Origin: Devosia sp.
GTDB taxonomy: Bacteria > Pseudomonadota > Alphaproteobacteria > Rhizobiales > Devosiaceae
Direction of reading: 5' to 3'
Assembly (NCBI RefSeq): GCF_030689745.1
Contig: NZ_JAUYGL010000113.1
Coordinates: 23,657-87,656, forward strand
DNA length: 64,000 nt
Below, piece by piece: positions 1 to 64,000 of the stretch (the stretch's first letter is position 1; the number at the start of each line of letters is the position of its first letter). Made by a program: the position numbers and the translations under genes. Below the pieces are notes generated by a model that was not told the origin of the DNA, searched no databases, and saw only the letters and a list, made by a program, of their open reading frames with translations.

Positions 1-108
1 TCGCCAGGCGCGCGGGAAAGTCCGGAGCGGCTTGCGTTTATAGGGGATTTTGTCTACCGGACCATCACCAGAAATACCCCGCTAGGTCAACAGCAACAGG
101 GCCAAAGC

Positions 109-786
109 ATGTCAACCAATGCCGTCAGCAAACTCGCCGCCATCCGGGAGCGGATCGCCAAGGCCCAGGAGCGCTTTGGCCCACCGCCCGACCAGGTGAC
201 GCTGGTGGCGGTGTCCAAGACCTTTCCGGCGGCCGAGATCGAGCCGTTTCTGGATGCCGGGCAACGCGTGTTCGGCGAAAACCGGGTGCAGGAGGCCAAG
301 GAAAAGTGGCCGGCCCTGCGCGAGCGCTACGGCGATATCGAACTGCATCTGATCGGGCCGCTGCAGACCAACAAGGCGCGCGAGGCGGTGGCGTTGTTTG
401 ACGTCATCGAAACGGTCGACCGCGAGAAACTGGCCGGCATGCTGGCAGCAGAAATGCAGCGGGCCGGGCGAAGGCTCGCCTGCTTCGTGCAGGTCAATAT
501 CGGGCTCGAGGCGCAAAAAGCCGGCATTGCCCCGGCGGAAACCGTCGCCTTTGTCGAGCGCTGCCGGGCCGAACATGGGCTCGATATCGTCGGGTTGATG
601 TGCATTCCCCCCGATGGTGTGCCGCCGGGCCCCTATTTCGCCCAGATGGTGGCCCTGGGGCGGGCCGCCGGTGTTGGCAAACTGTCGATGGGCATGAGCG
701 GCGATTTCGAGATTGCCATCGGCATGGGCGCCACCCATGTGCGGATCGGTTCGGCGCTGTTTGGCCATCGCCCGGCCCCGGTTTAG
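109..786 (+). CDS. yggS: YggS/PROSC family PLP homeostasis protein
   Basis: This 225-residue protein belongs to the YggS/PLPBP family, which binds pyridoxal 5'-phosphate in the cytoplasm and buffers free vitamin B6; no enzymatic activity is established for the family. The protein is a single alanine-racemase-like TIM barrel. The PLP lysine is K37 in VAVSKTF. Other family blocks are FGENRVQEA, LHLIGPLQTNK and the C-terminal phosphate-binding stretch MGMSGDFEIAIGMGATHVR, followed by IGSALFG. The length is normal for the family. The ATG start follows a short purine-rich stretch. It is the first complete gene in the window; nothing recognisable lies in positions 1-108. Confidence 0.95.
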   Translation: MSTNAVSKLAAIRERIAKAQERFGPPPDQVTLVAVSKTFPAAEIEPFLDAGQRVFGENRVQEAKEKWPALRERYGDIELHLIGPLQTNKAREAVALFDVIETVDREKLAGMLAAEMQRAGRRLACFVQVNIGLEAQKAGIAPAETVAFVERCRAEHGLDIVGLMCIPPDGVPPGPYFAQMVALGRAAGVGKLSMGMSGDFEIAIGMGATHVRIGSALFGHRPAPV

Positions 787-947
787 CCGGCAGCGGGGAA
801 ATTATCGCTTCGCGAAAGGGTTGGGTGCAACTTCTCCGGGGCCGCGTTCGTTGTTGTTATCTATAACGCCGTTGTGATTGGCAGGCCAAAAACCGGTCGC
901 ATTAATGTGACCGTTCGGCAGGTCGGTGCAAAAGACTGGAGATATCA

Positions 948-1631
948 ATGAACAAGCGACGCATCCTGCTGGTAGATGATGATGCAGACCTGCGGCAAAC
1001 TCTGGTCGAGCAACTGCAAGCCCATCCAGAATTCGACATTCTGCAGGCCGATACGGCCAATGATGCGATCAAGTCGACGCGGGAAAACAATATTGACCTG
1101 ACCATCCTCGATGTCGGTCTGCCCGATATGGATGGCCGCGAGGTCGTCAAAATGCTGCGGGCGGAAGGCTATAACAGTCCTATTCTGATGCTCACCGGGC
1201 ATGACAGCGACGCCGACCAGATCCGCGGGCTCGATTCTGGCGCCAATGATTACCTGACCAAGCCGTTCCGCTTCCCGGTGCTGCTGGCGCGGATCAACTC
1301 GGCCCTGCGACAGCACGACCAGAGCGAGGACGTGGTGTTCACCATCGGCCCCTACAGCTTCCAGCCATCGGCGAAGCTGATGGAGACCAAGGACGGCAAC
1401 AAGGTGCGGCTGACCGACAAGGAAACGTCCATCTTGAAGTATCTCTATCGCCAGGGCCCCAAGACGATCTCCCGCGATATCCTGCTCAAGGAGGTTTGGG
1501 GCTACAATAACCGGGTCACCACCCATACGCTGGAGACCCATATTTACCGCCTGCGCCAGAAGATCGAGCGGGACCCCTCCAATGCCCGTCTGCTGGTCAC
1601 CGAAGAGGGCGGCTACCGCCTGGTGGCCTGA
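948..1631 (+). CDS. cenR: OmpR/PhoB-type response regulator, CenR-like
   Basis: This is a two-domain response regulator of 227 residues. The receiver domain (about residues 5-120) has the acidic pocket at D10-D12, the phosphoacceptor D55 in TILDVGLPDMDG, and the conserved K of LTKPF. A winged-helix DNA-binding domain (about 130-227) contains LTDKETSILKYLYR and THTLETHIYRLRQKIE. The whole sequence closely matches what I remember of alphaproteobacterial CenR, an essential cell-envelope regulator usually encoded away from its kinase CenK. No kinase is adjacent here, which fits. A GGAG Shine-Dalgarno precedes the ATG. Family and fold are certain; the CenR orthology is inferred. Confidence 0.85.
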   Translation: MNKRRILLVDDDADLRQTLVEQLQAHPEFDILQADTANDAIKSTRENNIDLTILDVGLPDMDGREVVKMLRAEGYNSPILMLTGHDSDADQIRGLDSGANDYLTKPFRFPVLLARINSALRQHDQSEDVVFTIGPYSFQPSAKLMETKDGNKVRLTDKETSILKYLYRQGPKTISRDILLKEVWGYNNRVTTHTLETHIYRLRQKIERDPSNARLLVTEEGGYRLVA

Positions 1632-1702
1632 AAGCCGTGGATGGCGGGGCGCAAACGCAAAATCGGGTATAAAAGCGCGCCAAATGCCCTATAGGATGGC
1701 AA

Positions 1703-1722
1703 GACTCCGCTGTGGCGGAGTC
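1703..1722. other. Perfect 8-bp hairpin between cenR and the cNMP-binding gene
   Basis: GACTCCGC and GCGGAGTC flank a TGTG loop. There is no real T-run on either side, so it is not a canonical intrinsic terminator. It could end the cenR transcript or lie in the leader of the next gene, whose ATG begins 24 bases later. Confidence 0.4.
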
Positions 1723-1745
1723 AAATTGCTTTCGGATTGGGGCTT

Positions 1746-2210
1746 ATGATCAGGGACGAGGCGGACGCCGCTTTGGCGCAGGCCGAATTTTTCGACATCT
1801 GCGACGAGCAGCAGCGCCGCCTGTTGGCGTTTGCTGGTGATCGCCGACATTTCGAGCCCGACGCGGTCATTTACCAGGCCGGCGACACGCCGCAGGGCGC
1901 CTATGTGCTGATTTCGGGCACACTGAAGGCCAAGCCAGCAGGCAAGGGGGCCAACAAGCCCTACGCCATCTCCGAGCCGGGTAGCGTGGTGTCTGCAATG
2001 GCGCTGATCCTGGACAAGCCGCGGCAGGTGACCTTCACCGCCGTTACCGACTGCGACATGCTGTTCGTACCCCGTCAGGCCTTCCTCAAGCTGGTGCAGC
2101 AATCGCCTGACCTGGCGCAGCGGGCGGTTGAGCGTATCGAGCGCGATCTGGGCAGCTATCTCGGGGCGATCGAGCCCATTGGCCGCCGGATGCGGGCCAA
2201 CGAGACCTAA
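1746..2210 (+). CDS. Single-domain cyclic nucleotide-binding (Crp N-terminal) protein
   Basis: The 154-residue product is a lone cNMP-binding beta-roll of the Crp/Fnr type. Visible features are the strand pattern around DAVIYQAGDTPQGAYVLISG, the hinge region GSVVSAMALILDKPRQVTFTAV, and the long C-terminal helix FLKLVQQSPDLAQRAVERI. The usual C-terminal helix-turn-helix is absent: the protein ends shortly after the C-helix. It is therefore unlikely to be a DNA-binding regulator by itself and may act as a ligand sensor or partner protein. An upstream in-frame TTG exists at 1737, but the ATG at 1746 is the more likely start. It follows cenR on the same strand, and its stop is 7 bases from the end of convergent xthA. 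Confidence 0.8.
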   Translation: MIRDEADAALAQAEFFDICDEQQRRLLAFAGDRRHFEPDAVIYQAGDTPQGAYVLISGTLKAKPAGKGANKPYAISEPGSVVSAMALILDKPRQVTFTAVTDCDMLFVPRQAFLKLVQQSPDLAQRAVERIERDLGSYLGAIEPIGRRMRANET

Positions 2211-2217
2211 ACGACAG

Positions 2218-3030
2218 CTAGACGCCGGCGAAACGGGCGATGACGGGCACGTGGTCGCTGGGCTTTTCGGTCCAGCCGCGCGCCGGCCGGATGATTTCAG
2301 CACCAATGCAGTGCGCGGCAACATCGCCGGTCGACCAGATATGGTCGAGCCGCCGGCCACGATCGGACGTTTCCCAATCCTTGCCGCGATAGCTCCACCA
2401 GGAATAGAGCTTCTGGTCGTGCGGCAGGTGCTTGCGCACCAGATCAGTCCAGCCATGACCGCCATTGAGAATGGCGTCCAGGGTTTGGGTCTCGAGCGGG
2501 GTGTGGCTGACGACCTTGAGCAGCTGCTTGTGGCTCCAGACGTCATTCTCGTGCGGCGCAATATTGAAGTCGCCGGCAATCAGATGGCCACGCGAAAACG
2601 CCGGCTCCTGAAACCAGCTGGTCAACTCGTTGAGGAAGCCCATCTTGTGCTTGAATTTGGGGTTGATGGCGACATCCGGCTCGTCGCCGCCGGCGGGAAT
2701 GTAGAAATTATGCACGGTAAGCGGGCCGCGCCCGAAATCGAGCACCGCCGAGACATGGCGCGATTCCTCGATTTCGCAGAACACGCGGCTGGAGATGTCG
2801 GTCAGCGGAAATTTCGAGATGGTGGCGACGCCGTGATAGCCCTTCTGGCCATGCACGGCCTGATGGGGGTAGCCGGCATCAGCAAAGGCCTTGGCCGGAA
2901 ACTGGTCATTGGTGCACTTGATCTCCTGCAGCATCAGCACGTCGGGCTGATACTGGGCAAGAAAATCGAGCACCATGGGCAGGCGCAACCGAACCGAATT
3001 GATGTTCCAGGTGACGATCGAGACGGTCAT
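2218..3030 (-). CDS. xthA: Exodeoxyribonuclease III
   Basis: This is a 270-residue Mg2+-dependent AP endonuclease and 3'-5' exonuclease of the Xth/EEP fold, acting in base excision repair. Near the N-terminus are TWNINSVR and LMLQEIKC (metal ligand E36). Further on are GDFNIAP, the WSYRGKDW block, and the C-terminal catalytic SDHVPV. The length matches the family. I chose the ATG that gives MTVSIVTWNIN; a slightly longer in-frame start exists upstream but adds only six unconserved residues. It converges with the cNMP-binding gene. Confidence 0.95.
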   Translation of the reverse strand: MTVSIVTWNINSVRLRLPMVLDFLAQYQPDVLMLQEIKCTNDQFPAKAFADAGYPHQAVHGQKGYHGVATISKFPLTDISSRVFCEIEESRHVSAVLDFGRGPLTVHNFYIPAGGDEPDVAINPKFKHKMGFLNELTSWFQEPAFSRGHLIAGDFNIAPHENDVWSHKQLLKVVSHTPLETQTLDAILNGGHGWTDLVRKHLPHDQKLYSWWSYRGKDWETSDRGRRLDHIWSTGDVAAHCIGAEIIRPARGWTEKPSDHVPVIARFAGV

Positions 3031-3145
3031 GGCGGGCCTTTGATGCAAGCGGAGCCTTCTTATCGCGGAGGCATGCGGCGAGGTAAAGCCGGAATTGGCC
3101 CGATCATGGCGAAGGTTTCACGTGAATCGGTGACGGCCAAACAGC

Positions 3146-3174
3146 AAAAAGCCCGACGCCTTGCGGGGTCGGGC
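3146..3174 (-). terminator. Intrinsic terminator of rimM-trmD-rplS
   Basis: On the minus strand, a GCCCGAC/GTCGGGC stem with a 10-base loop is followed directly by TTTTT. It lies about 43 bases past the rplS stop, so it should end the ribosomal-protein transcript. Confidence 0.85.
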
Positions 3175-3216
3175 TTCCAGATTTTGCGTCACGCCAGAGC
3201 GGCGACAGGCGAAAGC

Positions 3217-3771
3217 CTATTCGGCCTTTGGCTCAGCGCTTGCTTCTGCGGCGGCGGCGGCCTCAGCGGCAGCTGCCGTCTCGGCGGCTGCAGCGGCTGC
3301 TGCTGCTGCGTCCTTGGTAGCCTGGGCAGCTGCGATCTTCTCGGCTTCGCGGGCTTCCTTGGCAGCGAGAGCTGCTGAACGCTCGGTCGCCTCGATCTTT
3401 TTGGTACGCGAATTGGTCGATTCGACGATACGGGCCGATTTACCGCGACGATCGCGCAGGTAATACAGCTTGGCGCGACGGACCTTGCCGCGCTTGAGAA
3501 CTTCAACCGACGCCACGTTGGGGGAGTGGAGCGGGAATACGCGCTCAACGCCTTCGCCGTAGGACAGCTTGCGCACGGTAAAGGATTCCATCAGGCCGCC
3601 GCCATTGATGGCGATCACGACGCCTTCATAGGCCTGCAGACGTTCCTTGGCGCCTTCAGTGATACGGACCCACACCTTGACGGTGTCGCCGTGGGTAAAT
3701 TCGGGAAGCTGACGCTTTTCAGCGATGGCTGCCATCTGCTCGGCTTCGAGCTGCTGAATGATGTTGGACAT
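3217..3771 (-). CDS. rplS: 50S ribosomal protein L19 with long Ala-rich tail
   Basis: L19 sits at the interface between the 30S and 50S subunits. Residues 1-125 are the conserved protein: [13 protein letters not shown] at the start, [42 protein letters not shown] and [23 protein letters not shown]. Family members are usually 115-130 residues. This one has 184, because residues from about 126 onward form a low-complexity Ala/Glu/Lys tail encoded by GCN-rich DNA. It is the last gene before an intrinsic terminator, downstream of trmD and rimM. Such tails occur in some alphaproteobacteria; here the tail is unusually long. Confidence 0.95.
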
Positions 3772-3960
3772 GTCGATTCCGTTCTGAATCTTTTCAAAGG
3801 AGCGTTTATTCGGACCTTGCAGCCCGATCGCCCGGTCTTGGTTGGTAACGGAGTTTGGTCGTCTTTTTATTGGTGCGCACCAGGTCCGATCAGCCCGACA
3901 CGCAGATAGTGGCGCGGCTATAGGCGAAAACCGCCCCAGAGTCTAGAGATTGTCGGCGTT

Positions 3961-4653
3961 TTATGGCTTGGGCGGGGCCAGAAGATCGGGGCGGCGCAAT
4001 CTGGTCAGTGCCAGGCTCTGTTCAGCGCGCCATTTGGCAATCTTGCCGTGATCGCCCGAGGTGAGCACCGGCGGAATCTCGCGGCCTTCAAAACTCTGGG
4101 GGCGGGTAAACTGGGGGTATTCGAGCTGGCCATGCTCAAAGCTCTCATCGGCATGGCTGTCGGCGCCGCCCAGCACGCCCGGGATCAGCCGAACCACTGC
4201 TTCGAGCAGCACCATGGCGGCCACTTCGCCGCCGGCCAGCACATAATCACCGATGGAGATTTCCTCCAGCGCACGGGCGTCGATAACGCGCTGGTCGACG
4301 CCTTCAAAGCGGCCGCAGACGATTACCGCGCCAGGACCCAGGGCCAGTTGACGCGCACGCTGCTGCGTCAGTGGCTTGCCACGCGGTGACATCAGAATGC
4401 GGGGTCGGGGATCGCCTTGCGGGGACACGTCATCAATCGCCCGGGCCAAGACATCGGCTTTGAGCACCATGCCGGCGCCGCCACCCGAGGGGGTATCGTC
4501 AACCGTGTGGTGGCGATCAGTGGCGAAGTCGCGCAGTTGGGTGGCGTGCAGTGCCCACAGGCCGTCGGCCAGGCCACGGCCCAGTACCGAGGCCCCAAGG
4601 GGGCCCGGAAACAGTTCGGGGAAGAGCGTGATGATCGATGCGGAAAAACTCAA
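3961..4653 (-). CDS. trmD: tRNA (guanine-N1-)-methyltransferase TrmD
   Basis: TrmD makes m1G37 in tRNAs that read CNN codons and prevents +1 frameshifting. The 230-residue protein has the SPOUT trefoil-knot signature: [10 protein letters not shown] at the N-terminus, [46 protein letters not shown], and [23 protein letters not shown], which forms the knot and AdoMet site. Its ATG overlaps the rimM stop by 4 bases, so the two are probably translationally coupled. A 189-base spacer with no obvious element separates it from rplS. Confidence 0.97.
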
Positions 4654-5189
4654 TCGGCCTCTTCCTCACCTTCGGGGGCATCGAGTGGTACGTCGATGAC
4701 GAGATAGCCCTGGTCGATATGGATTGTCGGCACGACTGCCTTGGTGAAGGGATAGAGGAAGGTGTCGCCACTATTGGGGTCGCGGACTTCGATGAGATCG
4801 CCAGCGCCAAAATTGGGCAGGGCGGAAACCTGGCCGATGATCTGTCCCGATTGCAGCCGCGCCTCCAGGCCGATCAGGTCGGCGTGATAGAAGTCGTCGG
4901 CGTCATCGGGCTCGGGCAGGCGGCTGCGATCGACATAGAGTTTGACGCCATTGAGCGTCTCGGCGGTGTTGCGATCCGCAATGCCCTTGATGTGAGCAAC
5001 GACCACATTCTTGTGCAGGCGCAATTTGTCGATGGTGATCGTCAGGTCCGCTCGATCGGTGTCGAGCGGGCCGTAGCTGCCGATGGCCAGCGGGTCCTCG
5101 GTATGCGCCGCGATCCGGACGGCGCCCTTGATGCCGTGCGCGGCGCCGATCTGGCCCAGCAGGATACGATTGGTGTTCTGGGTGGTCAT
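4650..5189 (-). CDS. rimM: Ribosome maturation factor RimM
   Basis: RimM (179 residues) binds S19 and assists assembly of the 30S head. Residues 8-90 form the N-terminal RimM beta-barrel, with [17 protein letters not shown] and an [12 protein letters not shown] block. The C-terminal PRC barrel begins at [18 protein letters not shown] and includes [11 protein letters not shown] and the [10 protein letters not shown] block. It is first in the rimM-trmD-rplS operon. In many alphaproteobacteria ffh and rpsP lie directly upstream; here they are about 40 kb away. Confidence 0.96.
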
Positions 5190-5305
5190 GGCAGCTCCGA
5201 GCGGTCTAAGGTGCTCTTAGCAGGCAAAGCGCGGATTGGGAATTGCCGCGCAACCCACCGCAGACTAAGCGTTTGCCGGGTTACATCAGACAAGGAAACG
5301 ATTCG

Positions 5306-5605
5306 ATGGCCAAGATTTTGACTGACCAAAACGATATTCGCCAGTGGGTCGCAGCGCGTGGTGGCAGTCCTATGGCGATGGAAACGCCCGACGGTACCGG
5401 GACGCGGACGCTGCTGCAGCTGACCTTTGGTCAATACGAGATCAACACCGACGGCAATCAGGGTCCTGACCGGCTTGGCGGATTTCAGCTGGTGAGCTGG
5501 GATGAATGGTTTGCCGCGCTCGACGCCAATAATCTGGCCCTGCGCGTTTCCGATGATCCGTCTGGAGGCAATGAGGCAGAATTCGAGTTTGTCGAAAAAG
5601 TCTAA
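5306..5605 (+). CDS. Conserved hypothetical protein, 99 residues
   Basis: I do not recognise a named family. The protein starts MAKILTDQNDIRQWVAARGG, is acidic overall, and has no signal peptide or membrane segment, so it is probably cytoplasmic. A clear AAGGAAA ribosome-binding site precedes the ATG at 5306; an in-frame upstream extension lacks one. It is divergent from rimM across 116 bases and converges on the coiled-coil gene. Coding is supported by GC-rich third positions and a good start site, not by a known domain. Confidence 0.7.
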   Translation: MAKILTDQNDIRQWVAARGGSPMAMETPDGTGTRTLLQLTFGQYEINTDGNQGPDRLGGFQLVSWDEWFAALDANNLALRVSDDPSGGNEAEFEFVEKV

Positions 5606-5686
5606 AATTTGGATCGAAATCAAATCAGGCTTTAGCAAGCAGGCTCGGATCGCGGTGGGTCACCGCCTCCAGAGGGGTCAGGCGGT

Positions 5687-5992
5687 TCACTCGGGTGTCG
5701 CGAGCGAGTTGAGACCAGCTTCGTACAGGCGCATCGTGGCTTCGATGTCGGCGATATGCATGGACAGGCCCTGCTCGACAGCTTCTGCCTGACGACGAAC
5801 GAGGTCGCGACGCGACAGCAGTTCAAAGCGTTCGCTTTCGAGTTCCTTGACCGCCAGGTCAATGCGGTCGCGGTGGGCGGCCAGGCGCTGGACCATTGGT
5901 GCGGTCTGCTTGGCAGCCTCCTGCATGACGGCCTCCATCTGCTCAATTTCGGGTTGCACAATCTTGAGATTGGTCTTGGCTCGGGTGGTCAT
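5687..5992 (-). CDS. Small coiled-coil hypothetical protein
   Basis: This is a 101-residue, almost wholly helical protein. Heptad-like patterning and many charged residues run from about residue 15 to 95 (EIEQMEAVMQEAAKQ, then LAVKELESERFELLSRRDLV). There is no signal peptide, membrane segment or catalytic motif. It may be a structural or adaptor protein, but I cannot assign a function. The region 5993-6171 between it and the zincin gene contains no gene or terminator that I can see. Confidence 0.65.
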   Translation of the reverse strand: MTTRAKTNLKIVQPEIEQMEAVMQEAAKQTAPMVQRLAAHRDRIDLAVKELESERFELLSRRDLVRRQAEAVEQGLSMHIADIEATMRLYEAGLNSLATPE

Positions 5993-6171
5993 TTGTTACT
6001 TTCCACAACATTGCAATTGCGCGCCGTCCTGCCTTCTTTCGAGGCCGCCGGGCGTCAACAGGCAGTCATAGAGGTATTGTGGGAAATCCCAATGTTTACC
6101 TGCTATTTACCTTAACAACAGCGCGTGTGTACTGCGACAATTCAAGTAAAATTGAAACGAACCGGTCCCAA

Positions 6172-6600
6172 TCAGGGGCTGTCAGCCTGTGCCTCAATGG
6201 CGTCCATGTCTTCGTCTGAGAAGCCGAAATGATGGCCCAGCTCGTGCACCAGAACATGGGTCACCACGTCACCGAGCGTGTTGTCGTCATGCTCGGCCCA
6301 ATAGTCTAGAATGGCCCGACGATAGAGAAAGACTGTGTTTGGCAATTGTCCGGTCTGCGGCATGGCGCCGTCTTGAGCCAGGCCAATGCCTGAAAACAGG
6401 CCCATCAGTTCAAACGGGCTCTCCATGCCGAATTCGGCCAGGATGTCGTCCTCGGCAAATTCGGCAACGGCGCAGGTCACGTCAGCAGCAAGGGATTTGA
6501 AAGGCTCCGGCAAGTCGGCCAGGGCCTGACTTGCCAGCGCTTCAATGTCGTCCAGGGTGGGCGCCAGCCGCGCGCCCCAGTCGGGGTGGCTTACTGCCAC
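6172..6600 (-). CDS. Zincin-like metallopeptidase family protein (PF06262 type)
   Basis: The 142-residue protein carries the zinc-peptidase motif HExxH in [17 protein letters not shown] close to its C-terminus, with an acidic DEDMD stretch just after it. This arrangement is typical of the small bacterial Zincin_1 family, whose substrates are unknown. There is no signal peptide, so it is probably cytoplasmic. Its start codon lies inside the 3' end of leuC (10-base overlap), so it is probably co-transcribed and translationally coupled with leuC. Confidence 0.85.
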
Positions 6601-7997
6601 TCGCGGATGTCGACGAAGTGGCCAGTGACGGCCGCGGCGACGGCCATGGTGGGGGACACCAGATGGGTGCGGCCCTTGAAGCCCTGGCGGCCCTCGAAAT
6701 TGCGGTTCGAGGTAGAGGCGCAGCGTTCATGCGGCTTGAGCTTGTCATCGTTCATGGCCAGGCACATCGAGCAGCCGGGCTCACGCCAGTCAAAGCCGGC
6801 ATCCTTGAAGATCCGGTCGAGGCCTTCGGCTTCAGCCTGCGCCTTGACCAGACCCGAGCCGGGCACGACCATGGCGCTGACCGAGGCATGCACCTTCTTG
6901 CCGTCGAGCAGCTTGGCGGCGGCGCGCAGATCTTCGATGCGGCCATTGGTGCACGAGCCCAGGAACACCCGATCAACCGTGATGTCGGTGATCTTGGTGC
7001 CGGGCTTGAGACCCATATAGTCCAGCGCCCGCCATTTGGAGGCACGCTTGTTCTCGTCGGCGATATCGTCCGGGTTCGGCACGGTTCCGGTCACCGAGAT
7101 GACGTCCTCGGGCGATGAGCCCCAGGAGACGATCGGCGGCAGTTTGGCGGCGTCCAGGATCACGACCTTGTCGTAAACGGCGCCTTCATCGGTATAGAGG
7201 GTCTTCCAATAGTCGAGCGCCATATCCCAGGCCTTGCCGGTAGGCGCGCGGTTGCGACCCTTGACATAGTCATAGGTGGTCTGGTCAGGGGCAATCAGGC
7301 CGGCGCGGGCGCCGCCTTCAATGGTCATGTTGCAGACCGTCATGCGGCCTTCCATCGACAGGGCCTCGATGGCTTCGCCAGCAAATTCGATAACGTGGCC
7401 ATTGCCGCCGGCAGTGCCGATCTCGCCGATGATGGCCAGGATGATATCCTTGGCAGTGACATGGGCCGGCAGCTTGCCGTCCACCCGCACCAGCATGTTC
7501 TTGGCCTTTTGCTGGATCAGCGTCTGGGTGGCCAGAACGTGTTCCACTTCCGAGGTGCCAATACCGTGCGCGAGTGCACCAAAGGCGCCATGGGTCGAGG
7601 TGTGGCTGTCGCCACAGACAATGGTCATGCCGGGCAGGGTGAAACCCTGCTCGGGGCCGACGATGTGGACGATGCCCTGGCGCCTGTCGAGCTCGTCGAA
7701 ATATTCGACGCCGAACTCGCGCGCATTCTCGGCCAGGGTATCGACCTGCAGCTTGGATTCGGGATTGTCGATGCCGTGCGTGCGGTCTGACGTGGGGACG
7801 TTGTGGTCAACCACCGCCAGGGTGCGCTCGGGGTGGCGCACCCGGCGCTTGTTCAGGCGCAGGCCTTCAAAGGCCTGCGGGCTGGTCACTTCGTGCACCA
7901 GATGCCGGTCGATATAGAGGAGGGATGTGCCATCCTCATTATTCTGGACCAGATGGTCGTCCCAGATCTTGTCGTAAAGCGTGCGAGCCTTGGTCAT
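6591..7997 (-). CDS. leuC: 3-isopropylmalate dehydratase, large subunit
   Basis: LeuC (468 residues) pairs with LeuD to isomerise 2-isopropylmalate to 3-isopropylmalate in leucine synthesis. The [4Fe-4S] ligands are visible as one cysteine in [14 protein letters not shown] and two in [30 protein letters not shown] and the C-terminal [10 protein letters not shown] active-site arginine region are also present. I chose the ATG that gives [13 protein letters not shown], the usual N-terminus; the open frame extends 20 codons further without conservation. leuD is about 31 kb away on the other strand, so the two subunits are not co-transcribed. Confidence 0.97.
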
Positions 7998-8086
7998 GGC
8001 AGGATTCCGGCAGGTAAAGTTTGGAGTGGTTCTAAGCCGCTGCGCCATGAGGGTCAAGCGTTAGCGTACTCTCGGGTACGGTTTGC

Positions 8087-9442
8087 TCAACCGGGCAGAC
8101 GGTCGGTGGCGCTTCTGACGGTCAGAAAGCCGAGCAGGCTGGTATCCAGGCCGATGCGCAGGCGGCACCACAGCGCTATCGCCAATTGGGCGAGGATGCG
8201 GGCGCCCATATTGGCGGCAGCGGCGCCAACAATGCCATAGGCCGGGATGACCACGATCTGGACGAGGAAACCCAGCGCCATGATGGTCCCGAAAATCATG
8301 GCATAGGCCCGTTCATGGCCGGTCATCATCATGACGATCTTGGAGGGGCCGGTGGCCGCGTCAAACAACAGGCCCAGCGAGAGCAGCACCAGCACCAGCC
8401 AGCCCTCGGCATAGGCGGGGCCGAAAAAGCTCAGGACCCAGTCGCCCCAGCCAAAAAAGGCGACGAAAACCAGCAGCGAGAAGGCGAACCCCGCCGCCGC
8501 GCCCATCGCCGTTATGGCCTGGGCCTTGCGCATTTCGCCGGCATGGAAATGCTGGGCGATCATGGGGGCGATCACCAGCTCGATGGCAAAGGTGAACAGG
8601 GTCATCAGACCGGCGGTGCGGAAGGCATTGAAGTAGAGCCCGGAGCTTTCCAGGTTCAGCATCAGTCCGACCAGGATCACGTCAGCATTGAGGGCGGCAG
8701 TCTCGATGAGGGCCCCCAGCAGCAGCCAGCGACTAATGCCGCCCCATCGCTGCCAGTATTGACGGGTGACGCCGGCTACCGGGCTGAGCACATAATGCCG
8801 GCGCAGGGCATTCCAGAACTGCAGCGCCAGCATGCCCGCCAGCAGGGCCGCCGAAAGCACCAGGGCATCGGGACCGCTCAGCACCACGCCGAGACCAAAC
8901 AGCACCAGCACGCTGGCCGGCAGGGCAAGGCGCCACAGGATGTCGCGCGGCACCAGAGCGGTCCATAGCGAGCCCTGGGCGCGCAGGGCCGAGGAATTGT
9001 ATTCGGCCAGTGCCATCGGCAGCACCAGAAAGGCGGCGCCATAGATGTGGTTGATGCTGCCCTGGCTGGGCAGGAACAGGTGCCAGAGATAGGCCAGCGC
9101 GCATACTGCGAGGGCGATGGCGATACTGGCCAGGATGGTCAGAACCGAGCCGGCCTGTGCGGCCCTGACGGCTGCAGGCTGGCGACCGGCGACGATCTCC
9201 TGCGACCAGACGCGCAGGATGGCGGTGGGCTGGCCGATTCCGGCAGCGATGGCCAGCACGGTGGCGAGCGCCAGACCAAAGGCAAAACGGCCGTATTCGT
9301 CGGCGCTCATGGTGCGTGAGAGCACCACATAGGTGAGATAGGTCAAGCCGGCGGTCGCCACCTTGATGCCCAGCGAGCCGGCGGAGCGCCACAAACCAGT
9401 GTGCAGCAAGCTGGATAGATCGGAAGGAATGGTAAGCCGCAT
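8087..9442 (-). CDS. Polysaccharide/oligosaccharide flippase-like membrane protein
   Basis: This 451-residue integral membrane protein has roughly 12 hydrophobic segments and the layout of the MATE/Wzx superfamily, which flips lipid-linked sugars across the inner membrane. The N-terminal stretch LHTGLWRSAGSLGIKVATAG and the SADEYGRFAFG loop after the first helices are characteristic of Wzx-like proteins. I placed the start at the ATG at 9442, which has a GAGG ribosome-binding site 6 bases upstream; a GTG at 9490 would add 16 residues. No glycosyltransferase is adjacent, so the substrate is unknown. Confidence 0.8.
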   Translation of the reverse strand: MRLTIPSDLSSLLHTGLWRSAGSLGIKVATAGLTYLTYVVLSRTMSADEYGRFAFGLALATVLAIAAGIGQPTAILRVWSQEIVAGRQPAAVRAAQAGSVLTILASIAIALAVCALAYLWHLFLPSQGSINHIYGAAFLVLPMALAEYNSSALRAQGSLWTALVPRDILWRLALPASVLVLFGLGVVLSGPDALVLSAALLAGMLALQFWNALRRHYVLSPVAGVTRQYWQRWGGISRWLLLGALIETAALNADVILVGLMLNLESSGLYFNAFRTAGLMTLFTFAIELVIAPMIAQHFHAGEMRKAQAITAMGAAAGFAFSLLVFVAFFGWGDWVLSFFGPAYAEGWLVLVLLSLGLLFDAATGPSKIVMMMTGHERAYAMIFGTIMALGFLVQIVVIPAYGIVGAAAANMGARILAQLAIALWCRLRIGLDTSLLGFLTVRSATDRLPG

Positions 9443-9564
9443 CGATTGCCTCAGGATCGCGCCGTCTGCGCGACTCCGATAATGTGACACGGCAAAGTCA
9501 AGAAGGGATTACCTTCCGCGGCGGCGGGGAGTTGCAATGCTGTAATCTGGCGCTGGTCCAGCGC

Positions 9565-10608
9565 CTAATCGAGATTGAATACGCTGGTCACCGGTTGATG
9601 ATCAGAATGGGCGAAGCCAAGGTCGCGCGTGGCGACCGAAACGATGGAAACGTTGGGTGACACCAGGAACCCGTCAATGCTGGTGGTGTAGTTCTCACCG
9701 GCCACATAGGGTTTGTAGAGGGTGCGAACGCTGGGCGTTGCGGCATCTGAAGCGATTGTCCACCCAGCCGGCAGCGTGTCGCGCGGAAATGGGTGGATCC
9801 AGAACAGGTATTTTTCCGCGGTCGTGCTTGGCCAGGCTGGATCGGAAAGAACCATGTTCCAGTCGCCGCCGATAACGACATGGTTACCCTTGGCGAATTC
9901 GGCCTGGGCGAATGCCAGGACGGCGCTGATCTGGGCCTGCCTGGTGGTGCCCCCATCGTCAAACGCCGACAGGTGAATATTGCCGACGACCAACTGGCCG
10001 GGGCGCTCCGCCAGGGCGAAACGCGCCACCTGAATGGCATAGCGCCGTTTCAGGAATCCGAGCATGGCGCCCGGTTCGGGCGGCAGGGGCACTGTTTCAA
10101 CGCTGAGTGGATTGTAGCGCGCCACCAACATGGTGCCGTGATCGAGCGCCAGCGGAAAAGGGATAAATCGGGTCGCGACGTCTGGCCGGTAAAAGACCTG
10201 CCAATCGGAGAACTGCGCGCTTACCTGGTCGCGAACGGGCGCCCAGTAGCTGAGCGGGCTCTTGCTGGAGACTTCCTGAAACAGCCGGATTTGAGCCTTG
10301 TCGTCCTTGATGGTCTGGACAATGCCTGCCAGGTTCTCATCCACCACGGACCGCGAGGGCGGCAGCAGCGCCTGGCCGCCATCAGCGATGAAATTGGATC
10401 CGGCGCCCAGTCCGGCATAACCGAGGTTCCATGTACTCAGCGTGATCTGGTTGCCAATGGCTGAAGGCAGGGTCGTCCGCGCAGTCGGGGTTGTCACATC
10501 TGCGACAGGCTGCAAGTTGGAATTGATCACGTAGGCTCCGACCAAATAAAACGCCACGATGGCTGTCGCGGCCACGAAGGCAGTACGAATGGGTCTTTTC
10601 AAGGTCAC
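9565..10608 (-). CDS. Membrane-anchored endonuclease/exonuclease/phosphatase (EEP) family protein
   Basis: The 347-residue protein has one N-terminal hydrophobic helix (about residues 10-28) followed by an EEP domain, probably exposed to the periplasm. Catalytic motifs are recognisable: STWNLGYAG, LFQEVSS (metal-binding Glu), NIHLSAFDDG, VIGGDWNMV and the C-terminal HSDHQPV. EEP enzymes cleave phosphodiesters or phosphomonoesters in nucleic acids, sphingomyelin or phosphoinositides. The anchored form makes a DNA-repair role unlikely and a lipid or extracellular nucleic-acid substrate more plausible. Its start overlaps the stop of the upstream membrane protein by 4 bases. Confidence 0.8.
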   Translation of the reverse strand: MTLKRPIRTAFVAATAIVAFYLVGAYVINSNLQPVADVTTPTARTTLPSAIGNQITLSTWNLGYAGLGAGSNFIADGGQALLPPSRSVVDENLAGIVQTIKDDKAQIRLFQEVSSKSPLSYWAPVRDQVSAQFSDWQVFYRPDVATRFIPFPLALDHGTMLVARYNPLSVETVPLPPEPGAMLGFLKRRYAIQVARFALAERPGQLVVGNIHLSAFDDGGTTRQAQISAVLAFAQAEFAKGNHVVIGGDWNMVLSDPAWPSTTAEKYLFWIHPFPRDTLPAGWTIASDAATPSVRTLYKPYVAGENYTTSIDGFLVSPNVSIVSVATRDLGFAHSDHQPVTSVFNLD

Positions 10609-11672
10609 TTGCTTGCCAGGTTGGACTTTTGATGCTGGCCACCCTTGTGGGACAACAGGCTCTGCAGGAAATAGCCGGCAACAGGGGTCACAAGGATCAG
10701 CCCCCCACGGCCAGTCGTCAGGGCAACCAGAAACCCGAATATGCCGCGCTGTCTGGACAGTTCCGCTATCAGCTCATGATAGCGCTGTGTGACGCTCCAT
10801 GGCCCGTCGTTCATGCGCGCCTCATAAAGCGCCAGCTGGCTCAGCAATTTGTCGACGAAGCCGATATGGAGCGTGAAGAATATCGTGCAGCCATAGATCA
10901 GGCTCAATGCCACCAGAATCGCGACGATAATCCTGAGGACATGCAGTGCTTCTTCGGCGAACACCTGGCGGATGCTCGTGCCATAGACAATGGAATAGGC
11001 CAGCATGACGCATAGCAACAGCATCAGCAGGCTGTTGACCTGATCGAGAATGTAGCCCTCCGCTACCCGCTGGGTGCCGAACAGGACTTCAAACCTGGTC
11101 TGCAGGGTTTCACCGGCGACGTCTCCCATGCCCCCCAATTCCCGCAGGATCGCGTCGACCTTCAAGTTGACAAGCTGGAAGCGGTCAAAGTCGATGAAAA
11201 TCTGATGGATGGTAATGGCAAAAATGGCGATGATCAGCAGCGAAATCGCCGCCCCATAGCCGATGTAAAAGCGGTAGCCCAGGGCAAACAGGCGAAGGTT
11301 GTGCTCGGTCTTCTTGATCCCGGGCCGGAAGCTGGCGCGCCGCACCTTTCGAACCGCAACGACGCTATACACGGCAACACCGACCACCACGATCAAGGCG
11401 ACGACTGCCGCGTACAGCCAATTCAGACCAATCAGGTCGAGCAGATTGGCGTCAGGCGTCAGCACCAGAAGTATCAGCAGAATTGCCGCAATCAGCCCGA
11501 GATTGGCCAACTCGCCGACTTCGCCGCTGCTCAGGCTGGGGAGTGTCGGCAGCGTGGTGGCAAACTGTTTCGGCCACACCGGTGCGCCAAAACCGTAGGC
11601 CAGCTTGAAGCACAGCACCCCGAACAGACACAGGGCCGCGATTATGGCCAGATCATATCCAAAATTGGCCAA
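10605..11672 (-). CDS. Multi-pass membrane protein of unknown function
   Basis: This 355-residue protein has about seven hydrophobic segments. The first is at residues 5-27; two others are at about 58-78 and 85-107. A basic cytoplasmic stretch follows (VRKVRRASFRPGIKK), then further helices in the middle, and a final one in the C-terminal LILVTPVAGYFLQ region. A central soluble loop (about 165-215, containing LRELGGMGDVAGETLQTRFE) has no motif I know. It is translated just before, and overlapping with, the anchored EEP hydrolase, so the two products probably act together. I do not recognise the family. Confidence 0.7.
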   Translation of the reverse strand: MANFGYDLAIIAALCLFGVLCFKLAYGFGAPVWPKQFATTLPTLPSLSSGEVGELANLGLIAAILLILLVLTPDANLLDLIGLNWLYAAVVALIVVVGVAVYSVVAVRKVRRASFRPGIKKTEHNLRLFALGYRFYIGYGAAISLLIIAIFAITIHQIFIDFDRFQLVNLKVDAILRELGGMGDVAGETLQTRFEVLFGTQRVAEGYILDQVNSLLMLLLCVMLAYSIVYGTSIRQVFAEEALHVLRIIVAILVALSLIYGCTIFFTLHIGFVDKLLSQLALYEARMNDGPWSVTQRYHELIAELSRQRGIFGFLVALTTGRGGLILVTPVAGYFLQSLLSHKGGQHQKSNLASK

Positions 11673-11732
11673 GCTCGTCCCCCCATGCTCAGGGTGTCAG
11701 TTCACCCAGATTTGCCTCTGCACACAAGGCCC

Positions 11733-13319
11733 CTAGTGCCGGAAGTGGCGCATCCCGGTCATCACCATGGCGATGCCGGCCGCGTCGGCGGCGGCAATCA
11801 CCTCGTCATCGCGCATCGAACCGCCCGGCTGGATCACGGCAGTGGCGCCGGCGGCGACCAGAGCTTCGAGCCCGTCGGCAAACGGGAAAAAGGCATCCGA
11901 GGCGGCGACGGAACCGGCCGTCAGGGCGCCTTCGATTCCAGCGGCCCTGGCGGCGTCGATGGACTTGCGGTGGGCGGTGAGGGCGGAATCGACCCTGGAC
12001 ATCTGGCCGGCGCCGATGCCGACGGTCGCACCGGCTTTGACATAGACGATGGCATTGGACTTGACGTGCTTGGCAACCTTGGCGGCGAGGCGCAGATCGG
12101 CCATTTCGGCTGCGGTCGGGGCCCGCTTGGTCACGATCTTGAGGTCGCAATCGTCGACATTGCGATTGTCGCGCGATTGCACCAGCAACCCGCCCGCAAC
12201 CGATTTCACGGTAAGGCCATCGGCCTTGGCATCGGCCAGACCGCCGGTGAGCAGCAGGCGCAGGTTTTTCTTGGCAGCGATGATGTCCTGCGCCTCCTGG
12301 GTGGCGGACGGCGCTACGATCACCTCGGTGAAGACCTTGACGATTTCGGTGGCGGTGGCAGCGTCGATCTCGCGGTTGGTGGCCACAATGCCGCCAAAGG
12401 CCGAAACCGGATCGGTGCGCAGCGCCTTGGTGTAGGCGCTCAACAAATCGCTGGCGACAGCGACGCCGCAGGGATTGGCATGCTTGATAATGGCGACGGC
12501 CGCTACCTCAGCAGCATCGAACTCGCTGACCAGTTCAAAGGCGGCATCGGTGTCGTTGATATTGTTGTAGCTCAGGGTCTTGCCCTGCAGCTGGGTGGCG
12601 GTGGCGACGCCGGGACGGTCTTCGCCATTGGCGTAAAAGCCGGCCCATTGATGGGGGTTTTCGCCATAGCGCATGACTTCGCGCAGTGTGCCCGCGAAGC
12701 TGCGATAGGGAATCTCGGGATAGTCGATGGCTTTGGCAAACCAGGTCGAGATGGCGCTGTCATAGGCTGCCGTGCGGGCATAGGCCTTGGCCGCGAGCCG
12801 CTGGCGCATGGCGAAGGGGACGCCACCGGTTTCGGTGATGGCGGAAAGAATGGCGGGATAATCGGCCGGATCCACCACGACGGTGACAAAGGCATGGTTC
12901 TTGGCCGCCGAGCGGACCATGGCCGGGCCACCAATATCGATGTTCTCAATGATGTCATCGTAACCGGCGCCCGAGGCGACGGTCTTTTCGAAGGGATAGA
13001 GATTGACCGCCACCAGATCGATGGCGTCGATGCCATGCTCGGCCATGGAGGCGACGTGGTCGGGCTTGCCGCGCACCGCGAGCAGACCGCCATGCACTTT
13101 GGGGTGCAGGGTCTTGACCCGGCCATCCATCATTTCGGGGAAGCCGGTGAGGTCGGCGATTTCGCGCACCGGCAGGCCGGCGTCCTTGATCAATTTGTGG
13201 GTACCGCCGGTGGAGACCAGCTCGACGCCCGCCGCGCTCAACCCGCGGGCAAAATCGGCCATGCCGGATTTGTCAAATACCGAAAGCAGTGCCCGACCGA
13301 CCTTGACCGTCTTGCCCAT
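11733..13319 (-). CDS. purH: Bifunctional AICAR transformylase / IMP cyclohydrolase
   Basis: PurH catalyses the last two steps of de novo IMP synthesis. Residues 1-150 are the MGS-like IMP cyclohydrolase domain, with [27 protein letters not shown] and [11 protein letters not shown]. Residues 150-528 are the transformylase domain, with [24 protein letters not shown], the active-site KHANPCGVA, and the C-terminal [12 protein letters not shown] block. The length (528) is typical. It follows the heparinase-like gene on the same strand with a 68-base gap. Confidence 0.98.
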
Positions 13320-13387
13320 GAGGTGTGTGCCCTAATTGTGATGAATTTGCGCGCTCGCTAGCACGAAGCGGGACGAACGCCAACCGG

Positions 13388-15043
13388 CTATTGCTGTTCG
13401 AGCGTGAAGATCCAGGCGATCTCGTTGCCCGCAACCACATTGGTTTCGAGCACCAATTGCCGGGTCTTGTGCAGGCCGACATAGGCCGATTGGCGGACGC
13501 TTTCTTCCTCGCGGCAGGTCGCACCTTCCCAGAGAAAGTTCCAGACCGCGCCATTGGGCAGCACCAGGCGGACCATGCCTTCGGCATGATGGCGCTGCAG
13601 CTGCACGCCAGGCGCCAGGTGGAACCGCACTGCCAGCAGGCCCGAGGTCTTGCCGTGGCCGATCATCCGGTCCTGACCGACCAGCGTGGTGCCGCCCGAA
13701 AGCAGGGTGATGCGACGCTCAAGATCAATACCGAACCGCTTGGCGTAGCCGGGACTGGTCAGGGTCAGCAATTGGTCGGCCGGCGTCAGGGCCATAATGG
13801 TGGGCGGCAGGCTGGCGGCGTCTTCGGCATCGATTGTGGGGGCAGAGTGCGCGACGCCCTGCTGGAACAGGGCCTTGCTGGCGGCCAGATCGGCGGGTGC
13901 GGGTCCGCAGCTGCCCAGGATCAACTCGCTGCCATGGGAGAATTCAAAGGCCAGGGTGCTGGCATGGGCATTGCGGGCAAATTCGGGTGGCGGCCGCCGT
14001 CCGGAATCGGCGATCACGACGGCATCGCCGGCGCGCAGAATGCCATAGCCACCGAGCAGCTTGGAGCGCCGTTGATGACCGGGGGTATTGGCCTGGATGG
14101 CGATCAGCACGTCATGGGGCAAGTGGCCGCCGCCGTTGAAATAGGCCGGCTCACCGCTCGACAGCGTCAGCGCATCCAGACTGTCGTGCATGCGTTCAAT
14201 CTGTGCCACCAGTTCATTGGAGGCTTCGGTCTTGAGGTGGGCGGCAATGCGGCGAATACTGACCAGTTCCACCAGCAGCTGCAATTGCAGCTTGGGATTG
14301 CGTGAGCGATGCAGGCCATCGGTATCGAGCTGGCTGGCCAGAATGCGGTTCAGGCGTTCGACCCGAAGCGCAATATCGGTCTTGTCGCCCAGTTCACAAT
14401 ATTCGGCGCCGAGCAGGGCAATGGCGGCAAACAGGGCATCGGTGGGATCTGCGGCCAGCAGCCCGCGCACACGCAGGCTCTGGATCTGGGTCCCCAGCAC
14501 GCGCTGGATGGTCTTGGCCTGTTCGGGGGTAGCGCCGTCGAGCAGCAGGGGCAGATGGCGCAACCAGTTGAGCACGCGCTGGGCCGTCAGCCCGGGTGCC
14601 CAGGTGGCGCGTGCAAAGCGGCCTTCCCGGCCGATCCAGTCCAGCACCAGCGTGCGGGCGAAATAGCGTTCGCCGGGGTCGCGAATATCGCGAAAATGGC
14701 GCAACCAGGAGAAGCCGTGCAGGTTGAACCACCAATCGGCGTGGTCAACGTCGAGGCCGAAGGGCGAGGCACCGTGGGTTTCCATCAGCTTGCTGGCCAG
14801 CACGTAGCGACCGGCCATCATGTCGCGCACGGCTTCGCGGTCAGCGGGACGGAATTCATGCAATTCACCAGCAAAGGCGTCATCGGCCAGGCCGCGCCAG
14901 GTCCAGCGCAGAATGGGCAGGGTCACTATCGTATCGGCCAGCCCGCAGGCGAAGCGCCGCGCGGCGAAACCAAGCCGAGACGCCATTGTGTTACCAGCGT
15001 CCGCCGCGGCCAAGACCTGCGTCGTTGTTTGTCTGCCCGTCAA
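13388..15043 (-). CDS. Heparinase II/III family protein
   Basis: The 551-residue protein has the two-part layout of the heparinase II/III superfamily: a helical alpha/alpha-toroid domain (about residues 60-300, including LHGFSWLRHFRDI and TWAPGLTAQRVLNWLRHL), then a beta-sandwich Hepar_II_III domain (about 330-550, including DSGRRPPPEFARNAHASTL and FEFSHGSELI). Known family members are polysaccharide lyases. I see no convincing signal peptide, which is odd for a lyase and suggests a cytoplasmic or non-enzymatic role. Its position between rsmB and purH is, as I remember, common in Rhizobiales, so it is probably a housekeeping gene rather than a catabolic one. Confidence 0.8.
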   Translation of the reverse strand: MTGRQTTTQVLAAADAGNTMASRLGFAARRFACGLADTIVTLPILRWTWRGLADDAFAGELHEFRPADREAVRDMMAGRYVLASKLMETHGASPFGLDVDHADWWFNLHGFSWLRHFRDIRDPGERYFARTLVLDWIGREGRFARATWAPGLTAQRVLNWLRHLPLLLDGATPEQAKTIQRVLGTQIQSLRVRGLLAADPTDALFAAIALLGAEYCELGDKTDIALRVERLNRILASQLDTDGLHRSRNPKLQLQLLVELVSIRRIAAHLKTEASNELVAQIERMHDSLDALTLSSGEPAYFNGGGHLPHDVLIAIQANTPGHQRRSKLLGGYGILRAGDAVVIADSGRRPPPEFARNAHASTLAFEFSHGSELILGSCGPAPADLAASKALFQQGVAHSAPTIDAEDAASLPPTIMALTPADQLLTLTSPGYAKRFGIDLERRITLLSGGTTLVGQDRMIGHGKTSGLLAVRFHLAPGVQLQRHHAEGMVRLVLPNGAVWNFLWEGATCREEESVRQSAYVGLHKTRQLVLETNVVAGNEIAWIFTLEQQ

Positions 15044-15087
15044 TAACCAGTTCCTAGTTTGGCGCCTTCCCCCTCAGCGCCCGTCGA

Positions 15088-16395
15088 TCACCCTATCTCA
15101 CTACGGCGAAAGCGTGCCACGAAGAAGCCGTCCATACCGCCGGATCGTCCACCGGGCATCATGCCGGGATGGGTCCGCACCAATCCCCGAGGCGATACGG
15201 CGGACTCCAGTCCGGGCAATTCTTCGCTGGTCACGGGCCAAAGCTCAAGACCGGGCAGGGATTGGAGTGCCCAATCGACCTGCTCCTCGCCCTCGGCTGG
15301 TTCAAGTGAACAGACGCAATAGATAAGAACCCCGCCCTGATCCAGGCAACGTGCTGCGTTGGTCAGCAGGGACCGCTGCAGCCGCACGCGCCCGGCCACG
15401 TCGCCCACCGAGCGATGCCAGATCACCTCAGGATGGCGGCGGAAGGTGCCGGTCGCCGAGCAGGGGGCGTCGAGCAGGACGCCCTTGAACGGCGTCTCAG
15501 GCGTGAAATTACCCGCGTCGGCGACGATGGTTTCGGCGGCATAGTGCAGGCGCTCAAGATTCTCCTTGAGGCGCTCCATGCGTTTGGCGTCGGCATCAAG
15601 GGCGGTCACGGCATAGCCGGCCTTGACCAGTTGGGCGGTCTTGCCGCCAGGGGCAGCGCAGAGGTCCAGTACGCGCGCACCGGGTTCCAGGCCCAGCAGC
15701 CGTGCGGGAATGGAGGACGCAGCGTCCTGCACCCACCAGCGACCCTCGGCAAAGCCGGGCAGGGCCTCAACCGGGCGGTCGCGCTGCTCAATCCGCACGG
15801 TATCGGCCATCACGGGCTCGGCGCCCAAGGCATCGATCAGCTCGGGATCATTGTCCTTGAGTGTCAGATCGAGGGCGGCGCCGGCCAGAAGGGCGTCGGA
15901 AAAGCCATCAATGGCCTCTTCGCCATAGGCTTCGAGCCAGGTGTCCCCGAAAGTATCGGGAATCAGCAGATCGTCGCTGAGCATGCCGAACTTGGCCGAA
16001 TTGGCCTGGGCATTGCGCAGCACGGCGTTCATCAGGCCGGACAAATGGCGGGCCTTGGGGTCGCGCTTGGTGGCCTCCACGGCCAGAAACAGCGCGCTGT
16101 GCGCGCCCAGATCGGGCAGAAAGACCAATTGCGCCAGGCTCAGGCGCAGCACAGCTTCAAAGGTGCCGGATTTGCCCGGCATGCCCTTGTCGAGCAGGGC
16201 ATGAATCATGAAATTGAGCTGACCCTGCCGGCGCAGGGCGGTGGTGATCAGGCGATTGGCCAGCGCGCGATCACGTCCGTCGACGAGGTCGGTGGCCCCG
16301 AGCGGCACGAAATTGTCGCCCGCCAGCACGGATTTCAGCCGCTGGGCGGCAACGAGGCGGAGCTTGAGCCCAGCCGGTTCAGGTTTGTACGCCAC
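15088..16395 (-). CDS. rsmB: 16S rRNA (cytosine-C5-)-methyltransferase RsmB family
   Basis: This 435-residue protein has an N-terminal NusB-like RNA-binding domain (about residues 10-140) and a C-terminal Rossmann m5C methyltransferase domain. The AdoMet site is LDLCAAPGGKTAQLV. LDAPCSATGTFRRHPEV carries one conserved cysteine and YCVCSLEPAEGEEQV the catalytic one. RsmB modifies C967 of 16S rRNA (E. coli numbering). Only 8 bases separate its start from the htpX stop, so the two are probably one transcript. Confidence 0.93.
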   Translation of the reverse strand: MAYKPEPAGLKLRLVAAQRLKSVLAGDNFVPLGATDLVDGRDRALANRLITTALRRQGQLNFMIHALLDKGMPGKSGTFEAVLRLSLAQLVFLPDLGAHSALFLAVEATKRDPKARHLSGLMNAVLRNAQANSAKFGMLSDDLLIPDTFGDTWLEAYGEEAIDGFSDALLAGAALDLTLKDNDPELIDALGAEPVMADTVRIEQRDRPVEALPGFAEGRWWVQDAASSIPARLLGLEPGARVLDLCAAPGGKTAQLVKAGYAVTALDADAKRMERLKENLERLHYAAETIVADAGNFTPETPFKGVLLDAPCSATGTFRRHPEVIWHRSVGDVAGRVRLQRSLLTNAARCLDQGGVLIYCVCSLEPAEGEEQVDWALQSLPGLELWPVTSEELPGLESAVSPRGLVRTHPGMMPGGRSGGMDGFFVARFRRSEIG

Positions 16396-16403
16396 GCTTA
16401 ATT

Positions 16404-17387
16404 CTATCCCCAGGGACCGGGTTGTCCGCCATCCTCGTCGGTTCGTCCGACGGTCGGCACGCGCCAGCCACCACCCGTATCGCGACCGGTGCTGGTCGGG
16501 GCAGGGCGAAGCTGAGGCCTGCGGCCCTTATCGTCCACATGGGCGGAAGCTGCAAGCTTGCGCAGCGCCTCAATGCGATTGCCGGTGTCGGGGTGGGTGG
16601 AGAACAGATTGTCCATGCGCTGCCCCGAGAGGGGATTGATGATGTACATATGCGCCATGGCCGGATTGCGCTCGGCCGCCATATTGACCCGCTGGCCGGC
16701 CAGGGCGGCGATCTTTTGCAGGGCTGAGGCCAGCGCCAGCGGATCGCTGGAAATCTCGGCGCCGATGCGGTCGGCTTCATATTCGCGGGTGCGGCTGACC
16801 GCCATTTGCACCATCATGGCCGCAACGGGGGCCAGGAACACCATCAGCAAGGCCCCGACGCCGCCCAGCGGATTGTCGCGATTATTGCCGCCGCCAAAGA
16901 ACAGGCCAAACTGGGCCAGCGCCGAAATGGCGCCGGCAAAGGTGGCCGTGATGGTCATGGTCAGGGTATCGCGGTTGCGGATATGGGCCAGTTCGTGGGC
17001 GACCACGGCGGCCACTTCGCGGGTTTCGAGATGCTTGAGCAGGCCTGCCGAGACCGCGACCACGGCGTTTTGCGGGTTCCGGCCCGTGGCGAAGGCATTG
17101 GGCTGGTCGGACTGGATCAGATAGACCGCCGGGGTGGGAATCCCCGCCTTGCGGGCGAGAATATCGACCATGTCATAGAGCTCGGGCACGCGGCTGCGCT
17201 CAATGGGCACGGCGTTCTGCATGCGCAGCACCAGCTTGTCGGCGTTCCAGTAGCTAAACAGATTGGTCGCCAGGGCAAAGACCAGAGCGATCATCATGCC
17301 GCCGCTGCCGCCGATAAAATAGCCGACCACCATGAACAGGGCTGTCAGGCCCGCCAGTAGGACGAAAGTGCGCAGCGTATTGAACAT
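16404..17387 (-). CDS. htpX: Membrane zinc metalloprotease HtpX
   Basis: HtpX is an inner-membrane M48 protease that degrades misfolded membrane proteins. The zinc site HExxH is in [18 protein letters not shown], with the third ligand region [14 protein letters not shown]. Helices lie at about residues 5-50 and 145-195. The start giving [14 protein letters not shown] is the family norm; the open frame runs 51 codons upstream without conservation. Beyond the catalytic domain, the C-terminal 40 residues are a Gly/Arg/Pro-rich tail. It is first in a run with rsmB and is divergent from the SDH assembly gene. Confidence 0.95.
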
Positions 17388-17475
17388 CAGCAGCTCTTGG
17401 GTTCGAGGTCTTGCGCATCTATGTTGGGTCGGACTGGCTCGGCTGCAAGCGGCATGAGCAAAACGCAGGATGGAT

Positions 17476-17685
17476 ATGACCATGAGCGATGACAAATTTG
17501 TGGCAGAAGCGCCACGACCCCCCTTGAGCCCCGCGGCCAAGCGCGCCCTGGCAGAGGCAGATGCCCGCCGTCAGGCCATCGACGCCAGGAACGTCGCGAC
17601 GCAAGACGAGCAGGGTGGACGGGGTGGTCTTGAACCGGGGCGCTATGGCGACTGGGAAATCAAGGGGCTGACCAGCGACTTCTAG
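17476..17685 (+). CDS. DUF1674 / SDHAF4-like succinate dehydrogenase assembly factor
   Basis: This protein of about 69 residues ends in the diagnostic DUF1674 motif, with the block [18 protein letters not shown] followed by SDF at the C-terminus. Its mitochondrial homologue SDHAF4 binds flavinylated SdhA and helps assemble complex II. The N-terminal half ([21 protein letters not shown]) is helical and basic, as in homologues. Three in-frame ATGs lie between 17470 and 17482; I chose 17476 because AGGA sits 5-6 bases upstream. The sdh genes are not in the window. Confidence 0.85.
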
Positions 17686-17692
17686 CCAAAGC

Positions 17693-17851
17693 TCAGTTCT
17701 GGCGCGAATTGCCGATCAGGTCGTGGATATTGTAGCCAGCGGCCGACACCACCATGGTCGCGGCGACCACGACAATGGCCGCGATCAGGCCATACTCCAC
17801 CGGGGTGATACCGGTCTCATCGCGGGCAAATTTCTGGATCACGCTCAACAT
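17693..17851 (-). CDS. Orphan Flp-type pilin
   Basis: This 52-residue gene encodes a type IVb (Flp/Tad) prepilin. The short leader MLSVIQKFARDETG is followed by ITPVEYGLIAAIVVVAATMV. Cleavage is expected after the glycine, and the Glu-Tyr pair and hydrophobic helix are the family hallmarks. The tail NIHDLIGNSRQN is short, as usual. No tad/cpa assembly genes or prepilin peptidase are in the window, so it would need machinery encoded elsewhere. It lies between the SDHAF4-like gene (convergent, 7-base gap) and ccmG. Confidence 0.85.
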   Translation of the reverse strand: MLSVIQKFARDETGITPVEYGLIAAIVVVAATMVVSAAGYNIHDLIGNSRQN

Positions 17852-17924
17852 GGTACGCTTTCAACACAACAACTATGCCGACAGTGTGGCATTGGCTGGC
17901 TGAACCCAGGCTGAACGGGGTTGT

Positions 17925-18461
17925 TCAGTCGCCGGCCTTGGCGATGGCGGGGAGCAGCTCGGTCTCGAAAGTCTCGGGCGTGAGCGGACCGACATGCTTG
18001 AAAGTGATGATGCCATCGGCATCGACCACGAATGTCTCGGGCACCCCGTAAACACCCCAGTCAATCGAAACGCGCCGATCGCGATCGGCGCCAACGGCGT
18101 CGTACGGGTTGCCCAGCTCGGCCAGGAAGGCGCGGGCATTTTCGGGGGCGTCGTTCTGGTTGATACCGAGCAGGCGCACCTCGGCAACATCCCTCAGGGT
18201 CATCAGCAAGGGGTGTTCGTCACGGCAGGGAATGCACCAGCTGGCAAAGACATTGACCACGCTGACCTGACCCTTGAGCGTATCGGTGTCAAAGCCGGGC
18301 ACGCCCAGCTCGGGCACGGCGGCCAGAGCGAAACTGGGGGCGGGCTTGTCGATCAGCACGGACCGGACGAGTCCAGGATCGCGATTGATCGAGAAGGCAA
18401 AGACCGAGACCAGCGCGATCAGCGCCAGTAGCGGCAGGCCAAACAACACATAGCGCATCAT
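17925..18461 (-). CDS. ccmG: Periplasmic thioredoxin CcmG/DsbE
   Basis: CcmG is a membrane-anchored thioredoxin that reduces the heme-binding CxxCH cysteines of apocytochrome c. The 178-residue protein has an N-terminal anchor (residues 4-25), the redox motif WCIPC in VNVFASWCIPCRDEHP, and the family signature YGVPETFVVDADG, which includes the cis-Pro loop. Its ATG overlaps the ccmD stop by 4 bases. It is the last gene of the ccmABCDG operon; ccmE, ccmF and ccmH are not in the window. Confidence 0.95.
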   Translation of the reverse strand: MMRYVLFGLPLLALIALVSVFAFSINRDPGLVRSVLIDKPAPSFALAAVPELGVPGFDTDTLKGQVSVVNVFASWCIPCRDEHPLLMTLRDVAEVRLLGINQNDAPENARAFLAELGNPYDAVGADRDRRVSIDWGVYGVPETFVVDADGIITFKHVGPLTPETFETELLPAIAKAGD

Positions 18462-18631
18462 AGGGTTGACTCCGGGGTGCGCCGGGGCGCCTTGCGGGCC
18501 TCGAGCGCAGCCAGTTTTCGGGCGGTGGCGCGGGCGTCGAGCAGCGTCCAGCCAATCAGGCCAAACACGCCAAGCGCAACGCCGAAATAGGCCCAGATGA
18601 TGAAGATGGCGTGGGGTCCGAGATCGATCAT
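18458..18631 (-). CDS. ccmD: Heme exporter protein CcmD
   Basis: This 57-residue protein has one transmembrane helix (IIWAYFGVALGVFGLIGWTL, about residues 11-30) and a basic cytoplasmic tail (LDARATARKLAALEARK). That is the usual CcmD form; CcmD is needed to release holo-CcmE from the CcmABC complex. It overlaps ccmC and ccmG by 4 bases each, which strongly supports the assignment. Confidence 0.9.
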   Translation of the reverse strand: MIDLGPHAIFIIWAYFGVALGVFGLIGWTLLDARATARKLAALEARKAPRRTPESTL

Positions 18632-19389
18632 GCGGAAGCTCCCTGTGCCAGTTTGCGCTGCAGGGTCATGACGCGGCGGCGTTTGATCTCGGTGTGCATC
18701 GCCTTGAGATGGAGCACCAGGAACAGCAAAGTGAAGGCGAAAAACATCATGAATAGCGGCGTCAGGATGGAGCCGGGCATGGTTGGTCCATCGGGCCGGA
18801 ACACGCTGGCGGGCTGGTGCAGCGTGCTCCACCAGTCGACCGAGAACTTGATGATGGGGATGTTGATGGCCCCGACCAGGGTGAAGACAGCAATCACCCG
18901 GGCCGCGCGCAGCTGATCGTCAAAGGCGCGCCAGAGCGCAATGATGCCCAGATAGATGAACAGCAGCACAAGGGTCGAGGTCATGCGACCGTCCCATTCC
19001 CAGAACGTGCCCCAGGTAGGGCGGCCCCACAGGGCGCCGGTGAACAGGGCCAGCGCGGTGAACAAGGCACCCAGCGGGGCAGCGGCTTTCATCGACACAT
19101 CGGCCAGGGGGTGACGCCAGACCAGCGTGCCCAGGGCTGACACGGCCATCATCGCGTAGACGAATTGGCTGAGCCAGGCATTGGGCACGTGGACATACAT
19201 GATGCGGACGGTGTCGCCCATCTGGTAATCCTGGGGCGAATTGAAAAAGGAGAACCACAGGCCCAGGGCAAACAGCACCGCAGTCAGGAGCGTCAGCGGC
19301 CAGAGCAGGGGTGCACTCCAGGCGACGAACTGCCCTGGATGGGCAATCCGCTGCCACCAGGCCTGCGGGCGCGTCGTGTCATTGCTCAT
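18628..19389 (-). CDS. ccmC: Heme exporter protein CcmC
   Basis: CcmC inserts heme onto CcmE in the periplasm. The 253-residue protein has six predicted helices and the conserved tryptophan-rich heme-handling loop (GALWGRPTWGTFWEWDGRMT). Two histidines typically coordinate heme: one in YVHVPNAWLSQ and one in WWSTLHQPASV. The ATG giving MSNDTTRPQAWW is preferred over a start 20 codons upstream. It lies downstream of ccmB with a 22-base gap and overlaps ccmD by 4 bases. Confidence 0.96.
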   Translation of the reverse strand: MSNDTTRPQAWWQRIAHPGQFVAWSAPLLWPLTLLTAVLFALGLWFSFFNSPQDYQMGDTVRIMYVHVPNAWLSQFVYAMMAVSALGTLVWRHPLADVSMKAAAPLGALFTALALFTGALWGRPTWGTFWEWDGRMTSTLVLLFIYLGIIALWRAFDDQLRAARVIAVFTLVGAINIPIIKFSVDWWSTLHQPASVFRPDGPTMPGSILTPLFMMFFAFTLLFLVLHLKAMHTEIKRRRVMTLQRKLAQGASA

Positions 19390-19411
19390 GGGGGCGTCAC
19401 CTGGGTCATCT

Positions 19412-20065
19412 TCAGTCTTCGGCCGAACGTATCGCAAACGCAGCAACAAAGGGAGCCAGGGCCACGGCCATGAGGCTCAATGCCGCAAGAAACAGCGCTG
19501 CCGCCCCCGATTGGGGAGAGGTGATGGCGCCAACCCCGAAGATCAACACCGGCACCGATAGCGGCGCAATCAGGATGGGCGCGATCAGGCCGCCGTGCCG
19601 GATGGGGACCGTCACGGCGGCACCGATGGCGCCAAAAGCCGCCAGGGCCGGGGTTCCCAGGCTCAGTGAGATAAGGGTGCGCCAGAATGAAGCCAGATCC
19701 ATGGCCAGCAGCAGGGCAAGGATCGGGCTGGCCAGCAGCAGCGGCAGGGCCGTGACCAGCCAGTGGGCGATCAATTTTGCGGTAATGGCGGCGCTGAGCG
19801 GCAATTCGGCGTGCCGCAGCAGGATCAGCGAGCCATCCTCATGGTCGGGGCGAAACAGGCGTTCGAGCCCGAGCAGCATCGCCAGGAAGGCAGCAATCCA
19901 GACGATGCCGGGGGCAATGGAGGCCAGCAGGGTCTGGTCGGGACCGACGGCAAAGGGAACGATGGCCCCGACAATCACGAAAAACAACATCAGGGTCAGC
20001 ACATCGCCGCCGCCGCGCAAGGCGAGGCGCAGTTCGCGCTGCAGCATGGCCAGGAACGCGCTCAT
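19412..20065 (-). CDS. ccmB: Heme exporter protein CcmB (ABC permease)
   Basis: This is the 217-residue membrane subunit of the CcmAB transporter, with about six transmembrane helices. MLQRELRLALRGGGDVL near the N-terminus and ERLFRPDHEDGSLILLRHAELPL after helix 2 are family blocks. With the CcmA ATPase it drives release of holo-CcmE from CcmCD. Its start overlaps the ccmA stop by 4 bases. Confidence 0.95.
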   Translation of the reverse strand: MSAFLAMLQRELRLALRGGGDVLTLMLFFVIVGAIVPFAVGPDQTLLASIAPGIVWIAAFLAMLLGLERLFRPDHEDGSLILLRHAELPLSAAITAKLIAHWLVTALPLLLASPILALLLAMDLASFWRTLISLSLGTPALAAFGAIGAAVTVPIRHGGLIAPILIAPLSVPVLIFGVGAITSPQSGAAALFLAALSLMAVALAPFVAAFAIRSAED

Positions 20066-20694
20066 GGTGCGCCCGCCAGGAGCAATGTGCTCAGGCTGCT
20101 CGGGTCGGGCAGGCTGATCGGGTCGTGCGTGGCGGCAATGGCCAGACCACCGCGCGCCAGATGGTTGGCGAGCAGGCGCGTCACCAGTTGATGGCCCGGC
20201 TCGTCGAGCGCGGCGGTCGGTTCATCAAGCAGCCAGAGCGGGCGCAGGCTGACCAGCAGCCTGGCCAGGGCGAGACGGCGCGACTGGCCGGCCGAGAGGT
20301 AGCCGGCGTCCAGCCCGTCGAGGTCGCCGAGGCCGACTTGGTCCAGCGCGGCCTGGGGTGTCATGCCGGTCGGTCCATTGACTTTGGCCCAGAAGGTCAG
20401 GTTTTCCCGGACGCTCAGCCGGGGTTTGCTGGCGTTGCGGTGGCCGCAATAGTGCAGCAGGGGCAGTTCGGCGCCGGCGTCGGGGGAACCGAAGCGGCCG
20501 GAAAATGGCGCGATGATGCCGGCCAGGGTCAGCAATAGCGTGGACTTGCCGGCACCATTGGGGCCGCGCAGCAACAGGGTCTGGCCATTGCGCAGGGAAA
20601 AGTCGAGCTGGTCGGTCAGCAGCATGCCGCCGCGGCCACAGCTCAGGCCGGTCGCGCGCAGGTGGATCGGGGGATAGACTTGCTGATCGGTCAT
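20062..20694 (-). CDS. ccmA: Heme exporter ATP-binding protein CcmA
   Basis: This 210-residue ABC ATPase is first in the cytochrome c maturation operon. It has Walker A (RGPNGAGKSTLLLTLAG), the ABC signature (LSAGQSRRLALARLL), Walker B (LWLLDEPTAALDE) and the H-loop (IAATHD). The CGHRNASKPRLSVRENL Q-loop region is typical of CcmA. A 168-base divergent region separates it from acnA and must hold both promoters. Confidence 0.96.
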   Translation of the reverse strand: MTDQQVYPPIHLRATGLSCGRGGMLLTDQLDFSLRNGQTLLLRGPNGAGKSTLLLTLAGIIAPFSGRFGSPDAGAELPLLHYCGHRNASKPRLSVRENLTFWAKVNGPTGMTPQAALDQVGLGDLDGLDAGYLSAGQSRRLALARLLVSLRPLWLLDEPTAALDEPGHQLVTRLLANHLARGGLAIAATHDPISLPDPSSLSTLLLAGAP

Positions 20695-20862
20695 GGCCCC
20701 TTCTCGTATTGAACGAAAGGTCGGGCTGGCAAGCCCAATCGTCTTTCTCTATAAGCCGTTGTAGATTGGAGTCATTCCAGGAAGGGCGGCGCTATTGAGT
20801 GGATTCGGGGAGCTTTCCTGAACCCGAGCGCCTGCCGCAACACGAGATGACGGGCGGACATA

Positions 20863-23535
20863 GTGACCTCAAAAAACAGCTTCAAGTCGAAATCGACCCT
20901 GGTGGTCGGCGGCAAAACCTACACCTATTACTCGATAGTGGAAGCCGAGAAGAACGGCCTGGCGGGCGTTTCCAGCCTGCCGCACTCGATGAAGGTGGTG
21001 CTCGAAAACCTGCTGCGGTTCGAAGATGATCGCACCGTGACCAAGGCCGATATCGAGGCTGTTGCCACCTGGCTGAAGACGCGGACCTCGGAGCAGGAAA
21101 TTTCCTATCGTCCGGCCCGTGTGCTGATGCAGGACTTTACCGGCGTGCCGGCCGTGGTGGACCTGGCCGCGATGCGCGACGCGACGGCCAAGCTCGGCGC
21201 CGATCCGCAGAAAATCAATCCACTGGTGCCGGTCGATCTGGTCATCGATCACTCGGTGATGGTGGACAGCTTCGGTACGCCGCAGTCGTTCGGGCAGAAT
21301 GTCGAGCTCGAATATGAGCGCAATGGGGAACGCTATGAGTTCCTGCGCTGGGGTCAGTCGGCCTTTGACAATTTCCGCGTGGTGCCCCCCGGCACCGGCA
21401 TCTGCCATCAGGTGAACCTGGAATATCTGGCGCAGACCGTGTGGACCAAGGAAGAGAATGGCGAGACCGTTGCCTATCCCGACACCCTTGTGGGCACCGA
21501 TTCGCACACCACCATGGTCAATGGTCTGGCCGTGCTGGGCTGGGGCGTGGGCGGCATCGAGGCAGAGGCCGCCATGCTGGGCCAGCCGATCACCATGATG
21601 ATCCCCGAGGTTGTCGGCTTCAAGATGACCGGCAAGATCAATGAAGGCATCACCGCGACCGATCTGGTGCTGACCGTCACCGAAATGCTGCGAAAGAAGG
21701 GCGTGGTCGGCAAGTTTGTCGAGTTCTACGGCCCGGGCCTTGATTATCTCAGTCTCGAAGATCAGGCGACGATCGCCAATATGGCGCCCGAATATGGCGC
21801 CACCTGCGGCTATTTCCCGGTCGATGCCGATACGCTGAAATATCTGAGCACATCGGGTCGCGATGCCGACCGCGTGGCGCTGGTGGAAGCCTATTCCAAG
21901 GCGCAGGGCATGTTCCGCGAGACCACTTCGGCCGATCCGGTCTTTACCTCGACCATCGAACTCGATCTGACCACTGTCGTGCCGTCGATCTCGGGCCCCA
22001 AGCGCCCGCAGGACCGGATCGCGCTCGACAATGCCAAGCCGGCCTTTGCCGCAGCTTTGCCCAAGGAATTCGGCAAGACCGACAATCCCAAGATTGCCGT
22101 TGAGGGCACTGACTACGCCATTGGTCACGGTGATGTGGTGATCGCCGCCATCACCTCGTGCACCAATACCTCCAATCCATCGGTGCTGGTGGCAGCGGGT
22201 CTGGTGGCCCGCAAGGCGCGGGCCCTGGGTCTGGACTCCAAGCCATGGGTGAAAACCTCGCTGGCGCCCGGCTCGCAGGTCGTCACCGATTATCTCGATA
22301 GCGCCGGGCTTTCGGCCGATCTTGACGCCATCGGTTTCAACCTGGTCGGCTATGGCTGCACCACCTGTATCGGCAATTCCGGTCCGCTGCCGGCGCCCAT
22401 CGCCAAGGCGGTGCAGGAGGGCGATCTGGTTGCCGCTTCGGTGCTTTCGGGCAACCGCAACTTTGAAGGCCGTGTGAACCCGGACGTGAAGGCCAACTAT
22501 CTGGCGTCCCCGCCGCTGGTGGTGGCCTATGCCATTGCCGGGTCGATGAATATCGACATCACAAGGGACCCGATCGGCACCTCCAAGGATGGCCAGCCGG
22601 TTTACCTCAAGGACATCTGGCCCTCCAATCACGAGGTTGCCGAGATCGTGCGCACGCATGTGACCAAGGAAATGTTCCAGGGCCGCTATTCGGACGTCTT
22701 CAAGGGCGACGAAAACTGGCAGGGTATTGCGGTGGATGGCGGCGAGACCTACCGCTGGAACGCCAGCTCGACCTATGTTCAGAATCCGCCCTATTTCGAG
22801 GGCATGACGATGGACCCCAAGCCCATCACCAATGTCGCCAATGCCAAGGTGCTGGCGCTGTTCCTCGATTCGATCACGACCGACCACATTTCGCCGGCGG
22901 GCTCGTTCAAGTCGACGACACCGGCTGGCAGATATCTCGAAAGCCATCAGGTCGCACCCAGGGACTTCAACTCCTATGGCGCGCGTCGCGGCAACCATGA
23001 AGTGATGATGCGCGGCACATTCGCCAATATCCGCATCAAGAACCAGATGCTGCCCGGCGTTGAAGGTGGTTACACCAAGGGCCCGGACGGCTCGCAGATG
23101 GCCATCTATGACGCCGCCATGGCCTATCAGGCCGCCGGCACGCCACTCGTGGTGTTTGCCGGCAAGGAATACGGCACCGGTTCAAGCCGTGACTGGGCGG
23201 CGAAGGGCACCAATCTGCTGGGTGTCCGCGCCGTGATCGCCCAGTCGTTCGAGCGGATTCACCGCTCCAATCTGGTTGGCATGGGCGTTATCCCGCTGCA
23301 GTTCAAGGATGGCGAGAGCTGGCAGACGCTCGGGCTTGATGGCACTGAGACCGTGGACATTGAGGGTGTGACCGAGATCGCGCCGCGCGCCATGGTCACC
23401 GTCAAGATCACCCGTGCCGATGGCTCGGTGCTCAATATCGAAACCCGCTGCCGCATCGATACCGCCAACGAGCTCGACTATTACAAGCATGGCGGCATTC
23501 TGCACTACGTGCTGCGTAGCCTGGTCGCTGCGTAA
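20863..23535 (+). CDS. acnA: Aconitate hydratase A
   Basis: This is the 890-residue TCA-cycle enzyme that interconverts citrate and isocitrate, of the AcnA/IRP1 type. The [4Fe-4S] ligands lie in [10 protein letters not shown] and [12 protein letters not shown]. The substrate-binding [18 protein letters not shown], the [12 protein letters not shown] block and the C-terminal swivel-domain [16 protein letters not shown] are all present. The start is GTG. An intrinsic terminator follows the stop directly. It is divergent from the ccm operon. Confidence 0.98.
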
Positions 23536-23558
23536 GCGATCGGCGACCTTGTCTCGAC

Positions 23559-23587
23559 ATGGCGGCCCGATGGGCCGCCATTTTTAT
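23559..23587 (+). terminator. Intrinsic terminator of acnA
   Basis: A perfect 10-bp stem, ATGGCGGCCC/GGGCCGCCAT with a GAT loop, is followed by TTTTATT. It begins 24 bases after the acnA stop. Confidence 0.92.
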
Positions 23588-23665
23588 TGGGGGCAGCAGG
23601 TGGTTTTGAGCTCTCACCCTCTTTTGACTGGCGGGGGCGGGTGGCGGCGGACTACAACCGTGGCC

Positions 23666-24403
23666 ATGAGACTTGCAAGCTGGCTGACCACCCTGAGTGC
23701 CATTGTTGTTCTGAGCGCGCTGGCCCAGCCAGCTGCGGCTGATGGCGTAAGCCTGCGGCCCAAGGCGGTGGTCGAGTTGTTCACCAGCCAGGGCTGCTCG
23801 TCGTGTCCGCCTGCCGACGCGCTGTTGACCAGCCTGGCTGATCAGGGCGATGTGCTGGCACTGGCCTACCACGTTGATTATTGGGACTATGCGGGCTGGA
23901 AGGACACGTTCGGCGCGGCTGACTATTCGGACCGCCAGCGTGCCTATGCCCAGAGCTGGGGCTCATCGCGCATCTATACGCCGCAAATGGTGGTCAACGG
24001 CACCAAGGGCGTGGTCGGGTCGCGGCGCCCGGACGTATATCGGGCGATTGATCGGGCCCAGCTGCCGCTGCACATCGACGTCACCGAAGTCGGCGACATG
24101 CTCAGGATCGCCATTCCGGCCGATACCACGCTGAAAGATGCGGTGGTCTGGCTAGTGACCTATTCGGACCGCGCCGATGTCACTATCGAACGGGGCAATA
24201 ATGCCGGCAAGACCATGGTCTACACCCAGATCGTTACCGGCAGGCAAGTGCTGGGGCTGTGGGAATGCGCCACGGGTGCCGATATCAAGCTGCCGATCCC
24301 GGAGGTGCTGGCGGACAGAAGTACCGGCATTGCAGTGATTGTACAGCAGGAGAACGACGGCTTGCCCGGGCCAATTCTGGGTGCTGCCGCCTTCGAGCGC
24401 TGA
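23666..24403 (+). CDS. DUF1223 secreted thioredoxin-like protein
   Basis: The 245-residue protein has a signal peptide (RLASWLTTLSAIVVLSALAQ, cleavage near AAADG) and the DUF1223 signature VELFTSQGCSSCPPAD close to the mature N-terminus. This is a CxxC motif in a thioredoxin-like setting. Further family blocks are LAYHVDYWDYAGWKDTF and RIYTPQMVVNGTKGVVGSR. Family function is unknown; location and motif suggest periplasmic redox activity. I chose the ATG at 23666, directly before the signal peptide. Transcription probably starts after the acnA terminator. Confidence 0.87.
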   Translation: MRLASWLTTLSAIVVLSALAQPAAADGVSLRPKAVVELFTSQGCSSCPPADALLTSLADQGDVLALAYHVDYWDYAGWKDTFGAADYSDRQRAYAQSWGSSRIYTPQMVVNGTKGVVGSRRPDVYRAIDRAQLPLHIDVTEVGDMLRIAIPADTTLKDAVVWLVTYSDRADVTIERGNNAGKTMVYTQIVTGRQVLGLWECATGADIKLPIPEVLADRSTGIAVIVQQENDGLPGPILGAAAFER

Positions 24404-24423
24404 ACTTCCCACCAGCAGCAACG

Positions 24424-24454
24424 AAAAACCCCGTCCTTGGGGGCAAGGACGGGG
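24424..24454 (-). terminator. Strong intrinsic terminator facing the minus strand
   Basis: A perfect 11-bp stem, CCCCGTCCTTG/CAAGGACGGGG, has a four-base loop. On the minus strand it is followed by TTTTT. On the plus strand no T-run follows, so it is not an ordinary terminator for the DUF1223 gene that stops 20 bases before. Confidence 0.8.
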
Positions 24455-24630
24455 ACCAGTCGGGTCAACTCAATTTGAGAAGCTGGCACCCGGGCTTCAA
24501 GGTTTGGGGGCTCATTCGGCCCGGGCGCCAACCACTGGAGGCAATGGTCAGACTATGTCCGCCCAATTGGGCAGGTTCAGGGACAAATTGTGGCCGGATT
24601 GGGAATTGTTCGTTCCCGAGGGGCCTTGCA
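24424..24630 (-). ncRNA. Candidate structured small RNA
   Basis: The 282-base gap between DUF1223 and DUF2794 has no credible protein gene but carries several inverted repeats. On the minus strand they end in a strong intrinsic terminator that serves no minus-strand gene. In minus-strand order they are: GGGAA/TTCCC at 24601-24617; the palindrome GCCCAATTGGGC at 24561-24572; a 10-bp stem with one mismatch joining 24485-24495 to 24519-24529; and the terminator at 24424-24454. The 5' end is a guess. Short stretches recall 6S RNA, but I cannot confirm that by eye. Confidence 0.4.
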
Positions 24631-24685
24631 TCGCGGGCTGAATGCCCCGATCATGACGTCACGGTGACACGGAGTATTCGGAGCA

Positions 24686-25075
24686 GTGCAAAAGCGCACA
24701 CCGAACGGCAACAACGGATCGCTCATGCTGGTGCATGCCAGCGAGCCTGCGGCAAATGCCAGCAATGCCAAGGTTCCCGTCAGCGTCGTGTTCGATCGAA
24801 AAGAGTTGGCGCTGATCCTGTCTGTCTATGGACGCAAGGTGGGGCAGGGGGAGTGGCGCGATTACGCCATGGATTTCCTGCGCGAGCGGGCGATGTTCTC
24901 CATCTATGCCCGGGTGTCGGAGCGTCCCCTGTTCATCATCGAGAAGACCCCGCGCCTGCGCAACAAGCAGGGGCAATACACCGTCACCAATCAGCAGGGC
25001 CGCATTCTCCGGCGTGGCCATGACATCGCCCAGGTCTTGCGGGTGCTGGACCCGCATCTGGCGGTGGTCGGCTAG
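24686..25075 (+). CDS. DUF2794 domain protein
   Basis: This 129-residue protein matches the alphaproteobacterial DUF2794 family: VFDRKELALILSVYGRKV, GEWRDYAMDFLRERAMFSIY, PLFIIEKTPRLRNKQGQY and RRGHDIAQVLRVLDP. Function is unknown; no signal peptide or membrane segment is present. The GTG start at 24686 has a GGAG ribosome-binding site; an internal ATG at 24725 is a weaker alternative. It converges on an acetyltransferase gene with a 30-base gap. Confidence 0.85.
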   Translation: MQKRTPNGNNGSLMLVHASEPAANASNAKVPVSVVFDRKELALILSVYGRKVGQGEWRDYAMDFLRERAMFSIYARVSERPLFIIEKTPRLRNKQGQYTVTNQQGRILRRGHDIAQVLRVLDPHLAVVG

Positions 25076-25105
25076 ACGATCACCCTGCGGCCGAACATCA
25101 CCTGA

Positions 25106-25606
25106 CTACAGCGCGAGCTGCATGTGGACGATGTCGAGCCAGCGGTCGAACTTGAAGCCGAGTGCCTCGTGCCGGCCGATATGGCGGAAGCCGAGCTTTT
25201 CGTGCAGCCGGATCGAGCCGCTGCCTTCGGCGGTGATGACGGCAACCATCTGTTTGAAACCAAAGTCCCGCGACTGGCGGATGATCTCGTCCATCATCGC
25301 GGTGCCCAGGCCGCGCCCCATGGCGTCCGGGGCACAATAGACCGAGTTCTCGCAGGTGAAGCGATAGGCGGGGCGGGGGCGGTAGACCGAGGCATAGGCA
25401 TAGCCCAGCAGTGCGCCATCGGGCTTCTGCGCCATGACGATGGGGTGGCCGGCGGCCAGCATGTGGCCGAATTTTTCGCCCAGCACCGCCTCGCCGGGGG
25501 CTTCGAGATCGAAGGTGGCCACCGAGTGCTCGACATAATGCTTGTAGATGGCGGTGATGGCGGGAATGTCAGCCCACTGGAAAGGGCGCAAGGAGAATTC
25601 GGACAC
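25106..25606 (-). CDS. GNAT acetyltransferase, phosphinothricin acetyltransferase-like
   Basis: The 166-residue GNAT protein resembles the Pat/Bar/MddA group, which acetylates phosphinothricin or methionine derivatives. Visible features are AITAIYKHYVEHSVATFD at the N-terminus, YAYASVYRPRPAYRFTCENS, the acetyl-CoA loop APDAMGRGLGTAMMDE (Q/RxxGxG/A-like), and the C-terminal HEKLGFRHIGRHEALGFKF. The GTG start gives MSEFSLRPFQW, typical of the group. A hairpin terminator lies just upstream, so transcription either reads through it or starts almost at the gene. The exact substrate cannot be read from the sequence. Confidence 0.83.
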   Translation of the reverse strand: MSEFSLRPFQWADIPAITAIYKHYVEHSVATFDLEAPGEAVLGEKFGHMLAAGHPIVMAQKPDGALLGYAYASVYRPRPAYRFTCENSVYCAPDAMGRGLGTAMMDEIIRQSRDFGFKQMVAVITAEGSGSIRLHEKLGFRHIGRHEALGFKFDRWLDIVHMQLAL

Positions 25607-25621
25607 GGCATGCACTCGGAC

Positions 25622-25658
25622 AAAAGAAAAGGACCGCAGCCTTTGTAGACTGCGGTCC
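25622..25658 (-). terminator. Intrinsic terminator between the BI-1 and acetyltransferase genes
   Basis: On the minus strand, GGACCGCAG/CTGCGGTCC with a 10-base loop is followed by TTTTCTTTT. It lies 51 bases past the BI-1 stop and only 15 bases before the acetyltransferase start, so it might attenuate that gene. Confidence 0.88.
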
Positions 25659-25708
25659 GATTTGTCGTCCAACCAAATTGCTGCCTGTGCAATCAGGAAG
25701 GCTGCTGG

Positions 25709-26479
25709 CTACTCGCGATTGCCGAACAGGCGCAGCAGCATCAGGAACAGGTTGATGAAGTCCAGATAGAGGCGCAGCGCGCCCATGATGGCACCCTTGG
25801 CCAGCACTTCCGTGCTGTGGCTTTCGGAGTATTCTTCCTTGATCTTCTGGGTATCGTAGGCGGTAAGGCCCACGAAGATCAGCACGCCGACCACCGAGAT
25901 GATGAATTCCATCATCGAGGACTGCATGAAGATGTTGACCACCGAGGCGATGATCAGGCCGATCAGGCCCATCATCAGGAAGCTGCCCATGCCGGTCAGG
26001 TCCCGCTTGGTGGTGTAGCCATACAGGCTCATCGAGCCGAAGGTCGCGGCGGTAATGAAGAACACCTTGGCGATGGACGCGTCAGTATAGACCAGGAAGA
26101 TCGAGCTCAGCGACAGGCCCATGATCGCGGCAAAGCCCCAGAAGGCGCCCTGTGCGGCCGGGACGGAGAGCTTGTTGATGCCAAAGCTCAGCACCAGCAC
26201 GAAAGCGAGCGGTGCCAGCATGACAACCCACTGCAGCGGGCTGGCGAACAGCAGATAGCCCCACTGTGTCAGCATGGTGCCATTGGTCATGGTCGCGACA
26301 GCAGCGTCGGGATTGGTGGTGACGGCAGCGGCGGCAGCAAACCAGGCCGCCAGGCCGGTTACCACCAGGCCAATGCCCATGTAATTGTAGACGCGCAGCA
26401 TGTAGCTGCGAAGGCCCTCGTCGATGGCAGCGGCCGAGCCGGCCCGCGCACCAAGGGTCTGACGGTCATATTCAGCCAT
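25709..26479 (-). CDS. Bax inhibitor-1/YccA family membrane protein
   Basis: This 256-residue inner-membrane protein has seven hydrophobic segments after a charged N-terminus (MAEYDRQTLGARAGSAAAID, then EGLRSYMLRVYNYMGIG). The C-terminal block VGLTAYDTQKIKEEY and the ending RLYLDFINLFLMLLRLFGN are BI-1/YbhL hallmarks. Family members are thought to be pH-sensitive ion-leak channels or stress-response proteins; in bacteria some interact with FtsH. The start chosen is the ATG at 26479, 13 codons inside the open frame, preceded by GGAAC-type purines. It is divergent from thpR. Confidence 0.93.
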   Translation of the reverse strand: MAEYDRQTLGARAGSAAAIDEGLRSYMLRVYNYMGIGLVVTGLAAWFAAAAAVTTNPDAAVATMTNGTMLTQWGYLLFASPLQWVVMLAPLAFVLVLSFGINKLSVPAAQGAFWGFAAIMGLSLSSIFLVYTDASIAKVFFITAATFGSMSLYGYTTKRDLTGMGSFLMMGLIGLIIASVVNIFMQSSMMEFIISVVGVLIFVGLTAYDTQKIKEEYSESHSTEVLAKGAIMGALRLYLDFINLFLMLLRLFGNRE

Positions 26480-26679
26480 GTATTCGGTTCCTTTCCCAGA
26501 TAAAGCGGTGTTTCGCACCGCCGGTGGGCGTTTATTGCCACTTGATGGTCAATATGGATGGGGCGCCAAGCGTTTACAAGGGTTCTCGGCTTGTTGCGAC
26601 GATAAGACTGGCCCGGCAGGTCGGCTGTGCTACGGTCGAGCTGCGAATCGACTTGATCTGAGTATAAGAGGAGGGCCCC

Positions 26680-27219
26680 ATGCCCCGGCTCTTCACCGGT
26701 CTGGAAATCCCCGAGGACGTGGGTTTTGCCCTGTCCTTGAAGCGGGGCGGGCTCTCCGGCGCACGCTGGATTGATGTCGAAAACTATCACATCACCCTGC
26801 GGTTCATCGGCGATGTGGATCATCCCATGGCCGAAGAGGTGGCCGACAGCCTCGACCGGCTGGCAAACTCGATGCGCTTTGATGTCCGGCTGACCCATCT
26901 GGGCAGTTTTGGGGGCGACAAGCCCCGCTCGCTCTATGCCGGCATCGAGCCAAGCGAGACGCTCAACCGCTTGCAGGCGGCCCAGGAGCGGGTGCTGCAG
27001 CGGGCCGGCCTGGCGCCGGAGGGTCGAAAATTCGTGCCGCATGTGACACTGGCCCGACTGCGCGGCAGCACCGCGCTTGATGTGGCGCGGTTCATCGCCG
27101 AGGCGGGCCGGTTCGAGCCGCTCAGTTTTCCGGTGGGGCGATTCGTGTTGTACTCGAGCAGGGATTCGGTGGGCGGTGGTCCCTATGTGGTGGAGCAGCA
27201 CTATCCCCTGGCGGCTTGA
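26680..27219 (+). CDS. thpR: RNA 2',3'-cyclic phosphodiesterase (2'-5' RNA ligase family)
   Basis: This 179-residue 2H phosphoesterase carries both catalytic HxT motifs, H37-T39 in YHITLRF and H121-T123 in PHVTLARL, in two pseudo-symmetric lobes. The N-terminus (PRLFTGLEIPEDV) and RKFVPHVTLAR are typical of ThpR/LigT. It opens 2',3'-cyclic phosphates on RNA; the reversible 2'-5' ligation seen in vitro may not be the physiological role. A GAGGAGGG ribosome-binding site precedes the ATG. Confidence 0.93.
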   Translation: MPRLFTGLEIPEDVGFALSLKRGGLSGARWIDVENYHITLRFIGDVDHPMAEEVADSLDRLANSMRFDVRLTHLGSFGGDKPRSLYAGIEPSETLNRLQAAQERVLQRAGLAPEGRKFVPHVTLARLRGSTALDVARFIAEAGRFEPLSFPVGRFVLYSSRDSVGGGPYVVEQHYPLAA

Positions 27220-27420
27220 AGCGGCGCAGTCACGAGCCTGTTAGCGCGATATTAACCCTGGCAGCGCAAACCGGTCTGCAATTGTGCTCACTGCCAAACT
27301 GCTGCCGCGTTTGGCAGGCAGTTGAAGCAAATTCGATCGAATGCGGCGGCATTTGACACCTTGGTAACCATGTCGGGGGCAGAGTCGGCGGGTGGCTCAC
27401 CTCGATAACGGACCTTCAAG

Positions 27421-27960
27421 ATGAGGAAAAAATTGGCGATGACGAGTAAAACCGGAAGCCTAGCAGTCGGGCTCGCGGTCGGCGTGATCATGGCTCTGGC
27501 GCCAGCCGCGCAGGCGCAGCAGGCGACCGAGTTGGGGACCTTCAATGCCTGGACCGCCTGGCAGGCGACTGACGCGAGTGGCTTGATCTGCTATGTTTCG
27601 GCAGCGCCGCAGTCCAGTGAGCCGGCCGGGGCGAACCGCGACCCGATCCATTTTATGATCATCCACCGCAAGGGCATGGGTACCAAGAACGAGGTGCAGA
27701 CCATTATTGGCTACCCGTTCAACACGACCGATGCCAAGGCCAGCGCCACTATCGATGGCAAGTCCTATCCCATGGTCACCGAAGGTTCTGCCGCCTGGCT
27801 GGCCTCGACCGGCGATGAAGGCGGCTTCGTGCAGGCGTTCAAGGCGGGCACCAATCTGACCGTCAAAGGCACCAGCCAGCGCGGTACCGAAACCACGGAC
27901 AGCTATTCGCTGAGCGGCGCAACGGCCGCCGTCAACGCCATTGACGCTGCTTGTCAGTAG
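27421..27960 (+). CDS. IalB-like secreted protein, copy 1
   Basis: This 179-residue protein has a signal peptide ending near AQA-QQ and a mature domain resembling invasion-associated locus B (IalB) proteins of Rhizobiales. Visible parts are the [23 protein letters not shown] block, IIHRKGMGTKNEVQTIIGYPF, and the closing YSLSGATAAVNAIDAAC with a terminal Cys that may pair with the Cys in LICYV. IalB helps Bartonella enter red cells, but homologues in free-living bacteria are periplasmic or outer-membrane proteins of unknown role. A second copy follows directly. Confidence 0.8.
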   Translation: MRKKLAMTSKTGSLAVGLAVGVIMALAPAAQAQQATELGTFNAWTAWQATDASGLICYVSAAPQSSEPAGANRDPIHFMIIHRKGMGTKNEVQTIIGYPFNTTDAKASATIDGKSYPMVTEGSAAWLASTGDEGGFVQAFKAGTNLTVKGTSQRGTETTDSYSLSGATAAVNAIDAACQ

Positions 27961-28052
27961 GCATCAATTACGGGTTGCCCGGTCCGGGTAATCCGCCCTA
28001 ACTGGGCGGCGGGCTTGCTGAGCCCCCGCCCCTTATCGTCTTGAGGCCCTCG

Positions 28053-28556
28053 ATGACCAAGTCCGCCATGGCGCTTGCCCTTGCTGCAACGCTCTTTCTG
28101 ACCAGTGCTGCCAGTGCGCAGCAGGTTCGGCTGCTGGGCGAGCATCGGGCGTGGTCCAGCTATGGCGCCACCGATGCGACGGGCGAAGTCTGCTTTGCCA
28201 TGACCAAGCCGGAAAGCGTGACGCCGGCGCCGGACGGCTACACCCAAGCCTATATCTATATTACCAACCGGCCTGCCGAGAACGTCACCACCGAGTTCAA
28301 TCTGGTGGCCGGCTTCACCTTCCAGCCCGATAGCAAGGCCACGCTCACTGTGGACGGGCAGGTGTTCAACCTGTTCACCCAGAACGATGCCGCCTGGCTC
28401 GATGATGCCAGCCAGGCCAGCGAGCTGGCCAGCGCGATCCGTGCCGGCTCGAGCATGTCGGTTGAGGGCACCAGTGCCGCCGGTATCAAGGTCAGGCAGG
28501 CCTATTCGCTTTCGGGCGCCACTGCAGCGCAGCAATCGATCGCCGCTGCGTGCTAG
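28053..28556 (+). CDS. IalB-like secreted protein, copy 2
   Basis: This 167-residue protein is a paralogue of the preceding gene: signal peptide (LALAATLFLTSAASAQQ), then RAWSSYGATDATGEVCFAMTKP and the closing YSLSGATAAQQSIAAAC. The spacing of the two cysteines is conserved with copy 1. The start is the ATG at 28053, since the upstream TTG in this frame has no ribosome-binding site. The two genes are 92 bases apart on one strand and so may be co-transcribed. Function unknown, envelope location likely. Confidence 0.78.
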   Translation: MTKSAMALALAATLFLTSAASAQQVRLLGEHRAWSSYGATDATGEVCFAMTKPESVTPAPDGYTQAYIYITNRPAENVTTEFNLVAGFTFQPDSKATLTVDGQVFNLFTQNDAAWLDDASQASELASAIRAGSSMSVEGTSAAGIKVRQAYSLSGATAAQQSIAAAC

Positions 28557-28679
28557 CAAGGCTGCCGGGCTCGGCGTGAGCGCGGCGCATCCCTGCTGTC
28601 GGGTCTGTGACTTTGCCTAGAACGCGCCTATATGCTATTGGCCGCGCCAATCCCGCAGTTTCCGGACCTTTCGCACGCC

Positions 28680-29885
28680 ATGAGCATAGCGCTGAACCTT
28701 GACCATTCGTCTGCCATCCGGCCGGCTACCAGCAGCCGGCCGTCGCTGATTGGTCTGAGCAAGCCTGAGCTGGCAAAGGCCCTGACCACGGCCGGGCTGG
28801 CCACCGACAAGGAAGCGCGTATGCGCGCCAGCCAGTTGTGGAACTGGCTCTATGTGCATGGCACCACCGATTTCGAGCGCATGACCAATGTGGCGGCGCC
28901 GTTCCGGCAGAAGCTGGCGGACGTGTTCAACCTCGATCGCCCCGAGATCGTGTCCGAGCAGGTGTCGACTGACGGCACGCGCAAATGGCTGTTCCGCTTC
29001 CGCGACCCGGCCAATCCGAACTATCCTCCGGTCGAGGTGGAAACCGTCTACATTCCTGAAGAAGATCGCGGCACGCTCTGCGTCTCCTCGCAGGTCGGCT
29101 GCACGCTGACCTGCTCGTTCTGTCATACCGGCACGCAGAAGCTGGTGCGCAATCTGACCGCCGGGGAAATCCTCGGTCAGATCCTGATGGCGCGCGAACA
29201 GCTGGGTGATTTCCCCGGCGGCGTGCGCCCGGATGATGGCGGGCTGGTGCCCGCAGCTGGCACACGCGCCATCACCAATGTGGTGATGATGGGCATGGGC
29301 GAGCCGCTCTACAATTACGACAACGTCAAGCAGGCGCTCCTGATCGCCTCGGCCGGTGACGGTATGAGCCTTTCCAAGCGCCGCATTACCCTGTCGACCT
29401 CGGGCGTGGTGCCGTTCATCGAGCCGACCGGGCGCGAGATCGACGTGATGCTGGCCATTTCGCTGCATGCTACCAATAATGATCTGCGCGACGTGCTGGT
29501 CCCGATCAACAAGAAGTGGCCGCTTGAAGAGCTGCTTGAAGCCTGTCGCACCTATCCCGGCGTATCCAATTCGCGGCGCATCACCTTTGAGTATGTGATG
29601 CTCGACGGTATCAATGACAGCGATGCCGAAGCGCGCGAACTGGTGCGGCTGCTGGCCGGCATTCCGGCCAAGATCAATCTGATCCCGTTCAATCCCTGGC
29701 CGGGCGCCAATTACGGCACCTCGCCATCAAGCCGGATCGAACGCTTTGCCGATATCGTCAACAAGGCCGGCTATGCCAGCCCGGTGCGCACGCCGCGCGG
29801 CCGCGATATTTTTGCCGCCTGCGGCCAGCTCAAGAGCGAAAGTGAACGGCTGAGCAAGAAGGACCGCGAGGCCCTGGCGGGATAG
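28680..29885 (+). CDS. rlmN: Dual-specificity 23S rRNA/tRNA m2A methyltransferase RlmN
   Basis: RlmN is a radical-SAM enzyme that makes m2A2503 in 23S rRNA and m2A37 in some tRNAs. The iron-sulfur cysteines are in [16 protein letters not shown] (CxxxCxxC). [47 protein letters not shown] and the C-terminal catalytic CGQL ([10 protein letters not shown]) are all present. The ATG at 28680 gives 401 residues; an upstream ATG at 28632 would add 16. It is followed 43 bases later by the AT-richer toxin-antitoxin pair. Confidence 0.95.
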
Positions 29886-29928
29886 GAACTCGATTCCCAA
29901 AACGTCTCACGTAGGCTATCCTCACATT

Positions 29929-30627
29929 ATGTATCACGACGCTAGCCAGTTGAAGATTGTTGGCACGGGCACCTACACGGTGGCCGACGCTGCGAGTTTG
30001 TCTGGTGTGCCTGCCACCAGAATTAGGCGCTGGCTGCAGGGTCGGACACGCGAGTATTGTGGCGAGACGGTTTTCGATGAGGCTTTGTGGACATCTCAGC
30101 TGCCCATTATTGATAACGGTCTTTATCTGGGATTTAGAGACCTTATAGAGTTGAGGATGGTTGACGCGTTTCGAAGACAAAAACTGTCTCTGCCGTATCT
30201 TCGAAAAGTCGTTCAAGCTGCTCGCGACATTGTTGGTGACTCTCATCCATTTTCGACGTCTGCCTTTAAAACTGATGGGCGCCGTCTGTACCTAGAGGTT
30301 CTTTCCAAGACGGAAGAACCTAAACTGATCGAAGTGTTGAATGGACAGCATGCTTTCCATTCAATTGTGTCAGTGGGACTAAAGGACGTTAAATTTACAG
30401 CTGGAGTCGCTTCGCAATGGGTGCCCGAGACAGGTAAGGGCGAGGTTGTAATCGATCCTGCCAGGTCATTCGGGGCACCAGTGTTGCTTCGATATGGAAT
30501 TCCAACGAGAGTAATTTCAGAAGCAAACAGGAATGGGCGAAGTTCGGCACAGATCACTTCCGACTATGAAGTTGATCTGAAGGCTGTACGTGCCGCACTG
30601 GCCTTCGAAGGCGAACTCGTGGCGTGA
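29929..30627 (+). CDS. VapB45-like antitoxin (HTH plus DUF433)
   Basis: The 232-residue protein has an N-terminal MerR-like helix-turn-helix (YTVADAASLSGVPATRIRRW), a middle region, and a C-terminal DUF433 module with VIDPARSFGAPVLLRYGIPT and ITSDYEVDLKAVRAALAFE. This order and length resemble VapB45 of Mycobacterium tuberculosis (Rv2018, about 239 residues, from memory). The next gene is a matching PIN-like protein whose GTG overlaps this stop. Base composition is clearly lower in GC than the neighbours: positions 30121-30180 contain 25 G/C in 60. That suggests acquisition by transfer. It probably autorepresses the operon. Confidence 0.8.
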   Translation: MYHDASQLKIVGTGTYTVADAASLSGVPATRIRRWLQGRTREYCGETVFDEALWTSQLPIIDNGLYLGFRDLIELRMVDAFRRQKLSLPYLRKVVQAARDIVGDSHPFSTSAFKTDGRRLYLEVLSKTEEPKLIEVLNGQHAFHSIVSVGLKDVKFTAGVASQWVPETGKGEVVIDPARSFGAPVLLRYGIPTRVISEANRNGRSSAQITSDYEVDLKAVRAALAFEGELVA

Positions 30628-31022
30628 AATTGCTATTTGATCATAATGTTTCGCCCAAAGTTCCTAGGGCAATTCATGAGCTGATCAAAGCAGACTTTTC
30701 TGAGGCTGCCGCTCTCGGTGATAAGTTTCCCCCAGACGCAGCCGATGTGGATTGGATAGATCAGCTTGGCCGGGAAGGTGGCTGGGCCGTCGTTTCGGGA
30801 GACAGGCGAATTACCAAGAACAAGGCGGAGCGAGCAGCTTGGCTTCAAACAGATTTGGTTGGCTTTTTCATGGAGCCCTCGCTCACGGCACTTGATCCAT
30901 GGCAGCAGACCGCGCGGCTCATTTTTTGGCTTCCAGCTATTCAGGCGCAATTGAAGCTAATTAGTGGTCCAGCCCTTTTTACCCTGCCGCTCAAGGCCTC
31001 ATCTCGACTTAAGGTACTGTGA
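30624..31022 (+). CDS. VapC45-like PIN-domain toxin
   Basis: This 132-residue protein looks like the VapC45 PIN-like family. The first acidic residue is in KLLFDHNVSPKVPRAIHEL; a second cluster is in PPDAADVDWIDQLGREGG; a third follows in AVVSGDRRITKNKAE. PIN toxins are metal-dependent ribonucleases. The start is GTG, overlapping the antitoxin stop as GTGA, which implies translational coupling. It is AT-richer than the surroundings, like its partner, and ends 6 bases before the convergent LysE gene. Activity is inferred, not shown. Confidence 0.78.
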   Translation: MKLLFDHNVSPKVPRAIHELIKADFSEAAALGDKFPPDAADVDWIDQLGREGGWAVVSGDRRITKNKAERAAWLQTDLVGFFMEPSLTALDPWQQTARLIFWLPAIQAQLKLISGPALFTLPLKASSRLKVL

Positions 31023-31028
31023 TGACGT

Positions 31029-31676
31029 TCATTTCCGGCCTTCAGCGAGCAGGATCGTGGCCGCAAAGGCCATGAAGACTGCGGCAAAGCTCCAGTTCAG
31101 CGCCTTGCTCACCCAGGCATTGTCGCGCAGCGTCGTGGTCAGCCATTGCGCGAACAGCACGATGGCGATGACAACCGGCAGCGACACCAGCACAAATTCG
31201 ACGCCCAGGAACAATAGCTTGCCCACGGCGTCGGGATCTTGCGCCGAGACGAATTGCGGCAGGAAGGTCACGAAGAACAGTGCCACCTTGGGATTGGTCA
31301 GATTGATGCCCAGCCCGGTCATGTAGCTTTGCGCCAGCCTGGGGGGCTTGCCGCCCGCCTTGCTGACCAGAATGCCGCCACCGGAGCGGACGGCCTGAAT
31401 GGCCAGCCAGACCAGATAGAGCGCGCCGACGATCTTGAGCACCCAGAAAGCGGTGGGCGCCGCCACGATCAGCATGGAAATGCCGAAGGCCACCAGTGCG
31501 GTATGCACGGCAATGCCGGTCAGGGCGCCCAGCACAGTGGCATAGCCATGCAGGCGGCCAAAATTCATGGTGCGCGAGACGAACAGCGCCATGTCGGGGC
31601 CCGGGGTCACCGCGAGCACGAAAGCGGCCAGGGCAAAGGCCAGGATGACGGACAGATCAGGCAGAAAGGCGGGCAT
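31029..31676 (-). CDS. LysE family amino-acid exporter
   Basis: This is a 215-residue membrane protein of the LysE/RhtB exporter family, with about six helices. It has the N-terminal motif AVTPGPDMALFVSRTMNFGR (PGPxxxL/F with downstream G-R), GLGINLTNPKVALFFVTFLPQF in the middle, and a hydrophobic C-terminus. It exports an amino acid or derivative. A Lrp-type regulator lies directly upstream on the same strand and probably senses the substrate. The open frame continues upstream through the Lrp gene in another frame, but only this part is conserved. Confidence 0.92.
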   Translation of the reverse strand: MPAFLPDLSVILAFALAAFVLAVTPGPDMALFVSRTMNFGRLHGYATVLGALTGIAVHTALVAFGISMLIVAAPTAFWVLKIVGALYLVWLAIQAVRSGGGILVSKAGGKPPRLAQSYMTGLGINLTNPKVALFFVTFLPQFVSAQDPDAVGKLLFLGVEFVLVSLPVVIAIVLFAQWLTTTLRDNAWVSKALNWSFAAVFMAFAATILLAEGRK

Positions 31677-31750
31677 GGTGGCTCCCGGCGCGCAGAAATC
31701 AGTGACAGATCTAACGCAGTGCGCGGCGCCAGGCCAGCGCATTGGCGGGC

Positions 31751-32218
31751 TCAGAGCAGGGGCAGTCCGGTGCTGGCCTTGATGGTTTCCATCGGCACGT
31801 CGGTCTTGACGCTCTGCACGCTGGGGATGCGGGTGAGATGGTCGGACTGGAAGCGCCAATAGGCATGCAGGTCCGCGGTCACCACCCGCATGATGGCGTC
31901 GCATTCCCCCGTGGTCAGATAGCATTCCACCACTTCGGGGAATTTCCGCACGGTGTCGGCAAATTGCTGGGTGACGGCGGCATCCTGGGTCTTGAACCAG
32001 ACGCGGACGAACACGGTCAGACCGAGGCCGACCCTGGCCGGATTGAGCACGGCGATATAGCGGTCGATGATGCCGGACTCCTCGAGCAGCCGGACCCGGC
32101 GCAGGCAGGGCGAGGGCGACAGGCCCACCTGATTGGCCAGCTCGACATTGGAGATGCGGCCATCGTTCTGCAGCACGCGCAGAATGCGGCGATCGATGGC
32201 ATCGAGCACTAGCGGCAT
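31751..32218 (-). CDS. Lrp/AsnC family transcriptional regulator
   Basis: This 155-residue regulator has an N-terminal winged helix-turn-helix (LDAIDRRILRVLQNDGRISN, then LANQVGLSPSPCLRRVRLLEE) and a C-terminal RAM/AsnC ligand-binding domain (VFVRVWFKTQDAAV to IKASTGLPL). Such proteins form octamers that respond to amino acids. Its neighbour is a LysE exporter 74 bases downstream, so it likely controls that gene; the divergent argG is another possible target. Confidence 0.92.
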   Translation of the reverse strand: MPLVLDAIDRRILRVLQNDGRISNVELANQVGLSPSPCLRRVRLLEESGIIDRYIAVLNPARVGLGLTVFVRVWFKTQDAAVTQQFADTVRKFPEVVECYLTTGECDAIMRVVTADLHAYWRFQSDHLTRIPSVQSVKTDVPMETIKASTGLPLL

Positions 32219-32281
32219 TTAATGCTTCCTGGTTGGCGTGTAGTGGCAGGTTATGCCGCAAACGAAACCATGTGTGAAGTT

Positions 32282-32311
32282 TTGGCAAGATTATTGCGTT
32301 TGAGCTAGTCT
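32282..32311 (+). promoter_or_regulatory. Possible argG promoter
   Basis: TTGGCA, an 18-base spacer, and TAGTCT resemble a sigma-70 promoter in the 130-base region between the Lrp gene and argG. The -10 match is weak, so this is only a candidate. Confidence 0.3.
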
Positions 32312-32348
32312 ATCCTCCCACATCACTATGTTAACAAAGACAGAGCTC

Positions 32349-33575
32349 ATGGCAAAAGATATCAAAAAGGTCGTGCTGGCCTATTCGGGCGGTCTGGACA
32401 CCTCGATCATCCTGAAATGGCTGCAGGAGACCTATCAGTGCGAAGTGGTGACCTTCACCGCTGATCTGGGGCAGGGCGAAGAACTCGAGCCGGCGCGCAA
32501 GAAGGCCGAACTGATGGGGATCAAGGATATCCGCATCGAGGATCTGCGCGAGGAATTCGTGCGCGATTTCGTGTTCCCGATGTTCCGCGCCAATGCCGTC
32601 TATGAAGGCGTCTATCTGCTGGGCACCTCGATTGCGCGGCCGCTGATTACCAAGCGCCTGGTCGAGATTGCCCAGGAAGTGGGGGCTGACGCCATTTCCC
32701 ATGGCGCCACCGGCAAGGGCAATGACCAGGTGCGGTTCGAGCTGACCGCCAATGCGCTCGACCCCTCGATCAAGGTGATTGCGCCCTGGCGCGAGTGGGA
32801 TATCTCGTCGCGCACGCAGTTGATCGATTACGCTGAAAAGCACCAGATCCAGGTGCCCAAGGACAAGCGCGGCGAGGCCCCGTTCTCGGTCGACGCCAAT
32901 CTGCTGCACACCTCTTCGGAGGGCAAGGTGCTGGAAGACCCGGCCCAGGTGGCGCCCGAATATGTCTATCAGCGCACCACTGATCCCGAGCAGGCACCCA
33001 ATACGCCTGAAATCATCACCATCGGCTTCGAGCAGGGCGATGCGGTTTCGGTCAACGGCATCGCGCTGTCCCCGGCGGCACTGCTGACCAAGCTGAACGA
33101 ACTGGGCGGCAAGCATGGCGTGGGTCGGCTGGACCTGGTGGAAAACCGCTTTGTCGGCATGAAGTCACGCGGTGTCTATGAAACCCCCGGCGGGACAATT
33201 CTGCTGGCGGCGCATCGCGGTATCGAATCGATCACGCTTGATCGTGGTGCGGCCCATCTCAAGGACGAGATCATGCCGCGCTATGCCGAGCTGATCTATA
33301 ATGGCTTCTGGTTTGCGCCCGAGCGCGAAATGCTGCAGGCGCTGATCGACAAGAGCCAGGAATTCGTTACCGGCGAAGTCACCATCAAGCTCTACAAGGG
33401 CAGCGCCAGTGTGATCGCCCGCAGCTCGCCCCTGTCGCTGTATTCGGAAGATCTGGTGACCTTTGAAGAGGGTACTGGCAGCTATGACCATCATGATGCC
33501 GAAGGTTTCATCAGGCTCAGCGGTCTGCGGCTGAAGACTTATGCTGCCCGCAACAAGCAAATCGGGCGTGGTTAG
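32349..33575 (+). CDS. argG: Argininosuccinate synthase
   Basis: ArgG joins citrulline and aspartate with ATP hydrolysis to AMP, the penultimate step of arginine synthesis. The 408-residue protein starts [20 protein letters not shown] (PP-loop), and has the [16 protein letters not shown] aspartate/ATP region, [15 protein letters not shown], and [20 protein letters not shown]. The ATG at 32349 is preferred over one 7 codons upstream. It lies alone between the Lrp gene and a cyclic-di-GMP gene, with no obvious terminator in the 136-base gap after it. Confidence 0.97.
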
Positions 33576-33711
33576 TCCGTCCACACACTAATAGAGGCTC
33601 GCGTTCATTGCGCGGGCTTCATCCCCGCCACCGCTTTAATCCGTCGTTAAGCCATTCGAAATACTCTTGCGGGCGGCGCCATATTAGCGCGCCATTGAGG
33701 GGACTCGTCGA

Positions 33712-35883
33712 GTGCGCACAGTGGAAACTGGCAACTTGAGCGAAATGGCTGAAGCATTGCTGCTTGATGCCGCGCTTGAAAACATTCCATACGGGTTTTG
33801 CGTTTGGTCATCGCAATTCCGCCTCGTCATGTGGAACCAGCACTACAGCGATTTTTACGGCTTTGCCGAAGGCGTCCTGCATCGTGGCATGAGCCTTGAA
33901 GATGTGGTGCAACTGAGCTTCAGCCTGGGCAATCATCCCGGCCGCACTTCTGCGGAGTTTTACGAAACCTATACCGACGAATTGCTGGCCAATCGCGATG
34001 GGGCGCAACGCAAGTCCCAGGAGGAAGTGCGGGGCGGCCGCACCATTCAGTCCTCCCATACCTATTCGGCGGCTCTTGGCTGGGTGGTGACCCATGAGGA
34101 CATCACCGACGAAGTGGCCCGCACCGAGGTCGTGGAAAAGCGCAAGCTGGAGCTGGAGCGGCAAAACATTCGTCTCGATGCGGCGGTCAACAATATCAGC
34201 CAGGGCCTGTGCATGATGGACGCCCGCGGGCGCTTGATCATCTGCAATGAGCCCTATGCCCGCATTTACGGCCTGCCCGAACACCTGCTGCGGCCAGGCA
34301 CCCAGCTTGACGATGTTCTGGGCCATCTGTTCGACATGGGGATGAGCACAACCGGCACGCGCGAGGAGTATTTTATCTGGCGCCGGGCGCTGATTTCCCG
34401 GCGCGAATACGGCAAGACCGTCCATGAGCTCAATAACCGCACCATCATGATGCAACACCATCCCATGAAGGATGGTGGCTGGGTGTCTACCCATGAGGAC
34501 ATTACCGAGCAGAAGCAGAATGAAGCGCGCATCCAGCACCTGGCGCGCCATGATGCGCTGACCGATCTGCCCAACCGGATCGAGTTTCTCGACCAGATGG
34601 CCAAGGCCGAGGCGGCGCTCAATCGTGGTGAGATCGCTGCGGTGCTCTATATCGACCTGGATCATTTCAAGGCGGTCAATGACACGCTGGGCCATGCGGT
34701 GGGCGACGAGGTCATCAAGCAGGCATCGGCCCGGCTGTGGGGCGCCACGCGTGAGACCGATGTGCTGGCCCGGCTGGGTGGCGACGAGTTCGCGCTGCTA
34801 TTGCGCCCCATCGACGGGGCCGATTCGGCTGCCAGGGTGGCCGACCGCATTATTCGCTCGATCAGCGCGCCGATGCTGATTGGCGGGCAGCATATCGAGA
34901 TCGGCGCCAGTATCGGCATTGCGGTGGGCCCCGGCGACGGGGTCAAGACCGACACGCTGGTCAAGAACGCCGATCTGGCGCTCTACAAGGCCAAGAGCGA
35001 AGGCCGCTCGACTTACCATTTCTTTGAGACCGGCATGGATGCGGACCTCCAGCAACGCCGCACCATCGAGGCGGGGTTGCGACTGGCCCTGCAGCGCGAT
35101 GAACTGCGGCTGGTCTATCAACCGCTGCTCGGACTGCAGCAAAACCGCGTCATCTGCGTCGAGGCCCTGCTGCGCTGGGACCATGAAGATCGCACGGTCT
35201 CGCCAACCGAGTTCATTCCCATCGCCGAAGAAACCGGGCTGATCGTGCCGATTGGCGAATGGGTGCTGCGCGAGGCCACCAAAACGGCCGCCAAATGGCC
35301 CGGCGATGTGCGGGTGGCGGTCAACCTGTCGCCCATGCAGTTCAAGACCCGGGATCTGGTCGGTCTGGTGAAATCGGCGCTCGCCGACGCCCTTCTGCCC
35401 GCGTCGCGCCTTGAGCTGGAGATTACCGAGTCGCTCTTGCTGGCGGACAATGAGGCCACGCTCAACGTGCTGCACGAGTTGCGGGCCATGGGGGTGCGCA
35501 TTTCGATGGACGATTTTGGCACCGGCTATTCCTCGCTGAGCTATTTGCGCAGCTTTCCCTTCGACAAGATCAAGATTGATCGCTCCTTTATGCGCGATCT
35601 GACGGACCGCAAGGATAGCCAGGCCATCATGGAGGCGGTGATCGGGCTGGGCCGCTCGCTGGGCATGTCGACGACAGCCGAAGGGGTGGAAACGGAAGAG
35701 CAACTGGCCATGGTGCGGGCGCAGGGCGCCACGGAAATCCAGGGTTTCCTGTTCTCGCCGCCCTTGCCACCGGCGGCGCTGCTCAGCCTGCTGCGCGCCC
35801 AGGTCAGAAAGGCGCCGGAGCCGGACAGGCCGGCCGCTCGGCCACCGGCAAGCGCCGACGCCGTTCTGGGTCTGGCCCGGTAA
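33712..35883 (+). CDS. PAS-GGDEF-EAL cyclic-di-GMP protein
   Basis: This 723-residue cytoplasmic protein starts with two PAS-like domains (about 15-130, containing GFCVWSSQFRLVMWNQHYSDF, and 150-270, containing NNISQGLCMMDARGRLIICN). A GGDEF domain follows (about 280-440) with an intact GGDEF at 356-360 and an inhibitory-site RETD at 347-350. The EAL domain (about 460-700) has EALLRW at 484, the DDFGTGYSSLSYL loop, and the conserved Asp, Lys and Glu of later motifs. Both halves look catalytically competent, so direction of activity cannot be predicted. No membrane segments are present. The start is GTG. Confidence 0.93.
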   Translation: MRTVETGNLSEMAEALLLDAALENIPYGFCVWSSQFRLVMWNQHYSDFYGFAEGVLHRGMSLEDVVQLSFSLGNHPGRTSAEFYETYTDELLANRDGAQRKSQEEVRGGRTIQSSHTYSAALGWVVTHEDITDEVARTEVVEKRKLELERQNIRLDAAVNNISQGLCMMDARGRLIICNEPYARIYGLPEHLLRPGTQLDDVLGHLFDMGMSTTGTREEYFIWRRALISRREYGKTVHELNNRTIMMQHHPMKDGGWVSTHEDITEQKQNEARIQHLARHDALTDLPNRIEFLDQMAKAEAALNRGEIAAVLYIDLDHFKAVNDTLGHAVGDEVIKQASARLWGATRETDVLARLGGDEFALLLRPIDGADSAARVADRIIRSISAPMLIGGQHIEIGASIGIAVGPGDGVKTDTLVKNADLALYKAKSEGRSTYHFFETGMDADLQQRRTIEAGLRLALQRDELRLVYQPLLGLQQNRVICVEALLRWDHEDRTVSPTEFIPIAEETGLIVPIGEWVLREATKTAAKWPGDVRVAVNLSPMQFKTRDLVGLVKSALADALLPASRLELEITESLLLADNEATLNVLHELRAMGVRISMDDFGTGYSSLSYLRSFPFDKIKIDRSFMRDLTDRKDSQAIMEAVIGLGRSLGMSTTAEGVETEEQLAMVRAQGATEIQGFLFSPPLPPAALLSLLRAQVRKAPEPDRPAARPPASADAVLGLAR

Positions 35884-36092
35884 CCATCCGACACGGTTTG
35901 GACGGGCTGCAACCCACCTGTGCATTGGCTGCGCTTGTAGAAAAGGCCATCTTCCTGTAAGGCAGCGCTGAAAGTGCCAGTCCTCCCATTGTCGGAGCAT
36001 TGGCGCATCTTTATTCCTGCATGGTTCAGCCGTTTGTTGCCGCCCCTATCGCGGCCCGAGGTTTTGGGATCATGCCAACAGGCCGGATCCAT

Positions 36093-37907
36093 ATGTCCTT
36101 GCGTAATATCGCCATCATCGCCCACGTTGACCACGGTAAGACCACCCTGATCGATGTCCTGCTCAAGCAGTCGGGTTCCTTTCGCGAAAACGAACGCGTC
36201 GAAGAGCGCGCCATGGACAGCAATGATATCGAGCGCGAGCGCGGCATCACCATTCTGGCCAAGGTCACCTCGCTGCTGTGGAAAGATACCCGCATCAACA
36301 TCGTCGACACCCCCGGCCACGCCGACTTCGGCGGTGAAGTCGAGCGCATCCTGTCCATGGTCGATGGCGTGGTGATCCTGGTCGACGCGGCCGAAGGCCC
36401 GATGCCCCAGACCAAGTTCGTGCTCGGCAAGGCGCTGGCCCAGGGCCTGCGGCCGATCGTGGCGATCAACAAGATCGACAAGTCCGACGAACGGCACCTT
36501 GAAGTGCTCGAAGAAATCTTCGACCTCTTCATCGCGCTGGACGCGACGCCCGATCAGCTCGATTTCCCCGTGCTCTATGGCTCGGCCAAGCAGGGCTGGA
36601 TGGCCCTGGAGCCCGAGGGTCCCAAGGACGACCTGGGCCCGCTGCTCGACAAGGTCATCGAGCACGTGCCCGAGCCGACCGTTGAGGAAGGCCAGTTCCG
36701 CATGCTGGTGACCACCATCGAGCGCAACCCCTTCCTGGGCCGTATCCTGACCGGCCGCATCACCTCGGGCACCGTCAAGTCGAACGATCCGATCCACACC
36801 CTCAACCGCGAGGGCAAGGAAGTCGAAAAGGGCCGCGTCTCCAAGGTGCTGGCATTCCGCGGCCTCGAGCGTACCCCGGTGGACCTCGGCGAAGCGGGCG
36901 ACATCGTCGCCATTGCCGGCCTTGTGACCTCCACCGTGGCCGACACCATCTGTTCGCCGCAGGTCACCACCCCCATCGCTTCCAAGCCGATCGATCCGCC
37001 AACCCTGTCGGTGACCTTCCGCATCAATGACGGCCCGCTGGCCGGCCGTGAAGGCGACAAGGTGCAGTCCCGCGTGATCCGTGAACGCCTGATGCGCGAA
37101 GCCGAAGGCAATGTGGCCATCCGCGTCACGCCCGGCGAAGACAATGACAGCTATGACGTGGCAGGCCGCGGCGAATTGCAGCTGGCCGTGCTGATTGAAA
37201 ACATGCGCCGCGAAGGCTTTGAGCTGACCATTGGTCGGCCCAAGGTGCTGTTCAAGGAAGAAAACGGCGTCAAGATGGAGCCGATCGAAGAGGTCATCAT
37301 CGACGTCGATGATGAGTTCACCGGCACCGTGGTGCAGAAGCTGACCGAGCGGAAGGGCGAATTGACCGATATGCGCCCGTCCGGCATTGGCCGCACCCGC
37401 ATCCAGCTGCTGGTCCCGACCCGCTCGCTGATCGGTTACCAGCCTGAATTGCTGAGCGATACGCGCGGCACGGCGATCTTCAACCGCCTGTTCCACTCCT
37501 TTGTGCCGTTCAAGGGTGAACTGCCCGGTCGCCGCACTGGCGTTTTGATCTCCAATGGCACCGGCCAGTCCGTAGCGTTCGCGCTGTGGAATCTGGAAGA
37601 CCGTGGTCAGATCATGATCGACTCGGGTGTGGACATCTATGAGGGCATGATCATTGGCGAGCACAGCCGCGAGAACGATCTCGAGGTCAATGCGCTCAAG
37701 GGCAAGCAGCTCACCAATATCCGCACCACCTCCAAGGACGAAGCGGTGCGGCTGACTACACCCAAGAAGCTGACGCTGGAGCAGTCGCTGGGCTATATCG
37801 CCGAAGACGAATATGTCGAGGTGACGCCCAAGTCCCTGCGCCTGCGCAAGATCTGGCTCGACCCCAATGATCGCAAGCGCATGAGCCGGACCTCCAAGGC
37901 CAGCTAA
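36093..37907 (+). CDS. typA: Translational GTPase TypA/BipA
   Basis: TypA is an EF-G-like GTPase that binds the ribosome and assists 50S assembly and stress adaptation. The 604-residue protein has G1 IIAHVDHGKTTLID, the switch I block ERERGITI, G3 DTPGHADFGGEV, G4 NKIDKSD, and the C-terminal domain ending near GYIAEDEYVEVTPKSLRLR, which is specific to this family. I chose the ATG giving MSLRNIAIIAHVDHG; frames upstream show no conservation. It is followed by an intrinsic terminator. The 209 bases before it hold no other gene that I can see. Confidence 0.97.
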   Translation: MSLRNIAIIAHVDHGKTTLIDVLLKQSGSFRENERVEERAMDSNDIERERGITILAKVTSLLWKDTRINIVDTPGHADFGGEVERILSMVDGVVILVDAAEGPMPQTKFVLGKALAQGLRPIVAINKIDKSDERHLEVLEEIFDLFIALDATPDQLDFPVLYGSAKQGWMALEPEGPKDDLGPLLDKVIEHVPEPTVEEGQFRMLVTTIERNPFLGRILTGRITSGTVKSNDPIHTLNREGKEVEKGRVSKVLAFRGLERTPVDLGEAGDIVAIAGLVTSTVADTICSPQVTTPIASKPIDPPTLSVTFRINDGPLAGREGDKVQSRVIRERLMREAEGNVAIRVTPGEDNDSYDVAGRGELQLAVLIENMRREGFELTIGRPKVLFKEENGVKMEPIEEVIIDVDDEFTGTVVQKLTERKGELTDMRPSGIGRTRIQLLVPTRSLIGYQPELLSDTRGTAIFNRLFHSFVPFKGELPGRRTGVLISNGTGQSVAFALWNLEDRGQIMIDSGVDIYEGMIIGEHSRENDLEVNALKGKQLTNIRTTSKDEAVRLTTPKKLTLEQSLGYIAEDEYVEVTPKSLRLRKIWLDPNDRKRMSRTSKAS

Positions 37908-37914
37908 GAAATCC

Positions 37915-37950
37915 AAGGGCTCCTGCGAATTCGTTGGGGCCCTTACTCTT
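37915..37950 (+). terminator. Intrinsic terminator of typA
   Basis: AAGGGCTCC pairs with GGGGCCCTT (one G-T pair) around a 12-base loop, followed by ACTCTTTCTT. It begins 7 bases after the typA stop. Confidence 0.7.
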
Positions 37951-37999
37951 TCTTGGCAGTTTGCAGTGAAGGTCCGGGCTGGACCAATTGGGGCGAGCA

Positions 38000-38608
38000 A
38001 TGACGGCGTGGATTATTCAGACGATTTCGGATCTGGGCTATCTCGGCATCTTTCTGGTGATGCTGGCGGAGTCGCTCTTTCCGCCGATACCGTCCGAACT
38101 GATCATCCCGTTTGCCGGTTTTGCTGCCGCCAATGGTGATCTCAACTTTTTTGCGGTGATCGCCACCGCCACGCTGGGCGCCGTGGTGGGCATGCTGCCG
38201 TGGTATTATGCCGGTCGGCTGTTCGGGCTCGCCCGGGTGCGCTGGCTGGCCGACAAGTTCGGCCGCTTCATGGCTTTCAATGCCGAGGAGATCGATATTG
38301 CCGTCGGCTGGTTCGTCCGCTTCGGGCCGATCATCGTGCTGTTCGGCCGGCTGGTGCCGCTGATCCGCACGCTGATTTCCATTCCGGCCGGTCTGTCCCG
38401 GATGCCATTGCCCGTGTTCCTTGTCGCTTCGAGCAGTGGCGCACTGATCTGGAACACCATTTTGACCTCGGCGGGCTATGTGCTGCATGAGCACTATGAG
38501 GTGGTCGAGGTGATCGTGGATCCGCTGAGCTATATCGTGCTGGCGCTGGTGGTCCTGATCTACGCCTATCGCGTCATCACCTGGCGGCCGAGCCAGCAGG
38601 CCCGCTAG
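38000..38608 (+). CDS. DedA family membrane protein
   Basis: This 202-residue inner-membrane protein has the DedA/VTT signature: [64 protein letters not shown] (shown here in part) and a C-terminal helix. DedA proteins help recycle lipid carriers such as undecaprenyl phosphate and maintain membrane potential. A GGGGCGAG sequence lies just before the ATG. It follows typA and precedes leuD with no visible operon partner. Confidence 0.92.
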
Positions 38609-38703
38609 GCCCGAGCCCGCCCTCGGCGAACGGTTTCAGCCATTCCCGGCTTGACCCCAGGCGGGGTTTTGCGCCAAGACCTGTGGCAAAGCGAGGTTTC
38701 CTG

Positions 38704-39309
38704 ATGGACAAGTTCACTACCCTGACCGGTGTCGCGGCGCCCCTGCCGTTCATCAATATCGACACCGACATGATCATCCCCAAGCAGTACCTCAAGACCA
38801 TCAAACGGACCGGGTTGGGTTCGGCGCTGTTTTCCGAGATGCGCTATAATGATGATGGCAGCGAGAACGCTGATTTCGTGCTCAACAAGCCGGCCTATCG
38901 CCATGCCCAGATCATCGTGGCGGGCGACAATTTCGGCTGCGGCTCCAGCCGCGAGCATGCGCCGTGGGCGCTGCTGGATTTTGGCATTCGCTGCGTGATC
39001 TCGACCAGCTTTGCCGACATTTTCTACAATAACTGTTTCAAGAACGGCATTCTGCCGGTGGTGGTGAGCGCCGAGCAGCTCAAGCTGCTGATGGACGACG
39101 CCGAGCGCGGCTCCAACGCCACGCTGACGGTGGATCTGGCAGCCCAGACCATTCGCGGTCCTGACGGCGGCACGATTTCGTTTGATATCGATCCGAGCCG
39201 CAAGCAGATCCTGCTCGAGGGCCTTGATGACATTGCCGGCACGCTGAAGTCGGCCCCGGCCATCACCTCGTTTGAGACCGCCATGGCGGCTGACCGCCCC
39301 TGGCTCTGA
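38704..39309 (+). CDS. leuD: 3-isopropylmalate dehydratase, small subunit
   Basis: LeuD (201 residues) supplies the swivelling domain of the isopropylmalate isomerase. It starts [20 protein letters not shown] and has [13 protein letters not shown], the active-site [21 protein letters not shown], and [17 protein letters not shown] lies 9 bases before the ATG. Its partner leuC lies far upstream on the minus strand and leuB about 4 kb downstream, so the pathway genes are split. Confidence 0.97.
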
Positions 39310-39313
39310 GGCG

Positions 39314-39739
39314 ATGACGACAATCGTCTTCGAGCCCGAGCTGACGCCGGAAAGCCGGGCTGGCGTGGTCGATGGTCTGGTTGCGTTCAACCGCAGCCAG
39401 GTCCCTGACGCTGCGCCATTCGCCACGATCGGCCTCGTGCTCAAGAACCCGGTGACCGGGGTCACCGATGGCGGGCTGACTGCCCGCATCAGCTTTGGCT
39501 GGATGTTCGTTGAATTGCTGTTCGTGCCGGAACGCCTGCGCGGCCAGGGCGTCGGACGGCAATTGATGGAACGGGCGGAAGCCGTGGCGCGCCAGCGTGG
39601 CTGCAGTGGCATCTGGCTTGATACCTTCACCTTCCAGGCGCCGGGGTTTTACAGCAAGCTCGGCTATGCCGTGTTCGGCGAAATCAGCAATTATCCACCC
39701 GGCAACAGCCGCTTCTTCCTCCAGAAACATTTGAGCTAA
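39314..39739 (+). CDS. GNAT family acetyltransferase
   Basis: This is a 141-residue GNAT domain protein with the acetyl-CoA-binding motif LLFVPERLRGQGVGRQLMERA and a C-terminal IWLDTFTFQAPGFYSKLGY block. Typical substrates are small amines or peptides, but none can be named. It begins 5 bases after the leuD stop and ends 5 bases before ridA, so it lies in a leuD-GNAT-ridA-CPBP transcript. RidA removes reactive enamines from PLP enzymes, which suggests a role in amino-acid metabolism for the group. Confidence 0.87.
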   Translation: MTTIVFEPELTPESRAGVVDGLVAFNRSQVPDAAPFATIGLVLKNPVTGVTDGGLTARISFGWMFVELLFVPERLRGQGVGRQLMERAEAVARQRGCSGIWLDTFTFQAPGFYSKLGYAVFGEISNYPPGNSRFFLQKHLS

Positions 39740-39743
39740 CCAC

Positions 39744-40139
39744 ATGGTCCAGCGCGTCTCTACCGGTTCACCCTTCGAGGCTACCTTCGGCTATTCCCGC
39801 GCGGTGCGGCACGAAGACACCGTCTATGTGTCGGGCACGACCGGCTATGACTATGCCAGCATGACCATGCCCGACGATGTCGGCGCCCAGGCAGCCAATG
39901 CCCTGGCCACCATCGACAAGGCACTCAAAGAGGCCGGCTCGTCCATAAAGGACACCGTGCGGGTGGTGTATTATGTCGGCGACCGCGCCGACATCGATGC
40001 GGTGGTCAAGGCTGTCGGCCCGGTGTTCAGCGATATCCGTCCGGCCGCCTCCATGCTGATCGTGCAGATGATCGAGCCCGGCATGAAGATCGAGATCGAA
40101 GTCACCGCCCGCATCGGTGCGGCCGGCAGTCCCGCCTGA
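39744..40139 (+). CDS. ridA: RidA family enamine/imine deaminase
   Basis: This 131-residue protein has the Rid fold: YSRAVRHEDTVYVSGTTGYD at the N-terminus, TIDKALKEAGSSIKDTVRVVYYV in the middle and IRPAASMLIVQMIEPGMKIEIE at the C-terminus. RidA proteins hydrolyse 2-aminoacrylate and related enamines that would inactivate PLP enzymes. The catalytic Arg is normally the one in the P-x-R-x region; here IRPAAS holds an equivalent position. It may be a Rid subfamily other than the archetypal RidA. Co-transcription with leuD and the GNAT gene is likely. Confidence 0.85.
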   Translation: MVQRVSTGSPFEATFGYSRAVRHEDTVYVSGTTGYDYASMTMPDDVGAQAANALATIDKALKEAGSSIKDTVRVVYYVGDRADIDAVVKAVGPVFSDIRPAASMLIVQMIEPGMKIEIEVTARIGAAGSPA

Positions 40140-40154
40140 TTGGCGGGCGGGGCG

Positions 40155-40799
40155 ATGAACGGCAGACAAATCGCCCTGCTGGTCCACGCAGCGCTCCTCA
40201 TCGGAGCGCTGTTTTTCATCGTACCCCGGCTCACGGGTTGGGACGCAAGAGCGGGCTATCTGTTCACCCTGGGGTTTTACTGGCTGGCCTTCTGCCTACC
40301 GGTCATCGGTCTGCATGCCCTGCCGGGCAATGACGGGCGCCTGTTCTCGGAAAAACTCCCCTGGCGCGACTGGTGGATCCTTCCCCTGCTGCTGGTGCAG
40401 GCCGGGCTCGTGGCCCTGATCAGTTTCATGCCCAACACCACCATACTCAGCCATGGCGCCCTGTGGCTGGCCATACTGATTGCCGCCATCAATGCGCCGC
40501 TCGAAGAACTCGCCTGGCGGGGCGGCTTTATCGGCACGTTTCACGACCGGCCGCGCCTCGGCTTCTGGCTTGGCTGGGGCTTGTTCACCGCCTGGCACAT
40601 TCCCCTGGTGCTCAGCGTGGGGATCGTCTTCGACGGTGGCGCCGCGGCGCTGATCGGGGGCGCCACCGCACTGGGGCTGATGTGGAACTGGATCGCCTGG
40701 CGCACCGGCTCGGTGTTCTATGTCGGCCTAGCCCATTTCATCACCAATCTTTTCACCTTCTGGGTGCTGTTCGCCCGCAATGGTTTTGCCGGCGCCTGA
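40155..40799 (+). CDS. CPBP family intramembrane glutamic protease
   Basis: The 214-residue polytopic protein has the three CPBP (Abi) motifs: EExxxR in APLEELAWRGGF, a histidine in FTAWHIPLVL, and HFxxN in LAHFITNLF. These residues form the intramembrane active site of the Rce1-like glutamic proteases. In bacteria such proteins act in bacteriocin immunity or membrane-protein processing; here no bacteriocin is nearby. It ends the leuD-GNAT-ridA run and converges on the DUF1127 gene. Confidence 0.87.
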   Translation: MNGRQIALLVHAALLIGALFFIVPRLTGWDARAGYLFTLGFYWLAFCLPVIGLHALPGNDGRLFSEKLPWRDWWILPLLLVQAGLVALISFMPNTTILSHGALWLAILIAAINAPLEELAWRGGFIGTFHDRPRLGFWLGWGLFTAWHIPLVLSVGIVFDGGAAALIGGATALGLMWNWIAWRTGSVFYVGLAHFITNLFTFWVLFARNGFAGA

Positions 40800-40822
40800 G
40801 GTGACGCCGGCAATAGGATTGT

Positions 40823-41092
40823 TCAGCGGTGCCGGACCTGGGTGGTCCCGGGCTGCAGGGGGCGTGACCGGCGTATCGGCTCGATCAGCTCGAGCGGATC
40901 AAGCCCGATGTCGTAGAGCAGCCGTTCGTCGAGGCTGTGCAACATCAGCACCGTCTGGCGATGCAGCCGGTGGCGACCCAGTCGCTGCCGCAGGCTGGCG
41001 AGGCTCCGGCGCAGCGGCCAGGAGAGCTGCCAGGGCAGTTGCCAGGCGCGACGGTGCGACCGCCGCTCAGGCTGAATGGCGAAGTCGCTCAT
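40823..41092 (-). CDS. DUF1127 small basic protein
   Basis: This 89-residue arginine-rich protein carries the DUF1127 (YjiS-like) core LDERLLYDIGLDPLELIEPI near its C-terminus. In other alphaproteobacteria such proteins bind RNA or affect phosphate and carbon metabolism. Its start overlaps the mmuM 3' end by 26 bases, so it is probably translated from the same mRNA, and both would be controlled by the adjacent TetR protein. Confidence 0.8.
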   Translation of the reverse strand: MSDFAIQPERRSHRRAWQLPWQLSWPLRRSLASLRQRLGRHRLHRQTVLMLHSLDERLLYDIGLDPLELIEPIRRSRPLQPGTTQVRHR

Positions 41093-42056
41093 GCTGCACC
41101 TCCTGATCGCGCTGCCCGGGCAGGCAGTGGTGGCAAATGGCGCCGATATGGCGGTGATCGGTACCGCAGCAGCCGCCGATAACCCGGATATTGGGCAATA
41201 GGGGCAGCAGGCGCTGATAGCGCTGGGCCAGGTCCTGCCAGTCGCCGATATCGAGGGTCTCGCTTTCGTCGAGCTCGGCATGGCTTTTCATCGAGGCGTT
41301 GACGCGCAGGCCGCCGATGCGGTCGACCCAGGCGCCGGCATGTCGGATGGTGCTGGCGAAGTGGATGGGGTGCACGCAGTTGATCATGTAATAGGCCGGC
41401 GACCCGCCGGTTGCGGCCTCGACCTCCCCGATAGCAGTGCCAAGGCTCTTGCCGCCGGGCAGGTGCCCGTCGGTTTCCAGCGTGAACGAGAGCACGCAGG
41501 GCAGGCCGGCCGCCTCGGCCAGCCTGGCAATGCCGATGGCCTCGGGCGTATTGGTCAGCGTATAGGCTGTCACCAGGTCCGCGCCGGCCGCGGCGAAGGC
41601 GGCTACCTGGTCTGCGTGATAGGCCATGGCCTCGTCCACGCTCATGGCATCGTCATATTGCCAGGCATCGCGGCGGGGCCCGATGGCGCCGCTGACCACC
41701 GTCGGCACGCCAGCGAGATGGAAGCCCTCAGCCACCGTGCGGGAGAAGCGTATGGCAGCCATATTGACCGCCCGCAGGCGCGCTGCGTCATATCCCACCA
41801 GCGCACCCCAGTCGGGATTGGCGCGCCAGGTATTGGTGTCGAACAGGAAGCCCTGTCCAGCCTTGGCAGCAATCTCGACATAGGGCTGATAGTATTCACG
41901 CATGGCCTGCCGCCCCTGTTCGCTGTCATTGAGCTGAAAGACGGTGAAATTCGGCAGGTCATGACCCTGGTTGAAGATCATGTGGGTTTCGATACCACCA
42001 TCGGTGACGAACATCTGTCCGGAATTCTGTGGCAGGGTCCTGTTCTGCTTTGCCAT
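41067..42056 (-). CDS. Homocysteine S-methyltransferase family protein
   Basis: This 329-residue TIM-barrel enzyme resembles MmuM/YagD, which transfers a methyl group from S-methylmethionine to homocysteine. The zinc site is visible as Cys in YYMINCVHPIHF and the Cys pair in VIGGCCGTDHRH. FVTDGGIETHMIFNQG at the N-terminus is the usual GGxET block. The methyl donor could also be another betaine-like compound. The start is the ATG at 42056. A TetR gene is divergent with a clean palindrome between them, and a DUF1127 gene overlaps its 3' end. Confidence 0.87.
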   Translation of the reverse strand: MAKQNRTLPQNSGQMFVTDGGIETHMIFNQGHDLPNFTVFQLNDSEQGRQAMREYYQPYVEIAAKAGQGFLFDTNTWRANPDWGALVGYDAARLRAVNMAAIRFSRTVAEGFHLAGVPTVVSGAIGPRRDAWQYDDAMSVDEAMAYHADQVAAFAAAGADLVTAYTLTNTPEAIGIARLAEAAGLPCVLSFTLETDGHLPGGKSLGTAIGEVEAATGGSPAYYMINCVHPIHFASTIRHAGAWVDRIGGLRVNASMKSHAELDESETLDIGDWQDLAQRYQRLLPLLPNIRVIGGCCGTDHRHIGAICHHCLPGQRDQEVQHERLRHSA

Positions 42057-42264
42057 TGTGGCCTCCATTAGCGCTTGATCTGGTCGGCGGGCAGCGTTAC
42101 ATCTGGGTCGCCGGTGGCCGAAGTGATGCCCCGGAACGGCAGCGCACATCCAGAGGACTTGCGGTTCAGTCCCGGGTGCAGCGCTGGTTTTTGTTTTTTA
42201 TCAATGGGTTGCCGTGGCCGAGGTCACGCGCGCAGGCGGTCGCGGCGCAAGCGACGCGCACAAA

Positions 42265-42283
42265 ACTGTACCGGCGGTACAGT
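42265..42283. promoter_or_regulatory. Palindromic operator for the adjacent TetR protein
   Basis: A 19-base perfect palindrome with 9-base arms (ACTGTACCG, a central G, then CGGTACAGT) lies 17 bases before the tetR start, between tetR and mmuM. Size, symmetry and place are typical of a TetR-family operator. Confidence 0.75.
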
Positions 42284-42300
42284 GCAGCAGGGGCAGGGCC

Positions 42301-42942
42301 ATGTTCAGGAAAGCGAGCAAGGGGCAGGAAACGCGGGAGAGACTGCTGGCTATTGCCGAGGCGTCCGTGCTGGCCAAGGGCTTTGCCGCCACCTCGATCG
42401 AGGAGGTGATCGCCGAAGCGGGGATCACCAAGTCCGGCTTTTTCTACCACTTCAGCGACAAGAACGCCCTGGCCCATGAAATGCTGCAGCGCTATGTGGC
42501 GGCCAATGATGAAATCTTCGAGGCGCTGTTCGGCCGCGGCGCCGAGCTGTCCGATGACCCGCTGCAGGGTTTTCTCATCGGCCTCAAACTGCTGGCGGAA
42601 ACCATGGCCGACCTGCCCAATGGGCATCCGGGATGCCTGATTGCCAGCGTCTGCTACCAGGAGCGCCTGTTCGACAACACCGTTCGCCAGCTTACTGTGG
42701 ATTCCGTGCGCCGGTGGAATGCATTCTTTCGCCAACGCCTCGACGCCATTGCCGCCGTGCATCCGCCGGTCGAGCCGGTTGATCTCGAGCAGCTGGCCGC
42801 CATGATGAGCTGCATGGTGGACGGCGCCATCATCATGAGCAAGGCGCTGGGTGATCCCGGCATTCTGCCACGGCAGATCCTGCTGTTTCGCAGCTATATC
42901 CGGCTTCTGTTCCAGCCGGGCCGGTTGGCATTGGCGGGATGA
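42301..42942 (+). CDS. TetR family transcriptional regulator
   Basis: The 213-residue protein has the TetR HTH at residues 12-60 (RERLLAIAEASVLAKGFAAT, then IEEVIAEAGITKSGFFYHFSDKNAL) and a C-terminal ligand domain with HPGCLIASVCYQERLFD. The conserved cysteines in GHPGCLIASVC could sense a reactive compound or simply form the ligand pocket. It is divergent from the methyltransferase gene and probably represses both itself and that gene through the palindrome just upstream of its own start. Confidence 0.92.
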   Translation: MFRKASKGQETRERLLAIAEASVLAKGFAATSIEEVIAEAGITKSGFFYHFSDKNALAHEMLQRYVAANDEIFEALFGRGAELSDDPLQGFLIGLKLLAETMADLPNGHPGCLIASVCYQERLFDNTVRQLTVDSVRRWNAFFRQRLDAIAAVHPPVEPVDLEQLAAMMSCMVDGAIIMSKALGDPGILPRQILLFRSYIRLLFQPGRLALAG

Positions 42943-43050
42943 TCTCGCAACAGAACGGACGTTTTTATGCGCCGCCGCCTTGCGCGGCGCCGACAATTGC
43001 CGCTATGTGGCCAGCCATAGGCGTAACCACCAGTACGGCAAGGACCCATC

Positions 43051-44151
43051 ATGGCCAGTCATTCCCTCTTCCTGCTCCCCGGCGACGGCATTGGTGCCGA
43101 GATCATGCTCGAAGTGGACAAGCTGATCGCCTGGACGAATAGCGAGCAGCTCACCGATTTTTCGACCGATCGCGGTCTGGCCGGCGGGGCTGCCTATGAT
43201 GCCCACCAGGTGGCGATTACCGATGAAGACACCGAAAAGGCCAAGGCGGCCGATGCGGTGATCTTTGGCGCGGTGGGTGGACCCAAGTGGGACAATGTCC
43301 CCTATGAGCAGCGTCCCGAGGCAGCGCTGCTGCGGTTGCGCAAGGAAATGGCGGTATTTGCCAATCTGCGCCCCGCCATCTGCTATCCGGCGCTGGCCGA
43401 CGCTTCCTCGCTCAAGCGCGAGCTGGTGGAAGGCCTCGATATCCTGATCGTGCGCGAACTGACCGGCGGCGTCTATTTCGGCGAACCCAAGACCATTACC
43501 GATCTGGGCGATGGCCAGAAGCGCGCCGTCGATACCCAGGTCTACGAGACCTATGAAATCGACCGCATTACCCGCGTCGCCTTCGATCTGGCGCGCACCC
43601 GTAACAACAAGGTGCATTCGGCCGACAAGAAGAACGTGATGAAGTCGGGCGTGCTGTGGGATGAAGTGGTCCAGGGCATCGCCAAGGACTATCCCGATGT
43701 CGAACTGCATCACATTCTGGCCGATAACGCGGCCATGCAACTGGTGCGCAATCCCAAGCAGTTCGACGTGATGGTCACCGACAATCTGTTCGGCGATATT
43801 CTGAGCGATGTGGCGGCCATGCTGACCGGTTCACTGGGCATGCTGCCCTCTGCGAGCCTGGGGGCGCCCGACCCGGTCACCGGCAAGCGCAAGGCGTTTT
43901 ACGAGCCCGTGCACGGCTCGGCCCCCGACATTGCCGGCCAGGGCATTGCCAACCCGATCGCCATGATCGCCTCGGTCGCCATGGCGCTGCGCTATTCGTT
44001 CGGCATGATCGAGCTGGCAACCAATATCGAGAACGCCATTTCGGCCGTGCTCAGCGATGGTCTGCGCACCGGCGACATCGCCCAGGACAATCGCCGGACG
44101 GTGGGCACCGAGGAAATGGGCGCGGCGATCCTGGCCAAGCTCAAGGCCTGA
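43051..44151 (+). CDS. leuB: 3-isopropylmalate dehydrogenase
   Basis: LeuB (366 residues) oxidises and decarboxylates 3-isopropylmalate using NAD+. It has [24 protein letters not shown], the [11 protein letters not shown] substrate loop, [37 protein letters not shown], and the NAD-binding [20 protein letters not shown]. The length is normal. An intrinsic terminator follows. It has its own upstream region of 108 bases after tetR, so it is probably a single-gene transcript. Confidence 0.97.
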
Positions 44152-44174
44152 TTCAGAAGTCAGATTTAACTGAG

Positions 44175-44206
44175 AACACCCGTGATCACCGTCGCGGGTG
44201 TTTTTG
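44175..44206 (+). terminator. Intrinsic terminator of leuB
   Basis: AACACCCG and CGGGTGTT form a stem with a 12-base loop, followed by TTTG. It begins 23 bases after the leuB stop and almost touches the end of the convergent gene. Confidence 0.85.
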
Positions 44207-44208
44207 TG

Positions 44209-44556
44209 TCATGGCTTGTCGAGACCATAAAAGCGCTGGTCGTCGCCAATCAGTTCATCGCGCGCGCCTTTGGGCAGCGGAAAGCCATAGCCGACCCATG
44301 GCTTGAGCCACCACATGGCACGTTCGTGATGAAATCGGCTCATATGGAGTTCCATTCCCACTTTTTCGATGGCGGCATGCAGTGCTGCAATCGCGTCATT
44401 GCCGCCGGCAAAGCTCTCAATGGGGGCGTCTGGCCAGTCGATAGAATAACGGCAATTCCAGTTTGGGCCGACCTGCTCGGGGAGAAATATCTGTACCAGG
44501 ACCGGGTGCTCGCGCCCGGCGTGGCGCACGGTCAGCGTTCTCTCTGCAGCAATCAT
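44209..44556 (-). CDS. Hypothetical protein, possibly DUF6968-like
   Basis: The 115-residue product starts MIAAERTLTVRHAGREHPVL and has a conserved-looking NWNCRYSIDWPDAPIESFAG, then DAIAALHAAIEKVGMELHM. This strand-helix plan recalls a small family of unknown function (DUF6968) often found scattered in bacteria; the match is from memory only. No signal peptide or membrane helix is present. The 301 bases beyond its start, up to rpsP, hold the rpsP terminator and otherwise no gene that I can see. Confidence 0.55.
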   Translation of the reverse strand: MIAAERTLTVRHAGREHPVLVQIFLPEQVGPNWNCRYSIDWPDAPIESFAGGNDAIAALHAAIEKVGMELHMSRFHHERAMWWLKPWVGYGFPLPKGARDELIGDDQRFYGLDKP

Positions 44557-44800
44557 CAGCGTCGTCCGACATGAAAGAATGGTGGGATTGGGTCGCCCTT
44601 CATACAAGCGGTCATGCTTGATCGTGCCTGATCTTCACAGAACCGGTTCCAAGGCATCATTCTACATTGAAAGATGTCGCTCTGGTACTGAAGCTCGCAT
44701 TCAGCACGTCGGCCTTCGTTCCACTTGCCCGCTACACGATTGATCCCAACCCATTGGTGACCAGAGCGGCACTCAGTCTGCGGCTGCGGGGAGCGTGGAC

Positions 44801-44831
44801 AAAACAAAAGCCCCGGTGTTTCCACCGGGGC
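44801..44831 (-). terminator. Intrinsic terminator of ffh-rpsP
   Basis: On the minus strand, GCCCCGGTG/CACCGGGGC with a 4-base loop is followed by TTTTGTTTTG. It lies 27 bases past the rpsP stop. Confidence 0.92.
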
Positions 44832-44857
44832 CTTTGTCATTCAGTGCTGTGCCAGAC

Positions 44858-45298
44858 TTACTCGGCAGCAGTCTCTTCAGCAGCAGGCGCTTCCTCGGCA
44901 GGAGCGGCTTCTTCAACAGGCGCCTCTTCAACCTTTGGCGCGTTCTTGAGTTCTTCGGCGGCGGCGGCCTTGGCAGCCTTTTCTTCAGCGCGCTGGGTGG
45001 CCTTTTCGCCGGGCTTGCCCTTGTCAGGGTTGTTGCGGGCTTCGCGGTTCATCACGCCGGCAACGTCGAGGAAACGCAGCACGCGGTCGGTCGGCTGGGC
45101 GCCAACGCTCAGCCAATGCTTGGCGCGCTCGATGTCGAGCACGACGCGGCCTTCATTGTCCTTGGCCAGCAGCGGGTTGAAGGTGCCGAGCTTTTCGATG
45201 AAACGGCCATCGCGGGGCGCGCGGGCGTCAGCAACGACGATCTGATAGAATGGGCGCTTCTTGGTGCCACCACGGGCCAGACGGATCTTGAGGGACAT
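44858..45298 (-). CDS. rpsP: 30S ribosomal protein S16 with acidic Ala/Glu tail
   Basis: S16 binds 16S rRNA early in 30S assembly. The conserved part is residues 1-85: [40 protein letters not shown] and [17 protein letters not shown]. Residues from about 100 to 146 are a low-complexity Ala/Glu/Pro extension, as in several alphaproteobacteria. It is 29 bases downstream of ffh and ends with a strong terminator, so the usual rimM-trmD-rplS continuation is missing here. Confidence 0.95.
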
Positions 45299-45327
45299 AT
45301 TGGTATCCTGGGGTTTGGTTGAAACGA

Positions 45328-46917
45328 TTACTTTTTCTTGCCCAGGCCTGGCAGGCCGGGGAAACGGGGAGCCCCGCCGAAGCCGGGCAAAGCCGGTCCG
45401 CCGGAGGATTTGAGCAGGGCGCCAACATCGCTGGGCAGCGCCTTGGGTGCTGGCGTATCGGCGCCGGGCAGGCCCTTGAGCTGGTTGGGGTCGATGCCGG
45501 CCTGACGGGCCATTTGTTCGAGCTGAGCGGGGTCCATCCTGGAGAGGTCCGGCATGCCGCCCCCGCCCATCATCTGACCCATCTTGCCGCCCATCATGCC
45601 ACCGAGCGCGCCCATGCCACCCTTGCCGACCTTTTTCATCATGTCGGCCATCTGGCGGTGCTGCTTGGCGAGCTTGTTGATGTCGCTGACGTCAACGCCG
45701 GCGCCGGCGGCAATGCGCTTGCGGCGGCTGGCATTGAGCAGGTCGGGGGCGGCGCGCTCTTTCTTGGTCATCGAATTGATGATGGCGATCTGGCGGTCAA
45801 ACACCTTCTCGTCAATATTGGCGCCGGCCATGGCCTTTTTCATCTGGCCCATGCCGGGCATCATGGCCATCAGGCCACCCATGCCGCCCATCTTCTTCAT
45901 CTGCTGCAGCTGGCTGCGCAGATCGTCGAGGTCGAAGGAGCCCTTTTTGAGCTTCTTGGCCATCTTCTGGGCGTCTTCGGCCGAAACATGTTCGGCGGCC
46001 TTTTCGACGAGGCTGACGATATCGCCCATGCCCAGGATGCGGTCGGCAATGCGCGATGGATGGAAATCTTCCAGCGCATCCATTTTTTCGCCGACACCGA
46101 TCAGCTTGATCGGCTTGCCGGTGGCGGCACGCATCGACAGCGCCGCGCCGCCACGGCCATCGCCGTCAACGCGGGTCAGCACAATGCCGGTGATGTCGAG
46201 GCGCCCGTCAAAGGAGCGCGCCACATTGATGGCGTCCTGACCGGTCAGTGCATCCACGACCAGCAGGATTTCATGCGGGTTGGCGACATCCTTGATGCTG
46301 ACGGTCTCGGCCATCAGCTCGTCGTCGATATGGGTGCGGCCGGCGGTATCGAGAATGAGCACGTCATAGCCGCCCAGACGGCCTTCGCGCTCGGCGCGGC
46401 GGGCGATCTCGACGGGGGTTTCGCTGGCAATGATGGGCAGGGTGTCGACGCCGACCTGCTCGCCCAGCACGCGCAGCTGCTCCATGGCAGCGGGGCGGCG
46501 GGTATCGAGCGAGGCGAGCAGGACCTTTTTCTTCTGGCGGTCCTTGAGGCGCTTGGCAATCTTGGCCGTGGTGGTGGTCTTGCCCGAGCCCTGCAGGCCG
46601 ACCATCAACAGGGTGACGGGGGCCTTGGCATTGAGGTCGATGCCGACACTGGTCTCGCCGAGCACGGCGACCAGCTCGTCATGGACGATCTTGATGACCT
46701 GCTGGCCGGGGGTTACCGAGCGGGTGACCTCGGCGCCGATGGCGCGGTCCTTGACCTGTTCGACAAAGGCCCGCACCACTTCGAGCGACACGTCGGCTTC
46801 GATCAGCGCGCGGCGGATTTCGCGCAGGGCTGCATCGACGTCGTCGGCGCTCAGCGCGCCGCGGCCGCGTAGTCCATCAAAGATTTTGCCAAGCCGGTCA
46901 GAAAGGCTCTCGAACAT
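45328..46917 (-). CDS. ffh: Signal recognition particle protein Ffh
   Basis: Ffh binds 4.5S RNA and signal sequences and docks with FtsY. The 529-residue protein has the N and G domains with the P-loop [15 protein letters not shown] at about 107-121, [23 protein letters not shown], and a C-terminal methionine-rich M domain (from about residue 330) with the [20 protein letters not shown]-binding block. The C-terminal tail is glycine/proline-rich. The start is the ATG giving [18 protein letters not shown]. It precedes rpsP on the same strand. I found no 4.5S RNA in the 215 bases upstream. Confidence 0.97.
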
Positions 46918-47132
46918 GGTTTTGGTCCTTCGCTGCGGAATAGTCCGCCAGACATAGGATCCATCAGTCCAAACGCCAAGCACACCCACGGGCGCAACGC
47001 GCTGGCGGGTGGTGGCCTCCGGGATCGTCGATACCCTTGCGGGGTCCCGGTCGGCTGGTCAGGGGCAAAGCCTGATGAATGGGCTGGCTGTAGGGGAAAG
47101 CGGCGGGCGAGTCAAGAAAAACGCGGCGGCGT

Positions 47133-48560
47133 TCAGACCTTGAAGGCAACGCGCAGGCCACCCCAGTGGCGGCCATTGACGGTAATGGGGGCCGAGCAAT
47201 CCTTCATCAGCGCAAACTGGCTGCCGCCCATGTCGCGCCGATAAGTCTGCAGCAGGAACGGCTTGGTCGAGCGCCCCGCCGACAGCCCGGTGCGATCGTT
47301 GAACATCCGCCGGTTGCGGCAGTTGGCCATGTTCCACACCGGGTCACTGCCCTGAGGCCGCGAATAGATGATGTTGTGGGTCGGCAGATAGCCATTGCGA
47401 TCCACCGCGGCGCAGAAGGCAATGCGCTGGTCAAACTCCAGGACCGGCTCTTGCACCGCCGGCAGGACCTGGTCGGTGAAAGCCGTGAACCGGGTCAGCA
47501 CCTGCTTGGGATCGCTTCCGGCGACCGGGCGATAGTCTTCATCAAACAGATCGGCCATGCTGATCTGCCCGCGTGCCACCGCCGTGGTGAACAGCTCGGC
47601 AATCTCGTCCGCCTTGGTCCGCGCCAGATCGATGAAGTCGGCATCGGCGGTCTCAAAGCCGCTTTCGACCAGAAACAGCATGAAGTCTTCCGAGATCGAC
47701 AGGATCGACTGCGTGCGCTGTTCGGCCTTTTCGAGATGGCCGCGGCCGGCCGCAACACCTTCGGCCAGCGCCGACAGTTCGGTCTGGATGGTGGCAAAGC
47801 CGGCGATGGACTGCTCAACGGGTTGGCTCATGGCGTCGATATCGGTGATCAGCCGATCCACCGAACCCACCAGGGCCTCCAGCGTTGCCGTTGCCTCGGC
47901 GGCAGCCTGGGCATCGGCGATGGTTTGTTCGGCCGCCTGCGAATTGCCCTTGGCCTGGGTCCGCAGGGCGCCGAGGGCCTGGCTGAGATGGGCCATATTG
48001 CTGGTGGTCTGGCCGGAAAATTCATGGATCTGATCGGCCAGTCCCTTGACCGCATTGGCGATGACGGCAAAGCCGCGCCCGGCGTCACCGGCGCGCGCGG
48101 CCTCGACCGATGCGTTGAGCGCCAGCAGTTTGGTTTCCCGGGCAATCTGGGCGATGGCGGTACTGGCGGCTTCCACATTGCGGACCGAGCCAGAGACGCC
48201 ATCGAGCGTGGTCTGGATGTGCATGGCGCCATCGGCCATCATGGCCATGGTCTTGGCGGTGCGCTGCACGGTACCGGCGACCGCCGAAGCACTCTGGTCG
48301 AGCACGGCCCGTACATCGGCTGCCGCCTGCCGGCTGACGCCCATGGTCTGGCTCAGTTGTGCGGTTGCCACATTCATGCTGGCGGCAGCATCCTGGGTGG
48401 CCTCGGCCTGGGTCGCCTGCTGCAGGCTGATTTTGGAGAGATCGGCAATCAGCCCGGCGACGTCGGCGATTTCGACACCCAGACGCCCGGCGCGGTCACC
48501 AATATCGGACTGTGCTCCCGTTGGATGGGTTGGCACGGTGCTGGCAATGATTGCTGACAT
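47133..48560 (-). CDS. Soluble methyl-accepting chemotaxis-like protein
   Basis: This is a 475-residue cytoplasmic chemoreceptor-like protein with no membrane segment. The signalling hairpin tip is at 139-177, in [20 protein letters not shown] and the following [15 protein letters not shown]. Long coiled-coil arms flank it. A C-terminal sensory domain (about 360-475) contains [31 protein letters not shown] and [19 protein letters not shown]. This domain is seen in rhizobial-type receptors but its ligand is unknown to me. No che genes are adjacent. It may sense an intracellular signal. Confidence 0.88.
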
Positions 48561-48646
48561 TTTTTCCCCCGCAGCCAGCTTAAAGGGGAAAAGGTAACGA
48601 ATACTTAACCGTGCTGGGGGCAGGCGGGCGGCGGTAGAATCAGGCG

Positions 48647-49867
48647 CTAGAGACGGCGGCCGGCCGCTCTCATCAGCGGGCCACGCCATTGCGCCGGCAT
48701 GGCCAGCACCAGCTTCTTGATGGCCGGGCGCAACAAGCGGTCCCAGACGTTGAGGACCAGCAGACCACGCCGGGTCACCGGCAGGGCGAAGTCCCTGACC
48801 GTGACCGTTTCGGTCGCCCAGGTGAGCTTGTAGGGCATGACCGGCACCATCAGATCGGCACCCCTGAGGCCCTGATCGGCGCATACGTGGATGACTTCAC
48901 CCAGATGCAACTTGCCCGGGCTTTCATCGGAGTTGGAAAAATCGCGGCTGGCGACAAAGGCATAATAGCGCTGGTTGTGGACAAAACCCCATTGCTCGGC
49001 AATGGCTTCGCCCTTGTGCCGCAGCGACATGGCAAGCACGGGCAGGTCGTCACGGCTGGCCAGGGACTGGCAGAATTCGGTGAAGGCGGTGTCGCCAAAA
49101 GCGCGGGAGGTCAGGCCCTGGTCGTTGAGCCGCTCTGCCCGCCCCTTCAGGGTGCGGTTGATGACGCCCAGGCGGTCCTGGGTACTGGCAGCGACGTGAT
49201 GGGTGACGGGGCCGTCGCGCTCAAGGCGATTGCGGGCATTGCGCATGTTCTTGCGCGTCTTGTGATTGATGGTGGCGAAATAGCCGGCAAAATCGGGGAA
49301 GGCGTCGAGCGCTATATAGGGCGCGCCTTCCTGGGTGCCGGTCAGCATGTGGTCAACGGGCATGCCGCTGGCCAGCATGCTGTCGCCGCGCACCTTGAGA
49401 AAGCTCACAGCATCGCAGGGTGCTGCCTTGATGGCGGCGTGCAACAGGCGCGATACGGCATCACCGGGCTGGATGCCGGGGGCGAGCATGACATCGGAAT
49501 ATTGGCTGAAGGCATGACCGAGCGCGGTCAGCACGGTGCGCGCCCGGGTGCGGATGCGCTCCAGGGGCAGCACGGCGACCAGGCGCGAGCCATCCCTGAG
49601 GGTGACGATCACCGGATCAAACCGGACATTGCCGCGCGCCGCCTCGAAGTCGAAGACAGCGCGGGCCCAGGCGCAGCTCTGAAACAGCACGGCGCCGTCG
49701 AGCCGGGCTTCCAGCTCGTGCCACTGCGCGGCAATGAGGTCCAGTGCCGCCCGTGTGCGGACAATGTCGACATGCAGTGCGGACCGCGCCACCGCAATGC
49801 CCGCCGCCTGGGTGGCGGGGGCGGGCTGGTGCGTTTGTGCCCTGATGGCGGCGGTGCCTGACGTCAT
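48647..49867 (-). CDS. GNAT/FemAB-like acetyltransferase
   Basis: The 406-residue protein looks like the double-GNAT (BcsL/FemAB-like) group often annotated as cellulose-biosynthesis acetyltransferases: [57 protein letters not shown], and [20 protein letters not shown]. Members transfer acyl or aminoacyl groups to sugars or lipids. It overlaps the cupin gene upstream by 4 bases, so the two products likely work together. No cellulose synthase genes are visible nearby. Confidence 0.8.
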
Positions 49868-50820
49868 TTGCTGAAGCTATAGGCTTCGATGTCGCGAATG
49901 CCTTCGGGGGCCGTGGGATCCACGCGGAAGTCGACCGTGTAGACCTTCTTCTTTTGCGGGTTCAGCGGGGTGAACTTGACCACGCCGGCCAGCGCCAGCT
50001 TGGCCAGGTAGGACAGACCGCTGACATTCTGGTCCAGCTTGTGCAGGCCCATCTTGCGCAAGATGCCATTGGCATAGTTGACGGCGTAATGGCGGCGCAG
50101 CCCGTCCGTCCAGTGTTCGGTCGTGAAGCTGACATTGAGCATGTTTTCATTGACCACGCGGTGCGGCCCGTTGAGCGGCCAGTGCGCCATCTTGCCCGCT
50201 TCGAGCATGTGCACTTCGGCGTAATCATCAAACCAGGCTTCAAACGGCATGTCGGTTTCGCGGGCCTGCCCCAGGATCAGGTTCTCCAGTGCGGGCTGGG
50301 ACAGGAAGGGCGGGGTGTTCGGGTAAATATAGACCTTCTTGGTGCCGCGCACCTGCCACAGACACTGGCCGGGCACATCGGCGTGATACTTCACCGAAAC
50401 ATTGGGCGACGAGATCAGCAGGGTCATATTGCGCTTGTAGCTGATGAAGCCGGGCACGCGCGCCTCGAACTCGTCATAGAGTGCATTGAGCATCTCGCCA
50501 TAGGCGGGATCGGTCCGGCCCGGTCGGGTCAGGTTGACCCAGATATTGCCGGTGCGCACAATCTCGAGCACCTCGGCGCCGGAAAGGTCCTTGATCTCGC
50601 CTTCGCGGCGCTTGGGCGGATTGCCCGGAGTCTTCTGCGAGTAATTGACGTGATAGTCCTCGCGTGGCGCGGCATCAATCAGGCGCGCCAGTGCCTCGTC
50701 GGTGAACAGCGGTGAGTTGGCCAGGCTGTGACTGAGGGCCAGAGTGTGCTTGCCAAACAGCGCGGGAAAATGCGGCTGCCAGTCGGTAATGATCTGATCG
50801 GTACGCATGGGCATGTTCAT
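49864..50820 (-). CDS. Cupin/JmjC-like 2-oxoglutarate oxygenase family protein
   Basis: This 318-residue protein contains a JmjC-type double-stranded beta-helix. The putative Fe(II) ligands are His and Asp of VKYHADVPGQCLWQVRGTKK and the later His of WPLNGPHRVVNENMLNVSF. The KVYIYPNTPP segment follows, as in JmjC-like cupins. Substrates of such bacterial proteins are usually unknown; hydroxylation of a protein or lipid is a reasonable guess. A GGAG ribosome-binding site precedes the ATG at 50820. It is translationally coupled to the downstream GNAT/FemAB-like gene. Confidence 0.75.
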   Translation of the reverse strand: MNMPMRTDQIITDWQPHFPALFGKHTLALSHSLANSPLFTDEALARLIDAAPREDYHVNYSQKTPGNPPKRREGEIKDLSGAEVLEIVRTGNIWVNLTRPGRTDPAYGEMLNALYDEFEARVPGFISYKRNMTLLISSPNVSVKYHADVPGQCLWQVRGTKKVYIYPNTPPFLSQPALENLILGQARETDMPFEAWFDDYAEVHMLEAGKMAHWPLNGPHRVVNENMLNVSFTTEHWTDGLRRHYAVNYANGILRKMGLHKLDQNVSGLSYLAKLALAGVVKFTPLNPQKKKVYTVDFRVDPTAPEGIRDIEAYSFSK

Positions 50821-51090
50821 GGGCGGCTCCAGGATGTGCAAGGCGGGCGCCGTTGCCTGTCCGGGCCGCAGTTAGCGCAAAACAGCGGCTCTGGCGCGCT
50901 CGGATTGGTGCGCTAGTTAAATACCCATGAAAGAGGAAACCGTTAACAGGCGTGGTCAAATTCTTACATTGGCGGCGTGAAAACCGCCCGCCCGGAATGG
51001 CCTGCCGTCTGCTGGCCAGCGGGCCACTGGCAATTTTTGGCGGCTTGCGCCATATAGGGATATTCCTTCCAATCACGGGCGAGGCAGACT

Positions 51091-51966
51091 GTGAGCGGCG
51101 TGCCGTTTCTCAAGATGAACGGGCTGGGCAACCAGATCATCGTAGTCGATATGCGCGGTCGCGCGGATCGGGTGACGCCGGCTGCGGCCATCGCCATCAA
51201 TGGCACCGAGGGGACCAGGTTCGACCAGATCATGGCCATTCATGATCCGCGCACACCGGGCACCGCCAATTACATCGAGATCATCAATTCCGATGGCAGC
51301 CGCGCCCAGGCCTGCGGCAATGGCATGCGCTGCGTGGTGCAGGTGCTGACTGCCGAGCAGGGCGCGCAGCGCTTTACCTTCGAGACGGTGGCGGGACTGT
51401 TGTTCGGCGAGGCGCAGGCCGACGGCATGATCACTGTCGACATGGGCACACCCAAGCTGGCCTGGTACGATATTCCGCTGGCCGAAGAATTTGCCGATAC
51501 GCGCAAGATCGAGCTGCAGATCGGGCCCATCGATGCGCCGGTGCTGCATTCGCCTTCGGTGGCCTCGATGGGCAATCCGCATGCCACCTTCTGGGTGGCC
51601 GACGATGTGTGGAGCTACGCGCTGGAGCGGTTTGGGCCGATGCTGGAGAACCATCCCATTTTTCCCGAGCGCGCCAATATTTCGCTGGCCCAGGTGGTGG
51701 CGCCGGACAAGATCATCCTGCGCACCTGGGAGCGGGGCGCCGGGCTGACCGAGGCCTGCGGCACGGCGGCCTGTGCGGCGGTGGTCAATGGCGCGCGCAC
51801 ACGGCGTACCGCCCGGGCTGCTACCGTGACCGTGCCGGGCGGCGATCTGCATGTCGCGTGGCGCGACGATGACCATGTGGTGCTGACCGGCCCGGCCGAA
51901 CGGGAATGGACCGGCACGCTCGATCCGGCCACGGGCGCCTGGGTGCGCGACGAGGTTGCGGCCTGA
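51091..51966 (+). CDS. dapF: Diaminopimelate epimerase
   Basis: DapF converts LL- to meso-diaminopimelate for lysine and peptidoglycan. The 291-residue protein has [15 protein letters not shown], the first catalytic cysteine in [22 protein letters not shown], and the second in [18 protein letters not shown]. The start is GTG with GAGG upstream. It overlaps mtaB by one base in TGATG, and begins a dapF-mtaB-ftsY-yciB series typical of Rhizobiales. The 270 bases upstream, divergent to the cupin gene, must contain its promoter. Confidence 0.97.
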
Positions 51967-53231
51967 TGGCGGTGGAGACACTGACATTTGGCTGCCGGTT
52001 GAATGCCTATGAGGCTGAGGTGATGAAGGTCGAGGCCGAAAAGGCCGGGCTCGACAATGCCATCATCATCAATACCTGCGCGGTGACGGCCGAGGCCGTG
52101 CGCCAGGCCAGGCAGGCGGTGCGCAAGGCACGGCGCGACAATCCGGCGGCCCGTATCATTGTTACCGGCTGCGCCGCCCAGACCGAGGCGCGCAGCTTTG
52201 GCGAGATGGCCGAGGTCGATCTGGTGATCGGCAATCATGACAAGATGCAGGCGGCCAGCTACGCACCCATGGTGTTCGGCACCCCGCTCAACGACAAGGT
52301 GCAGGTCAACGACATCATGAGCGTGCGGGAAACCGCGGGCCATCTGATCGAGGGCATGGATGGACGCACGCGCGCCTTTGTCCAGGTGCAGAATGGCTGC
52401 GATCATCGCTGTACCTTCTGCATCATTCCCTTTGGCCGCGGCCCGTCGCGCTCGGTGCCGATGGGGTTGGTGGTCGAGCAGGTCAAGAAGCTGGTCGGCA
52501 ATGGCTATGGCGAGGTGGTGCTCACCGGGGTCGATATTACCTCCTATGGCCCCGACCTACCGGGCGCGCCGACGCTGGGCAAGCTGACCCAGTCGATCCT
52601 GCGCCACGTCCCCGATCTGCCACGGCTGCGGATTTCCTCGATCGACAGCATTGAAGCCGATGAGGCGCTCTATGACGCGGTGGCCAGCGAGCACCGGCTG
52701 ATGCCGCATATGCATTTGTCACTGCAATCGGGCGATGACATGATTCTCAAGCGCATGAAGCGCCGGCATAGCCGCGCCGATGCCTTGGCCATCATGGCCA
52801 AGCTGCGGGCCCTGCGGCCCGATATGGTGTTTGGCGCCGACATCATTGCCGGCTTTCCCACCGAGGACGCGGCGATGTTTGCCAATACGCTGGCCATTGT
52901 CAGCGAGGCCGATCTGACGCATCTGCATGTTTTTCCCTATTCGCCGCGCCAGGGCACACCCGCCGCGCGCATGCCGCAGGTCAGCCAGACGGTCGCCAGG
53001 GACCGTGCGAGGCAGTTGCGGGCCGTCGGCGCGGCGCAGTTCCGGGCGCTCTGCGCCAGCCGCGTTGGCCAGATCGAACAGGTGCTGATAGAGCATGACG
53101 GGCTGGGCCGCAGCGAGCAGTTCGTGCCGGTCAGCGTGCCGGGGGCGCAGCCGGGAACACTGCTGGCGGTGCGGGTTACCGGTGTGGCCAGGGATGGTCT
53201 GGTCGGCGAAGCGGTGCGTGACGCTGCCTGA
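51966..53231 (+). CDS. mtaB: tRNA t6A37 methylthiotransferase MtaB
   Basis: MtaB is a radical-SAM enzyme that makes ms2t6A37 in tRNAs. The 421-residue protein has an N-terminal UPF0004 domain (GCRLNAYEAEVMKVEAEKAG, NTCAVTAEAVRQARQAVRKA, ITGCAAQTEA-like VTGCAAQTEAR) with three cluster cysteines, and the SAM cluster in NGCDHRCTFCIIPFGRG. A C-terminal region after about 360 corresponds to TRAM-like sequence. The start is the ATG overlapping the dapF stop; upstream reading into dapF is not conserved. Confidence 0.94.
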   Translation: MAVETLTFGCRLNAYEAEVMKVEAEKAGLDNAIIINTCAVTAEAVRQARQAVRKARRDNPAARIIVTGCAAQTEARSFGEMAEVDLVIGNHDKMQAASYAPMVFGTPLNDKVQVNDIMSVRETAGHLIEGMDGRTRAFVQVQNGCDHRCTFCIIPFGRGPSRSVPMGLVVEQVKKLVGNGYGEVVLTGVDITSYGPDLPGAPTLGKLTQSILRHVPDLPRLRISSIDSIEADEALYDAVASEHRLMPHMHLSLQSGDDMILKRMKRRHSRADALAIMAKLRALRPDMVFGADIIAGFPTEDAAMFANTLAIVSEADLTHLHVFPYSPRQGTPAARMPQVSQTVARDRARQLRAVGAAQFRALCASRVGQIEQVLIEHDGLGRSEQFVPVSVPGAQPGTLLAVRVTGVARDGLVGEAVRDAA

Positions 53232-53249
53232 AAGTTAAGAAAGTCCACG

Positions 53250-54491
53250 ATGACCGACAAGAAGCCGGGATTTTTCAAGCGTCTGTTTGGTAGCGATGCG
53301 CCAGCGCCTGTTGAGCCAGCAGCGCCAGCCGACGATACCATTGCGCCCGCCGTGCCGGCGGTGACGCCGGATGCGGTCGCGCCGGAGCCGGCACCCGAGC
53401 CAGTACCCGAACCCAGTGCAACGCCTGAGCCGGATCCTGTCGCCGCTCCCGACCATGTGCCGCTGCCGGGCCCGCCGGAAACGACGCCTGACTATGTCGA
53501 AGCGATTGAAGAGAAGGCGGCGCAGGCGGCGAGTGTCGCCGCCATCGAGACACCAGCGGATTCCCCGGCAGAGGCAAAGGGCTGGTTCGCGCGGCTGGCT
53601 TCGGGGCTGAAGCGGTCGTCCGATCAGCTGACGGGCTCGATCACCTCGGTGTTCACCAAGCGCAAGCTCGACAATGCGACGCTCGAAGAGCTTGAGGACG
53701 TGCTGATCCAGGCCGATCTGGGCATTGAAACCGCAACCACCATCACGGACACGCTGCGGCGCGACCGGTTCGACCGCGATGTGTCGGGCGAAGATGTGCG
53801 CGCGGTGCTGGCCGCCGAAGTCGAAAAAGTGCTGGGCCCGGTGGCCCGGCCGCTGGAGATCGACGCCAGCCAGAAGCCCTTCATCATCCTGATGATCGGG
53901 GTCAATGGCTCGGGCAAGACCACGACAATCGGCAAGCTGGCGCAGAAATTTGCCAATGAGGGCAAATCGGTGATGCTGGCGGCAGGCGATACCTTCCGGG
54001 CGGCAGCGATCGAACAATTGCAGATCTGGGGCGACCGCACCGGCGCGACCGTGGTGTCACGGCCAGCCGGCTCCGATGCGTCGGGGCTGGCCTTTGACGC
54101 GGTGACCCAGGCGCGTGCCGAAGCGCGGGACGTGCTGATCATCGACACGGCCGGCCGCTTGCAGAACCGCGACGAGCTGATGAATGAGCTGGAAAAGGTC
54201 ATTCGCGTCATCAAGAAGGTCGACCCGGGCGCGCCCCATGCCACGCTGCTGACGCTGGACGCCACCACCGGGCAGAATGCGCTCAAGCAGGTGGAGATCT
54301 TTGGCCAGCGCGCCGGGGTCACCGGGCTGGTGATGACCAAGCTCGACGGCACGGCACGCGGCGGCATTCTGGTGGCAATCGCCAGCAAGTTTGGCCTGCC
54401 GGTACACTTTATCGGCGTCGGCGAAGGGGTGGGTGACCTCGAGGCTTTTACCGCCGCCGAGTTTGCCCAGGCCATTGCCGGGCGCGACTAG
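53250..54491 (+). CDS. ftsY: Signal recognition particle receptor FtsY
   Basis: FtsY receives Ffh-ribosome complexes at the inner membrane. Residues 1-100 are an acidic, Ala/Pro-rich A domain with repeated PEP-like units; the N domain is about 110-200; the G domain has GVNGSGKTTTIGKLA at about 217-231, DTFRAAAIEQL, IDTAGRLQNRDELMN and TKLDGTARGG. The start MTDKKPGFFKRLFG has the amphipathic membrane-binding helix typical of the family. It lies 18 bases after mtaB. Confidence 0.97.
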   Translation: MTDKKPGFFKRLFGSDAPAPVEPAAPADDTIAPAVPAVTPDAVAPEPAPEPVPEPSATPEPDPVAAPDHVPLPGPPETTPDYVEAIEEKAAQAASVAAIETPADSPAEAKGWFARLASGLKRSSDQLTGSITSVFTKRKLDNATLEELEDVLIQADLGIETATTITDTLRRDRFDRDVSGEDVRAVLAAEVEKVLGPVARPLEIDASQKPFIILMIGVNGSGKTTTIGKLAQKFANEGKSVMLAAGDTFRAAAIEQLQIWGDRTGATVVSRPAGSDASGLAFDAVTQARAEARDVLIIDTAGRLQNRDELMNELEKVIRVIKKVDPGAPHATLLTLDATTGQNALKQVEIFGQRAGVTGLVMTKLDGTARGGILVAIASKFGLPVHFIGVGEGVGDLEAFTAAEFAQAIAGRD

Positions 54492-54576
54492 CCCTAATCT
54501 GACCACGCTTGGTGCCTAGCACACCTTGCATGCCGGGGCCGCTACCCTCACATTGCCCCGACGCTGAACCGAGAAA

Positions 54577-55215
54577 ATGTCCATGTCCGAAAAAGCCAAG
54601 ACCGAGCACGCTGAACCCGAGGTCAATTGGGATGAACTGCGTCCGCAGCTGATCAAGATGGCGCTCGAGCTTGGGCCCCTGGTGGTGTTCTTCATCGTCA
54701 ATGCGCGGGTTGATATTTTCGCTGCGACCGCCTGGTTCATGGGCGCGATGGTGATTTCGCTGGTCTTGAGCAAGGCGATCCTGAAAAAGATCGCCGTGAT
54801 GCCGCTCGTGACCGGCGCCGTGGTGCTGGTGTTTGGCGGGCTGACACTGTGGCTGCAGGACGACACCTTCATCAAGGTCAAGCCGACCATCACCAATGGG
54901 CTGTTTGCCGGCGTGCTGCTGGGCGGGCTGCTGTTCAAGCACTCGCTGCTGAAATATGTGTTTGGCGATGTCTACAAGCTCAAGCCCGAGGGCTGGAGCA
55001 AGCTGACCCTGAACTGGGGCCTGTTCTTTGTGGCGCTGGCCATCATCAATGAAGTGCTGTGGCGCAATTTCTCGACCGATTTCTGGGTGACGTTCAAGGT
55101 GTGGGGCGTGATGCCGCTGACCATAGCCTTTTCGATCAGTCAGCTGTCGCTGCTCAACAAATACGCGCCCCCCGATGAGCCGCACCACGTGCCGCCGATC
55201 GTCGTCGATAGCTGA
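54577..55215 (+). CDS. yciB: Inner-membrane septation protein YciB (IspZ)
   Basis: YciB is an inner-membrane protein that links cell-envelope synthesis to division. The 212-residue protein has five or six hydrophobic helices after a charged N-terminus, with [40 protein letters not shown] and [20 protein letters not shown] as family blocks. It follows ftsY by 85 bases. The yciB position next to ftsY is common in alphaproteobacteria. Confidence 0.94.
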
Positions 55216-55238
55216 GGCCTGTCAGCCACCGGCAGCAA

Positions 55239-55643
55239 TCAGCCGAACAGGCCGATGACCGCGCCGGATATCAGCAGGACGCCGAGCAGATAGCCGCCAT
55301 CAATGAAGGTGCGCATCCAGGGGGCGCCCTCATAGCGATGGTTGAGCACCATGGATGTCAGCACAAAGCCCAGCCACATGGTGGCGCCAACGATCAGGCC
55401 ATTGGTCAGATTGGTTGCGCCGGTCACCGCCGGCGTCAGCAGGGCAATGAAATAGGCCATGACGAAGATGCACAGCACCGACCACAGATAGGGCGCGACG
55501 TCAGAGCGGTCGATATCGTCCATCTCCTTGCCGATGGAAGCGACCCACTGCCTGGCCAGCACCATGTACCAGGCGGCACCAAAGGCCCAGGCGACGACAG
55601 TGGCCAGAATGACGGCCAGCCAGTTTACCTCGAGATATGACAT
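55239..55643 (-). CDS. DUF1761 membrane protein
   Basis: This 134-residue protein has four predicted helices and a DUF1761 pattern: NWLAVILATVVAWAFGAAWY near the start, GATMWLGFVLTSMVLNHRYEG in the middle and a glycine-rich final helix. Function is unknown. It converges with yciB, and is on the same strand as the EVE-yciI-gpsA-tsaD group. Confidence 0.85.
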   Translation of the reverse strand: MSYLEVNWLAVILATVVAWAFGAAWYMVLARQWVASIGKEMDDIDRSDVAPYLWSVLCIFVMAYFIALLTPAVTGATNLTNGLIVGATMWLGFVLTSMVLNHRYEGAPWMRTFIDGGYLLGVLLISGAVIGLFG

Positions 55644-55711
55644 CGATTTTCTCCCCCAGAGTGAACGCTGCCGGCAAGCCTAGCGCTGGCTTGTCCGCTT
55701 GGGTAGGGGGC

Positions 55712-56146
55712 TCAGAGCCCGCCCATCTTGCACAGCAGCGCCCATTCTTGGGGGCTGACCTTGGAGACCGAGAGGCGCGAGAGCTTGACCAGTTCAAGCT
55801 CGGCCAGCTCGGGCGTCGCCTTGATCGTGGCCAGGGTGACCGGCCTGGGCAGCGGCTTGATGGCGGCGACGTCGACACAGTCCCACACCACCTCGCCCTT
55901 GGCGTTGCGCTCGCCGGTGCTGTCGGGGTGGGCGGCGGCGACCACCTGCATGATGCCGACGATCTCCTTACCGATATTGGAGTGATAGAAAAAGGCTTCA
56001 TCGCCCAGGGCCATGGCGCGCATATTGTTGCGCGCCGCGTAATTGCGCACGCCGGTCCATTCCTCGGGCTCGTTGCGGGCGGTCTTGGCCTGCAGATCGG
56101 CAAAGGAAAACACGTCCGGCTCGGACTTCATCAGCCAATAGGCCAT
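55712..56146 (-). CDS. EVE domain protein
   Basis: The 144-residue protein is a lone EVE (PUA-like) domain: MAYWLMKSEPDVFSFADLQ, TGVRNYAARNNMRAMALGDEA, FFYHSNIGKEIVGIMQVV. EVE domains bind modified bases in nucleic acids; the free-standing form in Proteobacteria has been linked to tRNA or DNA modification reading. It begins 4 bases after the yciI stop, so it is in the tsaD-gpsA-yciI-EVE transcript. Confidence 0.92.
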   Translation of the reverse strand: MAYWLMKSEPDVFSFADLQAKTARNEPEEWTGVRNYAARNNMRAMALGDEAFFYHSNIGKEIVGIMQVVAAAHPDSTGERNAKGEVVWDCVDVAAIKPLPRPVTLATIKATPELAELELVKLSRLSVSKVSPQEWALLCKMGGL

Positions 56147-56150
56147 GGCT

Positions 56151-56444
56151 TTAGTCCTTCGTGACCATGTGGTTGATGGCCAAGTTCCAGTGCTTGACCT
56201 CCCAGGAGGCAAATACCCCTTCGGTCACAAAGGGATCGGCGGCAAACAGGGCCTTGGCCTGTTCCAGGCTGTCGGCTTCAAGCACCATGACCGAGCCTTC
56301 GGCCTGGTCGTTCTCGTCCCAAAGCGCGCCGGCCAGCCGGAGCTTTTCCCCCAGGGAGGCGAGGTGTTCGAGATGGGTGGGACGGACCGCAAGGCGGTGT
56401 TCGAGGCCGCCTGGCTTGTCCTTGCCGATAAATACAAACAGCAT
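56151..56444 (-). CDS. YciI family protein
   Basis: This 97-residue protein has a ferredoxin-like YCII fold: LFVFIGKDKPGGLEHRLAVR, HLASLGEKLRLAGAL, and GSVMVLEADSLEQAKALFAA. Members may have lyase or dehydrochlorinase-type activity, with a His-Asp pair; the exact role is unknown. It lies 7 bases downstream of gpsA and 4 bases before the EVE gene, an arrangement common in Rhizobiales. Confidence 0.9.
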   Translation of the reverse strand: MLFVFIGKDKPGGLEHRLAVRPTHLEHLASLGEKLRLAGALWDENDQAEGSVMVLEADSLEQAKALFAADPFVTEGVFASWEVKHWNLAINHMVTKD

Positions 56445-56451
56445 GTTTTCT

Positions 56452-57438
56452 CTAGTCCTCGCGTTTGAGCGGACGGGCCATCAGGCCCGCAACCACGGTA
56501 GCTATATTGGCTTGGCCGCTGAGCACAGCGTGCACGGCGGCAATCAGGGGGGCATCGACATGAAGGCTATTGGCCAGCGCGTCGGCGACCGGGGTGGTGG
56601 CGACACCCTCGGCCAGCTTGGCGCCCGACGCAATGATCTGTTCGACCGATTGACCGCGGCCCAGGGCCATGCCGAACTGGTAATTGCGCGACTGCACCGA
56701 GGTGCAGGTCAGCGTCAGATCGCCCAGGCCGGCCAGCCCGGTCAGCGTGGTGGCCGAACCGCCCATGGCCTTGACCATGCGGGCCATTTCGGCAAAAGCG
56801 CGGGCGATCAGGGCGGAGCGGGCCGAGGCGCCGAGGCCGGCGCCCTCAATGGCGCCGCAGGCCAGGGCATAGACGTTCTTCAGCGCCCCGGCGACTTCCA
56901 CGCCAATGCGGTCGTCGCTGGCATAGGGGCGAAAGCTGGGACCGGCCAGCGCGGCAGCCAGTTCGGAGGTATGATCGGCGTCATCGCCGGCCAGGGTGAC
57001 GGCGGTGGGGCGACCGGCAGCAACGTCGGCAGCAAAGCTGGGCCCGGACAGGACATAGGGAATGGCGTCGGGCGCCATATCGATCAGGATTTCGCTCTGG
57101 CGGTCCAGCGTACCGGTCTCCAGCCCCTTGGCGGAGAGGATAACCGGCCGGTCCGCCAGCAATGCCGGATCAAGCGCACCCAGCGCGGCGCGGGTCGATT
57201 GGGCGGGCACGGCCAGAATGATGATATCGGCTGGCGCTGGCTGGGTGCTGGCCGTGATCGCCTCGTGCAGGATCTGGCCACCGAGATAGCGCTGATTGGT
57301 GTGGGCTATATTGATCTCGTCGGCCTGCGCCGCATCGCGGACCACAAGGCGCACCGTGCGGCCCGCCATGGCCGCAGCCTGCGCCAGCGCCGTGCCCCAG
57401 GCGCCGCCGCCAATCACCAGAACCGAATCAAGCGACAT
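56452..57438 (-). CDS. gpsA: Glycerol-3-phosphate dehydrogenase [NAD(P)+]
   Basis: GpsA reduces dihydroxyacetone phosphate to glycerol-3-phosphate for phospholipid synthesis. The 328-residue protein has the Rossmann motif [56 protein letters not shown], the catalytic-lysine region [17 protein letters not shown], and [20 protein letters not shown]. Its start lies inside the tsaD 3' end (11-base overlap), so it is translated downstream of tsaD. Confidence 0.97.
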
Positions 57439-58504
57439 CGGGCACCTTCATGTCGGGCAGGTCGAGCGGCCAGCGTGGCCGGGCGGCGACATCAAGCGGG
57501 TCACGGACCCCCAGGGCAAAGCGCTCGGCGCCAGCCCAGGCGACCATGGCGCCATTGTCGGTGCACAGGGCAATGGGCGGCACAATCAGCGTGGCCCCCG
57601 CCGTTTCGCAGACATTGGCCAGGGCGGCGGCGATGCTGCGATTGGCGGCAACGCCGCCGGCCACGACCAGGACTGGCCTGGTCCCAGGCAATTCGGCCTT
57701 GAACCGCTCCAGTGCCTGGCTGGCCCGCACCGAAACAATTTCGGCGACAGCAGCCTGAAAGCTGGCGGCGATATCGGCGACGTCCTGATCGCTGAGCGGG
57801 GCCAGCGCCTCGGCCTGCAGCCGCACGGCGGTCTTGAGACCGGAAAAGGAAAAATCCAGCCGGGCCTCGCGCAATAGCGGGCGCGGGAATTTGAACCGCT
57901 TGGGGTCGCCTTGCACGGCAATGGCTTCCACGGCCGGTCCGCCGGGATGGCCCAGACTGAGCAGCTTGGCCACCTTGTCAAAGGCTTCGCCCAGCGCATC
58001 GTCAATGGTGGTGCCCCAGCGCTGGTAATCGCCGACGCCGCGCACCAGCACGAACTGGCTATGGCCGCCCGAAACCAGCAGCAGCAGATAGGGGAACGCC
58101 GCCTTGTCGGTCATGCGCGCGGTCAGGGCGTGCGCTTCGAGATGGTTGATGGCCAGCAGGGGCTTGTCCAGGGCGGCGGCCAGCGCCTTGGCCGTGGTCA
58201 GACCCACCAGCACGCCGCCGACCAGTCCGGGGCCGGCGGTGACCGCGATGGCATCGACATCGGCCAGGGTGAGTTCGGCCTCGCGGCAGGCCTGGGCAAT
58301 GATATGGTCGAGATAGGTGACATGGGCGCGCGCCGCCAGTTCGGGCACCACGCCGCCGAATGCCGCATGTTCATCGAGCTGACTGCGGACCACATTGGAC
58401 CGAATCGTTGAATTGCCTGATTGGTCTCGTACAACGATGGCTGCGGCGGTTTCGTCGCAGCTGGTCTCGATGCCAAGGATAATGGCTGGCGCTTGCCCGG
58501 TCAC
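57428..58504 (-). CDS. tsaD: tRNA N6-adenosine threonylcarbamoyltransferase TsaD
   Basis: TsaD makes t6A37 in tRNAs together with TsaB, TsaC and TsaE. The 358-residue protein has [16 protein letters not shown] at the N-terminus, the metal-binding [16 protein letters not shown] (HxExH), [14 protein letters not shown], and the ATP loop [20 protein letters not shown]. The start is taken at GTG 58504, giving [15 protein letters not shown]; further upstream the frame overlaps hemC antisense. It is divergent from hemC. Confidence 0.96.
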
Positions 58505-58553
58505 GATGAACTGGTTACTCCCTGAAGGGTCTCTCTGCCTACTATAGGACCAA

Positions 58554-59501
58554 ATGACTTTGCAATCTCCCCAAGCCTTTGCCCGGATCGGAACGCGCGG
58601 CAGCCCGCTGGCGCTGACCCAGGCGCGCCTGGTGCGCAGCCTGCTGGCCCAGACCCATGGTGTCAGTGAAGACGACATCACCATTGAGGTGCTCTCGACC
58701 GGCGGCGACCGCAGTCAGGCCAGCAATGCCAGCCTGAGCGATATTGGTGGCAAGGGCCTGTTCACCAAGGAAATCGACGAGGCCATGCTGGCCGGGCGCA
58801 TCGATATCGGCGTGCATTCGAGCAAGGATGTGGCGACCCGGCTGCCGGACGGCCTGGCGCTGGTGGCGTTTCTCGAGCGCGAGGATGTGCGCGACGCCTT
58901 CCTGTCGGTGAAGGTGCAGAGCCTTGATCATCTGGCCGAGCGCGCCAAATTCGGCACCTCATCGATTCGGCGGGCGGCGCAGGTACTGCGCCAGCGCCCG
59001 GACCTGCAGATCGTGCCGTTTCGCGGCAATGTCGGTACCCGCCTGCAAAAACTGATCGAGGGGGTGGCTGACGCCACGCTGCTGGCCATGGCCGGGCTCA
59101 ATCGGCTGGGCGAGGGCCATCGCGCCACCGGCCAGATGGATCCGGAGATTTTTCTGCCCGCGCCGGCGCAGGGCGCCATCGGGCTGGCGGTGCGCAGCGA
59201 CGACGCGCGGATGGCCGATCTGGTGGCGGCGCTCGACCATGCCCCGACCCATCGGGCCATTGCGGCCGAGCGGGCCATGCTGGCGGTGCTCGATGGTTCC
59301 TGCCGCACCCCGGTGGGGGCGCTGACCCGGCTCGACAATGGTACGCTGACCCTCAAGGGACAGATTCTCAGCCTTGATGGCCAGACCGCCTTTGACAGCA
59401 CTGCGAGCGGGACGGATCCGCTGGCGCTGGGCCGCGGGGTGGGCGAGGATCTGCTGGCGCAGGCCGGGACGGATTTTCTGGCGCAATGGGCCGCCACATG
59501 A
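58554..59501 (+). CDS. hemC: Hydroxymethylbilane synthase (porphobilinogen deaminase)
   Basis: HemC polymerises four porphobilinogens into hydroxymethylbilane. The 315-residue protein has [20 protein letters not shown], the [20 protein letters not shown] block, [18 protein letters not shown], and the dipyrromethane-cofactor cysteine C250 in [12 protein letters not shown]. It overlaps hemD by 4 bases as ATGA. The 49 bases upstream are shared with the divergent tsaD. Confidence 0.97.
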
Positions 59502-60229
59502 CGCGGATGCTGGTGACCCGGCCGGAGCCGGATGCGCAATCCTCGCTGGCGCGGCTGCTGGCCCTCGATATCGACGCGGTGGCGGTGCCGGTGATGGAGC
59601 GCGTGAGTCTGGATGTCAGCCTGCCGCCTGCCGATGGCTTTGCCGCCGTGGTGCTGACCAGCGCCAATGCGGTGCGCACGCTGGTGGAGCGCAATGTCGT
59701 CGGCGACTATGCGCATCTGCCGGTGCTGGCGGTGGGTGACCGTACGGCGCGCGACGCCGAAATGGCCGGCTTTGCCCATGTCAGCAGTGCAGCCGGGGCG
59801 TTTGCCGATCTGGTCAATGCCATCAGCCTGTCCGGCCTCAAGGGGCCGCTGTTCTACCCCACCGGCAAGCATCAGAGCGCCGATCTGGCCAAGGCCGTGG
59901 CGCCGCTGGGCGTGATGGTAGCCACGGCGAAAATCTACGACATGGTCGCCATTGCCGCGCTGCCCAGAGCCATTCTGGCCGAGCTGGGCGATGGCCGCAT
60001 CAATGCCGTGCTGGTCTATTCACGCCGCACCGCCGAAATCTTCGCCGATCTGGCGCAAAGTCTGAATCGTACCCAGCGGCAGGCGCTGGGCATGCTATGC
60101 ATGAGTGAAGCGGTGGCCGAGCCGCTGCTGGGCGCCCATTTCAACCGCATCAGCCTGGCCGATCGCCCGGACGAAGAGGCAATGATGGCCATGGCGCTGG
60201 GTTTTGCCCGCGCGCAAACTGGGCCATAG
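59498..60229 (+). CDS. hemD: Uroporphyrinogen-III synthase
   Basis: HemD cyclises hydroxymethylbilane to uroporphyrinogen III. The 243-residue protein shows the weakly conserved two-lobe pattern of the family, with MLVTRPEPDAQSSLARL at the start, VVLTSANAVRTLVERNV, LAVGDRTARDAEMAGFAHV, and a later LVYSRRTAEIFADL. Assignment rests on these blocks and on the position between hemC and the mitofilin gene. The start is the ATG that overlaps the hemC stop. Confidence 0.9.
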   Translation: MTRMLVTRPEPDAQSSLARLLALDIDAVAVPVMERVSLDVSLPPADGFAAVVLTSANAVRTLVERNVVGDYAHLPVLAVGDRTARDAEMAGFAHVSSAAGAFADLVNAISLSGLKGPLFYPTGKHQSADLAKAVAPLGVMVATAKIYDMVAIAALPRAILAELGDGRINAVLVYSRRTAEIFADLAQSLNRTQRQALGMLCMSEAVAEPLLGAHFNRISLADRPDEEAMMAMALGFARAQTGP

Positions 60230-60257
60230 TCGATTTTGAACATGAGGATTCCCGGAT

Positions 60258-61589
60258 ATGGCCGATAGCAAGGGCAGTGATCCCAAGCCGAGCGAGACCA
60301 AGGCGAACCAGACCAAGCCTGGTGCAGTCAAGCCGCCCGTGCTCGATCTGACGGCGCGTCCGGTTGGCGCCGAGGCCAGCAAGGCCGATGCCGGCACGGC
60401 CGGGGCCGGGACAACCGCCAGCGCCGGCAAGCCTGTGGACGCGCCAGCCTCAGGCGCCGGGGCCACTGACAAGCCCAGGCCAGCCGACAAGCCGCCAGAA
60501 AAGCCTTCAGAAAAACCCTCAGAGAAGCCCTCAGACAAGCCAAGGCCGGTGCCGGCCGCGCCGGCATCATCGGGCTTCGGTTTTGGCGCGGCGCTGCTGG
60601 GTGGCCTGCTTGGGCTCGGGGCGGCCTATGGGCTGGCCTATGCCGGCTGGTGGCCGGCGCCGGCAGCGCCAGTGGCCGTGGCCGATCCGCGGCTGGCCGA
60701 GTTCGGCAAAGCCATTCCCGAGCTGGAAACCGTGACCCGGACCACGCAATCGGAACTGGCCACCCTCAATCAGCGCATCGGGGCGCTGGAGCAGGCCGAG
60801 CCTGCCGCCACCCCGAGTGCTGCCGCACCGGTTGATCTGGTGGGGATCGAAGGCGACATTGCGGCGCTGGCCGCCCGGGTCGACACACTGGCGGCAGCAC
60901 CTCCGCCGGTGGCCGATACGGACGCGCTGGACCGGCTGCGCGGCGATTTTGCCACGCTGGGCACACGGATTGATGAACTGGCGGCCCGGCTGGGCAGTGC
61001 CGAAGCCAATCTGCGCACGCTCGACAGCAGCGTCAGCCAGACCAGCGCTGCCCTGGCGTCGCAGCCCAGCGATATCGGCGCTGTTCTGCAATTGCCCCTG
61101 ATCCTGTCGGGCTTTGAAACCGCCTTTGCCACGGGCCGCCCCTATGAGACCGAGCTGGCGGCGCTGCGCGCCGCCGCGCCCAAGGCCGATATTCCCACCC
61201 TGATCGCCAACAGGGCGCCGCAGGGCCTGACCCGTCCCGACGTCATTGCCCGGCAGTTTGACGCCGTGCTGCCGGCCATTCTGGCCGGCCGGCCGGTCGA
61301 TCCCGATGCCCAGTGGCAGGATGGTGCGCTCGACTGGTTCGCCGGAGCCATCGCGCTGCGGCCGACAGGAGAAATCGCGGGCGATACGCCCCAGGCCATT
61401 GCCTCACGGCTGATCGGCGCGGTGGAGCGGCGTGATTTCGCCAGTGCCCAGACCCTGCTCAAAAGCCTGCCCGCGCCCATGCAGGCGGCGGCCGGTGCGG
61501 TGCCGGCGCTGTTTGCCGAGCAGGCGGCGGGAGAGGCTTTTCTGCAAGAGCTGCGTGATGCGGCCCTCAGTGGCGAGGTCGCCCGATGA
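60258..61589 (+). CDS. Mitofilin/Mic60-like inner-membrane protein
   Basis: The 443-residue protein has a disordered, Ala/Pro/Lys-rich N-terminus (1-105), one transmembrane helix (about 108-130), a coiled-coil region (about 140-280), and a C-terminal helical domain (about 290-443) of mitofilin type. Alphaproteobacterial Mic60 is encoded next to hem genes and shapes inner membranes or links inner and outer membrane. Sequence and place fit that. The N-terminal part carries an EKPS repeat (60490-60541). It overlaps hemY by 4 bases. Confidence 0.82.
   Translation: MADSKGSDPKPSETKANQTKPGAVKPPVLDLTARPVGAEASKADAGTAGAGTTASAGKPVDAPASGAGATDKPRPADKPPEKPSEKPSEKPSDKPRPVPAAPASSGFGFGAALLGGLLGLGAAYGLAYAGWWPAPAAPVAVADPRLAEFGKAIPELETVTRTTQSELATLNQRIGALEQAEPAATPSAAAPVDLVGIEGDIAALAARVDTLAAAPPPVADTDALDRLRGDFATLGTRIDELAARLGSAEANLRTLDSSVSQTSAALASQPSDIGAVLQLPLILSGFETAFATGRPYETELAALRAAAPKADIPTLIANRAPQGLTRPDVIARQFDAVLPAILAGRPVDPDAQWQDGALDWFAGAIALRPTGEIAGDTPQAIASRLIGAVERRDFASAQTLLKSLPAPMQAAAGAVPALFAEQAAGEAFLQELRDAALSGEVAR
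60490..60541 (+). repeat. Short tandem repeat encoding E-K-P-S units
   Basis: Four imperfect 12-base units encode PEKPSEKPSEKPSDKP in the disordered N-terminal part of the mitofilin-like protein. In-frame unit loss or gain would change tail length without breaking the gene. Confidence 0.8.
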
Positions 61590-62962
61590 TCCGTCTGGCG
61601 TCCTGGATCGTGGGCAGTCTGGTCATCGCGGCGCTGGCCGCCTGGATGATTTCGCTGCCCGGCACGCTGACGCTGGAGGTGGCGGGCTATCGCATGCAGC
61701 CGCGGCTGGGCGTGGCGGTGTTCATGTTCATGGTGATCGCCATTGTGGTGATTTTCATCTGGGCCATTGTCCGGCGGATCATCTCGGCGCCGCGCGCCAT
61801 GGCCCGGCGCCGGCGTGAACGGCGTCGCGAGCAGGGTGTCGAGGCGCTTGGTGCGGCGATGATTGCGCTGCAGGCCGGTGATCCGGGCCGGGCGCGGTCG
61901 CTGGCGCGTGACGCACAGGCGCGTCTGCCGTCCAATGCCGCCGCCCGATTGCTCGAGGCGCGGGCCGATCTGGCACTGGGCGACATGGCTGCAGCGCGCG
62001 AACACTACCGGGCGCTGATTGCCAGCGACCAGACCGCGCTGGCCGCGCTGACCGGACTTTATGACCAGGCGCGGGCCCAGCAGCGGCCGCAGGCGGCGCT
62101 GACCTTTGCCCGCAAGGCCCTCAATCTGGCGCCCGACAGTGCCTGGGCGGCTGAAGCGGTGTTCAACGATCTGGCGCAGCGCGGGCAATGGGCCGAGGCG
62201 GTGGCGATGGTCAATGCCGAACAGGCCGGCAGCCGCGAGCAGCGCGCCCGCAAGCGGCGCCGGCAGGCGGTGATCGAGACTGCCCGGGCCCGCGAGAGCG
62301 AAACCAGCGAGCCCCTGTCGGCGCTGGAACATGCCTTGACCGCGCTCCGGCTGCTGCCCGATTTTGTGCCCGCAGCGCTGATTGCGGCGCGCATCCACAT
62401 CAATCGGGGCGAGACGCGCAAGGCGATGAGCCTGCTGCGCCGGATCTGGCGCGCCACCGGGCATCCCGACATTGCCGCGCTCTATGGCCATGCCCAGCCG
62501 GGCGCTTCGGCCGTCGATCGGCTCAAGCGCATGGGCGAGATCATCGAGATCCCGCCGCCACACCGGGCGGCCGGCATGGCCCTGGCCCGCGCGGCCATTG
62601 ATGCCTATGACTGGGTGCTGGCGCGCCAGGCGCTGGCGCCGTTTGCCGGCCCCGATGCGACCCAGGGCGTGGCCAGCCTGATGGCCGAGATCGAAGAAGG
62701 CCAGCATGGCGATCAGGGCCGGGCTCGCGAATGGCTGGCGCGCGCCGTGCGGGCGCCGCGCGATCCGGCCTGGACGGCCGATGGCATGGTGAGTGACGAA
62801 TGGGAGCCGGTGTCCCCGGTCACCGGTCGGCTGGACGCCTTTGAGTGGAAGGTACCAATGATCGCCACCATGACGGCGACAACGCCGCCCGATGGCGGGC
62901 TGCTGGCACAATCATCCCCCCAGCCCGCCTTGCCTCTTGCACCCGCCCCCAACCCAACGTAA
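61586..62962 (+). CDS. hemY: Heme biosynthesis-associated TPR protein HemY
   Basis: The 458-residue protein has two N-terminal transmembrane helices (about 3-25 and 40-63), the second followed by a basic RRxRER stretch, and then a tetratricopeptide-repeat region to the C-terminus (GLYDQARAQQRPQAALTFAR, AARIHINRGETRKAMSLLRR). This is the HemY_N type encoded downstream of hemCD; it is not the HemY/HemG protoporphyrinogen oxidase. Its role is unclear; it may tether heme enzymes at the membrane. It ends 13 bases before the tRNA gene. Confidence 0.9.
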   Translation: MIRLASWIVGSLVIAALAAWMISLPGTLTLEVAGYRMQPRLGVAVFMFMVIAIVVIFIWAIVRRIISAPRAMARRRRERRREQGVEALGAAMIALQAGDPGRARSLARDAQARLPSNAAARLLEARADLALGDMAAAREHYRALIASDQTALAALTGLYDQARAQQRPQAALTFARKALNLAPDSAWAAEAVFNDLAQRGQWAEAVAMVNAEQAGSREQRARKRRRQAVIETARARESETSEPLSALEHALTALRLLPDFVPAALIAARIHINRGETRKAMSLLRRIWRATGHPDIAALYGHAQPGASAVDRLKRMGEIIEIPPPHRAAGMALARAAIDAYDWVLARQALAPFAGPDATQGVASLMAEIEEGQHGDQGRAREWLARAVRAPRDPAWTADGMVSDEWEPVSPVTGRLDAFEWKVPMIATMTATTPPDGGLLAQSSPQPALPLAPAPNPT

Positions 62963-62975
62963 AAGCTCACCCGTT

Positions 62976-63048
62976 GCCGCATTAGCTCAGTTGGTAGAGC
63001 ACATCATTCGTAATGATGGGGTCCTCGGTTCAATCCCGAGCTCCGGCT
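62976..63048 (+). tRNA. tRNA-Thr (anticodon CGT), mismatched acceptor stem
   Basis: The 73-base cloverleaf has a GCTC/GAGC D-stem, a CATCA/TGATG anticodon stem with CGT at 63009-63011, and a CTCGG/CCGAG T-stem with loop TTCAATC. The acceptor 5' strand is GCCGCAT and the 3' strand is CTCCGGC. These give only five of seven pairs; positions 5:68 and 7:66 are C:C and T:C. The 3' strand would pair perfectly with GCCGGAG and the 5' strand with ATGCGGC. There is no encoded CCA. The two halves look as if they come from different tRNA genes. See findings. Confidence 0.9.
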
Positions 63049-63062
63049 CAGAAATATCTTGG

Positions 63063-63068
63063 TATACT
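63063..63068 (+). promoter_or_regulatory. Possible -10 element just before the release-factor gene
   Basis: TATACT ends 6 bases before the ATG at 63075. If used, transcription would begin at or near the start codon and give a leaderless message. No good -35 or ribosome-binding site is visible. Confidence 0.3.
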
Positions 63069-63074
63069 CGTTTG

Positions 63075-63962
63075 ATGGATGAGCCAAAAGGAGACAGTAG
63101 TCGGCGCTTAAAAGAATTGGAGGCGCTAATGGCGTCGGCTGACTTTTGGAATGATAAAAATGAGGCCCAGCGACTCGTGCAAGAGTATCAGGCGCTGAAA
63201 GAGGGCGGAGGAGGCGACCCGCACGATGCGGGTAGCGCGACGCTCGCCATCCTCGCGGGCGCTGGCGGAGACGACGCGGAAGACTTTGCGCGGATGCTAC
63301 GGCGCATGTACGAAGGATATGCCGCGCAAAAAGGGTGGGGGGTGCGCGAGCTCCACGCGCACGAAAGCGAGCACGGCGGGTACCGGAATGTCTTGCTTGA
63401 AATTACCGGCAAGGGCGCCTACGGGCGCCTGCGGCACGAAGCGGGCGTGCACCGGCTCGTGCGGCAGTCGCCCTTTAACGCGAACGCCAAGCGCCAAACG
63501 TCGTTTGCGCTCGTCGAGGTGCTGCCGACGCTTGTCGCCAGCGACAAGGTCGAACTGAAACCAGACGAGCTCGATATCCAGTTCGCCAAGTCCGGCGGAG
63601 CAGGGGGCCAGAATGTGAACAAGCGCGAGACGGCGGTGCGCATTGTGCACACGCCGACCAATCTCTCGGTGCATGTCTCAAGCGAGCGCAGCCAGCTCGC
63701 GAACCGCGAGAAGGCGCTCGAGCTCCTCGCGGCGAAGATTTTCGCGGCTGAAGAGGCGAAGCGGGAAGCGGAGGCGAAGGGGCGCTCGATAGCCGCCACG
63801 ACCGCAAACGAGTGGGGGAGCCAGATCCGCTCCTACGTGCTCCACCCCTACAAGATGGTGAAAGACCACCGCACTGGTCACGAATCGTCGAATCCAGAAA
63901 AGGTTCTGGAAGGTTATTTAGATGATTTTATAAACGCTGTCGCAGCGAACGGGGATATATAG
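63075..63962 (+). CDS. prfB: Short peptide chain release factor 2, probably foreign to this genome
   Basis: This 295-residue class I release factor has the RF2 anticodon SPF (132-134, in VRQSPFNANAKRQTSF) and the catalytic GGQ (177-179, in KSGGAGGQNVNKRETAVRI), so it should release at UAA and UGA. Bacterial RF2 is usually about 365 residues; here most of domain 1 is missing, and AGAGGDDAEDFARMLRRMY begins the core. I do not see the internal UGA frameshift site found in many prfB genes. Sequence style and length resemble Patescibacteria/CPR RF2 rather than Alphaproteobacteria. Codons such as TTA, CTA and ATA, rare elsewhere in the window, occur near both ends. It follows the chimeric tRNA by 26 bases. 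Confidence 0.9.
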   Translation: MDEPKGDSSRRLKELEALMASADFWNDKNEAQRLVQEYQALKEGGGGDPHDAGSATLAILAGAGGDDAEDFARMLRRMYEGYAAQKGWGVRELHAHESEHGGYRNVLLEITGKGAYGRLRHEAGVHRLVRQSPFNANAKRQTSFALVEVLPTLVASDKVELKPDELDIQFAKSGGAGGQNVNKRETAVRIVHTPTNLSVHVSSERSQLANREKALELLAAKIFAAEEAKREAEAKGRSIAATTANEWGSQIRSYVLHPYKMVKDHRTGHESSNPEKVLEGYLDDFINAVAANGDI

Positions 63963-64000
63963 CCAAGTTTAGAAAAAGTGCTAATGTGTCACCGGGTCAC

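Follow-up and report, generated by a model that had tools for sequence, protein, structure and literature searches.

Mismatched acceptor strands in a tRNA-Thr(CGU) gene point to a misassembly between phyla in a Devosia contig

A tRNA gene with a damaged-looking acceptor stem

What does a tRNA gene reveal when its two acceptor strands do not fit each other: a decaying gene, an exchange inside a cell, or a join made during assembly? The question is raised by a gene near the end of contig C156 of a Devosia sp. assembly, within a window of 64,000 nucleotides (the whole stretch of DNA that was analysed). ARAGORN called a single tRNA in the window, a tRNA-Thr(CGT) at 62976-63049. Its acceptor strands, GCCGCAT and CTCCGGC, form five of seven pairs and leave C5:C68 (C:C) and T7:C66 (T:C) unpaired, exactly the damage that the original prediction had described. 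The D, anticodon and T stems, which had been predicted to be perfect, are paired as judged by eye. The features of the locus are listed in Table 1.

To place this defect, acceptor pairs were scored for each tRNA at the best of five 3′-end registers. The assembly has 47 tRNA matches in total, of which 31 distinct tRNAs entered the count and 16 or more fell outside it. Among these 31, seven pairs were found in 28, six in two and five in one; the window tRNA-Thr is thus the only one with five or fewer. Among tRNA entries from relatives, 29 of 30 have seven pairs and the remaining one has six, so that none is as low as five. In 142 tRNA entries from Patescibacteria and other loci, seven pairs occur in 128, six in 13 and five in one. 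The last of these (L090:2513-2584) is a tRNA-Thr(CGT) in a public MAG, located about 0.4 kb upstream of a prfB match, and might represent another chimera or a gene in decay.

Table 1. Features at the right end of the window (positions are those of the window)
Feature	Coordinates	Strand	Remarks
hemY-type TPR protein gene	61586..62962	+	weak TIGR00540 match (55 bits; cut-off 142)
Putatively chimeric tRNA-Thr(CGU)	62976..63048	+	acceptor pairing 5/7
Host part of tRNA	62976..63017	+	positions 1-42; host-type at 5, 7, 28 and 42; identical to C222
Switch zone	62983..63023	+	positions 8-48; would narrow to 63018-63023 if the donor has G28-C42 like G072
Patescibacteria part of tRNA	63024..63048	+	T arm, 3′ acceptor strand and discriminator T; 14/14 informative positions as in G072
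prfB (RF2), Patescibacteria type	63075..63962	+	TIGR00020 334 bits, under the cut-off of 370
Final bases of contig C156	63963..64000	.	C156 is 87,656 long; the window is its positions 23657-87656

Two parental loci and their neighbours

The left neighbour of the window tRNA-Thr(CGU) is hemY. In the same genus, hemY precedes this tRNA in 17 of the 17 loci that have it (L035-L049, L051 and L052), and it also lies upstream, as judged by DNA, in a second copy in genome G003 (L065), which brings the count to 18 of 18 same-genus copies. The locus for G017 (L057; genome 62% complete) holds a tRNA-Ala and was left out of the hemY count. An RF2 match was absent from the same-genus tRNA-Thr loci checked, usually over about 1.5 kb on each side. 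hemY is the native left neighbour of tRNA-Thr(CGU) in this genus. In one congener (G008, L041, contig C10, about 354214-354262), a 5′ fragment of tRNA-Thr(CGU) lies between hemY and the intact tRNA; it ends near the anticodon stem, and roughly 90-100 nt separate it from the intact gene. This fragment hints at a past rearrangement at tRNA-Thr(CGU), and so at the occurrence of such events in the genus.

The original prediction had called for two tRNA-Thr(CGU) parents, one ending in ATGCGGC and one starting with GCCGGAG, and both types were found. The first lies in the same assembly, where contig C222 carries an intact tRNA-Thr(CGU) at 475-550 with a complementary acceptor (GCCGCAT/ATGCGGC). The window tRNA does not differ from it anywhere in positions 1-48. 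The start of C222 (L063:1-522) is about 82-83% identical to window positions 62499-63023, which comprise the end of hemY and the start of the tRNA. For the remainder of the first 6 kb of C222, the matches found elsewhere in the assembly are all short and weak, and window positions 57428-62960 match nothing in the assembly other than themselves and C222:1-459. Since the left flanks are only 82-83% identical, C222 is probably not simply the continuation of the molecule represented by C156. Because C222 opens with a second version of the hemY-tRNA-Thr locus at about 83% identity, sequences from two related strains or species are probably mixed in the assembly at this point.

To the right of the tRNA the picture is different in kind. 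Contig C156 stops 952 nt past the tRNA, at the window end, and prfB, with a complete reading frame, occupies 888 of these nucleotides. The encoded RF2 is 85% identical to that of L074, 81% to L071 and 77% to L083, and up to 87% identical among the family genomes looked at, which are Patescibacteria relatives. Its identity to the product of the genome's own prfB (L151, contig C68) is 43%. The best titled relatives are Patescibacteria MAGs labelled Nomurabacteria, Kaiserbacteria, Paceibacterota and Parcubacteria. Composition also differs: GC content drops from 65.8% in window positions 50,001-62,900 to 59.6% in the tail beyond the tRNA, and GC3 is 0.73 in the RF2 gene vs 0.81-0.82 in hemC and hemY. 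The protein has 295 aa, and its TIGR00020 alignment begins only at position 112. In several relatives the match extends to the first residue of the window RF2, so that a short N terminus could be characteristic of the lineage rather than a truncation. Patescibacteria-like RF2s also occur at L106 and L120 (56% and 54% identity), in records labelled as Bacteriovorax and Burkholderiales MAGs; these are probable cases of mis-binning in public records.

In the best RF2 loci (L071-L089), a tRNA-Thr(CGU) lies upstream on the same strand in 18 of 19, at a distance of 31-2,267 nt from the RF2 match; in the exception, L084, it is on the opposite strand. In Kaiserbacteria-like Patescibacteria (L071-L089 and L194-L206), tRNA-Thr(CGU) is found upstream of prfB, sometimes just tens of nucleotides away, and it is often preceded by a tRNA-Thr(GGU). 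The family set of L071 was made up of 105 genomes, including those of the Kaiserbacteria-labelled L072 and L077, with four candidates scored per genome. Six of these 105 genomes gave a single alignment that starts at query base 1 and covers both tRNA and prfB; in six others such an alignment starts at base 8. For loci with an RF2 match from residue 1, the gap between the two genes is 24-30 nt in L194, L195, L197 and L198, loci chosen partly because the match spanned both genes, compared with 27 nt in the window. Wider gaps occur in L204, L076 and L083 (51-59 nt), and other loci exceed even these.

The second predicted acceptor, GCCGGAG/CTCCGGC, is present in the tRNA-Thr(CGU) upstream of prfB in L071, L077, L083, L192, L195 and L196. 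The closest tRNA is that of L196 in G072, a genome belonging to the family of a Patescibacteria MAG; this tRNA matches that of the window at 69 of 73 positions. The 31 consecutive nucleotides at the 3′ end, positions 43-73, are identical in the two. In G072 itself, 424 nt separate tRNA-Thr(CGU) from prfB. In G099, where the gap is 30 nt, 23 nt of the 3′ part match and the acceptor is different. No relative examined combines the G072-type 3′ sequence with a short, window-like gap to prfB. The actual donor was not found among the 105 family genomes, whose members are up to 80% identical in DNA across long segments, and an exact 30-nt pattern for the donor contig had 0 hits in viral_contigs. The host is an alphaproteobacterium by its gene content. 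The titles of the records of the RF2 relatives, together with the divergence from the prfB of the host (43% identity), place the second parent in another phylum, Patescibacteria.

Position of the switch

We compared the 73 positions of the window tRNA with the tRNAs of C222 and G072. All three agree at 55 positions; at four the window has the host nucleotide only (5, 7, 28 and 42), at 14 the G072 nucleotide only (49-52, 57, 59, 60, 62-66, 68 and 73), and none is left unexplained. Thus, along the 18 differences between C222 and G072, the first four are host-type and the last 14 are G072-type. Because no position fits neither parent, one switch accounts for the tRNA, a pattern that holds relative to C222 and G072 as proxies for the parents.

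The exact switch point depends on the donor. A donor that resembles G072 at positions 28 and 42, which pair in the anticodon stem, would place the switch after position 42 and before position 49; with A28-T42 in the donor, the switch could fall anywhere in positions 8-48. The original prediction had placed the switch at about 62983-63030, and it falls within positions 8-48, that is 62983-63023. Exact runs shared by the G072 and host tRNAs are at most 20 nt long, and after position 42 the shared run is just 6 nt (GGGGTC). Across the tRNAs of relatives compared, the exact overlap with the host tRNA is at most 24 nt. Six nucleotides are few for an assembler that joins by k-mers, and we therefore predict A28-T42 in the true donor, which would then share 41 nt with the host.

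Assembly error or exchange in a cell

Each side of the junction matches a different organism up to the shared tRNA sequence. The comparisons show tRNA genes of both parental types, the native neighbourhood of each and one clean switch from the first type to the second, and the contig ends shortly afterwards. A tRNA core common to two genomes in one sample is a possible crossover site for a k-mer assembler. Host sequence would run from the left through hemY into the host tRNA-Thr(CGU) gene, and in the conserved core the assembly path would cross to the tRNA-Thr(CGU) of a Kaiserbacteria-like Patescibacteria cell from the same sample. The path would then continue through the Patescibacteria prfB, the contig halting about 1 kb further on. 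The two mismatches would be the host 5′ acceptor strand lying opposite a Patescibacteria 3′ strand. We infer, with a probability of about 0.96, that contig C156 is an inter-phylum misassembly formed via the conserved tRNA core, and that assembly software rather than a cell made the join. An assembly chimera had been the favoured reading from the start, and it gains support from the two parental types, the native flanks and the single switch.

Seven of the assembly's 47 tRNA matches are located no more than 250 nt from the start of a contig vs 0.67 expected (binomial p 4e-6, independence assumed), which hints that the assembly breaks at tRNAs. According to a passage of PMC8172020, de Bruijn graphs may hold paths that match no real genome, and part of PMC8201837 counts chimeric contigs among the errors of MAGs. 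The latter text also describes misassemblies as relatively rare, which we counted against a misassembly here. On the same side stand the short exact runs shared by the host and G072 tRNAs, the missing donor sequence, the lack of a relative with both donor features, the divergent left flank of C222 and the tRNA fragment in G008. Like the chimeric contigs of k-mer (de Bruijn) metagenome assembly, C156 joins unrelated genomes at a short shared stretch. It differs from the accounts of chimeras in PMC8172020 and PMC8201837, whose passages considered here do not name a tRNA gene as the join point, and also in that the acceptor stem itself reveals the join.

Could the junction have formed in a cell? 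Illegitimate or short-homology recombination in the tRNA-Thr core might have put a Patescibacteria prfB behind the host tRNA and damaged the latter. tRNA genes are usual integration sites, a second tRNA-Thr(CGU) with a paired acceptor exists in the assembly (C222), so that a damaged copy might be tolerated, and the congener G008 carries the 5′ fragment described above. Nevertheless, we consider such an exchange very improbable. Each flank is the native neighbour of its own tRNA gene, as a path switch at shared sequence predicts; nearly all of the tail is taken up by a prfB although the host has its own, making it redundant; and a join in the cell would need cross-phylum recombination within about 40 nt that spoils the tRNA. 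With a second parent from a different phylum, recombination is a far less probable origin of the join than an error of assembly. The particular claim that tRNA-Thr(CGU) genes of two phyla recombined, and that the host thereby acquired a release-factor gene from Patescibacteria along with a hybrid tRNA, is extremely unlikely; if true, the join would be a striking cross-phylum event.

Integration of an element at the tRNA was also judged unlikely. The locus shares with integrative elements at tRNA genes a boundary inside the gene. Elements that target tRNAs normally rebuild the tRNA 3′ end, whereas here that end is not restored and the two acceptor mismatches persist. A scan of the window for the tRNA 3′ end, with up to three mismatches allowed, gave a single occurrence, and no direct repeat of at least 18 nt (12-nt seed) was listed in 61500-64000. 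The tail is moreover a native Patescibacteria tRNA-Thr-prfB arrangement with a housekeeping gene, unlike that of an integrative element. The idea that the gene is a genuine tRNA-Thr(CGU) in decay, its acceptor mismatches having arisen by mutation, deserves almost no credence. A few tRNAs elsewhere do have five or six acceptor pairs in the same count, but the 14 changes in positions 49-73 jointly reproduce the Patescibacteria gene exactly, within the 31 nt shared with G072, and the gene downstream of the tRNA is foreign as well. Mutation of one tRNA was rejected on account of this clean mosaic.

In conclusion, the junction inside the tRNA gene is most likely an artefact and not a real feature of the genome. 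To the original prediction the analysis adds the partner, whose identity as a Patescibacteria bacterium is supported. The case is useful mainly as a clean example of chimera detection without reads. It also suggests a cheap way to flag chimeric contigs when no reads are at hand, namely by tRNA genes whose acceptor strands fail to pair although the inner stems are intact. For the Devosia assembly, a misassembly reading removes a false tRNA and a false signal of horizontal transfer, namely a Patescibacteria prfB on a host contig.
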